Assembly: GCA_003139095.1 (NCBI GenBank)
Contig: PLHW01000062.1
Span: 62,001-126,000, forward strand
Length of the DNA: 64,000 nt
DNA from: Acidobacteriaceae bacterium
GTDB taxonomy: Bacteria; Acidobacteriota; Terriglobia; Terriglobales; Acidobacteriaceae
Reading direction: 5' to 3'
Notes under the pieces: model-generated
The model's database searches: none
Seen by the model: the letters and a program-made list of their open reading frames with translations, nothing else
What the model was told of the DNA's origin: nothing
Part shown: positions 1 through 64,000 of the stretch, piece by piece
Position numbering within the stretch: the stretch's first letter is position 1
Layout of the letters: each line of letters opens with the position of its first letter
Made by a program: the position numbers and the translations under genes

Positions 1-1
1 C

Positions 2-142
2 TGGTTCTTCTCCGGTCCCGCGCTCTTTCTGATTGCGATCTTCTATATGGCTTCCGGCATCCTCTGGCGCCTGCAATGGATCTTCCGCCGCAAAGCGCCG
101 CCTGCACCGCCGCCTCCCCGGGAGGCATCTCTTACACCATGA
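2..142 (+). CDS. C-terminal end of a membrane protein (possibly CDP-alcohol phosphatidyltransferase)
   Basis: An open frame enters from the left edge and stops at a TGA at 140-142. The 46 visible residues contain one hydrophobic segment (SGPALFLIAIFYMASGILWR) followed by a basic, proline-rich cytoplasmic-type tail. The stop overlaps the ATG of the next gene (ATGA at 139-142), so the two are translationally coupled. The placement before an asd-like gene, and the shape of the last membrane helix, would suit a phosphatidylserine-synthase-like CDP-alcohol phosphatidyltransferase, but the catalytic part is outside the window and this identity is a guess. Confidence 0.5.
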   Translation, partial: WFFSGPALFLIAIFYMASGILWRLQWIFRRKAPPAPPPPREASLTP

Positions 143-1206
143 CTCCTATTTCCAAGTCTGCTATTTCGCACGCCGACCTGCGGGGCACGAACCTTTTCCG
201 CGTGGCCATTGTTGGCGCGGCGTCGCTGATGGGAAAAGAAATCGCCGAAATTGTGCGCGACCGGAATTTTCCTGCCGCCGATATTCGCCTGCTCGACGAC
301 GACGAATCGCTTGGCCGACTGGAGGCAGTCGGCGACGAAATGACTTTCATCCAGAGCATTCGCCCCGAACAGTTCGAGAACGTCGATTTCACTTTTTTCG
401 CCGCCGATCCGCGCGCGACGCGCGCTAAGTGGGAGGTGGCACGCGATCTCGGAAATACCATCATCGATTCGACGGGAGCGCTGGAGGATGAGGCCGGAGC
501 AACGGTGCGCTCACCCTGGATCGAGCGCCAGACGGGCCAATTGGTTCCACCGCAGTTGCAGCCAGGGCCGGTGATCGTGGCGCATCCCGCGGCTACCGTG
601 CTGGCGTTGATTGCTCTGCGGATGGGAAAAATTGCCAGCATCGAACGCCAGATCGCAACCGTTTTTGAGCCCGCATCGCAATACGGCCAGAAGGGCATGG
701 ACGAACTGCATGAGCAAACCGTGAACCTGCTCTCATTCCAGGAATTGCCCAAAAAAGTGTTTGACGCGCAGGTCGCCTTCAACATGTTGGCGCGCTATGG
801 AAAAGATTCCCACCATTCGCTCGGCGCGGCCACGAGCCGCATTCTCAATCATTACTCTCTGCTCGCTCCGGGCGCGCCGATGCCTTCCTTGCAACTCGTG
901 CAGGCCCCCGTTTTCCACGGCTACACATTTTCGGTCTACATGGAGATGGAAAAAGCGGTTCCGGTTGAAGAATTTTCGCAGGCCCTGGCGGGAGAGCACG
1001 TTGAGATTACCGGCGCGGACGAGACGCCGAGCAACGTAAGCGCCGCCGGGCAGGAAAATATTCTGATTGCGCTTACTGGCGACGCTCAGCGCAAGAATGG
1101 CGTCTGGTTGTGGGTCGCGATTGACAATCTGCGTATCGCCGCGCTCACGGCGGTCGAGTGCGCCGAGAGCTTGACTGCCTCACGTCCGCGAGGCCAGATT
1201 CAATGA
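139..1206 (+). CDS. Asd/ArgC-fold protein, predicted catalytically inactive (Usg-like)
   Basis: A 355-residue protein with the fold of aspartate-semialdehyde dehydrogenase: an N-terminal nucleotide-binding Rossmann motif (VAIVGAASLMGKEIAEI, residues ~22-38) and a C-terminal dimerisation domain (residues ~150-340). In real ASADH the catalytic cysteine sits in NPNCST; here the matching segment is HPAAT (residues 149-153), with alanine at the cysteine position. It therefore should not make aspartate semialdehyde and resembles the Usg group of inactive homologues. The start at 139 is chosen because it overlaps the upstream stop (ATGA); an in-frame ATG at 76 would run through the upstream gene. 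It ends in an ATGA overlap with lptE. Confidence 0.8.
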   Translation: MTPISKSAISHADLRGTNLFRVAIVGAASLMGKEIAEIVRDRNFPAADIRLLDDDESLGRLEAVGDEMTFIQSIRPEQFENVDFTFFAADPRATRAKWEVARDLGNTIIDSTGALEDEAGATVRSPWIERQTGQLVPPQLQPGPVIVAHPAATVLALIALRMGKIASIERQIATVFEPASQYGQKGMDELHEQTVNLLSFQELPKKVFDAQVAFNMLARYGKDSHHSLGAATSRILNHYSLLAPGAPMPSLQLVQAPVFHGYTFSVYMEMEKAVPVEEFSQALAGEHVEITGADETPSNVSAAGQENILIALTGDAQRKNGVWLWVAIDNLRIAALTAVECAESLTASRPRGQIQ

Positions 1207-1745
1207 GACGGAGGCGCGCGTCAAAGTCGGCAACGGCGCTGGCCGTCATTGTTATTATCGTTGCCGCTGCCAGCGCCTGCGGCTATCACACAGTGGGCCA
1301 CGCTGGCGCATTGCCGCCTGACATACACACCATCGCCATCCCCGCGTTTGTCAGCCACAGCCAGACATTTCGGATGGAGCAACTTCTGACGGATGCGGTG
1401 ATCCGCGAATTCGACACGCGCACGCAATTCAAAGTAGTGCACGATGCGCGCGACGACTCCGATGCCGTGCTGCGGGGAACCATCTTATCGGCGACGGCCG
1501 CGCCCCTGGCCTACGACGCGCAGACTGGGCGCGCAGTGAGCGCGCTGATCACGGTCAGCGTGACGGTGACTCTGACGGACAGCAAGGGCAAAATTATTTT
1601 TCAGAATCCTTCCTATTTGTTTCACGATCAGTATGAAATTTCCGGGGATCTTCCGCGTTTTTTTGAGGAGGATTCGCCGGCGGTGAATCGCCTTTCCAAC
1701 GATTTCGCGCGTACTCTGGTCGCCAATATACTGGAGGCCTACTGA
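1203..1745 (+). CDS. lptE: LPS-assembly lipoprotein LptE-like
   Basis: A 180-residue secreted lipoprotein. Residues 1-24 form a signal peptide with a basic start (MRRRRASK) and hydrophobic core ending in a lipobox (AASAC-GYHT), so Cys24 should be acylated. The GYH start of the mature part, the statement of small size, and the beta-rich sequence (ITVSVTVTLTDSKGKIIF) fit the LptE/LptD-partner family that plugs the LptD barrel in the outer membrane. The start codon overlaps the asd-like stop (ATGA at 1203-1206). The next gene is holA, as in many bacteria (lptE-holA order in enterobacteria), which supports the call. Confidence 0.8.
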   Translation: MRRRRASKSATALAVIVIIVAAASACGYHTVGHAGALPPDIHTIAIPAFVSHSQTFRMEQLLTDAVIREFDTRTQFKVVHDARDDSDAVLRGTILSATAAPLAYDAQTGRAVSALITVSVTVTLTDSKGKIIFQNPSYLFHDQYEISGDLPRFFEEDSPAVNRLSNDFARTLVANILEAY

Positions 1746-1761
1746 CGTTGGAGAATCAGTG

Positions 1762-2889
1762 ATGCGCGCCTTCAGCCAAGCCGACCGCTTTCTCTCCGAA
1801 CTGGAGTCGCGCAAGTTGCGGCCCGCCTACGTGCTGGTGGGCGACGAGGCATTTTTCCGCAAGCGCTGCCGCGATGCCATTCTCGAGCACATGGTCGCGC
1901 CCGACTCGCGCGACTTCAGCGTCTTCGAGTTCGACTTGAGTGAAACTTCGCTGAGCGAAGTGTTGGATCGCGCCCGCACGCCGTCGTTGATGGCGCCGTT
2001 TCAGGTTTTCTTCGTGCGCGGCGTGAAGGCGCTGTTTGGGCGCGGCTCGAACGACGAGAAAATTTCGGCGATCGAGCAGTACTGCAAGAATCCCAATCCC
2101 GACGCGCTGCTCGTCTTTGTCGCCGATCACATCAGCATCCCCGCCGATGTGCGCCGCATGGAGATGACCGACAAAGAGCGCTATCAGAAGATCCGCGAAG
2201 ATCTCGGCCCGTTCTGCGGCATTGTCGAACTGTCGCGCGTGGAAGAGGGCGAGGCTGTGCGCTGGATCGGCGAGTACTGCGCGACGCGCGGCGTGAAGAT
2301 CGACGCCGATGGCGCGCGCGAACTGGTCGATGCGCTCGGCGGCGACATGATGATGGTCTCGAACGAACTGGAGAAACTGATTCTCTACGTCGGCGAGAAG
2401 AAGCGAATCACGCTGGGCGATGTGGAGACCATGGTGCTCGCGGCCAAGCAACGATCGCTGTATGAGTTGACCGATGCGATTTCGTCGAAAGATCGTGTGC
2501 GCGCCCTTGGAGTTCTCGATGCGCTGCTTTCAACCGGTGACGGCGAAGAGGCGGCAATCGGCCATCTTTACATGCTGGCCAAGACTTTTCGGCAGATGCT
2601 GGTGATTCTGGAGCGCAATGTCCGCGACCAGCGCATGCTTTGGGCCGCGCTGTGGCAGGGCTTTCGCGTGCCGCCGTTTGCGGCCGATGACATTATCCGT
2701 CAGGCGCGCCGCTACAAATCGAAGCGCGAGTTGACGCGCGCCATTCGTCTGGTCGCGAAAGCCGACCTGGCGCTGCGTTCGAATCCTCCCGGCAAGCGGC
2801 TCATTCTGGAAAAACTTGTGCTCGACCTCGCCGGCGAGCCGAAGCTCGAAGCCGCGGGCGGATGGATGCAGGAAGAGTTGCCGGTCTGA
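1762..2889 (+). CDS. holA: DNA polymerase III subunit delta
   Basis: A 375-residue protein similar to HolA, the delta subunit of the clamp loader that opens the beta clamp. The N-terminal part (FLSELESRKLRPAYVLVGDE, F-FRKRCRDAIL) is the usual delta start, followed by an AAA+-like fold without an active Walker motif and a C-terminal helical collar domain (from ~residue 215: LYELTDAISSKDRVRALGVL). Length is normal for the family. A GGAG at 1750-1753 lies 8 bases before ATG 1762; a GTG at 1759 is a possible alternative. It follows lptE by 16 bases and closes the operon; the convergent dnaE2 ends 13 bases downstream. Confidence 0.9.
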   Translation: MRAFSQADRFLSELESRKLRPAYVLVGDEAFFRKRCRDAILEHMVAPDSRDFSVFEFDLSETSLSEVLDRARTPSLMAPFQVFFVRGVKALFGRGSNDEKISAIEQYCKNPNPDALLVFVADHISIPADVRRMEMTDKERYQKIREDLGPFCGIVELSRVEEGEAVRWIGEYCATRGVKIDADGARELVDALGGDMMMVSNELEKLILYVGEKKRITLGDVETMVLAAKQRSLYELTDAISSKDRVRALGVLDALLSTGDGEEAAIGHLYMLAKTFRQMLVILERNVRDQRMLWAALWQGFRVPPFAADDIIRQARRYKSKRELTRAIRLVAKADLALRSNPPGKRLILEKLVLDLAGEPKLEAAGGWMQEELPV

Positions 2890-2902
2890 TTCGCCAATCT
2901 CC

Positions 2903-5900
2903 CTAATGAAAATCGTGCGATGGCGTGGTCGCGGCGCTGATGGAGAGCGGCTGAATGCTGCGCGCCTTGAGATGCACGATGTTGTCCTGATTCTGAACGA
3001 TGCCGGAAACAATCACGAAGCGCTCATTCAAAACTACCATTCGATTCTCGTCATAAAAATCGGGACTGATAATCACGCGCGAGGTTCCGGTTTCATCTTC
3101 GAGGGTCATGAAGATGAGACCTTTGGCGGTGCCGGGGCGCTGGCGCGTGATGACGCATCCGGCAGTGGTGGCCGGTTTGCCGTGCGGAAGAGTGCGCAGT
3201 TCGAGCGCAGACTTAACGCCCCGCTCGCGCAGAACTTCCCGGCGGTACGCCATCGGGTGATGGCCGGTGGTAAGGCCGGTGCCGTGATAATCGGCGACTA
3301 ATCTCTCTTCCACATTCATGGGCCGCAGCGGCGATGCCTCGTCGAACTCGACAATTCCTTCCAGCAGCGGGCCGGATCGTCGTACCGCTTTTTCCAGTTG
3401 CCAGAGAGCATCGCGGCGATGCAGCTTCGATTCGCCGGAGAGATGATTCAGCGCGCCAATGCTGGCGAGGATCGCGAGATTCTGGCGGCTGAGTTGAGGA
3501 ACGCGGTGAGCAAGATCTTCGACGGAAGCAAAGGGCTGGAACGCGCGCTGGGAAACCAGCGCATCGGCCGCGCCCTGCTGCAAGCCGCGCACATAGCGGA
3601 GCCCGAGGCGAAGCGAGAGATGCGATTCGGCAGTGCCGGCTTGCGCAGGCGCTTCGTCCCGCCGAGGACATGGCGATGATTCAAGGATGCAGTTCCACTC
3701 CGAGCAGGTCGCATCCACCGGCTTCACGCGCAGGCCGTGGCGTTGCGCATCTTTCACCACCGTGGCCGGATGATAAAAGCCCATCGGCCAATTGTTGAGC
3801 AGCGCGGCGGTGAAGGCCGCCAAATACCGCACCTTCAAAAAAGCGCTGGCATAGGCGATGAGCGCAAAGCTGGCGGCGTGCGATTCGGGAAATCCGTAGA
3901 GCGCGAACGAGCTGATGAATTTTACGATCTGATCTTGCGTTTGCGGCGGAATGCCGCTGGCCGTCATGCCGGCGCGAAGTTTGGCTTCGATTTCAATCAT
4001 GCGCTGTTTCGATCGCTTGCTGCCCAGCGCCCGGCGCAACTCTTCGGCCTCGCCTCCGCTGAAGTTCGCGCAAATCATCGCGAGCTTTAAGAGTTGCTCC
4101 TGAAACAGCGGCACGCCCAGTGTCCGCTTCAAAACCGGAATGAGCGATTCATGCGGGTATGTGACCGGCTCTTTGCCCTGGCGCCGCTTTAAATACGGGC
4201 TCGTCATTTCACCGGTGATGGGGCCGGGGCGAATGAGCGCGACCTGCGTGACCAGGTCATAAAATTTTGTGGGATTGTTGCGCGGAAGCGAGGCCATCTG
4301 CGCGCAGCTTTCGATTTGAAACATGCCGATGGTGTCGGCCTTGCGGATGGTGTCATACACGTCGGGGCAATCCTGCGGCAGATGCGCGAGGTCGACCTCT
4401 TCTCCATAATGATCCTGAATCAGGCCGATGCTGTCTTTTAAAACGGCCATCATGCCGAGGCCGAGCAGGTCCACTTTGATCAGACCGAGGTCGGCGCAAT
4501 CGTCTTTATCCCACTGCACGACGACGCGGCCGGGCATGGTGGCGGGCTCGAGCGGGACGACGGAATCGAGTTGTCCCTGGCAAATGACCATGCCGCCCGA
4601 ATGCTGGCTGAGATGCCGCGGCAAATCCTGCACGCGCTGGCAGAGATCGAGGTAGACGGCAATTTGCGGATGAGTGAAGTCGAGGCCGGTGCTGGTGAAA
4701 TGCCGCTCCATCGTGTCGTTCGGATCGCGCCACTCAAAGCGGCCGACCACGGCCGACAAACGCGAGAGCGTGTCTTCATCAAAGCCAAGCACTTTGCCCA
4801 TTTCGCGCGCGGCCGAGCGTCCACGATAAGTGCAGACGTTCGCGGTCATGGCGGCGCCGCGCTGGCCGTAGCGCTCGTACACATATTGAATTACTTTTTC
4901 GCGCTCATCGCCGCTGGGCAGATCGAGATCGATATCGGGCCACTCGCCGCGCTCTTCGGACAAAAAACGCTCGAAGAGCAAATCCATGCCGATGGGATCG
5001 ACGGCCGTGATACCGAGCGAATAGCAAACCGCGCTATTGGCGGCCGATCCGCGCCCTTGAACCAGAATGCCATTGCGCTCGCAGAAGCAGACCAGATCCC
5101 ACACGATGAGAAAATAGCCGGAGAGCTTGAGTTTTTCGATGAGCGCCAGTTCTTTCTCAAGCTGCGCGCGCACGCGCGCGCTCACCGGACGATAACGGCA
5201 GCGCGCGCCTTCCCATGTGCGCTTGTGCAGAAAAGAATCCATGGTTTCGCCAGCGGGCACGGGATAGCGCGGAAATTCGTAGCCCAGTTTCTCCAGCGTG
5301 AATTCGAGACGCGACGACAATTCGACGGTGTTGGCGATGGCTTCGGGCAGGTCGGAAAAAAGTTGGGCCATTTCATTCGCGCTGCGGAGATGGCGTTGCG
5401 AGTTGCGAGCCAGCAGGCGTCCGGCGGTGTCGAGGCGGCGTTTGTGCCGGATGCAGGCGAAGGTGTCGGCAATCTGCCGCTCGGCGGGCGTGGCATAGCA
5501 GACGCCGTTGGTGGCGAGCAGCGGGAGGTGAAGTTCGCGCGCGAGGGCGATTGCCGCCTGGTTGCGCGCCTCCTGAAAACGGTCGCCATGGCGCTGCAAT
5601 TCGACGTACAAATTCTCGAGGCCAAAGATGGAGACAAGCTGCGCCAGCAATTCCCGCCCGCCGGCGATTCCATCTTTTACCAGCGCGTGCGCCAGCGGAC
5701 CATTTTCATCTCCCGTGAGGCAGATCAAGCCCGTAGCATGCGCGTGCAATTCCGCGAGGCTGGCCGTGGCAACTGTTTTTTTCGGAGTGCGCAGTTTCGC
5801 GGTGGTGATCATGCGGCAGAGATTTTGATAGCCAACGCGAGTCGCGGCGAGCAGCGGATAATTTCCGTCTTCGGTTATGCAGACTTCCGCTCCCACGTGG

Positions 5901-6082
5901 GCTTTGATTTTGCGTGGCTGCGCCGCTATGTGAAAGCGCGCCGCGCCATAAACGCCATGCCGGTCGAGCAGCGCCATCGCCGTCATGCCACGTTCCGCGC
6001 CTGCGGCAATCAGAGACTCGGGCAGGGAAGCGCCTTCGAGAAAACTGAAAGCGGAGCGGGCATGGAGTTCGACGTAGGGCAT
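2903..6082 (-). CDS. dnaE2: Error-prone DNA polymerase DnaE2
   Basis: A 1059-residue C-family polymerase. It has an N-terminal PHP domain (LHARSAFSFLEG at the start), palm with catalytic acidic motif PDIDLDLPSGD (about residue 382), fingers region (RPGPITGEM, LFQEQLL), helix-hairpin-helix part and a C-terminal OB fold (TAGCVITRQRPGTAKGLIFMTLEDETG). The opening and short C-terminus identify DnaE2 rather than replicative DnaE1. It carries out translesion synthesis with ImuA and ImuB, which lie immediately upstream on the same strand. I start at MPYVELHA (6082) because the 29 residues before it are low-complexity and encoded by a repeat-rich leader. Probably DNA-damage inducible through the promoter upstream of imuA. 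Confidence 0.92.
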   Translation of the reverse strand: MPYVELHARSAFSFLEGASLPESLIAAGAERGMTAMALLDRHGVYGAARFHIAAQPRKIKAHVGAEVCITEDGNYPLLAATRVGYQNLCRMITTAKLRTPKKTVATASLAELHAHATGLICLTGDENGPLAHALVKDGIAGGRELLAQLVSIFGLENLYVELQRHGDRFQEARNQAAIALARELHLPLLATNGVCYATPAERQIADTFACIRHKRRLDTAGRLLARNSQRHLRSANEMAQLFSDLPEAIANTVELSSRLEFTLEKLGYEFPRYPVPAGETMDSFLHKRTWEGARCRYRPVSARVRAQLEKELALIEKLKLSGYFLIVWDLVCFCERNGILVQGRGSAANSAVCYSLGITAVDPIGMDLLFERFLSEERGEWPDIDLDLPSGDEREKVIQYVYERYGQRGAAMTANVCTYRGRSAAREMGKVLGFDEDTLSRLSAVVGRFEWRDPNDTMERHFTSTGLDFTHPQIAVYLDLCQRVQDLPRHLSQHSGGMVICQGQLDSVVPLEPATMPGRVVVQWDKDDCADLGLIKVDLLGLGMMAVLKDSIGLIQDHYGEEVDLAHLPQDCPDVYDTIRKADTIGMFQIESCAQMASLPRNNPTKFYDLVTQVALIRPGPITGEMTSPYLKRRQGKEPVTYPHESLIPVLKRTLGVPLFQEQLLKLAMICANFSGGEAEELRRALGSKRSKQRMIEIEAKLRAGMTASGIPPQTQDQIVKFISSFALYGFPESHAASFALIAYASAFLKVRYLAAFTAALLNNWPMGFYHPATVVKDAQRHGLRVKPVDATCSEWNCILESSPCPRRDEAPAQAGTAESHLSLRLGLRYVRGLQQGAADALVSQRAFQPFASVEDLAHRVPQLSRQNLAILASIGALNHLSGESKLHRRDALWQLEKAVRRSGPLLEGIVEFDEASPLRPMNVEERLVADYHGTGLTTGHHPMAYRREVLRERGVKSALELRTLPHGKPATTAGCVITRQRPGTAKGLIFMTLEDETGTSRVIISPDFYDENRMVVLNERFVIVSGIVQNQDNIVHLKARSIQPLSISAATTPSHDFH

Positions 6083-6137
6083 GGAAGATGAAACCGCAGA
6101 GAGCGCTGAGGGCGCAGAGAGTTCATTTTGTAATTTT

Positions 6138-6200
6138 GTAATCGGGTAATTGTGTAATTTGAGGAACAATGGATTTCAAATTACACAATTACTCGATTAC
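6138..6200. repeat. 25-bp inverted repeat in the dnaE2 leader
   Basis: Two 25-base arms (6138-6162 and 6176-6200) are complementary at 24 of 25 positions, with a 13-base loop. The element is AT-rich, unlike its surroundings, and sits between imuB and dnaE2. In the transcript it would form a long hairpin just upstream of the dnaE2 start. It has no T-tract typical of a terminator on the minus strand. Confidence 0.8.
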
Positions 6201-6244
6201 CCAATTGCCGAATCAGAACTCATAAAAATCCGCGTCGTTTATCA

Positions 6245-7987
6245 TTAGTCAAACACTCCTTCCACAAACCACTGCTGCCGTATCGGATCCCGAAAAATGC
6301 GGTAAAAGCCAAGCCCGGCGGGCGTTTTCAAAGCCACGTCCCATTCCTCGCGCGTCCACGCGGACTCGCTCCACCAGTTGCCCGAGGTCGACCACGGCCC
6401 CGAGGCGGCGAGCACGCGGCGATGCCGATGCCAGAGCCGTACAAAATGCGGCTTCTCGCCATCGAGTTCCACGGACGTTTCAAGAACCGGGCGAAACATG
6501 CGCAGCGCGACGACGCGCGTGAACTCCGTTGATTTTCGGGAAGAGTAGAGATCCTTCGACTCCTCAGGTTGATTCGCTTCGCGAATCAGCCTGCTCCGCT
6601 CAGGATGACATTGCCGTTCTTCCTCGCGATGACATTGCCGTTCTTCATTCTGATCGCTGGAAAAATTGTGCACCGTAAAACTTCCCGGCTGGTGCGTATC
6701 GACCAAACTCGGTGAGCCCACGCACGCGATGCCATTCGGGTCGGCGCTGCCGACAACGCCGCGAATCCGCTCCAGCGTGATTTCAAGTTTTTCCGCCTCG
6801 GGCGAGGGCGGCGCAAAAAGATTTCCCTGTGCAACGCGCGGCCTGACTGGAACAACTTCGAGCAGCAATCGGCGAATGGGCGCCGATAAGGTGGTGTTCT
6901 CTAACTGGAGCCGAAGCAGTCCGAAGAGCAGGTTTTTATCTTGCGTGGGCACGGGCAGTTTCCACTCGTGCCGATACTGTTCGTCTTCTTTGTTACCACT
7001 CCGAATTTGCCGCACTTCCAGGCCGATGGTCAGCCGTAGTTCCTGAGCCGCCAGCGCGGCCGCGAGCAGTTTTGCGCAAAGTTCATGAAGCAGGCGATGG
7101 AGAACAAAGAAGAGCGACTCGAGCGTTTCGACGGGATCGTCAAACTCGAAGGCCGCGATGAACTCTGCGTCTGGCGTCGTCGTCAACAGCGGGCGGTTGA
7201 CGTTGCCGCGCGCGAACTTTTGCAGATACAAACCTTCATGGCCCAGCCGCTCGACGATGGCCACCGTGGGCAACGCGGCCAGCGCGCGAAAAGTTAGAAT
7301 CCCCCAACCTTTGAGTATTTCCAGCATTTCAGGCGAAATCGGCAGCGCGTCAACCGGCAAAGAGGCCAACCGCTGCGCCTCCTCGCCCGCGGGAATGACG
7401 ATGGCCGGAGAAAAGTGCTGGGCAGAAAATCCGCGCGCGGCAAGAAACGCCGTGTCCGGATTTGCGGCAATCGCAACGCGAAGATCAAATCCGATCTCCG
7501 CCGCTTGCGTGGTTATGGCGCGGGCTGCGTTTTGCCAAAAATCCTCCTGCGATGAAAACTTTGTTTGCGGAGGTTGATTTCGCGGCGTCTGTGCGCGCGA
7601 ATTGTTTTCGCATAAACCGTTTTGCCGCAATGCCAGCAGCTTCTCGGTTCCGGCAAGATCCAAAATAACCGCGCCCGGGCAGGTCGATTCCACCCGCGGA
7701 GAAAATTTTCCCGCAAAATTCACCAGCGCCGTTTGCGCCGAGTCTTCGTCCGCGAGCGAGCGCGGGCGCAGCCGCACGCCGCCATAGGTTTCCACTTGCA
7801 GCTTGGTCATTCCAATTTGAATGCCGGCGCGCCGGGCGGGAACATTGGTGGCGAAGACGCGCGGCAGGTTGGCAGGCCCGTCAAGAATGGCGAGAGGAGA
7901 TTGCCGCAGCGTCGCCCTCGCCTCGGCCGGTTCGGGCAACAAAGCGGCTTGCACCGGAAAATCGGGAATATAAAAACAGGCGAACAT
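6245..7987 (-). CDS. imuB: ImuB, Y-family polymerase-like mutasome subunit
   Basis: A 580-residue Y-family (DinB/UmuC-like) protein that lacks the acidic catalytic residues: the N-terminus reads MFACFYIPDFPVQAA where active Y-polymerases have FxxDxDxFF. ImuB proteins act as a non-catalytic bridge between the beta clamp, ImuA and DnaE2. The helix-hairpin-helix region (LEILKGWGILTFRALAALP) and little-finger-like part are present. Gene order imuA-imuB-dnaE2 on one strand confirms the role. Residues ~447-479 are encoded by an inserted dispersed repeat (see 6551-6646) that keeps the frame open, so the C-terminal third is longer than expected but still ends in the usual FYRIFRDPIRQQWFVEGVFD. Confidence 0.88.
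   Translation of the reverse strand: MFACFYIPDFPVQAALLPEPAEARATLRQSPLAILDGPANLPRVFATNVPARRAGIQIGMTKLQVETYGGVRLRPRSLADEDSAQTALVNFAGKFSPRVESTCPGAVILDLAGTEKLLALRQNGLCENNSRAQTPRNQPPQTKFSSQEDFWQNAARAITTQAAEIGFDLRVAIAANPDTAFLAARGFSAQHFSPAIVIPAGEEAQRLASLPVDALPISPEMLEILKGWGILTFRALAALPTVAIVERLGHEGLYLQKFARGNVNRPLLTTTPDAEFIAAFEFDDPVETLESLFFVLHRLLHELCAKLLAAALAAQELRLTIGLEVRQIRSGNKEDEQYRHEWKLPVPTQDKNLLFGLLRLQLENTTLSAPIRRLLLEVVPVRPRVAQGNLFAPPSPEAEKLEITLERIRGVVGSADPNGIACVGSPSLVDTHQPGSFTVHNFSSDQNEERQCHREEERQCHPERSRLIREANQPEESKDLYSSRKSTEFTRVVALRMFRPVLETSVELDGEKPHFVRLWHRHRRVLAASGPWSTSGNWWSESAWTREEWDVALKTPAGLGFYRIFRDPIRQQWFVEGVFD
6551..6646. repeat. Dispersed repeat element inserted in frame in imuB
   Basis: The DNA contains a perfect 7-bp stem (6571-6577 with 6581-6587, GATTCGC/GCGAATC around TTC) set in a sequence that, read on the minus strand, gives HPERSRLIREANQPEESKDL. 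This peptide is a familiar translation product of short repeats scattered in acidobacterial genomes. Beside it a 19-base unit (GATGACATTGCCGTTCTTC) occurs twice, at 6604-6622 and 6628-6646. Confidence 0.75.
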
Positions 7988-8002
7988 CGTCGCTACCGTG
8001 CA

Positions 8003-8803
8003 TCAGGCCCATTGCGTGTGGAGAGAAAAGCCCGTCCTTTGCGCGTAATTTTGCGAATATTTTTCGAAACATTTTTCGGAAGCAGCGGGCTTCTTCTCGC
8101 GGCTGCGTACCACTTCCACGTTGAGATTAAGATGCGTGAGCAGATTTCCGGTGAAGGGCGCGGTGCAGTCGATCATTCCCGCCCGTGAAAGCCGGGCAGC
8201 CTGCAAGCCCTCGCCAGGCGGGGCCGTTCCCACGCGCAAAACCAGTCCGGCACAACTGGTGGCGTGGGGCTCCTCGGCAACAAAAACCAGCGCCGCGGAA
8301 TATTTTTCGATGACTCGGCTAAAGCGGAACCACGTGCTCAACGGAACCTTGCGTACCACTCGCTCGGAAATCTCGCTCAGGTTCACGGCCAGCAGCCCAA
8401 AGCCGCCGCTCTGCAATAAAATGTCGGCCACTTTGAAGGCCTGCTCCAATGGCGGCAGCTTGACCCGGGTTTTTCCGCATCTCACCCAAAGCAGCCGCGG
8501 CAAATGAATTCCGGCCGCTGCGCCGGAGGTGGGATCGAACGAGTCTCCGGCATCGACGAGTGCGCAATAACGATCGTGGGTCGCCTGCGCGAGCAGGGAA
8601 GTGAGCAGCGAAGTCTTCCCCGAAGACGCCAAATTGCTGCCGGAAATTTCCGTCAGCGCATGGAGCGGAACGCCCTGCACGGCCTCGTCAATTTGCGCGA
8701 TCCCGGTGGGAATGCAGCCGCGTTCGGGCCGCCGGTACACGGTAAAAGCCGAGGGCAGTTTCTGTTCAATGCGGGATCGTAAGAGGGCGTTTTGCGACAG
8801 CAT
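8003..8803 (-). CDS. imuA: ImuA, RecA/SulA-like mutasome protein
   Basis: A 266-residue RecA-fold protein. The P-loop region reads ISGSNLASSGKTSLLTS (about residues 53-69), a slightly degenerate Walker A, followed by a Walker-B-like hydrophobic strand (GFGLLAVNLSEI). Length and order match ImuA, the RecA-like partner that stimulates ImuB/DnaE2 translesion synthesis. It is the first gene of the minus-strand cassette, 15 bases ahead of imuB. A TTGACA/TATTGT promoter and an 11-bp-period direct repeat lie just upstream (8807-8862). I see no alternative start closer to the promoter. Confidence 0.82.
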   Translation of the reverse strand: MLSQNALLRSRIEQKLPSAFTVYRRPERGCIPTGIAQIDEAVQGVPLHALTEISGSNLASSGKTSLLTSLLAQATHDRYCALVDAGDSFDPTSGAAAGIHLPRLLWVRCGKTRVKLPPLEQAFKVADILLQSGGFGLLAVNLSEISERVVRKVPLSTWFRFSRVIEKYSAALVFVAEEPHATSCAGLVLRVGTAPPGEGLQAARLSRAGMIDCTAPFTGNLLTHLNLNVEVVRSREKKPAASEKCFEKYSQNYAQRTGFSLHTQWA

Positions 8804-8806
8804 GAT

Positions 8807-8862
8807 ATTCGCCTTTTATTCGCCTGTAACGGTACAATAGACCTTCGGCAAAAGCATGTCAA
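8807..8862 (-). promoter_or_regulatory. imuA promoter with operator-like direct repeat
   Basis: On the minus strand a -35 TTGACA (8857-8862) and a -10 TATTGT (8834-8839) are separated by exactly 17 bases. Downstream of the -10, between it and the imuA start, ATTCGCC occurs twice with an 11-base period (8807-8813 and 8818-8824), i.e. ATTC-N7-ATTC. This has the architecture of the alphaproteobacterial LexA box GTTC-N7-GTTC and is well placed to block transcription. LexA binding is an inference. Confidence 0.65.
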
Positions 8863-9078
8863 TGCTTGAGTCCCGGCATTGTGGCTAAGGTGTTGATTCA
8901 TCTCGAAATATTTTTGCGTTTAAAAATTGGCGTAAGATATTGGGCGTAGGGGCAGGTAGGATAACCAACCCTACGTGGGCGTTTCGCGTCTCTGTAAATG
9001 ATCTGCCCGTGACTCCACGCAGCCTGCTGCAACAAACTCCGTACCAGGCCCCGCGTAGGATGCCGGCAGGAGGATCCA

Positions 9079-10197
9079 ATGTTCAGAATTTTCTCCCCCA
9101 AAAATTTGATGTTTGCATTGCTGGTAATGTGCATGGCGATGGCAATCGCGACGCCATCGATCGCTCAAATACGCATCTCGGTTGGCTTCGGCCCGCCTCC
9201 GCTTCCGGTGTACGAGCAGCCCCTATGCCCGGGCGACGGCTACTTGTGGACGCCCGGCTATTGGGCCTGGGACGGGGATTTCGACGACTACTACTGGGTG
9301 CCCGGCACCTGGGTGCTGGCGCCGGAAATCGGTTTTCTCTGGACTCCACCTTATTGGGGTTGGGACAACGGCGCGTACCTTTTCTATGACGGCTATTGGG
9401 GGCCAACGATCGGATTCTATGGCGGGATCGATTATGGCTTCGGCTATTTTGGAACCGGCTTCTACGGCGGGCGCTGGGAAGGCGGACACTTCTTCTATAA
9501 CCGGGGAGTGATGAACGTCAACGCCACAGAAATCCATAACGTCTACAACGAAAGAGTCGAGCACAACGTCTACAACCACGTCGCCTATAACGGCGGCCCG
9601 GGAGGAATTTCCGCCCGAGCCACGCCACAAGAGGAAGCGGCCGCCCATGAGCGCCATATTGGGCGAGTGGCCGCGCAAAATCAGCAAATCGACGCTGCGC
9701 GCGGCAACCCCGAGTTGCGCGCCTCCGCCAATCATGGCAAACCGCCGGTGGCGGCGACTCCAAGGGCAGGAGAGTTTAAGGGGAAAGGCGTGGTGACGGC
9801 CAAAGAGGCGGGCGGCGAGTATCATCCGCCGGCCAATCGCGGCGCGGCTGCGGGTGGGGAGCACGCGATGAGTGGCGGGCCTGTCCATCCCAAAGATCTT
9901 CCGCCGATTGAGCGCGTCCATCCCAACACTGGCAATGCCAAAGCCGACCAGAAATACCAGCAGCAGCAGGAAAAACTAGCCGCGAAACAGGAAAGCGAAC
10001 GGCAGAAGCTGCAGCAGAAGCAAGACAAGGAGCATCAGCAGCTCGCAAAACAAAATGCCGACGCCAGCCGCAATCAGCAGGTGGAGCAGCGCCATCAGCA
10101 ACAAACCCAGCAGATGCAGCAGCGGCATACCCAGCAGCAGCAGAACTTGCAGCAAAAGTACTCTCCTCCACCAGCGCGTGGCGGAGGCCGAAAATAG
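9079..10197 (+). CDS. Secreted YXWGXW-repeat protein with Gln-rich C-terminal coiled coil
   Basis: A 372-residue exported protein: signal peptide (residues 1-29, ending PSIAQ), then aromatic repeats of the WTPGYWAW / YYWVPGTWV / WTPPYWGW type (residues ~52-110), a glycine/tyrosine-rich stretch, and a very Gln-rich, probably coiled-coil tail (residues ~290-365, many QQ and KQ pairs). YXWGXW-repeat proteins are common in acidobacteria and proteobacteria and are of unknown, probably envelope-related, function. An AGGAGG at 9068-9073 sets the start. The gene stands alone and is followed by a strong terminator. Confidence 0.85.
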   Translation: MFRIFSPKNLMFALLVMCMAMAIATPSIAQIRISVGFGPPPLPVYEQPLCPGDGYLWTPGYWAWDGDFDDYYWVPGTWVLAPEIGFLWTPPYWGWDNGAYLFYDGYWGPTIGFYGGIDYGFGYFGTGFYGGRWEGGHFFYNRGVMNVNATEIHNVYNERVEHNVYNHVAYNGGPGGISARATPQEEAAAHERHIGRVAAQNQQIDAARGNPELRASANHGKPPVAATPRAGEFKGKGVVTAKEAGGEYHPPANRGAAAGGEHAMSGGPVHPKDLPPIERVHPNTGNAKADQKYQQQQEKLAAKQESERQKLQQKQDKEHQQLAKQNADASRNQQVEQRHQQQTQQMQQRHTQQQQNLQQKYSPPPARGGGRK

Positions 10198-10248
10198 CGG
10201 CGCTTGCGCTTTAGCGGTGCGCATCGAAAGCGCAGTGAGTTGAAGCGG

Positions 10249-10292
10249 AGCCCGCTTTTGCTTCTCCCGTGAGAGGCGAAGCGGGCTTTTTT
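10249..10292 (+). terminator. Rho-independent terminator after the YXWGXW gene
   Basis: AGCCCGCTT (10249-10257) pairs with AAGCGGGCT (10279-10287) and is followed directly by a run of six T (10287-10292). It lies about 50 bases after the stop codon. Confidence 0.85.
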
Positions 10293-10410
10293 CGAGGCGA
10301 TCCGGCGCATAAATCGCCGTTTGGCCCGCTTCCTCTTTCAAACTTCATCATTGGCGGTCTTTTTCCATCATTGACACGAGCTTTCCTCGCCGCATAGCAT
10401 TTGCGGCATC

Positions 10411-12279
10411 ATGCGACTTCATCCATTCAGCCTCCCCCGAAAAAGTTCTCAGCCCATAGCCCAGAGATTTGCAAAAGCAATTCTAGTTTTTTTCCTGGTG
10501 CTGGTTTTGCCATTTGCGGCAGCGGGCGCGCCGCCTACCCTGCCCGCAGCCGATCCGAATCGCTACCTCGACGACATCAAGGCGCTCACCACGCCTGCCA
10601 TGGAAGGTCGCGGCGCCGGTACCAAAGGTCTGACGCGGGCTCAACACCTTATCGAAAAACGCTATAAGAGTCTCGGCCTTGAACCCGCCGGCGTCAACGG
10701 CACGTATCTTCAGCCTTTCACCGTCATCACCGGCGCGCAGCTGAAAAGGAAGAACGAGTTCGAAGTGCTGATCGGCGGCCAGAAGCGCATCTTGAAAAGT
10801 AAGCAGGATTTTGTGCCCTTCAGTTTTTCTACGTCCGGCTCGGCGCATGCGCCGCTGGTTTTCGCGGGGTACGGCGTGACGGCCGACGAGTTTCACTATG
10901 ACGATTACGCGGGCCTCGATGTCAAGGACAAGATTGTTGTCGTGCTTCGCTACGAGCCGCCGTCATTTGCCGCGAAAGCTGGAAACCAGGGAATGACCCG
11001 GCATTCGCAACTGGTGACCAAGGCGATCAATGCCCGCAATCATGGCGCGAAGGCGCTCGTCCTGGTGAATGGAAAGCTGGGCAGCGGCGAGGAGGACTTG
11101 CTGACCCGCTTTGGCAGCGTGAGCGGGCCGGAAGATATCGGGATTATTTTCGCGCAGGTGAAAAATGCGGTGGCGGATGAGTGGTTGAAAGCGGCAGGGA
11201 AGTCGCTGGCCGGATTGCAGGATCAAATCGACGGGTCGTCGAAGCCCGCATCGTTCGAGCTCGGCCCCAACGAAAGCGCATCGCTCGCGGTCAACATCAA
11301 AACCACGCGGGCCACCGTAAACAATGTGCTCGCCTATCTTCCCGGCAAAACCGACGAATACGTGATCATCGGCGCGCATTACGATCACCTCGGGCGCGGC
11401 AACTTCGATTCGCTCGCGCCTTCGCAAATTGGCCAGATTCATCCCGGCGCCGATGACAATGGGTCGGGAACCGCCGGCGTTCTGGAAATGGCCCGCATGT
11501 TCGCGCCGCAAAAAGGGCAGTTGCGCCGCGGCATTTTATTTATGTCGTTTGCCGGCGAAGAACTCGGACTGCTCGGCTCCGCAGCCTGGGTGCGCGAGCC
11601 GACGCACCCGCTCGACAAAGCCGTCGCCATGCTCAACATGGATATGATCGGCCGCATCAAGGACGGGAAGGTCTATATCGGCGGGGTCGGCACGGGTTCC
11701 ACATTGAAAGCCGCGGTCGAGCAGGCTGCGGCCAATTCCGGATTCAAGATCGAATACTCGCCCGGCGGATATTCCTCGAGCGACCACACTTCATTTGTCG
11801 CGAAGAAAATTCCGGTGCTGTTTTTCTTCTCGGGTCTGCATTCCGATTATCACAAGCCCTCTGACACGTGGGACAAAATCAATCCGCAGTCGGCGGCGCG
11901 GCTGGTCGACGTGGTGGCTGCAACCGGCGAAGAGTTGGCCGACGCCAGCGATCGTCCGGCATTTATCGTGGTTGCAGAAGAGCGCCCGGTGGGAGGCTCG
12001 GGCGGCGGCGGCTATGGCCCTTACTTCGGATCGATTCCGGATTTTGGGCAAGTCGAGAACGGAGTGAAATTCTCGGATGTAAAACCCGGTTCGCCCGCGG
12101 CCAAAGCTGGCCTGAAGGCGGGCGACATTTTAGTGCAGTTCGGCGGCAAGCCGATCAAGAATCTTTACGACTTCACCGACGCGCTGCGCGGCAGCAAAAT
12201 CGGCGAGGTAGTGGAAGTAAAAGTATTGCGCGACGGCCAGCCCATGACCGTTTCCGTCAAGCTCGAACAGCGGAAATGA
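10411..12279 (+). CDS. Secreted M28 family zinc aminopeptidase with PA and PDZ domains
   Basis: A 622-residue exported peptidase. After a signal peptide (to ~residue 40, FAAAGA) comes a PA-type insertion (residues ~125-270) and the M28 catalytic core with all expected metal and catalytic motifs: GAHYDHLG (~residue 322), GADDNGSG (bridging Asp), AGEELG (catalytic and metal Glu), NMDMIG (metal Asp) and DYHKPSDT (last His). A PDZ domain closes the protein (residues ~540-615, VKPGSPAAKAGLKAGDILVQFGG). It probably trims peptides in the periplasm or outside the cell; substrates cannot be told from sequence. Single-gene unit. Confidence 0.9.
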   Translation: MRLHPFSLPRKSSQPIAQRFAKAILVFFLVLVLPFAAAGAPPTLPAADPNRYLDDIKALTTPAMEGRGAGTKGLTRAQHLIEKRYKSLGLEPAGVNGTYLQPFTVITGAQLKRKNEFEVLIGGQKRILKSKQDFVPFSFSTSGSAHAPLVFAGYGVTADEFHYDDYAGLDVKDKIVVVLRYEPPSFAAKAGNQGMTRHSQLVTKAINARNHGAKALVLVNGKLGSGEEDLLTRFGSVSGPEDIGIIFAQVKNAVADEWLKAAGKSLAGLQDQIDGSSKPASFELGPNESASLAVNIKTTRATVNNVLAYLPGKTDEYVIIGAHYDHLGRGNFDSLAPSQIGQIHPGADDNGSGTAGVLEMARMFAPQKGQLRRGILFMSFAGEELGLLGSAAWVREPTHPLDKAVAMLNMDMIGRIKDGKVYIGGVGTGSTLKAAVEQAAANSGFKIEYSPGGYSSSDHTSFVAKKIPVLFFFSGLHSDYHKPSDTWDKINPQSAARLVDVVAATGEELADASDRPAFIVVAEERPVGGSGGGGYGPYFGSIPDFGQVENGVKFSDVKPGSPAAKAGLKAGDILVQFGGKPIKNLYDFTDALRGSKIGEVVEVKVLRDGQPMTVSVKLEQRK

Positions 12280-12383
12280 CCCGGTGGGCAAGGATTCCCG
12301 CGTGGAGAAAGACAACCGGGCGATGACTATGCGGATCGCGCCTCCTTTGCCCTGTGCGCGCCTCACGCGGTAAACTGCCTGCT

Positions 12384-12677
12384 ATGAATACCAGCAATCA
12401 GCCCAATGTGAAATTCGTTCAAACGCCCGACTATCGCGACGCCTACTCCAACAGCGTGCAGATCCGCGTCAACGTGTGGGATTTCTTCCTCGTCTTCGGA
12501 ACCATGCAGCAGAGCACGGAATCGCAGGTGGAGTTGCATAATTTTCAGGGAATCTATTTGAGCCCGCAGCAAGCCAAGGCGCTGATGTCGCTCTTGCAGC
12601 AGAATGTGGCGAATTACGAAGCCGCATTCGGCGAAATTAAGCTCGATCCGCGCGCCCCCGGTGGACCCGTTCACTGA
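12384..12677 (+). CDS. DUF3467 domain protein
   Basis: A 97-residue cytoplasmic protein. The segment YSNSVQIRVNVWDFFLVFGTMQ, followed by IYLSPQQAKALMSLLQQNVANYE, matches the DUF3467 family, whose function is unknown. ATG 12384 is preferred to an in-frame GTG at 12354, which would add unrelated residues. Its TGA overlaps the ATG of the glycosyltransferase gene (TGATG), so the two are probably co-translated. Confidence 0.8.
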   Translation: MNTSNQPNVKFVQTPDYRDAYSNSVQIRVNVWDFFLVFGTMQQSTESQVELHNFQGIYLSPQQAKALMSLLQQNVANYEAAFGEIKLDPRAPGGPVH

Positions 12678-14272
12678 TGCTTGCGCGGCCAGCGGCTGCG
12701 CGTTTCGATGTGAAAACACAATCTCAGCCGGCCGGTATGGGAGTGCCACAACAGTTTCTTCTGTTCGCGCTCTTTTTTGCCGGCCTCATGCTTCTGCACG
12801 CGCCGTTGCTGCGTCTTCCGTATTTCTGGGACGAAGCGGGCTACTACGTTCCGGCCGCGCGCGATCTTTATTTAACCGGATCCTTCATTCCGTACTCGAC
12901 GCCGTCGAACGCGCACCCTCCACTGGTGCTGGCGTGGCTTGCCTTGGCCTGGCGTGTGTTCGGATTTTCTACGCTGGTGACGCGCACGGCCATGTTGACA
13001 GTCGCCGCTTTTTCTCTGCTCGGAATTTTTCGTCTGGCGCGCGCCGTCGCCAACCTGCAAGTCGCATGGGCAACCACGATCCTCGTGGCAATTTATCCCG
13101 TGTTCTTCACGCAGAGTTCGCTGGCGCAAGTCGATCTGCCCGCCGCCGGATTTACATTCTGGGCGCTCCTCGCCTACGTCGAGGATCAGCCATGCAAACA
13201 AGTGGCGTGGTTCTCGCTGGCCGTGTTGGCCAAGGAGACGGCGATTGTCGCGCCGGTAGCGCTGTTTGCCTGGCACGCAGTCGCGCCGCGGATCCGCTGG
13301 CTGCACGCCTTTGCTCCGCCGAACGAGCGGCGTACGCGCGCATTTCACCTGTTGCTGCCCGCCCTTCCGCTCGCCTGCTGGTTTGCTTACCACCACGCGA
13401 AGACAGGTTTCATCTTCGGCAACCGGGATTTCTTTCGCTACAACGTCGCCGAAACTCTCGATCCCCTGCGCCTTCCCTTCGCTTTGGGAATGCGCGTCTG
13501 GCAAGTCTGCGGATATCTCGGCTTGTACGTGCTGACGTGTGCTGGTCTGCTCGCGATGTTCCGCCCCTCGCGCAAAGATGATGGAGTAGCGCGCCCGCGA
13601 ATCGCGCTGTGGCAACAGGGCGCGTTCGCCGCCGTGCTGCTCGCGTATCTGCTCTTCATGTCGGCGGTGGGCGGCGCTGTGCTCGCGCGCTATTTGCTAC
13701 CTGTAATTCCGCTCGTGATTCTGGCCTGGGTGTCCACGCTTTGGCGCCGCATGCGCTATTGGAAGCTGATCGTCGCCCTGGTCGCAATCGCGTTCGTCGC
13801 CGCGCTTTTTACCAACCCGCCCTATGGATTTTCGCTTGAAGATAATCTCGCCTACCGCGATTACATCGTGCTGCACGCGCAAGCCAGCCGGTTCCTCGCC
13901 CTGCGCGCTCCCAACGCGCGCGTGCTCAGCGCCTGGCCGGCTTCGGACGAACTCTCGCGCCCATGGCTCGGTTACGTGGCGCGGCCGTTTCCCGTCGTGC
14001 GCCTTGAGGATTTCACCGCTTCGCAAATTGAGTTAGCTTCGCTGGCACGCTCGCATTTTGACGCGGCCCTCGTCTTCTCCACCAAGTACGAACCCGCGCA
14101 TCCGTTGCTCGAAGATTGGCCCGCGTGGCAACGCATCAAAGAAAAATATTTCGGCTATCATCGCGACCTGTTGCCCGATGAAATCGCCCAACGCCTGGGC
14201 GGACAGATCGTGTACCACAAAGAAGAAAACGGCCAGTGGATCGCGGTGATCGTGTTCGGCGAAAAACAGTAG
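12677..14272 (+). CDS. PMT/ArnT-like (GT39/GT83-type) membrane glycosyltransferase
   Basis: A 531-residue integral membrane protein with about ten to twelve hydrophobic segments. The first extracytoplasmic loop carries WDEAGYYVPAARDL, the acidic motif of polyprenyl-phosphate-sugar-dependent transferases of the PMT/ArnT group. A C-terminal soluble part (residues ~395-531) is present. It should move a sugar from a lipid carrier to a protein or glycolipid on the outer face of the inner membrane; donor and acceptor are unknown. The start overlaps the DUF3467 stop. The last gene of this pair converges on modC with 25 bases between stops. Confidence 0.8.
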   Translation: MLARPAAARFDVKTQSQPAGMGVPQQFLLFALFFAGLMLLHAPLLRLPYFWDEAGYYVPAARDLYLTGSFIPYSTPSNAHPPLVLAWLALAWRVFGFSTLVTRTAMLTVAAFSLLGIFRLARAVANLQVAWATTILVAIYPVFFTQSSLAQVDLPAAGFTFWALLAYVEDQPCKQVAWFSLAVLAKETAIVAPVALFAWHAVAPRIRWLHAFAPPNERRTRAFHLLLPALPLACWFAYHHAKTGFIFGNRDFFRYNVAETLDPLRLPFALGMRVWQVCGYLGLYVLTCAGLLAMFRPSRKDDGVARPRIALWQQGAFAAVLLAYLLFMSAVGGAVLARYLLPVIPLVILAWVSTLWRRMRYWKLIVALVAIAFVAALFTNPPYGFSLEDNLAYRDYIVLHAQASRFLALRAPNARVLSAWPASDELSRPWLGYVARPFPVVRLEDFTASQIELASLARSHFDAALVFSTKYEPAHPLLEDWPAWQRIKEKYFGYHRDLLPDEIAQRLGGQIVYHKEENGQWIAVIVFGEKQ

Positions 14273-14297
14273 CGCCAGCCCCGCAGCCGGAATAGGC

Positions 14298-15440
14298 CTA
14301 CTGCCGCAGTAAATGGCAGGAATGCGTTTTGATGACGACCCAAACATTCTTGCCGGAGCTCAGGCTGAGAGCTTCGCGCGCCGCTAGCGTGAGGTGCACT
14401 TCAAATTCCGCCCCGCTGCAGTTCACAAAAGCTGAAATCATCCCCGCCCGCGACTCCAGCTTCTGAATCGCTCCCGGCAAAATATTGCGCGCGCTGAGGC
14501 CGCGCGGGCTCTCGGTGGCCAGCATGATGTCGCCGGCGCGAATGCCAATGCGTACCTGACTGCCGGCTTCCGCGCGAATCATCGGCGTCTCCAGGTCCAA
14601 ACTCGCCGTGCCAATGCGGCAAGTCATCGTTCCGCGATCTTCATGCCCCGCCAGCACCGTGGCGTCAAATATATTTTCAAAGCCGGCCAGTTGCGCCACC
14701 GTCTCCAGCCGCGGAGCATCAATCACGTCTCGCGGCTGGCCCTGCGCCACAATTTTTCCCGCCTCGAGGACAATCACTTCTTCTCCCAGCGCAAACACCT
14801 CTTCCACGCTATGCGTCACGAAAAGAATCGGAATCCGATATCTCTGATTCCAGCGCCGCAGGTCTTCGACAATCGATGATCTGGTGGGACGATCGAGCGC
14901 AGCCAGTGGCTCATCGAGCAGCAAGGCGCGCGGTTCGGTGACGAGCGTACGCGCCAGCGCAACCCGCTGCCGCTCTCCTCCCGAAATTTGCGCAGGCCGC
15001 CGCTCGCGCAGACGATCGATGCGAAACGCTTCCAGCATCTCGCGGCTGCGGGCGCGCCGTTCGGCCGCGCCAAACTGCCGCAGCCCGTATGCCACATTTT
15101 CTTCCGCGGTCAGGTGCGGGAAGAGTGCGAGATCCTGAAGCACATAGCCGATGTGCCGCTTCCACGCTGGCACGTTGCGTTTGCCGTCGGAGTCGTAGAG
15201 TTGTTCGCCGCCAAGCGCGATGCGTCCCTGGTCGGGATCGGTCAATCCGGCAATGCAATCGAGCACTGTGGTCTTGCCCGCGCCGGAGGCGCCAAACAGA
15301 ATCGTGAATCCGGCCAGGGCACGGAAGTGAACATGCAAGTGAAACGTGCCCTCCGGATGCGGGAAGCGCTTGCGAATGCGCACTTCGAGTTCGGAAGAAG
15401 TTTGCGGCACAGCCAGTGCTGGCGCGGTCCTCACCTCCAC
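14298..15440 (-). CDS. modC: Molybdate ABC transporter ATP-binding protein
   Basis: A 380-residue ABC ATPase with Walker A (FGASGAGKTT), signature (ISGGERQRVA), Walker B (ALLLDEPLAALD) and H-loop (VTHS) all intact, followed by a C-terminal Mop/TOBE-like domain (residues ~295-378) typical of ModC. It powers molybdate import through ModB. The start overlaps the modB stop by 10 bases. It is the last gene of the iorA-iorB-modA-modB-modC operon, so molybdenum uptake and a molybdenum enzyme are made from one transcript. Confidence 0.92.
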   Translation of the reverse strand: MEVRTAPALAVPQTSSELEVRIRKRFPHPEGTFHLHVHFRALAGFTILFGASGAGKTTVLDCIAGLTDPDQGRIALGGEQLYDSDGKRNVPAWKRHIGYVLQDLALFPHLTAEENVAYGLRQFGAAERRARSREMLEAFRIDRLRERRPAQISGGERQRVALARTLVTEPRALLLDEPLAALDRPTRSSIVEDLRRWNQRYRIPILFVTHSVEEVFALGEEVIVLEAGKIVAQGQPRDVIDAPRLETVAQLAGFENIFDATVLAGHEDRGTMTCRIGTASLDLETPMIRAEAGSQVRIGIRAGDIMLATESPRGLSARNILPGAIQKLESRAGMISAFVNCSGAEFEVHLTLAAREALSLSSGKNVWVVIKTHSCHLLRQ

Positions 15441-16105
15441 GGGCCCACCATTCCGGCCCGCCGGTTTACGCCGTAGACGATCGCCAGCAGCACAAAAGAA
15501 ATCACCAGCAGCACCAGCGCCGTCTGGTTCGCGCTGGCGTATTGCGCGTCCTGCACGCGGTCGTAGATATCGATGGAAACAGTGCGCGTGACGCCCGGGA
15601 TATTTCCTCCCACCATCAGCACCACGCCGAATTCTCCCAGCGTGTGCGCAAAGCTGAGCGTAAATCCCGTGACCAGCCCGGCTGTCGAAAGCGGAATGAC
15701 GACGCGACGAAAAGTCTGCACCGGAGATTGCCCGAGCGAAGCCGAGGCGCGCAGCAATCGGGGATCAACCGCGCCGAACGCAGCCGCGAACGGCTGCACC
15801 GCGAACGGCAAGCTGTAGAGTAGCGATCCAATCACCAGGCCCTCGAAGGTGAAGGCCAGGGTGTGGCCGGTAAGTGATTCCCACCAGCGGCCCAGCGGAC
15901 TCCGCGAGCCGAGCGCCACCAGAACGTAAAACCCGAGCACGGTCGGCGGCAGCACGATGGGCAGCGCAACCGCCGCCTCCACCAGAAACTTCCAGCGCCA
16001 GCGCGACGACGCGATCCAATATGCGATGGGAATTCCAATCACCAGCAGCACTACGGAGACGAGGCTTGCGAGGCGCACGGTCAGCCAGAACGCCTCCCAG
16101 TTCAT
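15431..16105 (-). CDS. modB: Molybdate ABC transporter permease
   Basis: A 224-residue permease with five to six membrane helices and the ABC-permease EAA-type loop (ASASLGQSPVQTFRRVVIPLS). The sequence ALPIVLPPTVLGFYVLVALG and HTLGEFGVVLMVGGNIPG are typical of ModB. The start MNWEAFW at 16105 is chosen because it lies one base after the modA stop; longer readings run into modA. It partners with ModA and ModC on either side. Confidence 0.92.
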   Translation of the reverse strand: MNWEAFWLTVRLASLVSVVLLVIGIPIAYWIASSRWRWKFLVEAAVALPIVLPPTVLGFYVLVALGSRSPLGRWWESLTGHTLAFTFEGLVIGSLLYSLPFAVQPFAAAFGAVDPRLLRASASLGQSPVQTFRRVVIPLSTAGLVTGFTLSFAHTLGEFGVVLMVGGNIPGVTRTVSIDIYDRVQDAQYASANQTALVLLVISFVLLAIVYGVNRRAGMVGPWR

Positions 16106-16106
16106 C

Positions 16107-16889
16107 TCAATGTTTCTCCGCGGGCAGGCTGAAGCCGTAATCGGCCAGCACCGCACCGGCGGCCGGGCCGCGCAGAAATTCCAGAAACTTGCGCGCCGCC
16201 TTTTGCTGCTTCGAGCGGGAAAGCACGACCGCAGCCTGATTCAGCGTGGGGTAGGAGTCGAGCGGCACCGTCCAATACCGGCCCTTCGATTTCATCGCCG
16301 GCTGCATCGCGTGCGATAACGCAAGCAGCCCGGCCTGCGCGTTGCCCGATTCGACAAACTGCGCCGCCTGCGAAATGTTTTCTCCAACTACCAGGCGGCT
16401 TGAGACGCGATCGTAAATTCCCTCGTGCTTCAATGCCGCCTCCGCCGCGCGGCCGTAGGGCGCGTGCTGGGGATTCGCAATCGAAATTTTCTTTACCGCC
16501 GGATCGAGCAAAGCCTGCATGCCAAGCTTCTGCACGTCAACCGGAACATCGTTCGGCACCCATAGCACCAATTGCCCAACCGCATAGCGGTACAGCGTAT
16601 CCTGATCCGCCAGTCCGTCGGCGATCAACTGCTTCGGGTACTCTTCATCGGCCGAGAAGAAAACGTCAAACGGCGCGCCGTTGCGAATTTGCGTAGACAG
16701 ATTTCCCGACGCCCCAAACGTGAGCGCCACGTTCTGCCCCGTTTGCGATTTATATTTCGCGACGATCTCCGGCAGCGCGGCGCTCAAGTCGGCCGCAGCC
16801 GCCACGGTGATTTCCTGAGCATAAGCGGCCGCGCACAACATCGCGACGAGCGCGAGTCTAAGAAACATACCTGCCCCGTTTCCCCTCAT
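16107..16889 (-). CDS. modA: Molybdate-binding periplasmic protein
   Basis: A 260-residue exported protein: MRGNGAGMFLRLALVAMLCAAAYAQ is a signal peptide, and the mature part begins EITVAAAADLSAALPEI, a strong ModA hallmark. Ligand-pocket motifs FGASGNLSTQI and FDVFFSADEEYPKQL are present. ATG 16889 overlaps the stop of the upstream molybdopterin subunit (ATGA at 16889-16886), so importer and enzyme are translationally coupled; ATG 16868 is an alternative. It captures molybdate (or tungstate) for ModBC. Confidence 0.92.
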   Translation of the reverse strand: MRGNGAGMFLRLALVAMLCAAAYAQEITVAAAADLSAALPEIVAKYKSQTGQNVALTFGASGNLSTQIRNGAPFDVFFSADEEYPKQLIADGLADQDTLYRYAVGQLVLWVPNDVPVDVQKLGMQALLDPAVKKISIANPQHAPYGRAAEAALKHEGIYDRVSSRLVVGENISQAAQFVESGNAQAGLLALSHAMQPAMKSKGRYWTVPLDSYPTLNQAAVVLSRSKQQKAARKFLEFLRGPAAGAVLADYGFSLPAEKH

Positions 16890-19123
16890 GCCAGTTTCGT
16901 CCTTGACAGCGGCAACTCGCGAACGCGCTTGCCCGTCGCGGCAAACACCGCATTGCACAATGCAGGCGCAACCGGCGGAACGCCGGGTTCCCCAACGCCG
17001 GCCGGCAGCGCATCGCTCTTCACAATCTGCACATCGATTTTTCGCGGCGCCCGGTTCATGCGCGTAATCTGATAACCGTCGAAGTTACTCTGATCGACAA
17101 TTCCTTTCGTGGCCGTGATCTCGCTGAACAACGCGAGGCTCGTCCCAAACACTGCCGCGCCTTCAAACTGATTGCGCACATTATCCGGGCTCACCACCGT
17201 TCCCGCATCCACCGCGGTCCACACATTCGGAATGTGTACCTGCCCTTTTGCATCCACCTCAACTTCCACCACCGTCGCAACGTACGTTAGAAAGCTGCGA
17301 TGGGCGGCAATTCCCATGCCGTGCCCCTTGCCCATCGCGCGCTTTCCCCAGCCCGAGTACTCCGCCGCCATTTCAACCACACGCCGCAGGCGCGCCGTAT
17401 CCAGCGGATATTGCTTCGCGTCCTCCGCCTCGTCGCCCTTAAGATCGAGCTGAACAATCCTCGCCGGCCCAATCAAATCGAGCAGATACTCCACCGAATC
17501 CCGATGCGCATTTTTGGCCAGTTCGTCGGCAAACGAGTGGATCGCGAACGCATGATAGATGTTCGCCACGCTGCGCAACCATCCAATGCGCACATGGTAA
17601 TCGGCGGGCCCATTTTCCGCGCGATGATTCGGAATATCGAAGGGCAGATTGTTCCATCCCAGGCCCATCTCGTCGTCGGCATAGCGCGCCGAGGCGTCAA
17701 ACGTCGAGGCAATCGGCGGATACACGGTGCGTTGCAGCCACGCCGTGGGCATGCCGTTCGCGCCAATTGCCGCCTTCATGTACATCGCCGCGACGGAGTG
17801 GAAAAAGTCGCAGCGAATATCGTCCTCGCGCGTCCACACCACCTTCACGGGCCTCCCGACCTGCTTCGACAAAATCGCGGCCTCGGCCACCTGGTCGGGC
17901 TTCGACTTCCGCCCGAACCCGCCGCCGAGCAACGTAACGTGGCACGTTACATCTTCTTTCTTGATGCCAAGCACACTGGCAACCGTATTCTGCACTTCCT
18001 GCGGATTCTGCGTCGGCGCCCACGCCTGCACTTTGCCGTCGCGATATTCGGCGACCGCAACATTAGGCTCCATCGCGGCGTGCGCAAGGTGCGGCGTGTA
18101 GTACTCGGCCTCTATAATCTTGCCGCCCTTGGCAAATTCCGCATCCACATCGCCCACGTTGCGCGCCACCTTTCCGGGTTGCCGCGCCGTCGCTTCGAGT
18201 GTCTTGCGAAATTCGGCCGAGTTGTACGACGAATGCGGACTGTTGTCCCACTCGATCTTCAATCCTTTGCGTCCCTCAAACGCGGCCCACGTGCTATCCG
18301 CAATCACCGCGACTCCGCCCAGGGGCTGAAACAAATGCGGAGGCTTGAACGTCTCAATGGTCACCGTCTTCTGCACGCCTGCCACTCTGAGCGCAGCCTT
18401 GTCACTGTAAGACTTGACCTTCTGGCCCAGCACCGGCGGATGTTCGATCGACGCATACACCATTCCCGGCATCGTCGCATCCATGCCGAACACGGCCTTG
18501 CCCGTCACAATGTCCTGGAGATCGAACAGCGCGTTGCTCTCTTTGCCGATGTAGCGCCACTCTGCCGGCTTCTTCAAGACCAGCGCATCTTTGTTCGGCA
18601 CCGGCAGCTTAGCCGCAGCCGTTGCCAATTCGCCATACCCCAGCTTGCGGCCGCTTGCACTGTGCACGACGAAGTGCGGTTCGGTCGCGCACTCCTTCGC
18701 GGGCACATTCCACTGCGCGGCGGCGGCGCCGATCAGCATCTCGCGTCCGGTCGCGCCCACTTGCCGCATCAACTCGAAGTTGCTGCGCACCGAATGCGAT
18801 CCGTCCGTGTCTTGCTCGCCGTATTTCGGATCGCCGATTGCCTGCTCGATCTTCACCCGCGACCAATCCGCGTCCAGTTCGTCGGCAACCACGAGGGGCA
18901 GCGCCGTCCGGCTGCCACAGCCCATCTCCGACCGGTGCGCCACGATTGTCACTGTGCCATCCGGCGCAATCGACATCCACACGGTGGGATCCAACGCGGG
19001 GGCGGCTTCGCCTTCCGCGGCCCAGAGCGGCTCGGCGGCAAAGCGCGCGCTCAAGATAAAGACGCCGGAGGCAAGCGCTCCTTGCAAGAATCCGCGGCGG
19101 CTGACATTTTCTACGATGCTCAT
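16886..19123 (-). CDS. Molybdopterin-binding subunit of an IorB-type aldehyde/xanthine/isoquinoline oxidoreductase
   Basis: A 745-residue protein of the xanthine oxidase family, large-subunit type with twin-arginine signal (RRGFLQGALASGVFILSA, residues ~9-26), so it is folded in the cytoplasm and exported. Molybdenum cofactor motifs include GGGFGRK, HAAMEPN and GVGEPGVPPVAPAL, whose Glu is the conserved catalytic base. The order and split (2Fe-2S subunit first, no FAD subunit) match isoquinoline 1-oxidoreductase beta-like enzymes, which hand electrons to a cytochrome or quinone. The true substrate is not known. Start 19123 overlaps the iorA-like stop (ATGA), and its own stop overlaps modA. 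Confidence 0.88.
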   Translation of the reverse strand: MSIVENVSRRGFLQGALASGVFILSARFAAEPLWAAEGEAAPALDPTVWMSIAPDGTVTIVAHRSEMGCGSRTALPLVVADELDADWSRVKIEQAIGDPKYGEQDTDGSHSVRSNFELMRQVGATGREMLIGAAAAQWNVPAKECATEPHFVVHSASGRKLGYGELATAAAKLPVPNKDALVLKKPAEWRYIGKESNALFDLQDIVTGKAVFGMDATMPGMVYASIEHPPVLGQKVKSYSDKAALRVAGVQKTVTIETFKPPHLFQPLGGVAVIADSTWAAFEGRKGLKIEWDNSPHSSYNSAEFRKTLEATARQPGKVARNVGDVDAEFAKGGKIIEAEYYTPHLAHAAMEPNVAVAEYRDGKVQAWAPTQNPQEVQNTVASVLGIKKEDVTCHVTLLGGGFGRKSKPDQVAEAAILSKQVGRPVKVVWTREDDIRCDFFHSVAAMYMKAAIGANGMPTAWLQRTVYPPIASTFDASARYADDEMGLGWNNLPFDIPNHRAENGPADYHVRIGWLRSVANIYHAFAIHSFADELAKNAHRDSVEYLLDLIGPARIVQLDLKGDEAEDAKQYPLDTARLRRVVEMAAEYSGWGKRAMGKGHGMGIAAHRSFLTYVATVVEVEVDAKGQVHIPNVWTAVDAGTVVSPDNVRNQFEGAAVFGTSLALFSEITATKGIVDQSNFDGYQITRMNRAPRKIDVQIVKSDALPAGVGEPGVPPVAPALCNAVFAATGKRVRELPLSRTKLA

Positions 19124-19584
19124 GCCAACTCCTTCGCGGCCAGATTTTTCGCGGCTTCGTGTATCGCCGCACGAATCCGCTGGTACGCCCCGCACCGGCA
19201 CAAGTTCGCGGACATTACCATGTCAATGTCCTCGTCGCTCGGATTCTTGTTTTCCTTGAGCATTGCGATCGCTTGCATGATCTGCCCGGTCTGGCAATAT
19301 CCGCATTGCGGCACACGAATTTCCATCCACGCCTTCTGCACCGGATGCATCGGCGCGATGCCTTCGATGGTCGTGATCTCGCTTCCGGCCACGTTCTTCA
19401 TGGCGGTCGCGCACGATCGGATGGCCTCGCCATTCTGATGCACGGTGCATGCGCCGCACAGCGACACGCCACAGCCAAACTTAGTTCCCGTCAGCCCGGC
19501 CACGTCGCGCAGATACCACAGCAGCGGCATCTCCGGGTCGCCGTCAAATGTTCTCTCTTTTCCGTTTACCTTCAGGCGGATCAT
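19120..19584 (-). CDS. 2Fe-2S subunit of an IorA-type molybdenum hydroxylase
   Basis: A 154-residue small subunit with two [2Fe-2S] clusters: a plant-type ferredoxin domain (GCGVSLCGACTVHQNG with an earlier/later Cys at RSCAT) and a C-terminal helical domain (CGYCQTGQI ... CRCGAYQRI). It carries electrons away from the molybdenum site of the following subunit. The start MIRLKVNGK at 19584 fits the family; longer readings add unsupported residues. First gene of the five-gene operon that continues through modC. Confidence 0.9.
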   Translation of the reverse strand: MIRLKVNGKERTFDGDPEMPLLWYLRDVAGLTGTKFGCGVSLCGACTVHQNGEAIRSCATAMKNVAGSEITTIEGIAPMHPVQKAWMEIRVPQCGYCQTGQIMQAIAMLKENKNPSDEDIDMVMSANLCRCGAYQRIRAAIHEAAKNLAAKELA

Positions 19585-19702
19585 GCATCCTCCGGCGCAA
19601 TTCTCCAGCGCGAAAGCCCTACCACCGCCGGGAATTGGATGTTCCATATCCTAGTCGCACCGCCAAAAATGTGGAAGAGCATGGAACCGAGAAAGGACAC
19701 CT

Positions 19703-19774
19703 CGCGCAGAGATGCCGAGACACCGAGAAATTCAAGAATGGTTTTCTCCGTGTCTCTGTGCCTCCGTGGTGAAT
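19703..19774. repeat. Dispersed inverted repeat (CCACGGAG-type)
   Basis: GAGACACCGAGAAA and TTTCTCCGTGTCTC form an almost perfect stem around a short loop in the gap before the ubiD-like gene. The right half (19742-19774) is closely similar, in opposite orientation, to 56239-56273 near the TonB-receptor gene, so this is a dispersed family. A related shorter stretch (GCAGAGAGCGCTGAGG) precedes dnaE2 near 6095. Confidence 0.65.
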
Positions 19775-19821
19775 CCGCCGTTGGCCGCGTCATATAATCG
19801 TCTGTCATTGCAGGAGGAAAA

Positions 19822-21435
19822 TTGGCCTACGACGATCTGCGCGACTGGATCAAAACTCTCGACCGCGCCGGAGAACTCAAGCGCATCCGCACCGAAGCCG
19901 ATCCCATTCTCGAAATCACCGAGATCGCCGACCGCGTGTCCAAGAGCCGCGACCGGCAGGGAAGCGTCGGCGGCAAAGCGCTGCTCTTTGAAAACCTCAA
20001 AGGCTACGCCGGGCAGAGGCTTCTCATCAACCAGTTTGGCTCCGCCCGGCGCATGCGGCTCGCGCTGGGGGTCGACGCGCTCGACGAGGTCGCCGATCGC
20101 ATTCGCGGCTTCCTCGACGTGAAATCCCCGCAGGGCTTCCTCGACAAGGTGAAGATGCTGCCCATGCTGGCCGAGATGGGGAAGTTCTTCCCGAAGACGG
20201 TGCCGAGCGGCCCGTGTAAAGAGGTCATCCGGCGCGACGACTTCTCGCTGCTGGATTTACCCATCCTGCAATGCTGGCCGAAAGACGCGGGCCGCTTCAT
20301 CACGCTGCCTTGCGTGATCACCCGCGACCCGAAGACCGGCAAGCGCAACGTGGGCATGTATCGCATGCAAGTGTATGACGCGCGCACGACGGGAATGCAC
20401 TGGCAGCGCCAGAAGGTTGCGGCCGAGCACTACCGCGAGCGGCTGCGGCAATCTGCCTCCAACGACGGCAGCGCCGAGGGTGCCCCACCCAAGCCTTCTT
20501 TTGGCTTGGGTGGGAACTCCGCCGCGGTCGACATCATGGCCCGCTCCTCCGGCGGCGCCAAACTCGCCGAAGGCGAGCGCCCGTCGGGCCGCATGGATGT
20601 TGCCGTCGCCATTGGCACCGAGCCTGCGCTCACGTTCTCCGCCATTGTTCCAGCGCCGCCCGACGTTGAGGAGTTCATCATCGCCGGCTTCCTGCGGCAG
20701 AAACCGGTTGAACTGGTGAAGTGCGAGACGGTCGACCTCGAAGTTCCCGCCGACGCGGAGATCATCCTCGAAGGCTACGTCAATCTCGACGAACTGCGCA
20801 CCGAGGGGCCGTTTGGCGATCACACGGGCTTTTACTCGCTCGAAGACGAGTATCCTGTTTTCCACGTCACCTGCATCACGCACCGCAAGGACCCGATCTA
20901 CGCGACCACTGTTGTAGGCAAACCGCCGCAAGAAGATGCCTGGATGGGCAAGGCGGTTGAGCGCATCTTCCTCCCGCTCATGAAGCTCACGATTCCCGAA
21001 CTCGTCGACATCAACCTGCCCATTGAAGGCGTCTTCCACAACCTGATGATTATTTCCATCCGCAAGTCGTATCCCGGACAGGCGCGCAAGGTGATGAACG
21101 CGATCTGGTCGCTCGGCCAGGCGATGTTTACCAAGTGCATCATTGTGGTGGACGAGGACGTGAACGTTCACGACGTCGGTGAAGTCACGTTGCGCGTCTG
21201 CAACAATATCGACCCGGAGCGCGATATCCAATTCACGCTGGGACCAGTGGATTCGCTAGACCACGCAGCACGCTTAGCCAACTACGGCTCGAAGATGGGA
21301 ATTGACGCTACGCGCAAGTGGTCAACCGAAGGATTCACCCGCCCCTGGCCCGACGAAATCACGATGGACGCAAAGACGCGGGCGCTGGTGGATGGTAAGT
21401 GGAAGGCGCTGGCGAGGGAGTTGGGGATGGAGTAA
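19822..21435 (+). CDS. UbiD-family prenylated-FMN-dependent decarboxylase
   Basis: A 537-residue UbiD-type decarboxylase. Conserved segments include LRDWIKTLDRAGELKRI at the start, LPCVITRDPKTGKRNVGMYRMQ, and ELRTEGPFGDHTGFYSLED, whose acidic residues belong to the catalytic Glu-Arg-Glu network. These enzymes decarboxylate aromatic or polyprenylated acids with prenylated FMN made by UbiX; whether this one serves quinone synthesis or aromatic degradation is undecided. It starts with TTG 19822, fixed by an AGGAGG at 19812-19817 and by the first residues AYDDLRDW. Between residues ~210 and 255 there is extra sequence, part of which comes from an inserted palindrome (20484-20514). Confidence 0.88.
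   Translation: MAYDDLRDWIKTLDRAGELKRIRTEADPILEITEIADRVSKSRDRQGSVGGKALLFENLKGYAGQRLLINQFGSARRMRLALGVDALDEVADRIRGFLDVKSPQGFLDKVKMLPMLAEMGKFFPKTVPSGPCKEVIRRDDFSLLDLPILQCWPKDAGRFITLPCVITRDPKTGKRNVGMYRMQVYDARTTGMHWQRQKVAAEHYRERLRQSASNDGSAEGAPPKPSFGLGGNSAAVDIMARSSGGAKLAEGERPSGRMDVAVAIGTEPALTFSAIVPAPPDVEEFIIAGFLRQKPVELVKCETVDLEVPADAEIILEGYVNLDELRTEGPFGDHTGFYSLEDEYPVFHVTCITHRKDPIYATTVVGKPPQEDAWMGKAVERIFLPLMKLTIPELVDINLPIEGVFHNLMIISIRKSYPGQARKVMNAIWSLGQAMFTKCIIVVDEDVNVHDVGEVTLRVCNNIDPERDIQFTLGPVDSLDHAARLANYGSKMGIDATRKWSTEGFTRPWPDEITMDAKTRALVDGKWKALARELGME
20484..20514. repeat. Perfect palindrome inside the ubiD-like gene
   Basis: CCCACCCAAGCC (20484-20495) and GGCTTGGGTGGG (20503-20514) are exactly complementary around a 7-base loop. 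It resembles the TGCCCCA-type palindromes found between genes at 59103, 60128 and 63702, but here it is translated in frame (GAPPKPSFGLGG). Confidence 0.8.
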
Positions 21436-21457
21436 GAGTTGCTGATCCGATTGTGTA

Positions 21458-21479
21458 GCGCGGACACTCCTTTCCGCGC
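21458..21479. repeat. Short GC palindrome after ubiD
   Basis: GCGCGGA and TCCGCGC face each other around CACTCCTT, 22 bases after the ubiD-like stop. The sequence has the look of a dispersed repeat; no T-tract follows, so it is not a clear terminator. Confidence 0.55.
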
Positions 21480-21544
21480 GGGGGCAGTCGCTCGGCTGTC
21501 CGGTCGAGCCAAGCTCGGAAGCAGCTTGTGCTGCCACCGTTGCA

Positions 21545-21802
21545 TCAGTGTCTGCACCATATTGGCCGTATCTCTTTCGAACAGGCAGCGACTGTGCTTG
21601 TGCCCTCCGAGACTTCAGCTAGGCTTCGGCTGATAGCGTCTAAGTTAGTAGCAGCGTCCGACTGAAGGGAATGTTGGTCTAACTCCAAATCGTAGATCCT
21701 CGATTGAACTTTCTGTAGTGCGACAAAATTGACTAGGTTGCTCAGAAGTAAAGCGGCCAGCAGAAGGGGAGTCCAAGGAGCGCGAGTGAGCTTTAACCAC
21801 AT
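21545..21802 (-). CDS. Small single-pass membrane protein with coiled coil
   Basis: An 85-residue protein of unknown family. One membrane helix (WTPLLLAALLLSNLVNFVALQ, about residues 10-30) is followed by a heptad-like stretch (VQSRIYDLELDQHSLQSDAATNLDAISRSLAEV). A perfect GGAGG (21809-21813 complement) lies 7 bases before the ATG, which argues that the frame is translated. No partner gene is evident; it diverges from the zinc-ribbon gene at 21918. Confidence 0.55.
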   Translation of the reverse strand: MWLKLTRAPWTPLLLAALLLSNLVNFVALQKVQSRIYDLELDQHSLQSDAATNLDAISRSLAEVSEGTSTVAACSKEIRPIWCRH

Positions 21803-21917
21803 TTGTAACCTCCAATCAGCAAGAGATTAGCAAAATCTCTGATGTCCGATATAAAACTTTGGCCAGTTCTGCGCACACGCCCATTCGTCAAGGCGACTAT
21901 ACGGTAAAATAAGACAT

Positions 21918-22229
21918 ATGGAGCGAAAGTCAATTCCACGAGATAGGGCAAGATTAACAGGTGTAAGAAAGGCAGTGCGGATTGTCTGTCCAAAAGAAGG
22001 ATGCGGTGCAGGAACGGCGGAAAAGCAGACGCGAGTCTCTCCGCAGTCCGTCCATATGACTGAAGATCATGTAGTCGAGGCGAGGCTTGATCCCAAAGGA
22101 AAACTTTTCAGGTGCAGGCATTGCGGTTGCGTTTGGGAAGCATTTCGAGATCAGTACGGCGACCGCCCGAGAAGAATCGTTGGTAAGTATGACGGCGTAA
22201 CATACACACCGTATCGCGAGTCCTGCTGA
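21918..22229 (+). CDS. Small protein with zinc-ribbon-like cysteines
   Basis: A 103-residue, basic protein of unknown function. Cysteines are arranged CPKEGC near the middle (residues ~24-29) and CRHCGC (residues ~66-71), suggesting one zinc site. GC content is lower than in neighbouring housekeeping genes. It lies upstream of toxin-antitoxin genes but has no recognisable link to them. Confidence 0.5.
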   Translation: MERKSIPRDRARLTGVRKAVRIVCPKEGCGAGTAEKQTRVSPQSVHMTEDHVVEARLDPKGKLFRCRHCGCVWEAFRDQYGDRPRRIVGKYDGVTYTPYRESC

Positions 22230-22301
22230 ATATTTCCAGTACGCTGCGGTGACCTTACGAATCAAACGGCCCACGCCGGGTCGTGCTATTCTGACCGCAC
22301 T

Positions 22302-22490
22302 ATGTCCACCGCAAAACAGCAAGTCGAGTCGCTGCTCCACAAGCTTCCTGAGAACTGCACCCTGGAGGACATTCAATACCATCTCTACGTACTCGACAAG
22401 GTACGGCAGGGTCTGGATGACGCGCGTCGGTACGGCACCGTCTCGCAGGAAGAAGCGGAAAAGCAATTGAGCAAATGGCTCACCGAGTAG
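22302..22490 (+). CDS. ParE/RelE-associated antitoxin
   Basis: A 62-residue, largely helical acidic protein (KLPENCTLEDIQYHLYVLDKVRQGL ... VSQEEAEKQLSKWL). The pattern is that of short antitoxins paired with ParE/RelE-type toxins. Its end overlaps the start of the following toxin frame (ATG 22475) by 16 bases, the usual arrangement. No separate DNA-binding motif is obvious. The partner toxin is frameshifted, so this may now be an orphan antitoxin. Confidence 0.7.
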   Translation: MSTAKQQVESLLHKLPENCTLEDIQYHLYVLDKVRQGLDDARRYGTVSQEEAEKQLSKWLTE

Positions 22491-22757
22491 TCTGGTCCAC
22501 GAGAGCGCTCGCTGACGTTGATGCGATTGCCGCCTTTATCGCCGCGGATTCCTCCTAACTATGCTGGCACGGTTGTTAGAAAAATCCTTTCTTTAACTCA
22601 GACCCTCGCTGCGTTCCCGCTCGCTGGAAGAAAAGTACCGGAGTTTGACGACGAAAATTTCCGCGAGCTCTTCGCCTACAGTTACCGGGTTATCTATCGC
22701 GTGGATCAGGATGCAGTCACCGTCGTAGCTGTGATTCATGGCAAACGGATGCTGTAA
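22475..22757 (+). pseudogene. ParE/RelE-type toxin broken by a frameshift
   Basis: The frame opened by ATG 22475 reads MAHRVVWSTRALADVDAIAAF and then AADSS before a TAA; the next frame continues directly with NYAGTVVRKILSLTQTLAAF and ends VVAVIHGKRML. Deleting one T near 22556 would restore a normal toxin of about 94 residues. The two halves together match the ParE/RelE fold (DDENFRELFAYSYRVIYRV). A natural loss of the toxin is the simplest reading; a sequencing error is possible. Confidence 0.75.
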
Positions 22758-22929
22758 GAGAGTGACAGCGCCCGCGATAGGCGGCCTATCCAGTTCCCGC
22801 GGCTTTAAGCCGCTGGGGTCACGCCGCCGAGTCCGATGGTTTCAGCCGCTGCGGCATTTCATCCGGACCATGCACGGTGCCCCAAGTGCGCCTCAATCGG
22901 CTAGGCGCTGACGGACGCGGAGTAGATAT

Positions 22930-22957
22930 GGTATAGTAATTATATCTTTACTATACC
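22930..22957. promoter_or_regulatory. brnT operator-like dyad, copy 1
   Basis: GGTATAGTAA (22930-22939) and TTACTATACC (22948-22957) are perfectly complementary with an 8-base spacer, in an AT-rich island 25 bases before brnT. BrnA represses its own operon, and a dyad overlapping the promoter is the expected site. The second BrnT gene has a comparable dyad at 61157-61180. Confidence 0.65.
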
Positions 22958-22981
22958 GGTCGGGGGAGCCCCCGAGATCCT

Positions 22982-23251
22982 ATGAGGTTCGAGTATGATC
23001 CCGAGAAGAGCGCCCAGAACGGGCGGAAGCACGGCATCGACTTTGAGGAAGCCCAATCGCTTTGGGCAGACTCGGCGCTGGTGGAGATTCCCGCCCGCAC
23101 CGGTGATGAGCCCCGCTGGTTGCTGATCGGCAAGATCGATGACAAGCACTGGTCGGCGGTCGTAACGCGGAGAGGCGAAAGCATTCGGCTCATCTCCGTT
23201 AGGCGTTCGCGGCCTGAAGAGGTGACAATCTATGAAAGCGAAGACATTTGA
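22982..23251 (+). CDS. brnT: BrnT family toxin
   Basis: An 89-residue protein that opens with FEYDPEKSAQNGRKHGIDFEEAQ and contains RLISVRRSRPEE, the hallmark order of BrnT (an RNase of the RelE-like fold acting on mRNA/tRNA translation). The toxin gene precedes its antitoxin and overlaps it by 20 bases, as in other BrnTA modules. A perfect operator-like dyad precedes the gene. It seems intact. Confidence 0.88.
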   Translation: MRFEYDPEKSAQNGRKHGIDFEEAQSLWADSALVEIPARTGDEPRWLLIGKIDDKHWSAVVTRRGESIRLISVRRSRPEEVTIYESEDI

Positions 23252-23471
23252 TCGCCAGTTCGATTCCGGCCAGAATGTCGCAGACCATCTGGATATGAGC
23301 AAAGCGCGCCGCTTGAACACAGATCCCAGACGCGTGAATGTGGATTTCCCCTCCTGGATGGTCGATTCCCTGGACCGCGAGGCTCGCCGCCTGGGAGTGA
23401 CCCGACAGTCGCTCATCAAACTCTGGTTAGCCGACAGATTGGGCTCACCCGCGTCCGCCGGAAAACACTAA
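23232..23471 (+). CDS. BrnA-like ribbon-helix-helix antitoxin
   Basis: A 79-residue antitoxin with a C-terminal ribbon-helix-helix domain (RRVNVDFPSWMVDSLDREARRLGVTRQSLIKLWLADRL, about residues 34-70). It should bind BrnT through its N-terminus and repress the operon. The start overlaps brnT. Just after its stop codon the sequence joins directly to a beheaded HigB-like toxin frame, suggesting a recombination point. Confidence 0.8.
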   Translation: MKAKTFDRQFDSGQNVADHLDMSKARRLNTDPRRVNVDFPSWMVDSLDREARRLGVTRQSLIKLWLADRLGSPASAGKH

Positions 23472-23472
23472 A

Positions 23473-23688
23473 CGCCGGATTGATCGCTTGGCGTTTGGCA
23501 ACCCCGGTGACGTTGGGCCTGTCGGAGAAGGTGTCAGCGAATTACGAATACATTATGGCCCCGGTTATCGTGTTTATTTCGTGAAGCGGCGCAGAACGTT
23601 GATCGTCCTGTTGTGTGGCGGTGATAAGAGCACACAAACCAAAGACATCAAGGCAGCAAGAGCGCTTGCGGCCAACCTGGAGAATTGA
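23473..23688 (+). pseudogene. HigB-like (Gp49/TIGR02683-type) toxin lacking its N-terminus
   Basis: The frame reads RRIDRLAFGNPGDVGPVGEGVSELRIHYGPGYRVYFVKR and ends AARALAANLEN, the C-terminal two thirds of the phage-Gp49/HigB killer family, which normally has 95-105 residues. The first 30-35 residues are missing: two bases upstream of the homology lies the BrnA stop. A TTG at 23488 could still start a 66-residue protein, but without the first helices activity is unlikely. The cognate antitoxin follows intact. Confidence 0.7.
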
Positions 23689-23691
23689 GCC

Positions 23692-23994
23692 TTGGCAAAA
23701 AAGAAAACAAAAACCTCTCCTTATGACTCTGCCGAATATCTGGACAGCGCTGAAGCCATCAACGCCTACATGGAAGACGCTCTGGAAACGGACGATCCAG
23801 CCTTTATTGCCAAGGCCCTTGGTACCATCGCCCGCGCCCGTGGCATGTCGCAGATCGCCAAGAAAGCCGGCCTATCCCGTGAAAGCCTCTATAAAGCTCT
23901 GAGCACAGAGGGCAACCCGGAATTTGGCACCGTCATCCGCGTGATGCACGCTCTAGGGCTGAAGTTTTCCATCACGGCGGCGAACGCGCGTTAA
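23692..23994 (+). CDS. HigA-like antidote protein (XRE helix-turn-helix)
   Basis: A 100-residue antitoxin of the addiction-module antidote type (TIGR02684-like): YLDSAEAINAYMEDALETDDPAFIAKALGTIARARGM, then a helix-turn-helix (IAKKAGLSRESLYKALSTEGNP, about residues 55-78). It begins at TTG 23692 with GGAG nine bases ahead. The normal partner is the HigB-like toxin just upstream, which is N-terminally truncated here. It may remain as a regulator or anti-addiction protein. Confidence 0.8.
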   Translation: MAKKKTKTSPYDSAEYLDSAEAINAYMEDALETDDPAFIAKALGTIARARGMSQIAKKAGLSRESLYKALSTEGNPEFGTVIRVMHALGLKFSITAANAR

Positions 23995-24171
23995 ATCCCT
24001 CATAGTGTCAACTCGATCCTCGGCAACTTCCCGTTCTCCGGCAGAATGGTGCCTGAGGCCGATGACGAAAATCTGCGCGAGGTATTCGCCTACAGTTATC
24101 GCGTCATTTACCGAGTCGAAACGGACGCAGTCGTTGTGGTTGCCGTGATTCACGGTAAGCGGATAATTTAG
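23995..24171 (+). pseudogene. C-terminal fragment of a second ParE-type toxin
   Basis: Without a start codon, the frame after the HigA-like stop reads SILGNFPFSGRMVPE, DDENLREVFAYSYRVIYRVE and ends VAVIHGKRII. It parallels the end of the broken toxin at 22475-22757 at most positions but is a distinct copy, not a recent duplicate. Only about the last 50 residues remain. Confidence 0.75.
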
Positions 24172-24211
24172 GAACTTCGCGTACCACCGGCACGGCGATT
24201 GTGGGCAGTTT

Positions 24212-24247
24212 GGAGTCACCCGAACTGAGCCGGGTGACTCCGTTTTT
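24212..24247 (+). terminator. Hairpin with T-tract
   Basis: GGAGTCACCCG (24212-24222) pairs with CGGGTGACTCC (24231-24241); TTTTT follows at 24243-24247. In the plus direction it would end transcription from the toxin-antitoxin cluster. It also lies 28 bases beyond the stop of the minus-strand fibre gene, and a near-identical hairpin lies after the paralogous fibre gene (25737-25766). Confidence 0.65.
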
Positions 24248-24269
24248 CGGTCACTGATTGCCTTCGAAA

Positions 24270-25652
24270 CTACTGGCGGACCGTCGTTGGTTCCGCCTTC
24301 ACCGTGCGTATCGCCGAGCCACTTCGTGCGTCCGCCTTGAGGGTGGCTTGGATTGTCTTCACTTGCCGAGTGAGCCGGGCGATCTGCGCTTGCTGCGCGC
24401 TGATCTGTTCCCTTTGTTCGCGAATCAGCGCCTGCTGTTCCTTCGTAGCCTCGATGAGCAGCGCGGTGAGTCGTCCGTAATCGACGCTCTGGGCATCTTT
24501 GCCGTTCTTCTCCCAGGTAACAACCTCCGGCACGATGGCGCCAACTTCCTCGGCGATTACGCCGACCTCGTGCTGGCCATTCGCTTTCAGGTCGTAAGAC
24601 ACGCCGCGCAGCTGTTCGACTTTCCCGAGCGCGCCGTGCAGCGTTTGAATGTTGGTTTTCCAACGGCGTGAACTGAACGTAGCCCAACCATCGCTCACGG
24701 GCAGACCTGCGCCCTGCGCGATGGTCAAAATGTTGGACGGGGTGGCCGTGCCGATGCCCACCTTTACCGCGTATTTGCCGGTGCCCCCGAGGACGAGGGA
24801 GTTACTGGCACCGACCACGGCGTACGCACCGATGGCCGTGGCGTTGTTGAGGCCGTCGGCGCCAGCGTTGCACTCGTAACCGATGCATGTAAGGTCACTG
24901 CCTGTGGTGTTGTCCGCGAGTGAGTAATCGCCAACGGCAGTGTTGTAGTTGCCTGTGGTGTTCTGATAGAGCGCGTAAACGCCGGCGGCAGTGTCCCCGG
25001 CTCCTGTAGTGTTGTGATAGAGGGCGACCTCGCCAACTGCAGTGTTGTAATAGCCCGTGGTGTTGCTCAAGAGCGCACTGCCACCGGCGGCGGTGTTCCC
25101 GTCGCCCGAAGTGTTGTTGGTCAGCGCCCAGACTCCGTCGGCTACGTTGAAGATGCCAGAAGTGTTGGCGGCGAGTGCCTGGTAGCCGGTAGCGGTGTTG
25201 TGGTCGGCGCCGTTGGCGGCCAGCGCCTGGTAGCCAGTGGCGGTGTTGCCCGACCCCACCATCGCGGCATTGCCGGCAAAACCGAAATAGGCGCTCCCCC
25301 AGGAAACCGAACCGAAGGCAAAGGGCGTGCCTCCCATGTTGAAACTGGTGGCCGCGTTGATGGCGCCGTTCACGTCAAGCTTGGCGGATGGCGTTGTCGT
25401 GCCAATGCCAATGTTCGAGCCCGACTGATAGAGGGCGGAGTTGGCGACCGTGTTTAAGCCGGTCCAGATGGGCACATAGTTTGTAGTGCCGTAGGGAGCA
25501 GCAGTCTTGACGGTCTTGTAAGTGACGAGCGGGCCGGCCGCGTTGTCGGGCATCGCAGCGGCAGACGATGTGGTAGTGGCCGTTTCCTGGGCTACGGCGA
25601 ACAACCCGATGGACAAGATAAGAAGAACTGTGCAAGCCGAATAAGTCTTCAT
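24270..25652 (-). CDS. Secreted trimeric-fibre protein with YadA-like repeats and S74 chaperone tail
   Basis: A 460-residue exported protein. The signal peptide (MKTYSACTVLLILSIGLFAVAQ) is followed by a Thr/Ala linker, a fibre start (LDVNGAINAATSFNMGG) and about ten repeats of roughly 16 residues (pattern NTAxGxxALxxNTTG), as in YadA-type head domains. The C-terminus (residues ~340-460) is an S74-type intramolecular chaperone: the Ser/Lys pair appears in FSSRRWKTNI, then VGVIAEEVGAIVPEVV and a coiled coil. Such chaperones trimerise and then cut themselves off. ATG 25652 is preferred for the signal peptide and an AGGAAGG 9 bases upstream. Surface attachment is inferred. Confidence 0.82.
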   Translation of the reverse strand: MKTYSACTVLLILSIGLFAVAQETATTTSSAAAMPDNAAGPLVTYKTVKTAAPYGTTNYVPIWTGLNTVANSALYQSGSNIGIGTTTPSAKLDVNGAINAATSFNMGGTPFAFGSVSWGSAYFGFAGNAAMVGSGNTATGYQALAANGADHNTATGYQALAANTSGIFNVADGVWALTNNTSGDGNTAAGGSALLSNTTGYYNTAVGEVALYHNTTGAGDTAAGVYALYQNTTGNYNTAVGDYSLADNTTGSDLTCIGYECNAGADGLNNATAIGAYAVVGASNSLVLGGTGKYAVKVGIGTATPSNILTIAQGAGLPVSDGWATFSSRRWKTNIQTLHGALGKVEQLRGVSYDLKANGQHEVGVIAEEVGAIVPEVVTWEKNGKDAQSVDYGRLTALLIEATKEQQALIREQREQISAQQAQIARLTRQVKTIQATLKADARSGSAIRTVKAEPTTVRQ

Positions 25653-25692
25653 GAGATTCATCCTTCCTGGTTTGGCAGAAATCCCCGCGCTA

Positions 25693-25718
25693 TCTTGCAT
25701 TGACCGAAGGTTAAGATC
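25693..25718. promoter_or_regulatory. TetR-type box upstream of the S74 fibre gene
   Basis: TGACC-GAA-GGTTA (25701-25713) is an imperfect form of the perfect dyad at 29210-29222 before tetR. Conservation extends to both sides (TATCTT six bases upstream, AGATC-like bases downstream), over about 28 bases in all. It lies about 50 bases ahead of the fibre-gene start on the minus strand, a suitable operator position. Confidence 0.6.
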
Positions 25719-25736
25719 GGAATTCGATCACGGGCA

Positions 25737-25766
25737 GGAGCCACCCGGGTCAAACCGGGTGACTCC
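25737..25766. repeat. Hairpin after the large fibre gene
   Basis: GGAGCCACCCGG (25737-25748) pairs with CCGGGTGACTCC (25755-25766) apart from one base. It has nearly the same stem as 24212-24241 and sits at the same place, just past a fibre-gene stop. A T/C-rich stretch follows on the plus strand. Confidence 0.65.
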
Positions 25767-25824
25767 TTCTTTCTCGCGCGATTCATTGTCGAAAGACTGG
25801 CGAACTGTCGTTCTTTCGCCTTCA

Positions 25825-28800
25825 CTACTTACTCTGGTTTGCCGAGTTAGAGTGCGATCCAATCGCTTGCCGCTCTGTCGCACCAAACAGTTCCGGATGC
25901 AGGTAATGTCCCCGCTCTTTCGGCTTCTTTTCTTCTTCCACCGGAATGCGATATGCGTTCGCGTAAGCGTCCTGGCGAATGCCGGTGACTTGCCAGGAAA
26001 CTTTTACGTTGGGCTTGTCGGTGCGAATGGTGAACTGGTTGTTACTGATCTCCGAGGCCACAATAGCCTGAGCGAACTGGCCGATTACCGTGAGCTGATA
26101 CCGGAAATCCCGGTTGAGCGCCTCAAACCAATCCGGCAGGCTGACCGCGGCCACGCCAGTGTCGTCGGTGACGACATTGCCGTTGTAGATGTTCATCATG
26201 TCCGGCGATTCGACAAAAGAGTGATAGAGATATTTGTTCGCTGGATCGAGCGGATGGTCGATCTTGAATGAACCACCTCCCTTGGTAAGGTTCTTGACAT
26301 AGACATTGCCTTCAACGTCCAGCAGATAGTTCATATTGGGGGTAGTGGTGCCGATACCTACCGTGGTGTTGGCGGTTGCGCCGTTTACTCCGTTAATGCT
26401 GCCCAGCACCAGGGCATTATTCTCACCGACGACAGCTAACGCTCCGACCGCAGTTGCATTGGTGAGGCCGTCGGCGGAAACATCGCATTCGTAACCAATG
26501 CAGGTAAGTGAGCTGCCCGTTTTGTTGTGGGGAAATGCACTTGCTCCAACGGCCGTGTTGTTGCTGCCGGTTTGGCTGTAATACAGGGCAGAAATACCGA
26601 CGCCAGTGTTAGCGCCGCCCGTTTGGTTGGATAGTAGCGCCTGAACACCAATCCCCGTGTTTGCGTTGCCGAGGGTGTTGTCTTGGAGCGCGCGCTGGCC
26701 GAGGGCGGTGTTTACGCTGCCATTGCCATTCTGGTCGCCCGTGTTGTTCACCAGCGCATAAGTGCCGGTGGCGGTATTGCCGACCCCCAAGGTGTTCCCG
26801 GCAAGCGCGAAGTAGCCACTGGCGGTGTTTTGGGCGCCTGAGGTGTTGCTCGAAAGCGCGTTGTCACCGGTGGCCGTGTTGTAGTAGCCCGCGCCATTGG
26901 AGAGAAGCGCGGCGGAGCCGATGCCGGTGTTACCCTGGCCCGTGGTCGTGGTGTTCCCGGCAAAGCCGAGAAACGCATTTTGGGTAAGATAAGAGCCCGA
27001 GGCGAACAGGTAGCTGCCAATCTGATAGCTGCTGGCCGATACCATTCCGGTCGTGCTGAGGAACCCGTTCACCTCCTGACTGCCACTGAACGTGTTGGCC
27101 CCCAGCGAAGCGAAAGGCGAACAAGAGAACGGCAGAGCGGTCAACGCGTCGCCCAATGGACATTCATTTGCCGCGAGGCCGAGGGTGACGTTGCCGCTGG
27201 TGCCGCCGCCGGTGAGGCCAGATCCCGCCGTTACGCCCGTGATGGTCCCAGATCCGGGGAACTGCTGGCCGGAAGCGAAGTTCACCAGGCCGGTGAAGTT
27301 GCCCGTCCCGTGCACATCCAGGGTGTATAGCGGAGAGGTCGTGCCAATGCCGACGCTGGTATTGGCAGTCGCGCCGTTCACGCCATTGATACTGCCCAGT
27401 ACCAGCGAGTTGCTTTGCGTGACGTCGGAGTTGGCGCCGATGGCAGTCGCGTTGGTCAGCCCTGTGTAGGTCTGGTCAAATGCAGCATCGTAGCCCAGAG
27501 CGGTGTTGAAGCTGCCCGTCGTGTTGTAATACATCGCCTGCGATCCGACTGCCGTGTTGCTGCCGCCGGTAGTTGTCGAATAGAGTGCCGCATGGCCATC
27601 GGCGGTGTTGTCGCTCGTGGTCGCGGAATAAAGGGCGCGCCCTCCAGTGGCCGTGTTCCGGTTTCCAGCGACGTTGGCGTAAAGCGAGCCGCCGCCGAAG
27701 CCGACGTTATAACTGCCGGTGGTGTTGCTGAAGAGCGTATACGTGCCGATGGCGGTATTGCCCATGCCGGTGGTGTCGGCAACCATCGCCTGATAACCGG
27801 TGGCGGTGTTGGAGCTGCCTGTCATCGCCCCGTTGCCCGCAAATCCCGTGAACGCGTTGAATAATGCGTAGTTGCCTTGGTCGAACACATTGCCGGCCAG
27901 ATTGAAGCTGTTGGCGGCATTGATCGCGCCCGCGCTGAAGTTGCCGTTGCCGTCGCGCTTCACGATGGCATTGGGCGTGTCGTTGAAGTCGGGAGCGACT
28001 AGCCAGCCGAGGCCGAGCGTGCCGCTGGTCGTCACCGGCGAGCCAGTGACGAGAAAGTCGGTGGAAGGGGCGGTGAGGCCGACGCTGGTGACGGAACCGC
28101 CGCCGCTCGGACTGGCGCATACCCAGGCTGTGCCGGTCCATTGAAGAATTTGATTGGCGGCACACGTATTGGTGAGGCTGAGGTTGAGGGTACCGCTGGT
28201 GCCGCCACCGGTGAGGCCGCTGCCCGCGCCAGTGAGCACGCCGGTGATGGTGCCACCGCCGGCGCTGCTCGCGAACACGATGTCGAGTTCGGGCGGATGG
28301 CTGGTGGTGGTGGCTTCTTTACTGTCGAAGGTCGCGACCAGCGGGCTGTTAGCCACCAGCGCGATGCCGTCGTTCGCAGTGCCGTTCAGCCAATCGACGA
28401 CCGCGGGCGTGACGTCAACTTCCACATAATCCAGTTTGTTGGTCGTGACCAGCGGAACACTGGCGGCAATCGTAGCGCCGAGCGCGGGCTGAAGGCTGTA
28501 AGTGATCGTCTTTTCCGTCCACGTGCCGTTGACCAGATCGACGTTGAAACTGCCCGCCTTGGTGCAGGTGTCCACGTAGAGTTTGAGCGTGGCCTTGGCA
28601 ATGGAGGCGCCGGTGTAGCCGCTGGGCACGGCAGTCAGATCGAAACGAATGAAGGCGGTGTCAGCGGCACTGCTGAGATCGAGCGTTTTGGCAGCGCCAT
28701 AGTTGGTGGTGGGGGCGGCTGAGTTGATATAAGCATCGTCGCTGGGCGTGAACTGTGCGTAGGCGACGGTTGCAATGAACAGCAGGAACATCAGCACTGC

Positions 28801-28842
28801 CGCTCGGCGGGACAAAGGGACAAGGGGGATACAGGTGCGCAT
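25825..28842 (-). CDS. Large secreted fibre protein: DNRLRE-type domain plus YadA-like repeats
   Basis: A 1005-residue exported protein. After the signal peptide (to ~residue 28, AQ) residues ~30-200 match DNRLRE/CBM-type beta-sandwich domains (DDAYINSAAPTTNYGAA, AFIRFDLTAVPSG, YVEVDVTPAVVDWLNG). Two blocks of YadA-like repeats (NTATGxxA, NTAxG) and linker segments (LDVHGTGNFTGLVNFASG) follow. The C-terminal ~150 residues form a separate domain (FKIDHPLDPANKYLYHSFVES ... WQVTGIRQDAYANAYRIP) seen on other bacterial fibres but without an S74 chaperone. AAGGAG lies 6 bases before ATG 28842. It is paralogous in its repeats to the gene at 24270. Likely a surface adhesin; partner unknown. Confidence 0.8.
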   Translation of the reverse strand: MRTCIPLVPLSRRAAVLMFLLFIATVAYAQFTPSDDAYINSAAPTTNYGAAKTLDLSSAADTAFIRFDLTAVPSGYTGASIAKATLKLYVDTCTKAGSFNVDLVNGTWTEKTITYSLQPALGATIAASVPLVTTNKLDYVEVDVTPAVVDWLNGTANDGIALVANSPLVATFDSKEATTTSHPPELDIVFASSAGGGTITGVLTGAGSGLTGGGTSGTLNLSLTNTCAANQILQWTGTAWVCASPSGGGSVTSVGLTAPSTDFLVTGSPVTTSGTLGLGWLVAPDFNDTPNAIVKRDGNGNFSAGAINAANSFNLAGNVFDQGNYALFNAFTGFAGNGAMTGSSNTATGYQAMVADTTGMGNTAIGTYTLFSNTTGSYNVGFGGGSLYANVAGNRNTATGGRALYSATTSDNTADGHAALYSTTTGGSNTAVGSQAMYYNTTGSFNTALGYDAAFDQTYTGLTNATAIGANSDVTQSNSLVLGSINGVNGATANTSVGIGTTSPLYTLDVHGTGNFTGLVNFASGQQFPGSGTITGVTAGSGLTGGGTSGNVTLGLAANECPLGDALTALPFSCSPFASLGANTFSGSQEVNGFLSTTGMVSASSYQIGSYLFASGSYLTQNAFLGFAGNTTTTGQGNTGIGSAALLSNGAGYYNTATGDNALSSNTSGAQNTASGYFALAGNTLGVGNTATGTYALVNNTGDQNGNGSVNTALGQRALQDNTLGNANTGIGVQALLSNQTGGANTGVGISALYYSQTGSNNTAVGASAFPHNKTGSSLTCIGYECDVSADGLTNATAVGALAVVGENNALVLGSINGVNGATANTTVGIGTTTPNMNYLLDVEGNVYVKNLTKGGGSFKIDHPLDPANKYLYHSFVESPDMMNIYNGNVVTDDTGVAAVSLPDWFEALNRDFRYQLTVIGQFAQAIVASEISNNQFTIRTDKPNVKVSWQVTGIRQDAYANAYRIPVEEEKKPKERGHYLHPELFGATERQAIGSHSNSANQSK

Positions 28843-29201
28843 ATTAATCTCCTTGGTTGATCCGCAACGGGAAAGCCAATCGCCGGACGGTGGCCTGAAG
28901 CTTGCGGGCCGAGAGTTCGGCGCCGAGAGAAAAGACGAGCGAGCGAGAATTGCTCGGGGCAACTGTAAGCAAAAACTCGGAGAAAGGTCAGTGACGAAGT
29001 TCACGCGCCGAGGTGATAAGACGGCAGCAGTCGACTTGCTTCTCGTCGGAGCGGAAGAAAGTTAGCGCTGCGATTTGACGCGCCATGTCGTTTACGGCAC
29101 TCGTCTTATAACCGCCGGTCAAGGACGGGCCAAAGTCCCCATGCCCAAACGAGTATCACCCCGCCTCTCAAGCCATTGAAGAACAGTTTGCCGATGGCGT
29201 A

Positions 29202-29227
29202 TCTTAAATTGACCGAAGGTCAGGACC
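29202..29227. promoter_or_regulatory. TetR operator-like dyad upstream of tetR
   Basis: TGACC-GAA-GGTCA (29210-29222) is a perfect inverted repeat 36 bases before the TetR start. The same box, with its flanks, recurs at 25693-25718. Autoregulation by the TetR protein is the simplest explanation. The rest of the 28843-29257 gap shows no gene. Confidence 0.65.
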
Positions 29228-29257
29228 TGCGGTCGGACCGAACCCAGGGGGGAAGTT

Positions 29258-29968
29258 TTGGAGGGAATTGCAAGTAGGCTGTCTAAACCGGTACAACTGC
29301 GGCGTGACGCGAAGCCGCGTCCGCGCTCGGAGGCCAAACGGGCGCGCATTGTGGAAGTGGCGATTCGTCATTTTGCGAATCGCGGCTACAGCGCCGCTCG
29401 CGTCGAGGACATTGCGGCGCAACTCGGCATCGCAAAGGGCTCCGTCTTTCAGCATTTCAAAAGTAAAGACGGCTTGTTTTTTGAGGCATACAAAAAGGCG
29501 GTGCTGTCGTTTCCAAAGTATCTGGACGTGCCTCCCGAATTGCGGCAGCGCGGTTTTTTTGAAGTTCTGCGCTACTGGCTGGCCCGCTCCGAGCACATGG
29601 TTCACGACAATCTCGCCTCCTATCAAATTTATCTGGTGGGCAATTACGGCACGGACCTGGCGTTGCGCAAGGAGATCAATCGGTTTCTGGTCGCCGAGGA
29701 CCCGTATGGCTGGCGCGAGTTTGTGAACTTCGGCATCCAGCGCGGAGATCTGCGCGCGGATCTCGACGTCGACATGATGGGCTCGATTCTGGAGTGGACG
29801 ATGGATCGTTTTCAGGATGCGCTGCTCACCGAGGAGCTTGATCCGGGGCTGTTTCGAAAATCGGGCTCGGTTCCGGAGCAAAAAGAGGCGCGCATCGAGC
29901 AGTTTATTGAACTGCTGCGGCGGGCCATCGGATCGGACAAAGCGCAACTGGCGGTGAGGAACTCGTGA
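29258..29968 (+). CDS. TetR family transcriptional regulator
   Basis: A 236-residue regulator. The N-terminal helix-turn-helix is clear (IVEVAIRHFANRGYSAARVEDIAAQLGIAKGSVFQHFKSKDGLFFEAY, residues ~30-78); the rest is a helical ligand-binding and dimerisation domain. It starts at TTG 29258 with a purine-rich GGGGGGAAG upstream; no better start was seen. A TGACC-N3-GGTCA dyad precedes it. The stop overlaps the start of the Rieske oxygenase gene (GTGA), so the regulator and oxygenase are co-translated and the oxygenase substrate or product may be the effector. Confidence 0.85.
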   Translation: MEGIASRLSKPVQLRRDAKPRPRSEAKRARIVEVAIRHFANRGYSAARVEDIAAQLGIAKGSVFQHFKSKDGLFFEAYKKAVLSFPKYLDVPPELRQRGFFEVLRYWLARSEHMVHDNLASYQIYLVGNYGTDLALRKEINRFLVAEDPYGWREFVNFGIQRGDLRADLDVDMMGSILEWTMDRFQDALLTEELDPGLFRKSGSVPEQKEARIEQFIELLRRAIGSDKAQLAVRNS

Positions 29969-31116
29969 AGTCGAGCGGGTTGGCGCGGGAATGCGGGTTG
30001 GAGGAGATCGTCGCCAGCTATCGGGCGAATGCGCCGCTGGCGGAAGCTTCGACGATTCCGGCGCCGTGGTATGTGGATGAGCGCGTTGCCGAACTGGAGC
30101 GGCAGACGGTTTTTTCGCAATCGTGGCAGGTGCTGGGCCGGGCTGCGCAGGTGGCACAGCCGGGACAGTTTGTGACCGCAACCATTGCGGGCGAGCCCAT
30201 CGTCGCTGTGCGGGGCAGCGATGGCGTGCTGCGAGCGTTTTACAACGTGTGCCGGCATCATGCGGCGGCGGTGGTGACCGAGCCGTGCGGCCAGGCGTCG
30301 ATTCTGCATTGTCCCTATCACGGATGGAATTACGGGCTGGACGGCGCGCTCAAGGGCGTGCCGGAGTTTGATGGCGTGAGGAATTTTGAGCGGGTGGAGA
30401 ATGGACTGGTTCCGGTGAAAGTTGAAACCTGGGAGCAGTTTATTTTTGTCAATCTCGATCCGCACGCCCGGCCGCTCGGAGAGTTTCTGGGCGGGCTGGT
30501 GAAGCGGGTTGCGCCGCTCGGGCTCGGCCGGCTCCATCACTTCGCGACCAGGATCTACGACATTCACTGCAACTGGAAGGTGTTTGTCGATAATTATCTC
30601 GACGGCGGCTACCACGTGCCGCATCTTCACAAGGGGCTGAATTCGGTTCTCGATTACAAGCAATACACGATTGAGAATGAAGACCGGTACTGTTTGCAAT
30701 CGAGCCCGATGGTGAGCTCGACGGCGGATGCAGCCACCGCCTCGACGCGGAAGGGCGAGCGCGCGTGGTATTTCTGGCTCTATCCCAACTTCATGTTCAA
30801 TTGCTACGAGGGTTATCTCGACACGAACCTGGTGGTGCCGGTGGACGTGGACCATTGCCGGGTGATTTTCGATTTCTATTTCAGCGATGTGAGCGAGGCA
30901 GCGCGCGCCTACAACGAAGAAAGCGTGGCGGTGGGAAACCGCGTGCAGGACGAGGACCTTGGAATTTGCGAGGCCGTGCAGCGCGGGCTGAAGTCGCGCG
31001 CGTATGGGGCGGGGAGGCTGTCGGTGCGGCGCGAGGCGGGAGAGCAGTGGTTCCACCGCTTGCTGGCGGCGGATTTGAAGAGCGGGTTGGCGGGAGCGAA
31101 CTCGGGCGGGCGCTAA
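29965..31116 (+). CDS. Rieske oxygenase alpha subunit, choline-monooxygenase-like
   Basis: A 383-residue ring-hydroxylating-type oxygenase. Rieske ligands are Cys96, His98, Cys116 and His119 (CRHH ... CPYHGW). The mononuclear iron region reads FVDNYLDGGYHVPHLH (about residues 195-211), very close to the form in choline monooxygenases and glycine-betaine/carnitine oxygenases. It should oxidise a small substrate using electrons from a reductase; none is encoded next to it, though a ferredoxin gene follows at 31470. GTG 29965 overlaps the tetR stop. Substrate is unproved. Confidence 0.85.
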   Translation: MKSSGLARECGLEEIVASYRANAPLAEASTIPAPWYVDERVAELERQTVFSQSWQVLGRAAQVAQPGQFVTATIAGEPIVAVRGSDGVLRAFYNVCRHHAAAVVTEPCGQASILHCPYHGWNYGLDGALKGVPEFDGVRNFERVENGLVPVKVETWEQFIFVNLDPHARPLGEFLGGLVKRVAPLGLGRLHHFATRIYDIHCNWKVFVDNYLDGGYHVPHLHKGLNSVLDYKQYTIENEDRYCLQSSPMVSSTADAATASTRKGERAWYFWLYPNFMFNCYEGYLDTNLVVPVDVDHCRVIFDFYFSDVSEAARAYNEESVAVGNRVQDEDLGICEAVQRGLKSRAYGAGRLSVRREAGEQWFHRLLAADLKSGLAGANSGGR

Positions 31117-31227
31117 GAAAGGCGTCACTGAAAGCGGACGCTGCAAGTCAGGAATGCAATTCGTCAGGCGCGACTCTGCGCCTTCGTGATCGTTTGAAAT
31201 TTTGTCTGGAACTCCCGGTTTAGCGGA

Positions 31228-31281
31228 TGCCCGGCCCGCCGCCAGGTGGCGGCATGTGGGGTCGTGGGGTTGGGCCGGGCA
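31228..31281. other. Two-stem structured element between the Rieske and ferredoxin genes
   Basis: TGCCCGGCCC (31228-31237) pairs perfectly with GGGCCGGGCA (31272-31281); directly inside the left arm GCCGCC-AGGT-GGCGGC forms a second hairpin (31238-31253). There is no T-tract, so a simple terminator is unlikely. It may be a structured RNA, a processing site or a repeat. The rest of 31117-31344 shows no gene. Confidence 0.5.
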
Positions 31282-31344
31282 ATGCTTTACTTCCCTTGGT
31301 TCTATGAAGTGTTACCTTTGTACCCCCACTCCGACTGCCCCGGC

Positions 31345-31406
31345 TGTGATTGTCGTCACAGGTGGCTGTGACCCATTGGCCACACGGGCCTGTGATCATG
31401 GTCACC
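31345..31406. promoter_or_regulatory. Two CRP/FNR-type dyads upstream of the ferredoxin gene
   Basis: TGTGATTGTCGTCACA (31345-31360) is a perfect TGTGA-N6-TCACA site. A second site, TGTGATCATGGTCACC (31391-31406), matches at nine of ten fixed positions. Centres are 46 bases apart, and the second lies about 72 bases before the ferredoxin ATG, suitable for class II activation. Confidence 0.65.
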
Positions 31407-31469
31407 GATTCTCCGGCGGATAGGCCTTACCTTGTGGAGGAAGTCATAGCACTAAGGAGTGAGGAGAAT

Positions 31470-31724
31470 ATGGCATACGTAATCACAGACAATTGCATTA
31501 AGGATCACCTCTGCGTGGATGTTTGCCCGACCGACTGCATTCATCCTAAAACCGACGAGCCCAAGGTCGAGGAAGTGACCCAGCTCTATGTCGACCCGGC
31601 CGGCTGCATCGATTGCGGCGCCTGCGTGCCCGCCTGCACCTCCGACGCGCTGTTTGCCGCCGAAGATCTGCCCGAGGACAAGAAAGAGTTTCTGGACAAG
31701 AACGCGGCTTACTACAGCAGCTAG
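31470..31724 (+). CDS. fdxA: 7Fe/8Fe-type ferredoxin
   Basis: An 84-residue ferredoxin. The first cluster region is NCIKDHLCVDVCPTDCIH, with spacing like FdxA/7Fe ferredoxins ([3Fe-4S] plus [4Fe-4S]); the second is CIDCGACVPAC. A short acidic tail follows (EDLPEDKKEFLDKNAAYY). GAGGAG lies just ahead of ATG 31470. It is a soluble electron carrier; the Rieske oxygenase upstream or the redox operon nearby are possible partners. Two CRP/FNR-type dyads precede it. Confidence 0.9.
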   Translation: MAYVITDNCIKDHLCVDVCPTDCIHPKTDEPKVEEVTQLYVDPAGCIDCGACVPACTSDALFAAEDLPEDKKEFLDKNAAYYSS

Positions 31725-31889
31725 CCCACTCGCTGGTTGCTCCCTCCCACCCGCGCTCCAACCCCGGGGCGCGGGTGTTCATTCTTAGCGGCGAGCCGGG
31801 CTCGCAGCCTTCAGCAAACATCCATCTGATACCTTCTGCCTGCTTCCGCGCTTGACACCGCCCGCTTGCCTTTCTATCGTTGCTCAGCG

Positions 31890-32972
31890 ATGAACATTGT
31901 TAAGGCGACAAAGAGATACGAGAAATGGCTCGGGCAACACTTGCAGATTGTCGATCCCGACATGCGGCTCAAGCACGAGGAGATGGCCAAGTCCCGGTTC
32001 TGTTTCTTCCGCGCCACTTTTTATCGCTGGTTGCAGCTTTGGGACGAGGAATGCGCACCGCTGAACAAAACTCCCCGGCTGCTCTCGGTGGGCGATTTGC
32101 ACGTCGAGAACTTCGGCACGTGGCGCGATACCGAGGGCCGGCTGATTTGGGGAGTGAACGATTTTGACGAAGCCTCGTACTATCCCTACTGCCTCGATCT
32201 GGTGCGGCTGGCGACGAGCGCGTTTTTGGCGTGCCGGGAGAATCAGCTCACGCTGGAGCCGAAAGATGCCGCCGCGGCGATCCTCACCGGATACACGCGC
32301 AGCCTGGAGCAAGGAGGCTGCCCCTTTGTTCTGGGCGAAGACCACGTCTGGTTGCGCGCCATCGCCGAGAACAAGCTGCGCGATCCCGTCGCGTTCTGGA
32401 AAAAGATGGACGCGCTTCCCGCCGTGCGCGGGCCGATTCCGGAGAGCGCTCGCGAAGCCTTGGAGGCGCTACTGCCGGAGCGCGGCATTCCCTACAAAGT
32501 TGCGCATCGCATTGCCGGCCTCGGCAGCCTGGGGCGCGTGCGTCTGCTGGCCATTGCCGAATGGAGAGGCGGCCGGGTGGCGCGCGAGGCCAAGGCGCTC
32601 GCGCCCTCGGCGTTGAATTTTGTCGATCCCACTAGGCCCCGCGAAATCCTGTATCAGGCGATTGTGCAGCGTGCGGTGCGCTGCCCTGACCCGTATGTGC
32701 AACTCCGGGGCCACTGGATCGTGCGGCGGCTCTCGCCCTATTGTTCGCGGATTGAACTGGCGGCCCTCGGGACCGGGCGCGGCGAGTTGCGGCTGGTCGA
32801 GGCCATGGGCCGCGAGACCGGCAACATTCACGCCGGTTCCGGCGAAGCGCGCCGCGTCATTTTGAAACATCTGCGCAAGAGCAAGGCAAACTGGCTGCTC
32901 CAGGCAGCCGCGGTCATGGAAGAAAAGGTCGATCGCGACTGGCGGGTATGGAGGGAGCGCCGGCAGTGCTAG
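31890..32972 (+). CDS. DUF2252 family protein (kinase-like fold)
   Basis: A 360-residue protein of the DUF2252 family. Motifs GDLHVENFGTW (about residue 69) and VNDFDEA (about residue 90) resemble the catalytic loop and metal-binding Asp of aminoglycoside-phosphotransferase-like kinases. The remainder is helical. The function of the family is unknown; small-molecule or protein phosphorylation is inferred from the fold. ATG 31890 is chosen over upstream starts because homology begins with KATKRYEKWL. Monocistronic, convergent with 32992. Confidence 0.8.
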   Translation: MNIVKATKRYEKWLGQHLQIVDPDMRLKHEEMAKSRFCFFRATFYRWLQLWDEECAPLNKTPRLLSVGDLHVENFGTWRDTEGRLIWGVNDFDEASYYPYCLDLVRLATSAFLACRENQLTLEPKDAAAAILTGYTRSLEQGGCPFVLGEDHVWLRAIAENKLRDPVAFWKKMDALPAVRGPIPESAREALEALLPERGIPYKVAHRIAGLGSLGRVRLLAIAEWRGGRVAREAKALAPSALNFVDPTRPREILYQAIVQRAVRCPDPYVQLRGHWIVRRLSPYCSRIELAALGTGRGELRLVEAMGRETGNIHAGSGEARRVILKHLRKSKANWLLQAAAVMEEKVDRDWRVWRERRQC

Positions 32973-32991
32973 TGGTCTTCGCTAGCTCTGG

Positions 32992-33522
32992 TCAGACTTG
33001 GGCCAGATCTTGTCGTCCTGCCGGCGCCTTAATGAGGGTTAGTTGATGCGTGGACTGTTGTGCTGCGCTTACCAGCTCGGCATCCATCCCATCGGCCTCG
33101 TTGTGCGGCGCAAACGGGATAAGAGCCTCGACAATGCATTCCAGCGTTTCCGGCGAGCCCAACCAGACCCGGGAAAAGCTCTCGCGAAACACCGATAATT
33201 CACCGAGCAGGCGCCCCAGGTATTGGGGTTTTCGCTCCGCCGCGGGCTCCGCCTGAGGGGGCACGGCGGGCGGGCTGGAAACGACGGTTTCGGGACGGAG
33301 CCGCAGGCTCGCCTCTTCCAGCCAGTGCGCGATCAGCGTCTTCAGATGCTCCCGGCAGCATGCGCTCTTGACGCCGGTTTGCATGGCCAGCGAGAAGTGC
33401 CAGGTCAGAATCTTCAGCCGGTCCAGCCAATGATCCTCGATCAGCAGGAACCAGTTCTCGTGACCATAGCTCTCGCCTCCGCAAACCGCGCACGCCAGCC
33501 GCCTTGTCGACGCTTTCTCCAT
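32992..33522 (-). CDS. Hypothetical protein with N-terminal cysteine pair
   Basis: A 176-residue protein without a recognised family. It begins with a CAVCGGESYGHENWFLLIED segment (residues ~11-30) that could bind zinc with Cys and His residues further on (CCREH at ~55). The middle is proline-rich. GAGG lies six bases before the ATG. It follows the gene at 33533 by 10 bases, and both have CxxC-type motifs and similar style, so they probably form a two-gene operon. Confidence 0.6.
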   Translation of the reverse strand: MEKASTRRLACAVCGGESYGHENWFLLIEDHWLDRLKILTWHFSLAMQTGVKSACCREHLKTLIAHWLEEASLRLRPETVVSSPPAVPPQAEPAAERKPQYLGRLLGELSVFRESFSRVWLGSPETLECIVEALIPFAPHNEADGMDAELVSAAQQSTHQLTLIKAPAGRQDLAQV

Positions 33523-33532
33523 GCGCTTCCTC

Positions 33533-33814
33533 TTAGGCTCCTCGCGCCATTGCCGACCGTGCCCCGGGCGAGCGAATCACCGCTCGCTCGCCCAGGGGCA
33601 CCGTCAGCATTCCCAGGGTGGAGTCGAAATGCAATGTGAAATGAGCCGAACACGCCCCGCACAGCCAGAAGTGTTCGCGCTTGCGCGTCTTGCGGCGGTT
33701 CCCATCGAAGTTGGAATCCACATCGTTCGTGAAGGTCTCGGCCAGAAATAATTTGCCCTCGCGAAGAGAGCGGAACGGAACGCTGCAGCCCGGATTTGCA
33801 CATTTTTGAAGCAT
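33533..33814 (-). CDS. Small zinc-binding protein
   Basis: A 93-residue protein: MLQKCANPGCSVPFRSLREGKLF at the start and HFWLCGACSAHFTLHFD in the middle, giving two cysteine pairs that would bind one zinc. ATG 33814 is chosen because the residues before it look unrelated. The function is unknown; similar short proteins are, to my knowledge, recurrent in acidobacteria. Upstream partner of the 32992 gene. Confidence 0.65.
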   Translation of the reverse strand: MLQKCANPGCSVPFRSLREGKLFLAETFTNDVDSNFDGNRRKTRKREHFWLCGACSAHFTLHFDSTLGMLTVPLGERAVIRSPGARSAMARGA

Positions 33815-34034
33815 TGGCTGGTCCAATCTTCTCCGTGAAGTTTTCCAGGAGACGAGTGAACAAACCAGCTGCAAGCCGAGTGCCAGATGCTCCCAAAGCG
33901 GACTTACTGAAAATTTGCCAAGCAGTTACAGCTAGTTAGATCGAGTAAGGCTTCAAGGAAAAAGGTCCCAGTTTTCAACAATTGCCCAAGTGCCGCCGAT
34001 TCCGACGAATGATAACCAAAACAACCCAAGTCAT

Positions 34035-34050
34035 TGTGACGGAGATCACA
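34035..34050. promoter_or_regulatory. CRP/FNR-type dyad
   Basis: TGTGACGGAGATCACA is a perfect TGTGA-N6-TCACA site in the otherwise empty gap 33815-34135. It is about 228 bases from the start of the 33814 gene, farther than usual, so its target is unclear. Confidence 0.55.
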
Positions 34051-34135
34051 CAATCAATTCTAGAAACGCGTGAAAGCGCCGGCTGGCGCGAGGTCCGCGC
34101 TCATTTCTCATTCGCATTTTCGAGGATTGAACCCG

Positions 34136-34665
34136 CTACTCGACCAGCTCCAGCGCGCGCGCCTCGCAGTCTCCGCAAAGCGACGTTTCCTTTAAGTCAA
34201 TCCATTCCACGGCATGCGAAGGCGCCATGGCGCACGAGTAATCGCGGCAGTGGGTCAGGTCAAACGTGTGGCCGACCTCGTGTACCGACTCCTTGACCAA
34301 GCGCTCGACCAGTAGATTGGGATCGGGCGGCAACCCGTAGAATTGCTGCATCAACCGGTGATAGGAGACGACCGCGCACGGCCCACCCATTTGCGCTTCG
34401 CCAAAAACGAAGGTGAGAATCGGAATATAGAGGTCGACGCTGGTGACGCCGAGGACACGCCAGGCTCCTTCGTTGGCATAGCGCTGCATGGCCTGGAGAA
34501 TTTCGGAGGAGTGGTGCTGCCCGCGCTCGGGATGGAACGCGAACTGCGGATCGAGGCGCGCATCCCGTATGCGGCACGGAATGCGAAACGAGTTCGCCAG
34601 CGCGGGAGCCAGGCTCTGCAGCAGCCGCGCGTCGAGGTCTCCGATCGGCAGCAGGTCGAGCATTT

Positions 34666-34669
<4 letters not shown>
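34136..34669 (-). CDS. Archaemetzincin-type zinc metalloprotease
   Basis: A 177-residue protease of the archaemetzincin (M54) family. The active site HEVGHTFDLTHCRDYSCAM (residues 130-148) gives zinc ligands His130, His134 and His140, catalytic Glu131, and the extra cysteines of the family (Cys141, Cys146, then Cys165 and Cys168 in CGDC). The metzincin glycine (position 137) is Asp here. Its start overlaps the stop of the response-regulator gene (ATGA), so it is the last gene of a five-gene redox-sensing operon. No signal peptide: it works in the cytoplasm. Its substrate is unknown. Confidence 0.85.
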
Positions 34670-36023
<1,354 letters not shown>

Positions 36024-36027
<4 letters not shown>

Positions 36028-37697
36028 CTCGTCTCAATTCCCGCGGCGACCGGGGCAGGTTCAGGCGCTGGGCCAGAACGGCCGGGCACGGGCAGTGTGA
36101 TAGTTACGGTGGTTCCTTTTCCAAGCTCGGATTCGATGGAAATCTTGCCGTTATGCCGCTCGATGATGCCGCGGCTCACGGCCAGTCCCAGACCGGTTCC
36201 GTGCCCGTTTTCCTTGGTGGTGACAAACGGTTCGAAAATCTTCGGCATCACGTCGGGAGGGATGCCCGAGCCGTCATCGCGGACCGTCAGAACGACCCGG
36301 GAGCCTTCTTCCGATAGTTTCGATTCGACCCACAGATTGCCGCCTTTTGGCATCGCGTCGGCCGCGTTCACGATTACCGCCAGCAGCACTTGCTCGATCT
36401 GCGTGCCGTCACATTGCAGCCGCGGCAGATCCTCCGCCAGCGAGGTGTGCAGTTCGACCCCGCCGATTTCCAGGTTGTGCCGCAGCAGCATCGTGCATTG
36501 CCCAATCAGCCGGTTGATATCGGTAGGCTGTACATTCATCGGCGACTGACGCGAGAAGCTGAGCAGATTCTTGACCAGTTCGCCGCAGCGCCGGCTCTCC
36601 GACGAGATCAGATCCAGGCACTCGACCGCTTCTTGCTTCTTCTCTTTGCTGACGCTGTCGTTTTCCACCCACTTTTTAAGCAGCTTGGAGTAGGTCAGGA
36701 TCCCCGAGAGCGGATTGTTGATCTCGTGGGCGACGACGGCCGCCATTTTACCCACCGACGCCATCGTCTCTACGTGCAGCACTTCGTTGTGCGCGCTGCG
36801 CAGTTCGGCGGTTTTCTCTTTGACCCGTTCCTCCAGGTCCTGTGCCCACGCCACGATCTCCTCGTTGGCGGCGCGCAAGCGCAGGCTCATGATGTTGAAC
36901 GACTCGGCCAGTTCGCCGATCTGGTCTGGCGAGTGGGTCTCGATCTGGTAGCCGAGGTCTCCCTCGGTGAGCTTCCGGGTTCCCGCCTGCAATTCGCGCA
37001 GCGGCGCATCCACCACGTGCCGGATGAAAATCCAGCTCAAGAGCGCAATCGCCGCCATGGCCAGCGCGTCACAAGCCACCATGCGCCAGGAAACTTCGGC
37101 TAACTGCTGGTCGGTGCGCGCCAGCGAAAGATGCGTATCGAGCACACCCAAAATCTGCTGGCTCGCCGGATGCGCGTGGCACTCGGCGTTCGAGCAGTCC
37201 GGCTGGTTTTCGATGGGCGTGATGATGGCCAGCACGCGCTCACCTTTCGCAGGATAAATCCGAAAGCGGTCGGGGCGATTCAGGCGCGATAGTGCCTGCT
37301 TCTGCGCATGGCAACCGTAACAGGCTTCGGCGGCCTTATCGACAACCTGATCGATTTCCGGCGTTTCCGAGGAGTAGCTGATCCGGCCTTCGCGATCGAA
37401 CACCCGAAGCCGGACCACCCCTGGCTCGTTGGCCATGGCAGAAATCGCGTGGTGCAACCCGTCGCGATCGTTGCGCAGCATGTATTCGGTGGTATTTCGG
37501 CGAATCACGTCGCTGATCCGCTCCGCGCTCAGGAGGGTGGCTGCTTCCATGTGCTGCCGCTGCAAGCGCAGCGTCAGGTAGCCGAGCAGCGAGAAAATCC
37601 CCAGCATGGCGCCCAGCAGCAAGATAATGAGCTTGGTTCCCAGCCCATATCCAACTCGCGCCAGTATGCCGCCCGCTTTTTTTTCAGTCTCCCGCAT
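36024..37697 (-). CDS. Membrane sensor histidine kinase with c-type-heme-like motifs
   Basis: A 557-residue kinase. Membrane helices at ~22-44 and ~205-226 enclose a ~160-residue extracytoplasmic sensor that carries CYGCH (126-130) and a second CSNAECH (168-174), both shaped like covalent heme-attachment motifs (CxxCH and CxxxxCH). HAMP (~227-280), a coiled coil, the phosphoacceptor box VVAHEINNPLSGI (His324) and an HATPase domain (NAADAMPKGG, DDGSGIPP, GTGLGLAVS) follow. It should sense redox state or a gas/ligand at the heme and phosphorylate the regulator downstream. Overlaps the NrfD-like gene by 14 bases. Confidence 0.9.
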
Positions 37698-38853
37698 GGC
37701 TCAAAACCCGGGCGCCGACCGTCACTTCCGGTTCCTCGAGCTTGTGTGCCGATTCGCTTTCGAAAATGGGCAGATACCTTACCGCCAATCCGAACAGCGC
37801 GAACCCCATGGCCACGATCATCAGCGTGATGCTGAACTCGGTCCACTTCGGCACGTAATGATGGCCGACATAGGTTTCAAATCCAATGAGCGCGATGTTG
37901 AGGCGATTGGTGATGAATCCCAACACCGCCGAGATCGAGGCCAGGTACAGCAACTGCGGCGAGATGCGCACCTTCTTAAAGCTGAGCATTGTGATCGGAA
38001 TGACGAACGTCAGGATCAGTTCGATCCACAGGAAATACGCTTCATAGCTGGGTTTGAAGATCATGCCGAGTACGCCACGGTGGTAGAAATCCTCCACCCG
38101 CAGCAGCAGATTGACCCACAGCGCCACCAGCAGTGCGCCGCCCAGCGTCACCAGAACCGGCAGTTCGAGCTGACGGCCAAACGCCTTCGCGCTCTGCGTC
38201 GACTCGAAAATCGTCATCGCCAATCCCACCGCCACCGCCGACGCAAAGAAGAAGAAGGGCAGTGCCGGCGTGTACCAGAACGGATGCAGCTTGCTCGGCA
38301 TAATCAAATACAGCGAGCCGAGCGAGCTTTGGTGCAGCGTGGAAAGCAGGATGCCGGCCACAATCAGCACCGGATAAATTTTGTTGATCCACTTGATCGG
38401 CGTCTTCCAGTTCAGGCGCTCGAATACGTTGGGCAGGAACTCGAAGAACAGCACCGTCGTGTACGTCATCACGCAGAAGCCGACCTCGAACATGACCGAG
38501 TGCGGATTCATGTAGATCATCTGGTGCCAGATGAACCACGGCCGCCCCAGGTCAAACAGCAATCCCACAATAAACAGCAAATAGCCCAGGAACGCGGTCA
38601 ACACAGCCGGACGCACCACCGGATGCAGCCGCTCGACGTTAAAGAGGTAGACGGCCCCGACCATGCAAAAGCCGCCCGCCGCCAGCATCACGCCGCACAG
38701 GCAGTCGAAGCCGATCCACAGGCCCCAAGGAAACTGGTCGGTCATGTTGGTGGCGGCTCCCAGGCCATGGAAGTAGCGAATGTAGGAGGAATACAGGCCC
38801 AGGGCCATGATCACAATAAAAATAACTCGCCAAAGAGTCAGCTTGAATTTCAT
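37684..38853 (-). CDS. HybB/NrfD-type membrane quinone-interacting subunit
   Basis: A 389-residue integral membrane protein with about ten helices, similar to HybB of [NiFe]-hydrogenase-2 and other NrfD/PsrC proteins (PWGLWIGFDCLCGVMLAAGGF, LLFDLGRPWFIWHQMIYMNPHS near the start). These proteins exchange electrons between a quinone pool and an iron-sulfur partner without heme, and may pump protons. Its ATG overlaps the HybA-like stop (ATGA), so the two form a complex. No hydrogenase or other catalytic subunit lies in the window next to it. Confidence 0.88.
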   Translation of the reverse strand: MKFKLTLWRVIFIVIMALGLYSSYIRYFHGLGAATNMTDQFPWGLWIGFDCLCGVMLAAGGFCMVGAVYLFNVERLHPVVRPAVLTAFLGYLLFIVGLLFDLGRPWFIWHQMIYMNPHSVMFEVGFCVMTYTTVLFFEFLPNVFERLNWKTPIKWINKIYPVLIVAGILLSTLHQSSLGSLYLIMPSKLHPFWYTPALPFFFFASAVAVGLAMTIFESTQSAKAFGRQLELPVLVTLGGALLVALWVNLLLRVEDFYHRGVLGMIFKPSYEAYFLWIELILTFVIPITMLSFKKVRISPQLLYLASISAVLGFITNRLNIALIGFETYVGHHYVPKWTEFSITLMIVAMGFALFGLAVRYLPIFESESAHKLEEPEVTVGARVLSHAGD

Positions 38854-39617
38854 CGCCTGCCCCCATTCTTGCTCTCCGCTTCCGCCTCTGCCACTTCATC
38901 GCGCCGGTGAGACACCCAATAGATTCCGCCCAGCACCAGCGTCCACAGCGGAATGAAATCCGGAATTCTCTCCATCACCCTTCCCGTGTATTCCGGCATG
39001 GGTGTGTCCCCGATCTTCGCCGATGACGGATAGCCGTAATCCTCGACCTTGGCGTTCGAGATAATAAGGACCGACGTTCCACCCACCTCTTCAAGGCCAT
39101 AAATATGAGGCAGGTAGTTGGAAGGATTTTGTTGAATCCTGAGCTTCGCTTCGTTGATCAGGTCGTCGCGCTCGCCGAACTTGGTGGCGCCCGTAGGACA
39201 GATTTCCGCGCACGCCGTCTGTTTCCCCGCTGCCAGGCGGTCCGGGCACATGATGCATTTGCGTATTCGCGGGTTCAGCGATTGCCATTCGTACTTGGGC
39301 TGGTTGAAGGGGCACGCCACCATGCAATACCGGCAGCCAATGCACTTCCACACGTCATAAACGACCGGCGCATTCGCGGTCTTGTGCAGCGCGCCCACCG
39401 GGCACACCGAGGCGCACGCCGGCTTTTCGCAATGCATGCAAAGCCGCCGCATGAACTTGTCGTTTTTGGTGAGAACCACGGTGTACTTGTGGGCCGACTG
39501 CACCGACTCGGCCGCGACGGTGTCGTCGTACGGCAGTTTGTTCTGTTGCGCGCAGGCGCCTTCGCACTGCTTGCAGCCGATGCACATCGTTGCGTCGTAC
39601 AGAATGGCCTTGCTCAT
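38850..39617 (-). CDS. HybA-like four-cluster ferredoxin subunit
   Basis: A 255-residue iron-sulfur protein with four [4Fe-4S] motifs: CIGCKQCEGAC, CMHCEKPACASVC, CIGCRYCMVAC and CIMCPDRLAAGKQTAC...C. A C-terminal hydrophobic segment (IPLWTLVLGGIYWV, residues ~222-236) anchors it to the membrane, as in HybA. There is no Tat signal at the N-terminus, in contrast to classical HybA, which places it more likely on the cytoplasmic side. It would link the NrfD-like subunit to an unidentified donor or acceptor. First gene of the coupled operon. Confidence 0.88.
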   Translation of the reverse strand: MSKAILYDATMCIGCKQCEGACAQQNKLPYDDTVAAESVQSAHKYTVVLTKNDKFMRRLCMHCEKPACASVCPVGALHKTANAPVVYDVWKCIGCRYCMVACPFNQPKYEWQSLNPRIRKCIMCPDRLAAGKQTACAEICPTGATKFGERDDLINEAKLRIQQNPSNYLPHIYGLEEVGGTSVLIISNAKVEDYGYPSSAKIGDTPMPEYTGRVMERIPDFIPLWTLVLGGIYWVSHRRDEVAEAEAESKNGGRR

Positions 39618-39999
39618 GAGTGATCTCCCGCCACTCCGGAACAGGGCTGTCAGCGCGCACTACGACTGTTCGCGCTCTTGGACTGCGGCGAAGTGGCAAT
39701 CAAAAGCCGGCTCGTGCCGGTCGTGCCGTTCTGAGAAGGAAGCCCAGGCCCCACACCGCTTGCTTTGGGCCCCCACGGCGGCCTGTCTTGCCGCTCTGGG
39801 GTGGAAGAGAGCCTGGGCCGGGCTGTTCCTTTTATCGTTGCGAAGGCCTCTTGGCGCTCACTCAGGTTCGAGGGCGTCGGGCGCGGTTGCGATGCCTCCA
39901 GCTTGATCGAGCACCGCAGCCACGCACCTTCGCAAGTTTCCGCCGCAGCTTGGGGGAAAAGCCGCGCCGAAACCACAAGGGAACAGCCGTATCCCCTGA
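39618..39999. other. Gene-free stretch between cytochrome c and the HybA-like gene
   Basis: About 380 bases without a convincing reading frame. There are GC-rich segments with partial inverted symmetry around 39745-39830 (CCCAGGCCC / GGGCCGGG-like), but no clear promoter or terminator. It may hold the sigma-54 promoter of the redox operon; I found no clean TGGCAC-N5-TTGC match. Confidence 0.4.
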
Positions 40000-40296
40000 C
40001 TACTTCAATCCCTTTAGGTAGGTCGCGATCGCTTTCACGTCGTCAGCGGCCAAGCCCTTTACCCCAGCCGGGTGCTTCGCTGTCTCGGCGACGCCCTTGG
40101 TGATATCGGCCTCGGACTTTCCCGCCAGCGCCGGAGCTTTCATCGCCGGCTTGCCGGCTGCATCGGCGCCATGGCACGCAGCGCATTTCGCCTTGTACAA
40201 CCCGGCGCCGTCATCGGCCCACGACAGACTTGGAATCAGAATGAACAATGCGACCGCGATCGTCAGCACGAGCGCCGCGATTTTGGTAGTTTTCAT
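40000..40296 (-). CDS. Small periplasmic class-I-like cytochrome c
   Basis: A 98-residue exported cytochrome: signal peptide to ~residue 26 (LSWA), one heme site CAACH (Cys38, Cys41, His42). The usual C-terminal methionine ligand is not evident; Met52 close to the heme motif or His72 in TAKHPAG are the only candidates. GAGGAAA precedes ATG 40296. It shares strand with the HybA-like operon 380 bases downstream and may accept electrons from it. A CGTGA-N6-TCACC dyad lies ~170 bases upstream. Confidence 0.85.
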   Translation of the reverse strand: MKTTKIAALVLTIAVALFILIPSLSWADDGAGLYKAKCAACHGADAAGKPAMKAPALAGKSEADITKGVAETAKHPAGVKGLAADDVKAIATYLKGLK

Positions 40297-40461
40297 GATT
40301 TCGTTTCCTCTCGAATAATTAAGTTGGCGGAGGCTAGGCAGTGTCCAAAGTAACCTGTTGCTTTTCTCACCATCGCCGCTACCTCTTTCCGTCCCGCTGT
40401 GGCGATTCACTGCATCTCCTGCCGCACTGATGTGAGTTTCAACAATGTGGCAAAACACCGC

Positions 40462-40477
40462 CGTGACGGGGGTCACC
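40462..40477. promoter_or_regulatory. CRP/FNR-type dyad upstream of cytochrome c
   Basis: CGTGA-N6-TCACC: GTGA (40463-40466) and TCAC (40473-40476) with six bases between. It keeps the symmetric core of the TGTGA-N6-TCACA family. The start of the cytochrome gene is about 173 bases away. Confidence 0.45.
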
Positions 40478-40561
40478 GCAGGCCGTGACCCGCCTACGAT
40501 CCCCAATGGTCATCCCGCACAATTTGAACAGCTTGTGAATACGGCACGCCTAAAACACCCC

Positions 40562-40596
40562 AAAAAAGAGGGCAGAACCCCCCACCGGGTCTGCCC
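40562..40596 (-). terminator. Terminator after the DUF4337 gene
   Basis: GGGTCTGCCC (40587-40596) pairs with GGGCAGAACCC (40570-40580, one bulged base); on the minus strand the stem is followed by CTC and six T (complement of 40562-40567). It lies 42 bases beyond the stop. Confidence 0.8.
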
Positions 40597-40637
40597 ATTC
40601 CATTCAATGACTTGTGTGTTGCTTTCCCGATCCTGCC

Positions 40638-41180
40638 CTAATGCAGCAGCCACGTTGACGCCGCAATCAGCGCTCCTGCCACCGCAATCAGCATGCCCGC
40701 ATGCCAGAAAATTCTCTTGCCCGAAAGCAGCGTAATCGACGTAATTACCAGCGCCACTTCCAGAAACACCTCACCCAGGTCAAAACGGTCCGCTTTCCTG
40801 TGGGTCAGCGCGAATTCCTGCTCCAGTTCGCGCGCCTTCGTCTCCAACTCCTTCTTATCGTCTTTGTAGCGGTCTGCCTCCGTCCGCGCCTTCTCCTGGA
40901 ATTTTGCCGCCGCCTCGCCGTCTTTCGACGCAATTACGCCCGCCAGGTCCGCAAACAACTCATCGGTATGCATGCGAATGTTTTTCGCCTGGTAATAGCT
41001 CCACTGGTCGGTGACTTTATTTTGCAGAATCACCTCTTCCGTGTGGGTGCGATGTCCGAGCAGCGAAACCGTCGCCACCAGCACCGCCAGCACCGCCATC
41101 GTAATCGTCACCGGCGCCAGGTCGGGATGCTCCCGGGCGTGCTCGGCGTGCTCCTGCAATTCATGGAGTTCTTCGCTCAT
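40638..41180 (-). CDS. DUF4337 membrane protein
   Basis: A 180-residue protein of the DUF4337 type: acidic, His-rich start (MSEELHELQEHAEHAREH), one membrane helix (TITMAVLAVLVATVSLLG), a long helical region (VTDQWSYYQAKNIRMHTDELF ... ELEQEF) and a C-terminal pair of hydrophobic segments. Function unknown. ATG 41180 has AGGAG nine bases ahead; ATG 41207 is an alternative. Followed by a clear terminator, so monocistronic. Confidence 0.8.
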   Translation of the reverse strand: MSEELHELQEHAEHAREHPDLAPVTITMAVLAVLVATVSLLGHRTHTEEVILQNKVTDQWSYYQAKNIRMHTDELFADLAGVIASKDGEAAAKFQEKARTEADRYKDDKKELETKARELEQEFALTHRKADRFDLGEVFLEVALVITSITLLSGKRIFWHAGMLIAVAGALIAASTWLLH

Positions 41181-41213
41181 GTTGTCCGGCTCCTGATAAG
41201 GGCTCATGAAAAT

Positions 41214-41298
41214 CGAGGTTAGAAGTCGGAGGTCAGAGGTTAAAACCCGAACTTCGGAAGCTGAGGTTTGTCCCTCTGACCTCTTATTTCTGACCTCG
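41214..41298. repeat. Inverted repeat of GAGGTCAGA units
   Basis: A left arm (41214-41240) and right arm (41272-41298) are complementary at most positions; each arm holds two GAGGT(C/T)AGA-like units. It lies between the DUF4337 and YjbQ genes and may be a dispersed element or attenuator. Confidence 0.65.
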
Positions 41299-41324
41299 CG
41301 ATCTACGAGAATAACCCATGTCCC

Positions 41325-41738
41325 TCATTCTCCCATCACTTTAATCACAATTCTTTTGTCGCGCTGTCCGTCAAATTCCGCGTAAAAAATCTGCTGCCAT
41401 CGTCCGAGGTCGAGCCTGCCCTTGGTCACCGGCACGATCACCTCGTGGTGTACCAAAAGCGACTTCAAATGCGCGTCGCCGTTATCCTCGCCCGTCTGGT
41501 GGTGCCGGTAGTTCGGATCGAACGGCGCCAGCGTCTCCAGCCACCGGTCGATGTCTTCGATCAGGCCGCTCTCGTCGTCGTTCACGTACACGCCCGCCGT
41601 AATGTGCATCGCCGAAACCAGGATCATTCCGTCCTTGATCCCCGACTTTTCCAGCGCCGCCTCCACCTGCGGCGTGATCCGCACATACGCGCGCTTGGTC
41701 TTTGTATGTACAGTAATGTACTCGGTATGAAATTTCAT
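41325..41738 (-). CDS. YjbQ/UPF0047 family protein
   Basis: A 137-residue protein of the YjbQ family (secondary thiamine-phosphate synthase-like). Conserved metal-site residues appear in [17 protein letters not shown] and [22 protein letters not shown], and [13 protein letters not shown] is typical. The physiological role in most bacteria is unproved. A TGTGA-N6-TCACG dyad lies about 42 bases ahead of the start, so it may share regulation with the ferredoxin gene. Confidence 0.88.
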
Positions 41739-41772
41739 TTTGGATGACTCATTCGCCTGTGAGCATTACCCA

Positions 41773-41788
41773 TGTGAGCATAGTCACG
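41773..41788. promoter_or_regulatory. CRP/FNR-type dyad between YjbQ and the 41829 gene
   Basis: TGTGAGCATAGTCACG matches TGTGA-N6-TCACA except the last base. A TGTGAGCAT half-site precedes it by 15 bases. It stands 35 bases from the YjbQ start and 40 from the divergent small gene, so it may serve both. Confidence 0.55.
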
Positions 41789-41828
41789 ATGGTCAGACTC
41801 ACTCCTCACTGCCGATTCGTAGTCCTCC

Positions 41829-42029
41829 ATGTTATATGAAGACATGGATGCGACTCGGTTCGAGCAGATCAGTCGCGAACTTCTCGACTTGCTCGATCAA
41901 CAGGTTGTGACCATCGTAGGGCGCTCTTTCAACGAGCTGACTGCGGAAGAGGTGCAAGCCTACCAGAGCCGCAGCCGCAGGATCATTGAGTTGCGCTCCG
42001 CCCTAAGTGAAGTTCTCAAGCCCAAGTAG
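41829..42029 (+). CDS. Small helical protein of unknown function
   Basis: A 66-residue, mostly helical protein (RFEQISRELLDLLDQQVVTIVGRSFNELTAEEVQAYQ). ATG 41829 and 41844 are both possible starts; neither has a strong ribosome site. No family was recognised. The 42030-42228 gap that follows contains a GGGCTAAAGCCC-type short palindrome and no gene. Confidence 0.5.
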   Translation: MLYEDMDATRFEQISRELLDLLDQQVVTIVGRSFNELTAEEVQAYQSRSRRIIELRSALSEVLKPK

Positions 42030-42228
42030 GACGGACCGCTCTTTGCAAGTCGCTCCAGTATGGCCGTGATCGGAGCAAGCGTTTTGCGCAGCGAGGATCT
42101 GCCGGATGAAAGCCGAAACGATCGAAGCCGGCGCAGCGAGGCCGTTGTCGTCAGCGTGCTCTTGGAAGAATGAAACGGGCTAAAGCCCCGGCTGGCGACG
42201 CGATCACCGCGCGCTCCGCTATCTTAAG

Positions 42229-42444
42229 CTAGCTGTTGGTTTTTTTCGGCTTGCCCTTCGCTGGTTTTCCCTTTGGGCGCCGGCCGTCGCCATCGGCTCC
42301 ATGGCGCCCCTCCCCGGCAGCCTCCTCGTATTCTCTCAGCAACGCATTCATCTCATCGATGATCGCCGAGAGTTCGGCCGCAGTTTTTGCGTGCTTCGCT
42401 CTCTCCTGTAGGGCCAGCCAGCCGAGAGGTGGAGGGAGAGGCAT
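42229..42444 (-). CDS. Small hypothetical protein with Lys-rich tail
   Basis: A 71-residue protein. The middle part (ALQERAKHAKTAAELSAIIDEMNALLREYEEAA) should be helical; the C-terminus is a basic low-complexity tail (KGKPAKGKPKK). No clear ribosome site. It lies between the 41829 gene and ftsK and may be non-functional. Confidence 0.4.
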   Translation of the reverse strand: MPLPPPLGWLALQERAKHAKTAAELSAIIDEMNALLREYEEAAGEGRHGADGDGRRPKGKPAKGKPKKTNS

Positions 42445-42533
42445 TGTTTTTCAATCAGCGAGATTCTGAATTATGTGCTTAGTCTCGAGGTCCAGCAATG
42501 ACTCGAACGTTCAGGTACTCAAGGAGACCACCA

Positions 42534-44975
42534 TTATCGCATGGACTCTTCGGTTTCGGACAGCCAGTCGGGCCGCTTGAGCACTTCGCGCGGCTTGGGG
42601 CCGTCGGCGGCCCCTACAATGCCGTCCCGTTCCATCAGGTCGATCAGATGCGCCGCACGCCCATAGCCAATCCGCAGCCGTCTCTGCAACAGCGACGTCG
42701 AAGCCTTGCCAAACTCGATCACCAACCGCACCGCATCGTTAAACAACGGATCGTTCTCGTCGCCCGAAATTTCTTCGCCCGTCTCCGCATCCACCAGCGC
42801 TTCCCGCTCTTCCTGCGGAGTCTCCAAAAAATGCTGCTGATATTGCGCCTGGCCCTGCGCCTTCCAGAACTCGACCACCGCCGCAATTTCTTTCTCGGTC
42901 ACATAAGGCGCATGCAGCCGGTGTACGCGCGCCGAACCCGACGGCAGATACAGCATGTCGCCGCGCCCCAGCAGCGACTCCGCGCCATTGGCATCCAGAA
43001 TCGTGCGCGAATCCACCTTCGTCGCCACGCGGAACGAAATCCGCGCCGGGAAGTTCGCCTTGATCAATCCCGTGATCACATCCACCGACGGCCGCTGCGT
43101 TGCCAGCACCAGGTGAATGCCCACCGCCCGCGCCATCTGCGCCAGCCGCGTTATCGATTCTTCCACGTTGTGCCCGTCCAGCATCATCAGGTCCGCCAAC
43201 TCATCGATGATGATTACGATGTACGGGATCGGGCCGTCATCCGCCGATTCCGGCCCAAACAGGCTCGGCGTATCGTCAAACAGCGCATTGTAGCCGGCAA
43301 TATTGCGCACGCCCTTCGACGCCAGCAGCTTCAACCGCCGTTCCATCTCGCGCACGGCGTTGCGCAGCGCATTGGCCGCCAGCTTCGGTTCAGTGATGAT
43401 CGGCGTATAAAGATGCGGCACGCCTTCATAGTTCCCCAACTCCAGCCGCTTCGGATCGACCAGCACCAGCCGCACCTGCTCGGGCGTCGACTTATACAGA
43501 ATCGACATGATCATGGCGTTAATCGCCACGCTCTTGCCCGTGCCCGTCGAGCCCGCAATAAGAAGATGCGGCATGCCGGCGAGGTCGGCGACCGCCAGCC
43601 GCCCGTTGATGTCCTTGCCCATCGCTACCGTCAGCTTCGACTTCGACCCGATGAATTCCTGCGACTCGATGTTTTCCCGCAGCCAGATAATCTCGCGGTC
43701 GCGGTTCGGAACCTGTATGCCGACCGTGCTTTTGCCCGGCATGCGCTCGATCAGAATGCTTTCCGCCCGCAGCGCCAGGCACAGGTCGTCGGTCAGCCCC
43801 GTAATGCGGCTGTACTTGATGCCCGCTTCCGGCTTGTACTCAAAGGTCGTCACCACCGGCCCCGGATTGATCTGCGTCACCTGCCCGTGTACTTCGAACT
43901 CCGCGTACTTGTCGGTCAAAACCTGTGCCAGCAGCTTGAGTTCTTCTTCATGCACCGCTTGCTGCTCGTCGGGGCGATGCAGCAGGCTTGAAGGCGGCAG
44001 CTTGTAGCTGCCCGCGATCTTCGGCATCACCGTTTTCGCTTTGCGATCCGTGTCGGCGCGGTCTGTCACCTCAATCTCTACAGGCGCTCCGTCTGCCCGC
44101 GGCTCGGTGGGCGCCATTTGCGCTGCGGGAGCGAATGCCGAATCGTCTTCCTCCGCCATCCGCTCAATGCCTGTCTTTTGCAGCGCGAGCGCCACCGCGC
44201 CTGCCGTCTCATACTCCGGTCGCGCACTTTCGTTCCGGATCGGCTCCACGCTCGCCGCCTCTCGCCGCGCCACCGGCGCGCGCGCCGGCACAAGTTGCGC
44301 TGTGACCACCGGCTTCTCCGCTCGCCGCTTTTCCAGTTCCTTTTGCTGCCGCGCTCGTTCTCTTTCGTCCTGCCAATCTCTCCAGCGGTCGCCGAGCGCC
44401 ACAAAAAACGCAAACCGCGTCGGTGCCCACACTTGAATCGCGGAGAATGAAAAGGCGGTGGTCAGGTAAAGCGCGACCGCCAGAACCGTCGTGCACACGA
44501 TATATGCGCCGGCAACATTCAGGTAATGAATGAGCATGTCGCCTAGAATTCTGCCCACCAGTCCTTCAATCGGTATCGCTCCCATCCAGCGCACGTGTCC
44601 GGGAAGAATCGCCAGCAGCGCCGGCACAAACATCAGCAGCCAGAGCGCGCCCAAGGTCTTGGCAATCGGCGCCTGCACCGCCCGCGACCGGAACCACCGC
44701 GCGCCCAGCATGGCTAGAAACACAGGCAGTAAAAACGAGCCAAGTCCCAGCCCCTGCAAAACAATGTCCGCCAGGTACGCGCCCAGAATGCCCACCCAGT
44801 TGCGCGCCGCATGCGAGCCGGTGAGCACGGACGCGCTATTCAGCGAGGGATCAAGCGGGGAGTACGAGACCAGCGCGAGAGTGAGGAGGAGCGCGGAGAC
44901 GCACAACAGGAATCCGACGAGCTCGTTCAGCCGCCGGTTTTTCCCGGGCGCAAAAATCTTGGACAGAAATTTCAT
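42534..44975 (-). CDS. ftsK: DNA translocase FtsK
   Basis: An 813-residue FtsK/SpoIIIE protein. Four to five membrane helices at the N-terminus (residues ~20-175), a basic/acidic linker, alpha and beta motor domains with Walker A AGSTGTGKSVAINAM (about residue 470) and Walker B IIIDELADLMML, and a C-terminal gamma winged helix (RLRIGYGRAAHLIDLMERDGIVG). It pumps chromosomal DNA through the closing septum and acts with XerCD. Start MKFLSKIF at 44975 is preferred to longer readings in GC-rich leader. Terminal gene of its strand block. Confidence 0.93.
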   Translation of the reverse strand: MKFLSKIFAPGKNRRLNELVGFLLCVSALLLTLALVSYSPLDPSLNSASVLTGSHAARNWVGILGAYLADIVLQGLGLGSFLLPVFLAMLGARWFRSRAVQAPIAKTLGALWLLMFVPALLAILPGHVRWMGAIPIEGLVGRILGDMLIHYLNVAGAYIVCTTVLAVALYLTTAFSFSAIQVWAPTRFAFFVALGDRWRDWQDERERARQQKELEKRRAEKPVVTAQLVPARAPVARREAASVEPIRNESARPEYETAGAVALALQKTGIERMAEEDDSAFAPAAQMAPTEPRADGAPVEIEVTDRADTDRKAKTVMPKIAGSYKLPPSSLLHRPDEQQAVHEEELKLLAQVLTDKYAEFEVHGQVTQINPGPVVTTFEYKPEAGIKYSRITGLTDDLCLALRAESILIERMPGKSTVGIQVPNRDREIIWLRENIESQEFIGSKSKLTVAMGKDINGRLAVADLAGMPHLLIAGSTGTGKSVAINAMIMSILYKSTPEQVRLVLVDPKRLELGNYEGVPHLYTPIITEPKLAANALRNAVREMERRLKLLASKGVRNIAGYNALFDDTPSLFGPESADDGPIPYIVIIIDELADLMMLDGHNVEESITRLAQMARAVGIHLVLATQRPSVDVITGLIKANFPARISFRVATKVDSRTILDANGAESLLGRGDMLYLPSGSARVHRLHAPYVTEKEIAAVVEFWKAQGQAQYQQHFLETPQEEREALVDAETGEEISGDENDPLFNDAVRLVIEFGKASTSLLQRRLRIGYGRAAHLIDLMERDGIVGAADGPKPREVLKRPDWLSETEESMR

Positions 44976-45140
44976 GTGGCAGCGGCAGCCAGCGCTCAAA
45001 CCAAAGCCGAAGGCCGAACCCAAGCCTCAGCCAAAGCCCACACGCCAACCGTCACGAGCCAGAGCCTAGTTATTATGACAAGAACCGGCACCCCCGACAA
45101 CCGGCGAAAGCCTCAACGTTGGCAAGTTGGGTACAGGTCT

Positions 45141-46736
45141 TTATTTCCCCGCCGGATGAACTACCTGCAGCACGACCGGAGACGTGCTCGTAGCCGAGTT
45201 CGAGTCGCCGGTATAAATTGCCGTAATCGGCAGCGTGCCAACCGGCAGGTTCTTTCGCACCAGCGTCCCCACTCCGCCGCTGATCGTCGCCGAGCCAATT
45301 TTTGCGCTGCCATTTTTAAACAGGACCGTCCCGGTTGGCGCCGCCGGCCCAATCGACTTTACCGTCGCCGTCATCGTCACCGCTTGGCCCTGGCCCGATG
45401 GGTTGGGGCTGGACGCCAGGCTCGTGCTCGTCTGGTATGGCCCAATATTCAGCAGAACTCCCAACACGCCCTCAACGGAGTCCTTGGGGCCTTGCAAGTT
45501 TGACAGCAGCAGGTCGGGCCTGCCGTCTCCATTGACGTCGGCGACGGCTAGCGTTTTCAGATTGCCGCCGCCGGTTCTGTAGATTTTTGCTGTGTCGAAT
45601 GTGCCGTCGCCGTTTCCAGCAAGCACGCCAACCACCGTGATCTTGCAATTGCTTCCATTCTTGGCATGCCCGCAGCCGTTGGTGATGGCGATATCCGGCT
45701 TGCCATCGCCATTCAGATCCTGCAGCGCCACCGAAACGCTGAAGTCTCCGCCTGAGGCGTACCCCGTTGCCGGTTGGAAAGTGCCATCGCCATTCCCGAG
45801 CAAAACTCCCACACCGCCGCCATTCAGGTCGTTATAGATCAGATTGAAGTTTGCTGCCACCACGTCCAGCACCCCGTCGCCGTTCACGTCACCCACGGCC
45901 AGCGAGTTGGCCTGGTATCCGCCCGAGTTGTAAGTCGCCGGTGGTTGAAACGTGCCATCGCCGTTGCCCAGCAAAACGCCAACCGTGCCGGCGCAATTTT
46001 GATCGCCGCACCCATTGGCCACCAGCATGTCGAGTTTCCCATCGCGGTTTACGTCGGCCACGGTGACGTAGAAGACATCGGACCCGCCGGTTTCGTAGGT
46101 CGTTGCCTCCCCAAGTTCTCCATTGCCTTTTCCCAGCAACACGCCAACTACCCCGTCGCAATGCGGGTCCCCGTATTCCAGGCACACGTTGGACACCAGC
46201 ACATCGGGTATTCCGTCGCCGTTTAAGTCGGCCACCGCGACCCACCACGCATACCATCCGCCGGAGAGATAAGTCTTGGCCGCCTGAAACGTCCCGTCGC
46301 CATTGCCGAGAAGCACGCTGATCGAACCGCCCTCCGTGCATGAATAAATGACGGCGCACGTGTTGGAGACGACCAGATCCGGCTTTCCATCGCCGTTCAG
46401 ATCCGCGATCGCCACTGACATCGAATTTCCGTCGACCGTACTGTAGGTCTGCACCGGTTGAAACGTGCCGTCGCCGTTGCCCAACAGCACTCCCACCACG
46501 CCCGGTTCACCTTCGTTGTAGTCGCAATTTTCCTGGAGCGTGCACAGGCTTGCCACTACCACGTCCAGCTTGCCATCTCCATTCAGGTCCGCCACGGCAA
46601 TGCCGTACCCCAGGTTGCCTCCCGATTCAAACGAAAGCGCTTTGCCGAAAAGTTCGCTGGCTTGCAAGGTCGTAGAGGCGGCCATGGCGGCCACCGCTGC
46701 ACATGCGAGGAATAGAAAGATGCGTCTGCGAGACAT
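45141..46736 (-). CDS. Secreted FG-GAP/VCBS repeat protein with Ig-like tail
   Basis: A 531-residue exported protein: signal peptide (to ~residue 26, LQA), then about six to seven FG-GAP-type repeats (VADLNGDGKLDVVV, GVLLGNGDGTFQP) whose DxNGDG loops bind calcium, and a C-terminal Ig-like domain (SPNPSGQGQAVTMTATV ... TGTVLFKNGSAKIG). GGAGG precedes ATG 46736. Such proteins are usually surface or extracellular beta-propellers of unknown target. Its Ig-like tail resembles the tails of the GloVer proteins downstream. Confidence 0.85.
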   Translation of the reverse strand: MSRRRIFLFLACAAVAAMAASTTLQASELFGKALSFESGGNLGYGIAVADLNGDGKLDVVVASLCTLQENCDYNEGEPGVVGVLLGNGDGTFQPVQTYSTVDGNSMSVAIADLNGDGKPDLVVSNTCAVIYSCTEGGSISVLLGNGDGTFQAAKTYLSGGWYAWWVAVADLNGDGIPDVLVSNVCLEYGDPHCDGVVGVLLGKGNGELGEATTYETGGSDVFYVTVADVNRDGKLDMLVANGCGDQNCAGTVGVLLGNGDGTFQPPATYNSGGYQANSLAVGDVNGDGVLDVVAANFNLIYNDLNGGGVGVLLGNGDGTFQPATGYASGGDFSVSVALQDLNGDGKPDIAITNGCGHAKNGSNCKITVVGVLAGNGDGTFDTAKIYRTGGGNLKTLAVADVNGDGRPDLLLSNLQGPKDSVEGVLGVLLNIGPYQTSTSLASSPNPSGQGQAVTMTATVKSIGPAAPTGTVLFKNGSAKIGSATISGGVGTLVRKNLPVGTLPITAIYTGDSNSATSTSPVVLQVVHPAGK

Positions 46737-47135
46737 AAGTCCTCCGGGAGGAATTTCTAGGAGCAATGATCTGAGAGCCCAACGGGGAGGGGCGAGCCGA
46801 TTTCCAGGGATGAACTAACTTCAAACAAGCCGGTCCTGCGTCCACTTTACGGCCTTAAGCAAACGCCGCTCGACCGGAAACGAACGGCGCAATGCCAGCC
46901 AGAATCCCACTTCTCTTGTCGTCTGTCAATGGCCGGGATCATGAGTAATGGTGCAGTTTGAATGCTGCCCCGTCCTGGATCTTACCCTCGATCCCTTCAG
47001 GTCGCAGACATAAGGCTATCACTTTAGGAACCGGAGGACTGTACCGCAGCGCACACTTCCGGGGCAAGCTGGTCACCAATCACTAGCGGCCTAAGAGCGT
47101 ATGATGGTCTTGTACTTGGAGAGTTGAAATATGCA

Positions 47136-47327
47136 ATGTCAGCCACTAGCTGTCCGGCTTTCACCCATCGTATCGCCATCGGCATGAACCCTCGGGGACG
47201 CTTCCTGATCTGCCTGGACTGTCCCCTACACTTTGAATTTCCGCACACAACGACTTATGTTACGGTAGCAAAAGAGTTCGGATCGCACGCCTGCACAGTC
47301 ACGCTTCCTGCCAAACTTCTCGAATAG
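47136..47327 (+). CDS. Possible small CxxC protein
   Basis: A 63-residue frame with RIAIGMNPRGRFLICLDCPLHF and FGSHAC, suggesting one zinc or redox cysteine pair. The start could also be TTG 47124. No ribosome site or family was recognised; the sequence is nonetheless more protein-like than its surroundings. Confidence 0.35.
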   Translation: MSATSCPAFTHRIAIGMNPRGRFLICLDCPLHFEFPHTTTYVTVAKEFGSHACTVTLPAKLLE

Positions 47328-47422
47328 AAAATTCAAACTGCACCAACTGTGACCAGCACAATGCGGTAGATTGCGATGGTCCGCGCTTCTGGAGAGCGCC
47401 CGCGACCCATTGCACACGTACC

Positions 47423-47438
47423 CGTGATGCCTGTCACC
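47423..47438. promoter_or_regulatory. Weak CRP/FNR-type dyad
   Basis: CGTGA-N6-TCACC, the same variant as at 40462. It is about 300 bases before the first GloVer gene; a chance match is possible. Confidence 0.3.
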
Positions 47439-47732
47439 GACGCCGCGTGACGAATCCATTAAACTCGCGCCGTTCGTCGAGCAGCTAGCATGGGGAGATC
47501 ATTCCCCGACCTCGGTTGCCGCGAATTCCTTCCCCTAAGTCGGTAGCCGAGCCGGGCTCTTATCTTCTATCAGATACCCAGACACGACCGCAGAACCTAT
47601 AGAACGCACCTTGCGGACGGTGACCGATGCACGCACGATTTCGCATCAAGCTCTAGCCCCCACCGCTGACGCTTGAGCCATCGCTGCGGGAAAAGCATAG
47701 CCGAACGAGCCAATAAGAAAAGGAGCGGACTT

Positions 47733-49292
47733 ATGAATAACTCACGGCAACATCGAAGTTTGATTTTTGGAATATACCGGCGAGTGGCAGTCGCCGCGCT
47801 GGCGTTGGCGATCATGCTGGTACCGGCAGTCCTGGCAACCGGATCGGCTCAGGCGCAGACTTACTCTTACAAAGTGCTGTATTCGTTTACGGGCACTCCG
47901 GACGGTGCCTATCCCGGCTGGTACGGGGCAGGGGCGACGCTCGACTCGAAGGGCAATCTATATGGCACGACCCCCGCGGGCGGCGCTAACAATAATGGAA
48001 CGATTTTCAAGGTGGATACCAAGGGCAAGGAGACCGTGCTCTACAGCTTCACCGGTGGGACGGACGGATCGAGTCCCAATGCAGGCTTAGTGCGGGACGC
48101 GCAGGGCAACCTTTATGGCACTGCCGCGGGGGGCGGCGGCAACGGTGCGGGAACGGTTTTCAAACTGGATACGGCCGGTAACCTGACCGTGCTTCATATC
48201 TTCGCAAGTCAGGCCCCCGACGGTCTCTGGCCATCGGCGGGCTTGGTCGCCGACACGGCGGGCAACCTGTATGGGACGACCACAATGGGCGGCACTAACT
48301 ACGGGGTGGTGTTTAAGGTGGATACAGCCGGCACCTTTACTGTGCTCCACAGCTTCGCCAATACTCCGGACGGCGCAAATCCCAACGCAGGCTTAGCCCT
48401 GGATGCGCAGGGCAACCTGTATGGCATGACCACCACGGGCGGCGCTTTCGTCTCGGGTACGGTGTTCAAAGTAGATCCAGCCACCGGCCAGGAGACCGTA
48501 CTCTACAGCTTCTGCCCTCAGCCGGGCTGCACGGACGGCGTAGGGCCCTACGCAGTTCCAGTGCTGGACGCGCAAGGCAACCTCTATGGCACTACGAGCG
48601 GGGGCGGCGCTCTCGGCTGGGGAACGGTGTTCAAGCTGGACACGACGGGCAGCGAGACCGTGCTCTACAGTTTCGCCGGGGCTCCGGACGGCGACGGTTC
48701 CTATGCAGGCTTAGTCATGGACGCGAAAGGCAACCTCTATGGCACCACCCCATCGGGCGGAAATTCTGGGTGCGGCGTTTGGCAATGGTGCGGGACAGTG
48801 TTCAAGGTGGATACCACTGGCAGCGAAACCGTGCTCCGCCGCTTCACTGGCACAGGGGGCGACGGCGGAAATCCCTGGACGGGCTTAGCGCAGGACGCCA
48901 AGGGCAACCTGTATGGCACTACCCTCGATGGCGGAAATATTGCCTGCCAGTCCTACGGGTACTGCTTCGGGACGGTGTTCAAGCTGACACCTGCGAAACT
49001 GACCAAGACCACGACCACGCTCACGTCTGCGCCGAATCCGTCCACCTATGGAGAGCCGGTGACCTTCGCAGCAATGGTCGCGCCTGCGCCGCCGGATGGA
49101 GAGATCGTCTCGTTCATGAAGGGCAAAACTGTATTGAGAACGGGACTGTTGAGCAGCGGCACAGCCACGTTTGTAACCTCGACGCTAAAGGTGGGCACTA
49201 CGACGGTCACCGCGGTCTACGCCGGCGACTCGGATTTCAAGGCCAGCAAGTCGAAGCCGGTCAAGCAAGTGGTAGAGAAAGCCGAGGAGTGA
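47733..49292 (+). CDS. Secreted GloVer-repeat protein, copy 1
   Basis: A 519-residue exported protein: signal peptide (to ~residue 42, AQAQ), then about nine GloVer-type tandem repeats (pattern LYSFTG-DG--P-AGL--DAQGNLYGTT--GG---GTVFK), each of 40-55 residues, and a C-terminal Ig-like domain (SAPNPSTYGEPVTFAAMV ... VYAGDSDFKASKSKPVKQVVEK). The repeats probably form a beta-propeller; function unknown. AGGAG precedes ATG 47733. The following two genes are tandem paralogues with the same 5' leader. Confidence 0.88.
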   Translation: MNNSRQHRSLIFGIYRRVAVAALALAIMLVPAVLATGSAQAQTYSYKVLYSFTGTPDGAYPGWYGAGATLDSKGNLYGTTPAGGANNNGTIFKVDTKGKETVLYSFTGGTDGSSPNAGLVRDAQGNLYGTAAGGGGNGAGTVFKLDTAGNLTVLHIFASQAPDGLWPSAGLVADTAGNLYGTTTMGGTNYGVVFKVDTAGTFTVLHSFANTPDGANPNAGLALDAQGNLYGMTTTGGAFVSGTVFKVDPATGQETVLYSFCPQPGCTDGVGPYAVPVLDAQGNLYGTTSGGGALGWGTVFKLDTTGSETVLYSFAGAPDGDGSYAGLVMDAKGNLYGTTPSGGNSGCGVWQWCGTVFKVDTTGSETVLRRFTGTGGDGGNPWTGLAQDAKGNLYGTTLDGGNIACQSYGYCFGTVFKLTPAKLTKTTTTLTSAPNPSTYGEPVTFAAMVAPAPPDGEIVSFMKGKTVLRTGLLSSGTATFVTSTLKVGTTTVTAVYAGDSDFKASKSKPVKQVVEKAEE

Positions 49293-49347
49293 GGGATAGT
49301 GATGTTCGTCATTTTCGGCAATAAGAACTAACTTAGGGAGCGGACTT

Positions 49348-50895
49348 ATGAATAAATCAAGGCAACATCGAAATTGGATTCTTGGGATATGCCGGCGAGT
49401 GGCTGAAGCCGCGCTGGCTTTGGCGATCATGCTTGTACCGGCAATCCTCGCAACCGGATCGACGCAGGCGCAAACTTACTCTTACAAAGTGGTCCATTCG
49501 TTTACGGGCACGCCGGACGGCGCCTATCCCCCGTCATATGGCGCAGGCGCAACGCTGGACGCGAAAGGCAACCTCTACGACACTACGGCCAGTGGAGGCG
49601 CTTACGACTTCGGAACGGTGTTCAAGGTGAACCCCGCCGGCAAGGAGACCGTGCTTTACAGCTTCACTGGTCAAGCGGACAGTGGGGCTCCCAACGCAGG
49701 CTTAGTGCGGGACGCGCAGGGCAATCTTTATGGCACTACCTTTGGTGGCGGACAAAGTATCTGGGGAACGGTGTTCAAGCTGGATACGGCCGGCAACCTG
49801 ACGACGCTCTACAACTTAGCCAACGCACATGCGTTGGCAGGGTTGGTGGAGGACGCGCAGGGCAACCTGTATGGCACTACCTACGATGGCGGCGTTCCAA
49901 ATGGCTCGGGGATGGTGTATGAGGTGGATAACACCGGCAAGGAGACCCAGCTCTACGCCTTCACCGGAGGGGCGGACGGCTCAACTCCCTACGGAGGTGT
50001 AGTGCTGGATGCGCAGGGCAACCTGTACGGTACTACCGCGTCGGGTGGCGCTTATGGCTCGGGAACGGTATTCAAGCTGGACACGGCCGGCAACGAGACC
50101 GTGCTATACAGCTTCACCGGCCAAGCGGGCGGCGGAGGGCCCGAGGCAGGTCTAGTGTTGGACGTGCAAGGCAACCTCTATGGCACGGCCTCCGGGGGCG
50201 GAATAAATAATTGTAACTATGGCTGCGGAACGGTGTTCAAGGTGGATCCGGCCGGCAACGAGACCGTGCTCTACAGCTTTGCCGGGGCTCCCGACGGCGC
50301 AACTCCCTTGGCAAGCTTAGTGCGGGACGCCGAGGGCAACCTGTATGGCACGACCTTTAGTGGTGGAAATTCCGGGTGCGGCCCTTGGCAACGGTGCGGG
50401 ACAGTATTCAAGGTGGATACCACCGGCAGCGAAACCGTGCTCCACCGCTTCACGGGCCTTGGGGGGGACGGCGGAAATCCCTGGGCAGCCATAGCGCTGG
50501 ACGCCAAGGGCGACCTGTTCGGCACCACCTACGATGGCGGAAATCTTGCGTGCAACGCGCCCACAGGCTGCGGAACGGTGTTCAAGCTGACGCCTGGGAA
50601 AGTGACCAAGACCACCACCACGCTCACGTCTGCGCCGAATCCATCCACCTATGGAGAGGCGGTGACCTTCGCAGCAATGGTCGCGCCTGCGCCGCCGGAT
50701 GGAGAGATCGTCTCGTTCATGAAGGGCAAAACTGTATTGGGAACGGGACTGTTGAGCAGCGGCACAGCCACGTTTGTAACCTCGACGCTAAAGGTGGGCA
50801 CTACGACGGTCACGGCTGTCTACGGCGGCGACTCGGATTTCAAGGCCAGCAAGTCGAAGCCGGTCAAGCAGGTGGTCGAGAAAGCCGGAGAGTGA
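49348..50895 (+). CDS. Secreted GloVer-repeat protein, copy 2
   Basis: A 515-residue paralogue of copy 1 with the same order (signal peptide ending QAQ, GloVer repeats, Ig-like tail). Its last ~240 bases are almost identical to those of copy 1, with roughly eight differences by eye, while the repeat part has diverged more; this points to recent duplication or gene conversion. GGAGCGGACTTATGAATAA precedes and includes the start, as in copies 1 and 3. Confidence 0.88.
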   Translation: MNKSRQHRNWILGICRRVAEAALALAIMLVPAILATGSTQAQTYSYKVVHSFTGTPDGAYPPSYGAGATLDAKGNLYDTTASGGAYDFGTVFKVNPAGKETVLYSFTGQADSGAPNAGLVRDAQGNLYGTTFGGGQSIWGTVFKLDTAGNLTTLYNLANAHALAGLVEDAQGNLYGTTYDGGVPNGSGMVYEVDNTGKETQLYAFTGGADGSTPYGGVVLDAQGNLYGTTASGGAYGSGTVFKLDTAGNETVLYSFTGQAGGGGPEAGLVLDVQGNLYGTASGGGINNCNYGCGTVFKVDPAGNETVLYSFAGAPDGATPLASLVRDAEGNLYGTTFSGGNSGCGPWQRCGTVFKVDTTGSETVLHRFTGLGGDGGNPWAAIALDAKGDLFGTTYDGGNLACNAPTGCGTVFKLTPGKVTKTTTTLTSAPNPSTYGEAVTFAAMVAPAPPDGEIVSFMKGKTVLGTGLLSSGTATFVTSTLKVGTTTVTAVYGGDSDFKASKSKPVKQVVEKAGE

Positions 50896-50946
50896 CGCGT
50901 CGGGATCTTCCTCATTTTCGGCAATCAGAACTTAAGGAGCGGACTT

Positions 50947-52557
50947 ATGAATAACTCACGGCAACATCGAAGTTGGATTCATGGCGTATGCCGGCGAACG
51001 GCATGCGCCGCGCTGGCGTTAGCGATCATGCTGGTACCGGCACTCCTAGCGACCGCATCGGCACAAGCGCAGATCTACTCCTACAACGTGCTCCATAAGT
51101 TCACCGGCGTGCCCGATGGCACAAATCCCTTTGGAGGTTTAGTGCTGGACGCACAAGGCAATCTGTATGGCACTACCTGGTTCGGGGGCGACCCTGCATG
51201 CAGCTGCGGAGTCGTGTTCAAGGTGGATACAAGCGGCAAGGAAACTATCCTCTACTCTTTCACCGGAATTCGAGCGGACGGACGGCCTTGGGGGAACTTG
51301 GCGATGGACGCGCAGGGCAACCTGTACGGTGCTACTTACTCCAGCTGGACGATTTTCGAGGTTGACACGAATGGCAATGAGACCGTCCTCTACACCTTCA
51401 CCGGCGGAGCCGACGGCGGGAGGCCGACCGGAGGCTTAGTGCTGGACGACCAAGGCAATCTGTATGGCACCACTTGGTACGGCGGAAATTTGAATTGCCA
51501 GGAGGGAGGACAGGGTATCCCCGGTTGCGGAACGGTGTTCGCGCTGGACCCCGCTGGCAACCTAACCGTGCTTTACACCTTCTGCTCGCAAGAAAATTGC
51601 GCGGACGGTGCTCTTCCGAATGGCGGTTTGGTAAGCGATGCGCAGGGCAATCTCTACGGTACGACACAGGTGGGCGGCGCTTACAGGGGTGGGTTTCGCA
51701 CGCCATGCGATCTGGGCTGCGGCACGGTATTCAAGGTCGATCCGAGCGGCCACGAGACAGTGCTCCACAGCTTCAACTTTAATCCGAGCAAAGGAATCCT
51801 GGACGGCGCATATCCCTCCGGGGGATTGGTAATGGACGGACAAGGCAACCTCTATGGCACTACTCGCGGTGGCGGCGCTGGCCCCAAAGGCAAACGCGCA
51901 GGGACCATCTTCAAGGTGGATGCAAGCGGCAATGAGAGCCTGCTTTACAGCTTTGGCGGCAGCAAGCCTGCGCCATCTTCTCCCGTCGGTGCTTTGATCA
52001 TCGACGCCGCAGGCAACTTCTATGGCACGACAGATCTTGGTGGTGCCGACGACCTGGGGACGGTATTCATGCTCGATACTAGTCTCAACCTGGCCGTGCT
52101 TTACAGCTTTGCCAGCAAGAATGGGTTCGACCCATATTCGGGTTTGGTCATGGACGCTTCGGGCAACCTGTATGGCACGACCTTCGCCGGCGGCATCCAG
52201 TCGGACAGCTACTGCGATGTCTCATGCGGAGTGGTGTTCGACTTACTCACGGCGTCGGCGGCGACTACAACCACCCTCACCTCTTCGCCGAATCCCTCCA
52301 CTCATGGACAGCCCGTGACTTTTACTGCGGTGGTCCAATCCGCCGCCGGAACGCCAGCCGACGGGGAAACTGTCTCGTTCATGAAACGAAAGGCGGTGAT
52401 CGGAACAGGAACGTTAAGTGGCGGCTCGGCGAGCTTCACGACCTCCAAACTGGGGGTAGGTACCGTCCCAATCATGGCCCTGTATCCCGGCGACCCGACC
52501 CATAGCCCCAGCACATCGAATGTGGTGGAACAGGTGGTTGAGAAGGCCGCGAAATAA
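50947..52557 (+). CDS. Secreted GloVer-repeat protein, copy 3
   Basis: A 536-residue paralogue. The start (MNNSRQHRSWIHGVCRR ... AQAQ) and the leader match copies 1 and 2. Some repeats carry extra cysteines (CSCG, GIPGC, CSQENC, CDLGC) that may form disulfides. The C-terminal Ig-like domain (SPNPSTHGQPVTFTAVV) is more diverged than those of copies 1 and 2. Last gene of the tandem; uppP is convergent. Confidence 0.88.
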   Translation: MNNSRQHRSWIHGVCRRTACAALALAIMLVPALLATASAQAQIYSYNVLHKFTGVPDGTNPFGGLVLDAQGNLYGTTWFGGDPACSCGVVFKVDTSGKETILYSFTGIRADGRPWGNLAMDAQGNLYGATYSSWTIFEVDTNGNETVLYTFTGGADGGRPTGGLVLDDQGNLYGTTWYGGNLNCQEGGQGIPGCGTVFALDPAGNLTVLYTFCSQENCADGALPNGGLVSDAQGNLYGTTQVGGAYRGGFRTPCDLGCGTVFKVDPSGHETVLHSFNFNPSKGILDGAYPSGGLVMDGQGNLYGTTRGGGAGPKGKRAGTIFKVDASGNESLLYSFGGSKPAPSSPVGALIIDAAGNFYGTTDLGGADDLGTVFMLDTSLNLAVLYSFASKNGFDPYSGLVMDASGNLYGTTFAGGIQSDSYCDVSCGVVFDLLTASAATTTTLTSSPNPSTHGQPVTFTAVVQSAAGTPADGETVSFMKRKAVIGTGTLSGGSASFTTSKLGVGTVPIMALYPGDPTHSPSTSNVVEQVVEKAAK

Positions 52558-52654
52558 CGGGCGCACCTGCCTTGCTACCGAGGGCGCCCTACCCTTCGCG
52601 ATTTTCGGAGATGGGATTCAGCGGCCGGGTCCTGCCAAGCCATCCAAACACTTG

Positions 52655-53554
52655 TTACTTCCCAATCAACCCCGCCGCCCAAGCCAGCACCAGCGCTCCC
52701 AGCACAATCCGGTAAGCCGCAAACGGCGCGAACCCGCGCTTCCTAACCCAATTCATAAACCACGCCACCGCCCCGTACGCCACGATGAACGACACTACGA
52801 AGCCAATCGCCAGCACCACCCACTGGTGCGGCGAAATCTCGGCCACTCCAATCGGGTTCGCCTCGTCTTTCCCCTTGATCGATTTATACAGCGTGTACAG
52901 CGTCGCCACGCCCATCGTCGGCATCGACAGGAAAAATGAAAATTCCAGCGCCGCCGCCCGAGACATCCCCGCGATTTGCCCGGCGCCAATCGTCGACATC
53001 GACCGCGAAGTACCCGGAAATACCGCCGACAAAATCTGGCACGCGCCAATCCACAGCGCCTGCCCGCCGTGAATGTCGTCCATCTTCCACGTGTGGATCG
53101 GCGAGCCCGGCGCGCCCTCGCCCGCCTTCTCCCACGGCGCCTTCATCGCGTCGATGATCCACATCACAATCCCGCCCACGAGTAGCGCCGTTCCCATCAC
53201 ATACAGGCTTTCCAGGTTCTTGCCGATCACTTTCGTCAGCAAAAACGCCGGCGCCGCCGTTACCACGAACGCGATCATTACCAGGCTGAGCGGATGCGTC
53301 AAATAATCGCAATCTCGCTTCTCGCCCTCCGGCCACGTCGAAATCAGCTTAGCAATATGCGAGCGGAAATAAATCGGCAGCACCAGAATCGCGCCCAACT
53401 GGATCACGATCGAGTACATCTTCCAATAGCCGCTCGAAAGCGGCACATGCATCAGGTCTTCGGCCAGCCGCAAATGCGCCGTCGAACTCACCGGCAAAAA
53501 CTCGGTCAGTCCTTCAACAATTCCCAGCACCACAGACAAAAGATATTCGTTCAA
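52655..53554 (-). CDS. uppP: Undecaprenyl-diphosphatase UppP
   Basis: A 299-residue membrane enzyme that recycles undecaprenyl diphosphate for cell-wall and O-antigen synthesis. Signature motifs are EGLTEFLPVSSTAHLRL near the N-terminus and FPGTSRSMSTIGAG (about residue 190), which carry catalytic Glu, Ser and Arg residues. About eight helices. Length is somewhat above the E. coli enzyme. It gives low-level bacitracin resistance in other bacteria. Single gene. Confidence 0.92.
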   Translation of the reverse strand: MNEYLLSVVLGIVEGLTEFLPVSSTAHLRLAEDLMHVPLSSGYWKMYSIVIQLGAILVLPIYFRSHIAKLISTWPEGEKRDCDYLTHPLSLVMIAFVVTAAPAFLLTKVIGKNLESLYVMGTALLVGGIVMWIIDAMKAPWEKAGEGAPGSPIHTWKMDDIHGGQALWIGACQILSAVFPGTSRSMSTIGAGQIAGMSRAAALEFSFFLSMPTMGVATLYTLYKSIKGKDEANPIGVAEISPHQWVVLAIGFVVSFIVAYGAVAWFMNWVRKRGFAPFAAYRIVLGALVLAWAAGLIGK

Positions 53555-53596
53555 GTTCCCTCACAGGCAGAAGCCACACAGAATTTGTGAACGCAT

Positions 53597-53631
53597 TAGT
53601 ATACGCAGAGAAATAGTATACGGCAGAGAAA
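53597..53631. repeat. Short tandem repeat
   Basis: TAGTATACGCAGAGAAA (53597-53613) is followed directly by TAGTATACGGCAGAGAAA (53614-53631), a direct repeat with one inserted base, just upstream of uppP on its promoter side. It could be a regulator site (each unit holds GTATAC). The rest of the 53555-53848 gap shows no gene. Confidence 0.55.
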
Positions 53632-53848
53632 ACAGGATCCGCAGATGCACCAGTATAGACTGGCGCGGGCATTCAAGGTTGCGCCGCGCGGCAATTGGAA
53701 CCGCCGCTTCGCGCGGAGATGAGCGCGTAGAGATGGATCGACGCCTTCAATCTTCCGATTATTGCCGTTTCCAAAACGAACCGAGGGGGTTCCATCCGGC
53801 CTTCACAGGCCGCTTAGCGCGGAGGAAGTTCACCTTCTGGGGCGGGCG

Positions 53849-56140
53849 CTACTTTCTTTCTGCGAAGTTCAGGCGGAGGCCTGCGCGGAATAGTATTGGC
53901 GGGCCTACGTTGACTATTGGGGTGCGGGCTACCTGGTAGCGCTGGCCGGTCAGGTTTTCTGTTGCGCCGTAGATTTCCAGATGGCCGGCGAACTGGCGGC
54001 CTACCTCTGCGTTCATGGTGTAAAAGGCGTTGAGCGGAAAAGTATTCAGGTCGTCATCGAACTGGCGTCCGATGAAGCGGCCTTGCACGCTGGCGAAGAA
54101 GCGCGACGGATTCGAGTAGCGGGCTTCCCAGGTGAAGACGTTGCGCGGGACTTGCGGCACATCGAGGCCGACCAGGTCGACGCCTCCGGGGCTGCCGGGA
54201 TAACTGAGGACGGTCGCCTCGGTGTAGGCGTATCCGGCGGAGAGTTGCACGTCGCGGCTCACGTGGAGGGTGCCATCGAGTTCGACGCCGCGGGAGCGGG
54301 TGCGGCCGAGGTTTTGTTTCTGCTCGGTGATGAGCGATTGCGTCACAGTGAGTGTCACGTTCTCGACGGGGTCGACAATGTCGCTCCAGAAAAATGTGCC
54401 GCGCAGGTTGAGGCGGCGATCCCATCCGGTGAGGTTGACGCCGGCTTCGGCTCCGGTGAGGCGCTCGGCGGTGAGCGCGGGATTACTGAGCGTGAGGATG
54501 TTGCCCACGCGAAATTGGCGATAGAGTTCGTTCAACGTGGGTGCGCGAAAGGCGCGATAGACCGAGGCGGTGACGGAGACGTGTTGATTTAATGCGCGCA
54601 GCAGGGAAAGGCGCGGATTGAAGGCGAGTTTGCTGCGATCGGGAAACTGGGTGAGGACGGGCGCGCCGGAACGCGGGACGACAAAGGTGCGACCTTGAAA
54701 GTTGCTCCAGTCATCGACGCGCGCGGCGAAAATCACGGTCCACTTGGCGCGATGAAAAATGTCTTCGCCAAAGCCGCCGACGTTGCGCTGGCGCCCACCG
54801 CCGATGGAGCTTTGATTTTTGCCGGTGAAGAGCGACTCGTCGGTCGCACCGATTACTTCGTTCAAGTCCACTCCGGCGATGAAGGTCTGGTTGCCGAGGA
54901 GGTGGGTCCATTGCGCGCCTCCGCCGACGACCTGCTCGGGGACGTGCTGGAGATCGGTCAACTTCTCGCTGTTGCGATCGCTGGCGACGGAAGAAAAACT
55001 TTGGTGGTAGGTCTCGACGTCTCCGTAAATGCGCATGGAGAGCGCATCGTTATTGCCGAAGGCCTTGTCGAGGCCGCCGGCGCCTTCGCCGATCTCGGTG
55101 TCGTTAGTCTGAATAACCGTGCCGTTGTGACGGTATTCGGTGAAGTAATTGCCGCGACCGAAGATGCGGCCGTTCGGGCCGAGTTGGTGGCCGATGGTTG
55201 CGTAAAGGGTCGCGTCTTCGACGTTGGCCTTTTGGTCGATGGCGCCGCGATACGGCACCGGCACGACATAGAATCCGTCGGTGCGAAACATTTCGGTGGT
55301 CGCCGAGTAATCCCACTGTCCGACGCGGCTGCCGGTCCAGAAAGAAAGGTCGGGCGTGCGCTCGTTGCCGAACGAAGCGTCGAGCGCAAAGGCGGGCGTT
55401 TCGGGCTGGCGCATGAGGGCCTGGATGACGCCGCCCATGGCATCGCTGCCGTAGAGATTGGAAGCGCCGCCGCGCGAGACCTCGACCGTCGAGATGGCGG
55501 TGCGCGGAACACGATCCCAATAGACCCAGCCGCCGAAGGGATCGATGAGAGAGATGCCGTCGGCGAGAACGAGGGCGCGACTGGCGGCGGTGCCTCCGAG
55601 GCCGCGCAAGGAAACGCCCTGCGAGGAGGCATTGGCGCTGCGGCTATCGGAGCGGCGAAACAGAGAGAAGCCGGGCACATCGCGCAGAACGTCGTCGAGG
55701 CGGACGGCGGGCGAGGCCGTGACATCGGAGGTGGAGAGAAGGACGGTGCTGCCGGGCGTATCGGCTAGGCGAACCTCGGTGCGGGCGGCGGAGACGACGA
55801 CCTGCTCGTTGACGAGCGCGGGCTGGAGGGCGATGTCGAAGTGCAGGGGAGTTTGCGCGCCGGGATCGATGTGGAACGATTTGTGCGCGACGAGGAATCC
55901 CGGGGCGGTCACGTCGAGAGTTGCATTGCCGGGCGGGACGGCGGTGAAGGAAAAATGGCCGGTGGCGTCGGTCTGGGTGGCGGCGCGAAAAGGGCCGCAC
56001 TCGAGGCGAACCGCGGCGGCACGAATCACCGCTCCGGAGGCGTCATGCACGAGGCCGTCGACGATGGTGGACGGATTGTTTTGGGCGGAGGCCGCAGCGA
56101 GGCATGCGAAAAAAACAGAGAGGATCGCGCGTCGAAACAT
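53849..56140 (-). CDS. TonB-dependent outer-membrane receptor
   Basis: A 763-residue receptor. Signal peptide (MFRRAILSVFFACLAAASAQ), an N-terminal carboxypeptidase-regulatory-like domain (residues ~27-105, IVDGLVHDASGAVIRAAAV), a plug (residues ~115-235, SLRGLGGTAASRALVLADGISL, VEVSRGGASNLYGSDAMGG) and a beta-barrel ending in the usual aromatic pattern (RAGLRLNFAERK). The RASNLYGSDAMGGVIQ plug motif is like cobalamin or siderophore receptors; ligand unknown. ATG 56140 fits the signal peptide. A short piece of a second copy lies at 57444-57530. Confidence 0.88.
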   Translation of the reverse strand: MFRRAILSVFFACLAAASAQNNPSTIVDGLVHDASGAVIRAAAVRLECGPFRAATQTDATGHFSFTAVPPGNATLDVTAPGFLVAHKSFHIDPGAQTPLHFDIALQPALVNEQVVVSAARTEVRLADTPGSTVLLSTSDVTASPAVRLDDVLRDVPGFSLFRRSDSRSANASSQGVSLRGLGGTAASRALVLADGISLIDPFGGWVYWDRVPRTAISTVEVSRGGASNLYGSDAMGGVIQALMRQPETPAFALDASFGNERTPDLSFWTGSRVGQWDYSATTEMFRTDGFYVVPVPYRGAIDQKANVEDATLYATIGHQLGPNGRIFGRGNYFTEYRHNGTVIQTNDTEIGEGAGGLDKAFGNNDALSMRIYGDVETYHQSFSSVASDRNSEKLTDLQHVPEQVVGGGAQWTHLLGNQTFIAGVDLNEVIGATDESLFTGKNQSSIGGGRQRNVGGFGEDIFHRAKWTVIFAARVDDWSNFQGRTFVVPRSGAPVLTQFPDRSKLAFNPRLSLLRALNQHVSVTASVYRAFRAPTLNELYRQFRVGNILTLSNPALTAERLTGAEAGVNLTGWDRRLNLRGTFFWSDIVDPVENVTLTVTQSLITEQKQNLGRTRSRGVELDGTLHVSRDVQLSAGYAYTEATVLSYPGSPGGVDLVGLDVPQVPRNVFTWEARYSNPSRFFASVQGRFIGRQFDDDLNTFPLNAFYTMNAEVGRQFAGHLEIYGATENLTGQRYQVARTPIVNVGPPILFRAGLRLNFAERK

Positions 56141-56238
56141 TTCTCCAGGGCCTTCTCGATGTGCAAGTTTGGCTGCGAAACTCCATGTTACAGGGTGGGC
56201 GGGGCGGCGTCCTAATTTGGCTGCTGCGGCTCTGCACT

Positions 56239-56273
56239 GTTCACCACGGAGACGCGGAGTCACGGAGAAAATC
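56239..56273. repeat. Dispersed repeat, second copy of the 19742-19774 family
   Basis: The stretch containing CCACGGAGACGCGGAGTCAC is similar, in reverse orientation, to 19742-19774 at most positions. It lies in the divergent promoter region of the TonB receptor and the SH3/TPR gene. Confidence 0.6.
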
Positions 56274-56408
56274 CCATGCAGCCCCGTTCCCCGCATCTAA
56301 ATTGGCATGCTACGCTTTGAGTTATTGGAGAACACTGATCTGGTGAAGGCTGTGGCGGCGACGCGACGATTTCTTGCTCTTCAACTTCTTCCTCTTTCTC
56401 ATTCGCGC

Positions 56409-57401
56409 ATGATGCGGGTGTGTTTGCGCGAAGCGATTCTGCCTGCGTTGGTGTTGGCGATGCTGCTGGGCGCGGCGAGCGCGCCGCTCTCGGCCGCCGA
56501 TCACGGGACGATTGTGCGCGAGGGCATCATTTATATATCGCCCGACGCGAATTCGCACAAACTGGCGCAGGTGGAGCGCGGACGCGAGGTTGTGCTGCTG
56601 GACAAGAGCCACAACTGGCTGCAAGTGGAGGCGCTGCTCGGCTTCGCCAACAATCCGGACCCGGCGTTTATAGAAGATGAGGACGCCGAGCGCAAAACGG
56701 TAACGGGATGGATTGTGGACGCGGGCGTGGTGTGGGCATCGACGCCGAATGGCGACCGGATTATTTATGGCGCGGCGGTGGATTCGGAAGACGAGGCGAG
56801 CCGCGCCCACGGACGGCGCGGGGCGGCGCAGGACGCGCTGCGACTGTACCGGCGGGTGTATGACATTTTTCCGAGTTCGCCGCTGGCGGCGGAGGCGCTG
56901 TATCGCGCGGCTGATATCAGGTGGCAGATTGAAAAGTCGGACATGCAATCGCGGCCGTCGGCGCGCGAGAAGGATTCGTTTTACCGGCAGGCGATCGACG
57001 AAGAACAGATGAAGCTGGTGATCAAGAAATTTCCGGGGACGAAGTGGGCGGAGATGGCGAGTTTTCATTTCATCGACAACAAGCTGTGCGGCGATTGGCA
57101 GGGGACGTCGAAGTGTCCGGACAAGGAAGCGGACATGTACGAGAAGTACGCCAAGGAGCATCCGCAGTCGCCCTCGGCGCCGGAGGCGTTGTATGACGCG
57201 GCGTGGCGGCGGGCGGCGCTGATTGAGATCTATAAGACGGAAGAGCAGCCAAAGAAATCGGACAAGGCGCGAGAGCAGGCGATTGGGCTGGCGCAGCAAC
57301 TGGTCGCGCAATATCCGCAGAGCGACTGGTCGTCGCGGGGGCAGACGCTGCTCTACTTAGTGCAGCAGGGTGTGCCGACTTATGGAAATGCAATTCAGTA
57401 A
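56409..57401 (+). CDS. Exported SH3-like and TPR-like repeat protein
   Basis: A 330-residue exported protein. The signal peptide (MMRVCLREAILPALVLAMLLGAASA) is followed by a bacterial SH3-type part (residues ~35-105, IIYISPDANSHKLAQVERGREVVLLDKSHNWLQVE) and a helical TPR/BamD-like part (residues ~135-310, ALRLYRRVYDIFPSSPLAAEALYRAADI, KKFPGTKWAEMA, KEHPQSPSAPEALYDAAWR). It may act as a periplasmic scaffold. The start is uncertain: an in-frame ATG 56307 lies upstream without a better signal peptide. Confidence 0.75.
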   Translation: MMRVCLREAILPALVLAMLLGAASAPLSAADHGTIVREGIIYISPDANSHKLAQVERGREVVLLDKSHNWLQVEALLGFANNPDPAFIEDEDAERKTVTGWIVDAGVVWASTPNGDRIIYGAAVDSEDEASRAHGRRGAAQDALRLYRRVYDIFPSSPLAAEALYRAADIRWQIEKSDMQSRPSAREKDSFYRQAIDEEQMKLVIKKFPGTKWAEMASFHFIDNKLCGDWQGTSKCPDKEADMYEKYAKEHPQSPSAPEALYDAAWRRAALIEIYKTEEQPKKSDKAREQAIGLAQQLVAQYPQSDWSSRGQTLLYLVQQGVPTYGNAIQ

Positions 57402-57426
57402 TCGGCGCAAAAGCTCGAGATGAAAA

Positions 57427-57538
57427 TCAAGACCCTCGTCCGCTAAACGCCTTCTACACCATGAACGCCGAGGTAGGCCGCCAGTTCGCCCGCCATCTGG
57501 AAATCTACAGCGCAACAGAAAATCTTGCAGGGTGAAAT
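57427..57538 (+). pseudogene. Remnant of a TonB-receptor gene, inverted relative to 53849
   Basis: Reading PLNAFYTMNAEVGRQFARHL and EIYSATENLAG, this segment matches the sequence near the end of the receptor gene (complement of 53960-54034) at about 90 percent of bases by eye, but on the opposite strand and followed by a stop. It is a scrap of an inverted duplication. Confidence 0.75.
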
Positions 57539-58798
57539 CTACGGTGTCACCTCGTAGACCACGCCCAAGTTATGGGCTCCGCCATAGGTTGTTGTGCCGT
57601 AGAGGTTGCCGCTGGCGTCGCGGAGCAGCGCGCCACCACCGCCGCCGCCATCGGCGCCACCTTTGAAGTCGTAGAGCACGGTGAAGGTCCATGCACCGCC
57701 GCCGGTGGGAGGAGAAAGTTCATAGACCGAGCCGAAGGTATTGTGGCCCGAGGTGACACCATAAAGATTTCCCGCATCGTCGATGATGAGGGCGCTCGGA
57801 TGACCGCCGTCGGCGCCGTCGGTGAACTCGTAAAGAACGGATTCGGTCCAGCCTCCCTGGCCGTTGGGGCTGAGTTCATAGACGGCGCCAACGCCGGCCG
57901 CGCCGCCGTAATCGGTGGTGCCATAGAGATTGCCGGCGTGATCAAAAACGACGCTGGCGGTTGGGTTCGTGCCGTCGGTGCTCGTTCCGAACGGCAATCC
58001 CTGAAAGAAATAGATCGGCGTCTCGGTCCATTTTCCTTTGATCTTCTGCATCTCGAAGACGGTCCCGGCAAGATGCGGCCCGCCTTCAAAGGTGGTGCCA
58101 TAGATGACGTCGCGCTTCTTCGAAGGGGGGTAAAAGATGGGAGGCGCTTCGGGAGCGGTGCCATCGTTGTTTCCACCCATAAAACTGTAGCGAACTGCTT
58201 CCTTCCACTTTCCGCCCGTCTTGGGTATGAACTGAAACACCAGGCCTTCATTATTCTTGCCGCCGGCAGCCGTCACGCCAAATAAGTGGCCGGCAGGGTC
58301 CAGGACCAGGCCGTCGCAAGAGAGGCCGTCATTGACCGTTGGGAAGGTACCGAGGATGGTTTCGCTCCAACTGCCGCCCGAAGGGGCCAGTTGAAACACG
58401 GAGCCTGTGCCATGCGGGCCGTAGTATAGGTTGCAGCCGGAGAGATTGCCGCTCGCATCCATCACCAGCAAGGCGTAGGGATTGCCGCCGTCCGTGCTCT
58501 GGTCGAAGACGTGGATCACGCTTTCGCTCCAGGAGCCTTGGTTCGGGGTCATCTCGAAAACAACACCGCATCCGGCCGAGAGCTGGGTGCCGCATTCATC
58601 GTTGCCGCCGGTGTTGGTCACTCCAAAGATGTTGCCGCTGGCGTCGAACAGGATTCCGTCTGGATAAGCTCCATCGCTTCCGCCGGCGAAACTGTGCAGC
58701 ACTTTTTCGGTCGCACCCAACGCGTTCTCCGCGAGTATCGACCAGAAACAAAGAACCGCTAGAGAGAACAATAGCCCGCAAAGCCTTCGTAAACGCAT
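57539..58798 (-). CDS. Secreted GloVer-repeat protein, copy 4
   Basis: A 419-residue exported protein: signal peptide (to ~residue 30, LGA), then about seven repeats of the GloVer pattern (VLHSFAGGSDGAYPDGILFDASGNIFGVT, GAVYELSPNGQGGW). Each repeat ends with a W-x-E-S-V segment, unlike the three tandem copies, and there is no Ig-like tail. It is a more distant paralogue placed 5 kb away on the other strand. Confidence 0.87.
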   Translation of the reverse strand: MRLRRLCGLLFSLAVLCFWSILAENALGATEKVLHSFAGGSDGAYPDGILFDASGNIFGVTNTGGNDECGTQLSAGCGVVFEMTPNQGSWSESVIHVFDQSTDGGNPYALLVMDASGNLSGCNLYYGPHGTGSVFQLAPSGGSWSETILGTFPTVNDGLSCDGLVLDPAGHLFGVTAAGGKNNEGLVFQFIPKTGGKWKEAVRYSFMGGNNDGTAPEAPPIFYPPSKKRDVIYGTTFEGGPHLAGTVFEMQKIKGKWTETPIYFFQGLPFGTSTDGTNPTASVVFDHAGNLYGTTDYGGAAGVGAVYELSPNGQGGWTESVLYEFTDGADGGHPSALIIDDAGNLYGVTSGHNTFGSVYELSPPTGGGAWTFTVLYDFKGGADGGGGGGALLRDASGNLYGTTTYGGAHNLGVVYEVTP

Positions 58799-58929
58799 GT
58801 GGAACCCCTTTCGCTCGTGAGGTGGGAAGCGGCAGTCAGCCGACGAATTGGGCTAACTAAGTTTGGGACGGAATTGTCGCAAAAATCCAAGAAGCAATCA
58901 ACTGAGAACCGAGAGCTGAGAGCTGGGTA

Positions 58930-58957
58930 GTGTCTGAAATGCGCACCTTTCAGACAC
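58930..58957. repeat. Perfect hairpin
   Basis: GTGTCTGAAA (58930-58939) and TTTCAGACAC (58948-58957) are exactly complementary around 8 bases; GAGAGCTG repeats lie on both sides. It is in the gap between the GloVer gene and the Mrr gene (58799-59237), which has no recognised gene. Confidence 0.65.
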
Positions 58958-59102
58958 CGCCGAGAGCTGGCAGGCCTGTGGGAAACCGGCGTGAACAAAA
59001 AATCCGTCGTCACTAAGAAAGCCAGCGACTTGGCACGGATTGACCGCATGAAGGATCGCGGGTGGGCCAGTCTTCCGCTCAAATCACTACGAAGTGGGTG
59101 CC

Positions 59103-59131
59103 CCATCCTTCGCGCACTTTGCGAAGGGTGG
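59103..59131. repeat. Dispersed palindrome, upstream of the Mrr gene
   Basis: CCATCCTTCGC (59103-59113) pairs with GCGAAGGGTGG (59121-59131) except at one G:T position, loop GCACTTT. The palindrome at 60128-60160, just after the Mrr gene, has the identical loop and a related stem. Confidence 0.75.
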
Positions 59132-59237
59132 GTGGCAGACTGATCGCACCGTGGGCGTCGCCTAGCTCACCCCCTATTCCGACCCAGATAGGATCGTTCG
59201 TTATTGAGCCCGTTTCTGCGTCGCGTACAATGGCGGC

Positions 59238-60116
59238 ATGAAAAGCACGACGAATGTAAAGAGAGAGGAGGGCGCTCGGTTCCTCCACTATTTCGGGCCG
59301 TTGCTGGACGCTCTGCGCGCTTTGGGCGGATCGGGAACACCCGACGAGGTTGTCGAACGCGTCGCACTCGACCTTAATCTCCCCGATGAGACTCAAAACG
59401 AGACCCTTCCGTCTGGGGAATCGCGATTTCGAAACCAGGTTGCTTGGGCACGTTTCTACCTCGTCCGAGAAGGCCTACTGGATTCGTCAAAACGTGGCGT
59501 CTGGAGTCTCACAGAGCGGGGCCGATCAACAAAACTCTCGCTCGAACAAGCGCGTGAGATTCGTCGTAGGTGGGTTCGTGTCTTTGAAGAAGCGCGCCGT
59601 AAGAAGTCGGATTTCCCAGAGAGCGATCCAGAGATAGACGAAGAGTCCGAAACAGACCTGCAGACTCAACTCATCACGATGCTTCGCACACTTCCGGCTG
59701 AGGGCTTCGAGCGGCTGTCGCAACGTTTGCTACGCGAAGCGGGTTTTGTCCAGGTAGTGGTTACAGGCCGAAGCGGCGATGGCGGCATCGACGGATATGG
59801 CACCCTCCAAGTTAATCCGCTTGTTTCCTTTAAGGTCCTATTTCAGTGCAAACGTTATACAGGGTCCGTTTCTCCCTCTCAGGTTAGGGATTTCAGGGGC
59901 GCGATGTCGGGTCGCGCCGACAAAGGCATCATCATCACGACCGGCACTTTCACCGCCGAGGCCCGTCGCGAAGCCTCCCGTGACGGCGTCCCACCGATCG
60001 AGTTGATTGATGGCGAAAAGCTCGTCGAGATGTTCAAGGATCTTGAGTTTGGACTCAGGCCGGTCAAGACCCATGAAATCGACAAGACATTTTTCGAAGA
60101 ATTTCAGAAGAAGTAG
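59238..60116 (+). CDS. mrr: Mrr-type (type IV) restriction endonuclease
   Basis: A 292-residue nuclease. An N-terminal Mrr-N winged helix (residues ~10-100, HYFGPLLDALRALGGSGTPDEVVERV, VAWARFYLVREGLLDSSKRGVWSLTERG) is followed by the PD-(D/E)XK catalytic domain (residues ~150-270): GFERLSQRLLREAGF, SGDGGIDGYG and FQCKRY supply the catalytic Asp, Gln and Lys. It should cut modified foreign DNA. Single gene bounded by two matching palindromes, consistent with accessory DNA. Confidence 0.9.
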   Translation: MKSTTNVKREEGARFLHYFGPLLDALRALGGSGTPDEVVERVALDLNLPDETQNETLPSGESRFRNQVAWARFYLVREGLLDSSKRGVWSLTERGRSTKLSLEQAREIRRRWVRVFEEARRKKSDFPESDPEIDEESETDLQTQLITMLRTLPAEGFERLSQRLLREAGFVQVVVTGRSGDGGIDGYGTLQVNPLVSFKVLFQCKRYTGSVSPSQVRDFRGAMSGRADKGIIITTGTFTAEARREASRDGVPPIELIDGEKLVEMFKDLEFGLRPVKTHEIDKTFFEEFQKK

Positions 60117-60127
60117 GGGGCCTCGTG

Positions 60128-60160
60128 CCCTACTCATCGCGCACTTTGCGATGAGTGGGC
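60128..60160. repeat. Dispersed palindrome, downstream of the Mrr gene
   Basis: CCCTACTCATCGC (60128-60140) and GCGATGAGTGGGC (60148-60160) pair apart from small mismatches around loop GCACTTT. Related to 59103-59131 and 63702-63728. Confidence 0.75.
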
Positions 60161-60161
60161 T

Positions 60162-60485
60162 TTACCGCGACGCGACTTCGTCCAGTCGCGCCAGCGTGTC
60201 CGGATAACGGCGCACCAGCAGCACAAGGGCCGCCGCCTGTGGATTCGGCTTGGCGCGCCCCTGTTCCCATTTCTCCAACGTTCGCTCGTTAATGCGCAGC
60301 CTGCGTGCGAACACCGCGCGCGAGCAGCGCAGTTTCTTTCGTGTGTCGAGAATGAGTTTCGAATCGACTTTGGGGAGCGGCGCAGACTCAACCTTGTAAC
60401 TCCGCAAAGTGATCTTGCCTTCGCGGTGGCCCTTCATCGCCGCCACCCCCTCCATCAACTCACCGAAAATGTTTCTCTTCGCCAT
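60162..60485 (-). CDS. XRE-family helix-turn-helix protein
   Basis: A 107-residue DNA-binding protein. The helix-turn-helix lies near the C-terminus (RKKLRCSRAVFARRLRINERTLEKWEQGRAKPNPQAAALVLLVRRYP, residues ~48-95), like HigA/MqsA-type antitoxins and NadS regulators. No toxin of the HigB/RelE type precedes it; instead it follows brnA by 47 bases on the same strand. It may be a third member of the BrnTA operon or an orphan antitoxin. Confidence 0.75.
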   Translation of the reverse strand: MAKRNIFGELMEGVAAMKGHREGKITLRSYKVESAPLPKVDSKLILDTRKKLRCSRAVFARRLRINERTLEKWEQGRAKPNPQAAALVLLVRRYPDTLARLDEVASR

Positions 60486-60532
60486 GGCTGACAGTTCCGA
60501 AACCTACTCCCCCAATCCGAAGCTCATCATCC

Positions 60533-60844
60533 CTACCTGCCCGACTTCACAGCCACCAGCATCTCGCGCCGCAGGATGGCGTTGATCCGGGACTGGTAAC
60601 CCTTCCCCTGTCCCTTCAGCCAGTCCAGCACATCGGCATCGACGCGCGCAGTGATCTGGCGCTTGCGCGGGCGATAGAAGTTGCCCCGCCTCGCGTTCTT
60701 CCACTGTTCCTCGGTCATCTCTGGGATATCGCTGGTATCAATCTCGCTGTCGGCACGCCCCGCCAGCGCCATCAACTTCGCCCGCCGCCCTTTCGTCAAC
60801 GCGGGCAGTTTGTCCAATGTGTAGCTAACTATTTTCGTCTTCAT
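60533..60844 (-). CDS. brnA: BrnA family antitoxin
   Basis: A 103-residue antitoxin: helical N-terminus, then DTSDIPEMTEEQWKNARRGNFYRPRKRQITARVDADVLDWLKGQGKGYQSRINAILRREM, the classical BrnA segment with a ribbon-helix-helix domain. It neutralises BrnT and represses the operon. ATG 60844 overlaps the brnT end by 20 bases. Confidence 0.9.
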   Translation of the reverse strand: MKTKIVSYTLDKLPALTKGRRAKLMALAGRADSEIDTSDIPEMTEEQWKNARRGNFYRPRKRQITARVDADVLDWLKGQGKGYQSRINAILRREMLVAVKSGR

Positions 60845-61148
60845 AGCGTCGCCTTTCTTTCCGGGTCGCGGGCCGAGCCGAGATGATGCGAATGACATCG
60901 ACTAGGTTGCTGTGACTAAGTCTGCCGTCCTCGAGTCCTTCCCGCACGGTGTGGGCCACCGTGAGCAGAAGTAAACCCTCGACCATACCAAGGGTCTGCC
61001 AACGCTGCTCCCCGCCCTCGATGCGGTCCTGCACGGAAACGTACAGCGGGTCGCGGAATACCTGGCACGCCTCCTCGAAGCTCACGCCGTGCTTGCGCTG
61101 GTTGGAGAGATTCTTGGTCTCGTCCCACTCGAAGCGGATGCCTGCCAC
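60825..61148 (-). CDS. brnT: BrnT family toxin, second module
   Basis: A 107-residue toxin: IRFEWDETKNLSNQRKHGVSFEEACQVF at the start and IRIISARPATRKERRRYED at the end, both diagnostic for BrnT. It begins with GTG 61148. An AT-rich perfect dyad (61157-61180) sits directly upstream. Only distantly similar to the BrnT at 22982, so it was acquired separately. Confidence 0.9.
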   Translation of the reverse strand: MAGIRFEWDETKNLSNQRKHGVSFEEACQVFRDPLYVSVQDRIEGGEQRWQTLGMVEGLLLLTVAHTVREGLEDGRLSHSNLVDVIRIISARPATRKERRRYEDENS

Positions 61149-61156
61149 GCCATTAT

Positions 61157-61180
61157 TATAATTATATTTTTGTAATTATA
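61157..61180. promoter_or_regulatory. brnT operator-like dyad, copy 2
   Basis: TATAATTA (61157-61164) and TAATTATA (61173-61180) are perfectly complementary with an 8-base spacer, the same spacer as at the first brnT gene. It begins 9 bases before the GTG and includes TATAAT-type promoter sequence. Confidence 0.6.
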
Positions 61181-61492
61181 CAAAAATCCTGAAGGAGGCT
61201 TGCGCGCTTCCCATCCCTGTCGATTTTTACCTAAAGTATTTATTCCTCAATAACATACCCGCAAAAATCCACTCAAAATGACCGCACAAATCGAACTAAC
61301 TCATTGATTTAAAAATACTTTAGACGTAAGTCCTTATTTCTCAAAGACCTGGCGTTTCTTGCCGCCAAGTCTCTGATTCCAAAAGACCGCTCCGGGGGGG
61401 ACTCCATTAACCAACTGATAAACTTCACCTGACTGAACATCGACCACGGACGAGTTGACAAGACCTCAACCACTCCTGTAAACAGGCCCCCA
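61181..61492. other. AT-rich gene-free gap with distant inverted repeat
   Basis: About 310 bases, AT-richer than the flanking genes. CTAAAGTATTT (61231-61241) and AAATACTTTAG (61313-61323) are exact complements 71 bases apart. No reading frame is convincing. It may mark the edge of the BrnTA insertion. Confidence 0.5.
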
Positions 61493-62380
61493 ATGACTGC
61501 TTCCGCCCCACAAATCACCATCCGCGATCTCCGCACCATCGACGAGCTCGATCAACTGAAGGCTGTCGAGAAAGAAGTCTGGGGAATGGCCGACGAAGAC
61601 TCGCTCCCCATGACCGTGGCGATCGCGCTGAAGGCAGCCGGCAACATCTTCCTCGGCGCCTTCGCAAAAGACAAAGCGGGGAAAGAGAAGATGGTCGGAT
61701 TCGCCTTCGGATTCCTCGGGCGCGAGCATGGGCAGACCACCATCCACTCCCACATGCTCGCCGTGCTCGATGCCTACCGCCATCTCGACCTGGGCGCGAA
61801 GCTCAAGCACGCCCAGCGCGAGCGTACCCTCGCCATGGGCGTGCACGAGATGACGTGGACCTTCGATCCCCTCCAGAGCCGCAACGCCCATTTCAACTTC
61901 GCCAAATTCGGCGTCGTGTCGGATACCTACAAGATAGATTTCTACGGCCCCGAGACTTCCAGTGTGCTGCACCGCAACGGCACCGACCGCCTGTGGGTGC
62001 GCTGGCTGCTGAACTCGCGCCGCGTCCGCGACCGCATCGCGGGGAAGAGCGCAGGCAGCCGCGCCGAGACGCTGGATGCGCTGCGGCTGCTGAAGCCGCT
62101 GGTGCGCTTCGACGGCAAGGGCCAGCCAGCGCGGGCCGAGCTGGCCGAGGCGCTGCGCCGCGAGCGCGTGAGCATCGAGATCCCGGGAGACATCCTGGCG
62201 GTGGAGAAGACAGACGTGGCGCTGGCGCGCGAGTGGCGCGACGCAACCCGCTGGGCCTTCCGCGAGAGCCTGAAAGCTGGGTTCTTCGTCGCCGAGTACT
62301 GCCGCTCTCTGCGCGGGCAGCAGGGGCCGGGGGCGTACCTCCTTCAGCGTGGCCCGCTAGCCGACTTCATCGCCGGGTGA
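61493..62380 (+). CDS. GNAT-family acetyltransferase-like protein (COG3375 type)
   Basis: A 295-residue protein. Residues ~8-160 have the GNAT fold (ITIRDLRTIDELDQLKAVEKEVWG, MVGFAFGFLG, TIHSHMLAVLDAYRHLDLGAKLKHAQRERTLAMGV). The second half is an unassigned, partly helical domain. COG3375 proteins are uncharacterised. GC is high and codon use normal, so it belongs to the chromosomal backbone. Substrate unknown. Two parS palindromes follow its stop. Confidence 0.8.
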   Translation: MTASAPQITIRDLRTIDELDQLKAVEKEVWGMADEDSLPMTVAIALKAAGNIFLGAFAKDKAGKEKMVGFAFGFLGREHGQTTIHSHMLAVLDAYRHLDLGAKLKHAQRERTLAMGVHEMTWTFDPLQSRNAHFNFAKFGVVSDTYKIDFYGPETSSVLHRNGTDRLWVRWLLNSRRVRDRIAGKSAGSRAETLDALRLLKPLVRFDGKGQPARAELAEALRRERVSIEIPGDILAVEKTDVALAREWRDATRWAFRESLKAGFFVAEYCRSLRGQQGPGAYLLQRGPLADFIAG

Positions 62381-62394
62381 GGGGGGCCGGGGTA

Positions 62395-62412
62395 GTGTTC
62401 CACGTGGAACAC
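62395..62412. promoter_or_regulatory. parS site 1 (ParB-binding palindrome)
   Basis: GTGTTCCACGTGGAACAC is a perfect 18-base palindrome whose core TGTTCCACGTGGAACA is a known chromosomal parS form. It lies 15 bases after the GNAT stop. Confidence 0.85.
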
Positions 62413-62436
62413 TTTGCGGGTTGGGGAATGCTCCCA

Positions 62437-62454
62437 ATGTTCCACGTGGAACAT
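62437..62454. promoter_or_regulatory. parS site 2 (ParB-binding palindrome)
   Basis: ATGTTCCACGTGGAACAT, a second perfect palindrome with the same 16-base core, centred 42 bases from the first, i.e. about four helical turns on the same DNA face. Confidence 0.85.
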
Positions 62455-62839
62455 TTGTGCATGTGTAAATATATGTACAGTTTGTACGTTCGTGGGCGAA
62501 GATAATGCGAAACTTGGAGGCGAAAATAAATTTGGTTTTTGGGTGGCGTGAAAGTGGGCGAATCGGGGATTTTTCGTTGGCGGGATGTTTACTATCTGGT
62601 TATAGAGCGCCTTCTTTAATCTTCGTTTGACCTATGAGAAGGCTGGAGTTAGCGCGGGTTTCTGGTTTACGGGTCTAGAATCAAGCACTTATAGCGAAGT
62701 GTTTGGGAGTAAGGGACTTACTAGTGGCGAGTTACCTCGCTTTGCGTGTGATAGGGGGTTTCTGGGGCTGGATTTTGTCAAGTTGACAGGGCGTGCTATG
62801 GGAATTGAAATTCGGGAAGAGCGGCGCGAAGGGGCATGA
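62455..62839. other. Gene-free stretch after parS, G/T-rich on the plus strand
   Basis: No convincing gene. The plus strand is markedly rich in G and T and poor in C between 62510 and 62820. A 70-codon frame (62627-62839) exists but shows no family or ribosome site. Confidence 0.45.
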
Positions 62840-62962
62840 AGTCACAGGCAATTCAAGCATCCCGGGAGAAAAGGACGGGTTACGGTGCCACATCCGGAGC
62901 GGGATATACCGATTGGCACACTCAAGAGCATCGAAAGGCAGGCGGGACTCAAGCTGCGGTGA
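62840..62962 (+). pseudogene. HicA toxin fragment (N-terminus missing)
   Basis: Directly after an in-frame TGA the sequence reads SHRQFKHPGRKGRVTVPHPE and then RDIPIGTLKSIERQAGLKLR before a stop. This is the C-terminal half of HicA (mRNA interferase), including the SHRQF active-site histidine, but the first ~20-30 residues are absent. An intact hicB follows. Confidence 0.82.
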
Positions 62963-63025
62963 TCCAAACTTGGTCCAAACTGCGGATGATCGAGATCAAC
63001 CAATCCCGCCCGGACAGGGGAGCGT

Positions 63026-63457
63026 ATGGAATACATTGCCTATCTTCATAAAGACCGGGGATCGGATTACGGCGTGAGCTTTCCGGATTTTCCCGGATGC
63101 ATCACCGCCGGACGGACTCTGGACGAAGCGAGCCGGATGGCGGAGGAGGCGCTGGCCCTGCATATCCAGGGCATGATCGAGGACAGAGACCCGGTGCCGG
63201 AACCCTCGAAGCTCGAGGACATTGCGAAGGACGCAGCCCGGCAGGGAGCGATTGCCTTCATGGTGAAAGTGGAAGCGCCGGATGCGACCGTGCGCGTGAA
63301 CATCACGGCGCGGGAAAGCCAGATCGCGAAGATCGACGAGTTAGCCGAGGCTGCCGGCATGACGCGGTCCGGCTATATGGTGCGCGCGGCCATCGGCGGC
63401 CAGCGCGGCGGGATGCGAGCTAAATCGCGCGGCAGGCAGTTCCGGACCCGCCAATAA
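63026..63457 (+). CDS. hicB: HicB family antitoxin
   Basis: A 143-residue protein: RNase-H-like HicB domain (EYIAYLHKDRGSDYGVSFPDFPGCITAGRTLDEASRMAEEAL, residues ~2-45) followed by a C-terminal ribbon-helix-helix-type DNA-binding part (VRVNITARESQIAKIDELAEAAGMTRSGYMVRAAI). CAGGGGAG precedes the ATG. Its toxin partner just upstream is truncated, so this is probably an orphan antitoxin. Confidence 0.88.
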   Translation: MEYIAYLHKDRGSDYGVSFPDFPGCITAGRTLDEASRMAEEALALHIQGMIEDRDPVPEPSKLEDIAKDAARQGAIAFMVKVEAPDATVRVNITARESQIAKIDELAEAAGMTRSGYMVRAAIGGQRGGMRAKSRGRQFRTRQ

Positions 63458-63526
63458 CGATGAGGACCGGCATGGCGAAAATCTGGGGTACGTCCCGTCT
63501 GTCCCCGGGTGTCGTCCCCGGGGATC

Positions 63527-63655
63527 CGGGAAAGTCTGTACAAAACGTCTCTACGAAATCTGAGCGCAGGCGCCCACCCGCGTTTTGAAACCATCAATTC
63601 CGTCCTGCATGCGCTCGGCGTGAAGTTCGCCGTCGTGGGTGAACGCGAGAGTTAG
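63527..63655 (+). pseudogene. C-terminal fragment of a HigA-like antidote
   Basis: The frame RESLYKTSLRNLSAGAHPRF-ETINSVLHALGVKFAVVGERES matches the end of HigA-type antitoxins (compare SRESLYKALS...HALGLKF in the gene at 23692), with a disturbed join after YKT. Upstream sequence is unrelated. It is a decayed remnant. Confidence 0.65.
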
Positions 63656-63701
63656 ACCGGGCTGCCGAAGGAAGGTCTCAGGCGGTCGGCGGCTGTGGCA
63701 T

Positions 63702-63728
63702 CCTACCCTTCGAAGAGCGAAGGGTAGG
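63702..63728. repeat. Dispersed palindrome, third intergenic copy
   Basis: CCTACCCTTCG (63702-63712) pairs perfectly with CGAAGGGTAGG (63718-63728), loop AAGAG. Same family as 59103 and 60128. Confidence 0.75.
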
Positions 63729-63869
63729 GCACACGGCTCCCACAACCAACACATCGTAATGGCTGCTCTGCTATGTTCAACCCCGGAAACCAGATAGGCA
63801 CTGTTTTTTGTCTTCATCTTTTGCTACCAGTTCTTGAGGGTGCAGAGGTCATGCAGCCGACGAAGACGA

Positions 63870-64000
63870 ATGGCACAGCGAAACAACGCAGGAACCAAAC
63901 GGGTGTCGAGCGGAGTCGGCCCGCCTACCGACTTAGACTTTGAGAAGGCTCTGATGTTTTTTCATGCCTACATGTATGGCCCTCTGCAGGGCAAGCTGCG
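63870..64000 (+). CDS. Possible start of a gene running off the right edge
   Basis: An ATG at 63870 opens a frame that stays open to the end (MAQRNNAGTKRVSSGVGPPT, then DLDFEKALMFFHAYMYGPLQ). No family can be named from 43 codons. The purine-rich CGAAGACGA before it might serve as a weak ribosome site. Confidence 0.35.
   Translation, partial: MAQRNNAGTKRVSSGVGPPTDLDFEKALMFFHAYMYGPLQGKL

What the first reader, a model, noticed from the sequence alone, without database searches (positions are those of the whole stretch)
62395..62454. Pair of ParB-type parS palindromes 42 bp apart
Two perfect 18-base palindromes share the core TGTTCCACGTGGAACA and lie about four helical turns apart, followed by a strand-skewed gene-free stretch. 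parS sites mark the origin region, so this window may lie near oriC, and the accessory genes at 59-64 kb would be inserted beside it.
Basis: partly seen in the sequence, partly recalled or inferred. Interest (0 to 1): 0.66.

Follow-up and report, generated by a model that had tools for sequence, protein, structure and literature searches.

The report
Scattered centromere sites at skew jumps
The two palindromes are real bacterial centromere (parS) sites, but instead of marking one replication origin they belong to a structured element repeated at about a dozen places in this soil bacterium, most of them sitting where DNA strand composition flips as it normally does only at a replication origin, which hints at a chromosome copied from several fixed start points.

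Summary
In detail: two identical parS 16-mers (62396-62411, 62438-62453), each inside a 20-bp palindrome, 42 bp apart. The genome (acidobacterial, 75 contigs) holds 12 exact and 11 one-mismatch copies on 12 contigs: six beside parAB on C25, 17 scattered over the other 11, often paired. Scattered copies carry an AT-rich tail of TGTACA/TACGTA words that the parAB cluster lacks: 59 of 62 elements examined in this group (corrected). In 200 family genomes a strict form of the composite was found in two genera only (it misses the own genome).

GC skew flips from minus to plus at 38 of 61 scattered elements, against 48 of 617 control intergenic points, on genes of both strands. In one relative, skew falls linearly between two elements and crosses zero at 48.9 kb (midpoint 48.8).

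Best reading: dispersed loci where replication forks diverge, each with its own centromere; SMC loading is the main rival. Against it: no DnaA-box enrichment, genes point towards the elements, some skew flips lack parS and some elements lack flips. 'Near oriC' does not follow from the pair.

The parts
62396..62411 (.). parS 1, exact TGTTCCACGTGGAACA (palindrome extends to 62394-62413)
   Evidence: consensus seen in PMC7022226 passages
62438..62453 (.). parS 2, exact TGTTCCACGTGGAACA (palindrome extends to 62436-62455)
62454..62490 (+). AT-rich tail of mostly alternating purine-pyrimidine TGCAT/TGTAC words directly abutting parS 2; shared with scattered elements, not seen at the parAB cluster
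62455..62480 (.). imperfect dyad TTGTGCAT-N10-ATGTACAG inside the tail
   Evidence: sequence; same layout read by eye at C17, C20, C50, C54
62454..63025 (.). gene-free stretch, GC skew +0.30; start of the plus-skew side (the next 9.9 kb: +0.18)
61493..62380 (+). gene ending 15 bp before parS 1; reads as a GNAT-like acetyltransferase (by eye; no Pfam hit)
63026..63457 (+). HicB-like antitoxin gene to the right
   Evidence: PF15919, 1.7e-32
56460..57401 (+). YfiO/TPR-like gene whose orthologue lies 325 bp from the element in relative G158

Best explanation
Each scattered element is a compound site: one or two parS sequences (ParB loading, a centromere) joined to a ~55-bp AT-rich, alternating purine-pyrimidine tail. 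It marks a place from which replication forks diverge in both directions, so the chromosome of this group would be copied from several fixed sites besides the parAB region, each with its own centromere. Shown: the compound sequence, its repetition, and the origin-type, gene-strand-independent skew flip at most copies. Inferred: that the flip is made by forks, that initiation occurs in the tail, and that ParB binds there.
For: GC skew L<0<R in 38 of 61 scattered elements against 48 of 617 control intergenic points >5 kb away (odds ratio 19.6, p 9e-23); the reverse flip in 2 of 61 against 79 of 617. Third-codon skew changes sign on genes of either strand: + genes -0.14 to -0.22 left, -0.01 within 1 kb right, +0.15 to +0.20 beyond; - genes -0.11 to -0.17 left, +0.21 to +0.36 right (30 loci of 4 genomes). 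The steepest flip lies within 1 kb of the element in 19 of 39 loci (this set also holds two parAB loci, C25 and L187, and the no-flip site C7). In G157, between elements at 12.7 and 84.9 kb skew falls linearly (52 genes, r -0.62) with zero at 48.9 kb; midpoint 48.8. At 45-72 kb of contig C142, a stretch chosen after seeing the profile, genes are homogeneous (sd 0.072, sampling 0.077, 0 of 19 negative): a gradient, not a mosaic of inverted pieces. Polarity (G>C outward) equals that at the parAB locus of G014 and of the right-hand side of G120. The replication-type GC3 signature at elements is 0.29 in G000, 0.31 in G158 and 0.20 in G157, as large as or larger than in G014 (0.19) and G120 (0.16), so a single origin that wanders over time fits these three poorly.
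Against: DnaA-box-like sites are not enriched near elements (0.11 per kb within 1 kb and beyond). Genes point towards the elements (255 of 427; 218 of 367 without the nearest genes), the opposite of usual fork co-orientation. The signature is weak in G095 (0.11) and G150 (0.05) (G150 with L187 included). On contig C50 only 1 of 5 skew minima with change >0.15 has a parS. Five loci from other MAGs show 0 of 5 flips. C46 flips in a 43-bp gap without a tail; C7 (one mismatch) does not flip. The G157 C25 interval 77-110 kb is not a clean ramp. In G120 the 97 kb around dnaA and parS show no sharp flip. 6 of 14 genomes of the own genus have no exact parS. A review states one origin per chromosome in all bacteria (PMC10331603, passages), and Gao 2015 warns that rearrangements can make skew minima (PMC4403523, part 1 of 2). 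No replication data.
Confidence: 0.4

Rival explanations
1. The elements are dispersed ParB/SMC loading sites. SMC moves outward from each parS, and the strand asymmetry reflects that outward movement (mutation or selection), not replication starts.
For: The sites are parS; ParB and SMC are encoded in the own genome. An ectopic parS recruits ParB and gives arm alignment in Caulobacter (PMC5583512, passages). Outward symmetry and a midpoint zero crossing also fit two SMC streams meeting. Tail-less C46 still flips.
Against: I know of no strand-biased mutation caused by SMC (recalled). The 4-mer asymmetry at elements resembles the replication strands of relatives (r 0.68-0.80; relatives among themselves 0.79), less so for k-mers with equal G and C (0.23-0.64; relatives among themselves 0.46). 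Head-on genes hinder SMC, yet genes here point at the elements. Scattered tail-less parS of G014 at 1553 and 1689 kb show no flip, though the one at 1397 kb starts a 15-kb plus stretch and 962 kb a weak change.
Confidence: 0.23
2. Rearrangement history: elements sit at old inversion boundaries or preferred breakpoints, and the skew flips are rearranged pieces of ordinary replichores.
For: Gao 2015 gives rearrangement as a cause of misleading skew minima. Orthologues flanking one G150/G095 element lie far apart on G000 C50. Most larger skew minima on C50 lack parS.
Against: Inversions should give both flip directions; elements give 38 minus-to-plus and 2 plus-to-minus of 61. Graded, homogeneous skew and a midpoint zero. 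Flips occur with tails in either orientation.
Confidence: 0.17
3. The elements are a dispersed repeat or mobile DNA family that carries parS-like arms and inserts into existing skew minima.
For: In G160 seven copies (plus one in fen_338) share a ~250-bp module with several conserved blocks; 7 of 11 hits of one block in the G160 genome lie within 110 bp of a known parS.
Against: Blocks are conserved while spacers between them diverge, and the other species share mainly the tail and short motifs. Target-site duplications were not tested.
Confidence: 0.13
4. Ordinary extra parS copies with incidental placement; the skew link is a by-product of lying in convergent intergenic gaps.
For: Some relatives of other genera carry 10-33 exact parS copies; nearest genes are convergent at 10 of 30 elements and divergent at 3.
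Against: Control convergent gaps have a mean change of -0.014 and 4 of 57 exceed 0.2, against 7 of 11 own scattered elements.
Confidence: 0.07

Closest known systems
Chromosomal parS (ParABS)
   Same: Same 16-mer as the P. putida / P. aeruginosa sites (PMC7022226 table, passages); parA and parB present with a six-site cluster.
   Different: 17 of 23 copies are scattered over 11 contigs away from parAB, many as pairs, and most are joined to a tail that the parAB cluster lacks.
Multiple-origin replication of some cyanobacteria (Synechocystis, Nostoc; PMC7198777, passages)
   Same: A bacterial chromosome with irregular skew and more than one place where replication may start.
   Different: There multiple origins rest on experiment and are DnaA-independent; here fixed sequence-defined sites are seen, DnaA is present, and there is no experiment.
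Human replication N-domains (PMC3320577, search listing and abstract start only; further detail recalled)
   Same: Upward skew jumps at borders and linear decline between them (one clear interval).
   Different: Scale is tens of kb, in a bacterium, with borders marked by parS.
Myxococcus xanthus parS (PMC7022226 table, passages)
   Same: Many copies (22) of nearly the same sequence.
   Different: Recalled: those are clustered near oriC; here they are scattered.

Membership tests
ParB-type parS | 16-bp palindrome matching the consensus | tested here: met
   exact match
ParB-type parS | chromosomal parA-parB in the genome with parS beside them | tested here: met
   C25 rsmG | six sites | parA, parB
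ParB-type parS | clustering near a single oriC | tested here: inconclusive
   17 copies scattered over 11 contigs of a draft whose order is unknown; in G023 copies lie 260 and 536 kb from parAB. A usual habit rather than a strict requirement
ParB-type parS | ParB binding | not testable with these tools
   needs ChIP or in vitro binding
bacterial replication origin | GC-skew switch minus to plus | tested here: met
   38 of 61 elements against 48 of 617 controls
bacterial replication origin | DnaA-box cluster | tested here: not met
   no enrichment in 32 loci; also none in the last 6 kb of L022 before and at parAB and one in 20 kb around dnaA (E. coli-type box, up to 1 mismatch). So I do not file it as a DnaA-type oriC
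bacterial replication origin | AT-rich region that could unwind | tested here: met
   tail AT 0.61-0.72 in the 40 bp next to parS against about 0.40 in flanks; unwinding itself not tested
bacterial replication origin | initiates replication | not testable with these tools
   no replication data

The most novel reading that the evidence does not exclude
A bacterial chromosome replicated from about ten or more fixed, sequence-defined sites, each fused to its own centromere (parS), giving sawtooth skew domains like those between replication origins of larger genomes.
Probability: 0.36. Interest if true: 0.95.

Novelty: new variant of a known kind. Interest (0 to 1): 0.75.

Why it matters
One origin per chromosome is treated as a rule for bacteria (PMC10331603, passages); for the cyanobacterial exceptions the passages I read name no fixed sites in the multiple-origin species. 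If the elements are start sites, this group would show how a bacterium can combine several fixed origins with one segregation system, and would make the question testable by read depth alone. If they are only SMC loading sites, they would show an unknown strand-asymmetric footprint of chromosome folding. I found no description of the compound element or the skew link in my searches (listings and abstract starts), which cover only an open-licence library.

Tried and rejected
Near-oriC from the pair alone: rejected, copies scattered. Helical phasing of the pair: rejected, spacings vary. Transcription as cause of skew: rejected, the flip holds on both gene strands. Convergent-gap artefact: rejected by gap-class controls. 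Element as terminus: rejected, polarity equals that of the parAB locus here and in G014. Dif-like reading of the tail: the dyad fits a 10-6-10 layout by eye, no test was made. Tail at C50 minima without parS: no comparable stretch at 93, 140, 170 or 338 kb; weak words at 92.6 kb (inside a gene) and 334.6 kb; one search printed nothing because its threshold was too high. Rows dropped: L052 (right flank 260 bp); C7:37500 (one mismatch, no flip) and own sites with 2 or more mismatches on C37 and C60 are not in the element counts, while C54 (2 mismatches, with tail) is. One search's GTAC densities include C7, C37 and C60 in the own set and the parAB locus in the G157 and G160 sets. Searches counted L187 as scattered (49 and 54 also C25); one search showed L187 to be G150's parAB locus, so redid the skew and gene-direction counts, and 59 of 63 becomes 59 of 62. 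Searches were not redone. Elements not fetched: G158 C141, C147, C154, C196; G095 C165; G160 C63, C196; all sites of G023 and of the remaining genus members (such as G153, G159, G161, G162). The tail score took the better of two sides while the background took single stretches, so about 2%, not 1%, would pass by chance. Gene calls come from a home-made caller; names such as PolA and ClpB are read by eye.

Full report
Observation. Two exact TGTTCCACGTGGAACA sites lie at 62396-62411 and 62438-62453; each is the core of a 20-bp palindrome. The window is G000:C45:62001-126000 of a 5.53-Mb, 75-contig genome. The genome has 12 exact copies and 11 with one mismatch on 12 contigs; the reversed control pattern has none at that tolerance.

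The main locus. On contig C25 six sites lie between rsmG and parA-parB. ParA-type AAA_31 and GidB/RsmG domains and the ParB family TIGR00180 are recognised. In eight of ten one-contig relatives all sites, or all but one, lie within 3 kb of parB; G014 and G146 are the exceptions. In G014 the skew flips from minus (16 of 16 5-kb bins, 1415-1490 kb) to plus (40 of 44 bins, 1500-1715 kb) at this cluster, an ordinary origin pattern. G120 is plus in 52 of 60 bins over 2.0-2.3 Mb, but the 97 kb around its dnaA and parS show no sharp flip. That these two have one origin is inferred from stretches, not from whole-genome profiles.

The scattered sites. With up to one mismatch they lie on C2, C9, C17, C20, C31, C45, C46, C47, C50, C71 and C7; C54 has a two-mismatch site with a tail; seven loci are pairs. 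Near them GTAC is enriched: 6.3 per kb within 60 bp against 1.5 far away in G000, 18.3 against 1.4 in G157, 18.6 against 1.9 in G160; in G014, whose scattered sites have no tail, 0 within 120 bp (sets as told under Tried and rejected). Oriented by the tail, 59 of 62 elements score at or above the 99th percentile of 2641 intergenic stretches of C50; the three below are L026 (C46), L071 and L185; AT is 0.61-0.72 over the 40 bp before parS (L187 removed). Some elements of G095, G150 and G160 share a further motif TAACTCGTTTC about 72 bp from parS. G160 has a ~250-bp module with several conserved blocks; one block has 11 hits in the G160 genome, 7 within 110 bp of a known parS, and 0 in the own genome. 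A strict composite (parS, then GTACRTA within 30 bases) occurs in 5 of 200 family genomes, in two of 62 genera, with 0 control hits, whereas exact parS occurs in 159 of 200; this pattern misses the own genome and others. A scan of the GTDB genome collection with another strict form gave 20 stretches: 15 in Acidobacteria MAGs (9 of them from palsa_280 and bog_207) and 5 in Gammaproteobacteria.

Skew flip. For the own genome with 4-kb flanks, 10 of 11 scattered elements have minus on the left and plus on the right; control split points in own 20-kb loci do so in 13 of 156. Over seven sets with 2-kb flanks it is 38 of 61 against 48 of 617 control intergenic points: G000 8 of 11, G157 10 of 16, G158 4 of 4, G160 8 of 10, G095 4 of 8, G150 4 of 7, five other MAG loci 0 of 5. 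Right exceeds left in 51 of 61. G014's seven scattered sites with 2-kb flanks give 4 of 7, all small. Gap orientation does not explain the flip. Third-codon skew shows it on genes of both strands, and on C50 skew is coherent over tens of kb whatever the gene strand. The steepest point lies within 1 kb of the element in 19 of 39 loci and within 2 kb in 26 (those 39 include C25, L187 and C7).

Shape. In G157 skew jumps up at elements and declines between them. On C91 between 12.7 and 84.9 kb, 52 genes give r -0.62 (+ genes -0.67, - genes -0.65) and a zero at 48.9 kb against a midpoint of 48.8. On C142 the decline runs from the element at 32 kb to a fitted zero near 127 kb. At 45-72 kb genes are homogeneous, which speaks against a mosaic of inversions. 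The C25 interval is irregular; C151 between 105.6 and 126.1 kb crosses zero near 118-120 kb (midpoint 115.9). Outward strands are rich in G and, weakly, T: GC3 signature 0.29 (G000), 0.31 (G158), 0.20 (G157), 0.11 (G095), 0.05 (G150), against 0.19 (G014) and 0.16 (G120). 4-mer asymmetries correlate with those relatives at 0.68-0.80, but 0.23-0.64 for k-mers with equal G and C (the two relatives with each other 0.79 and 0.46).

Turnover. Some positions are shared: an element lies between PolA and ClpB (read by eye) in G000 and beside ClpB in bog_209; the gene ending at 57401 of the window has its orthologue 325 bp from an element in G158, so about 5 kb with accessory genes separates them here. 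At C50 about 170-174 kb a skew flip without parS lies where G095 has an element next to the orthologue of the gene at 174132 (90.6% identity): perhaps a lost site whose skew persists.

Against. No DnaA-box enrichment; 255 of 427 genes point towards elements; four of five larger minima on C50 lack parS; the five other loci and C7 do not flip; the signature is weak in G095 and G150; copy number varies, with 6 of 14 genus members lacking an exact parS. DnaA is found in the own genome and all six genus members searched, SMC over the cut-off in 7 of 8 genomes (not in G160, an 85%-complete draft), so both main readings are possible.

Literature. parS consensus: PMC7022226 (passages). One origin per chromosome in all bacteria: PMC10331603 (passages). 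No proven case and a warning about skew minima: PMC4403523 (part 1 of 2). Cyanobacterial multiple origins: PMC7198777 (passages). Ectopic parS and SMC: PMC5583512 (passages). A search for parS sites with acidobacteria, ParB and origin gave 0 papers; acidobacteria with GC skew and replication origin gave 8, whose listed titles are not on this.

Verdict. The parS pair is real and is one member of a scattered, compound element shared in its genus and one other, and tied to origin-type skew flips. That the elements start replication is the best but unproven reading (0.40).

Noticed in passing
window 59238-61148: Mrr restriction enzyme, a helix-turn-helix gene and a BrnT-BrnA toxin-antitoxin pair lie just left of the parS pair.
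   Followed up: partly
G014:C1:2439374-2439389 and 2435436-2439224; G000:C45:165344-169282: In G014 one scattered parS lies about 150 bp from the start of the smc gene; in the own genome smc is on the window's contig, about 41 kb right of the pair.
   Followed up: no
L101, L102, L110, L113, L116: Five gammaproteobacterial MAG contigs carry parS with a very similar TTTGTACATATTAATA or TATTAATATGTACAAA flank; three share a motif 2.7 kb away, so it may be one conserved locus.
   Followed up: no
G000 C50 about 85000-85050: A tail-like GTATGTACACATTGTACATA without parS lies near a gene whose relatives (68% identity) flank elements in G160 and fen_338; possibly a decayed element.
   Followed up: partly
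G067, G012, G004, G098, G139: Other family genomes carry 33, 12, 15, 14 and 13 exact parS copies; G067 and G012 (one genus) also match the strict tail pattern, the other three do not.
   Followed up: no
G000 C50 139367-139896: Strongest skew flip on C50 (-0.20 to +0.15) sits at a gap with short repeated CCCCCTATACCCC / GGTGAAAGG stretches and no parS.
   Followed up: no
window 49348-52557, 57539-58798; C25 192665-193852: Repeated family of long secreted-looking proteins with GNLYGTT-type repeats, several copies in the window and on C25.
   Followed up: no
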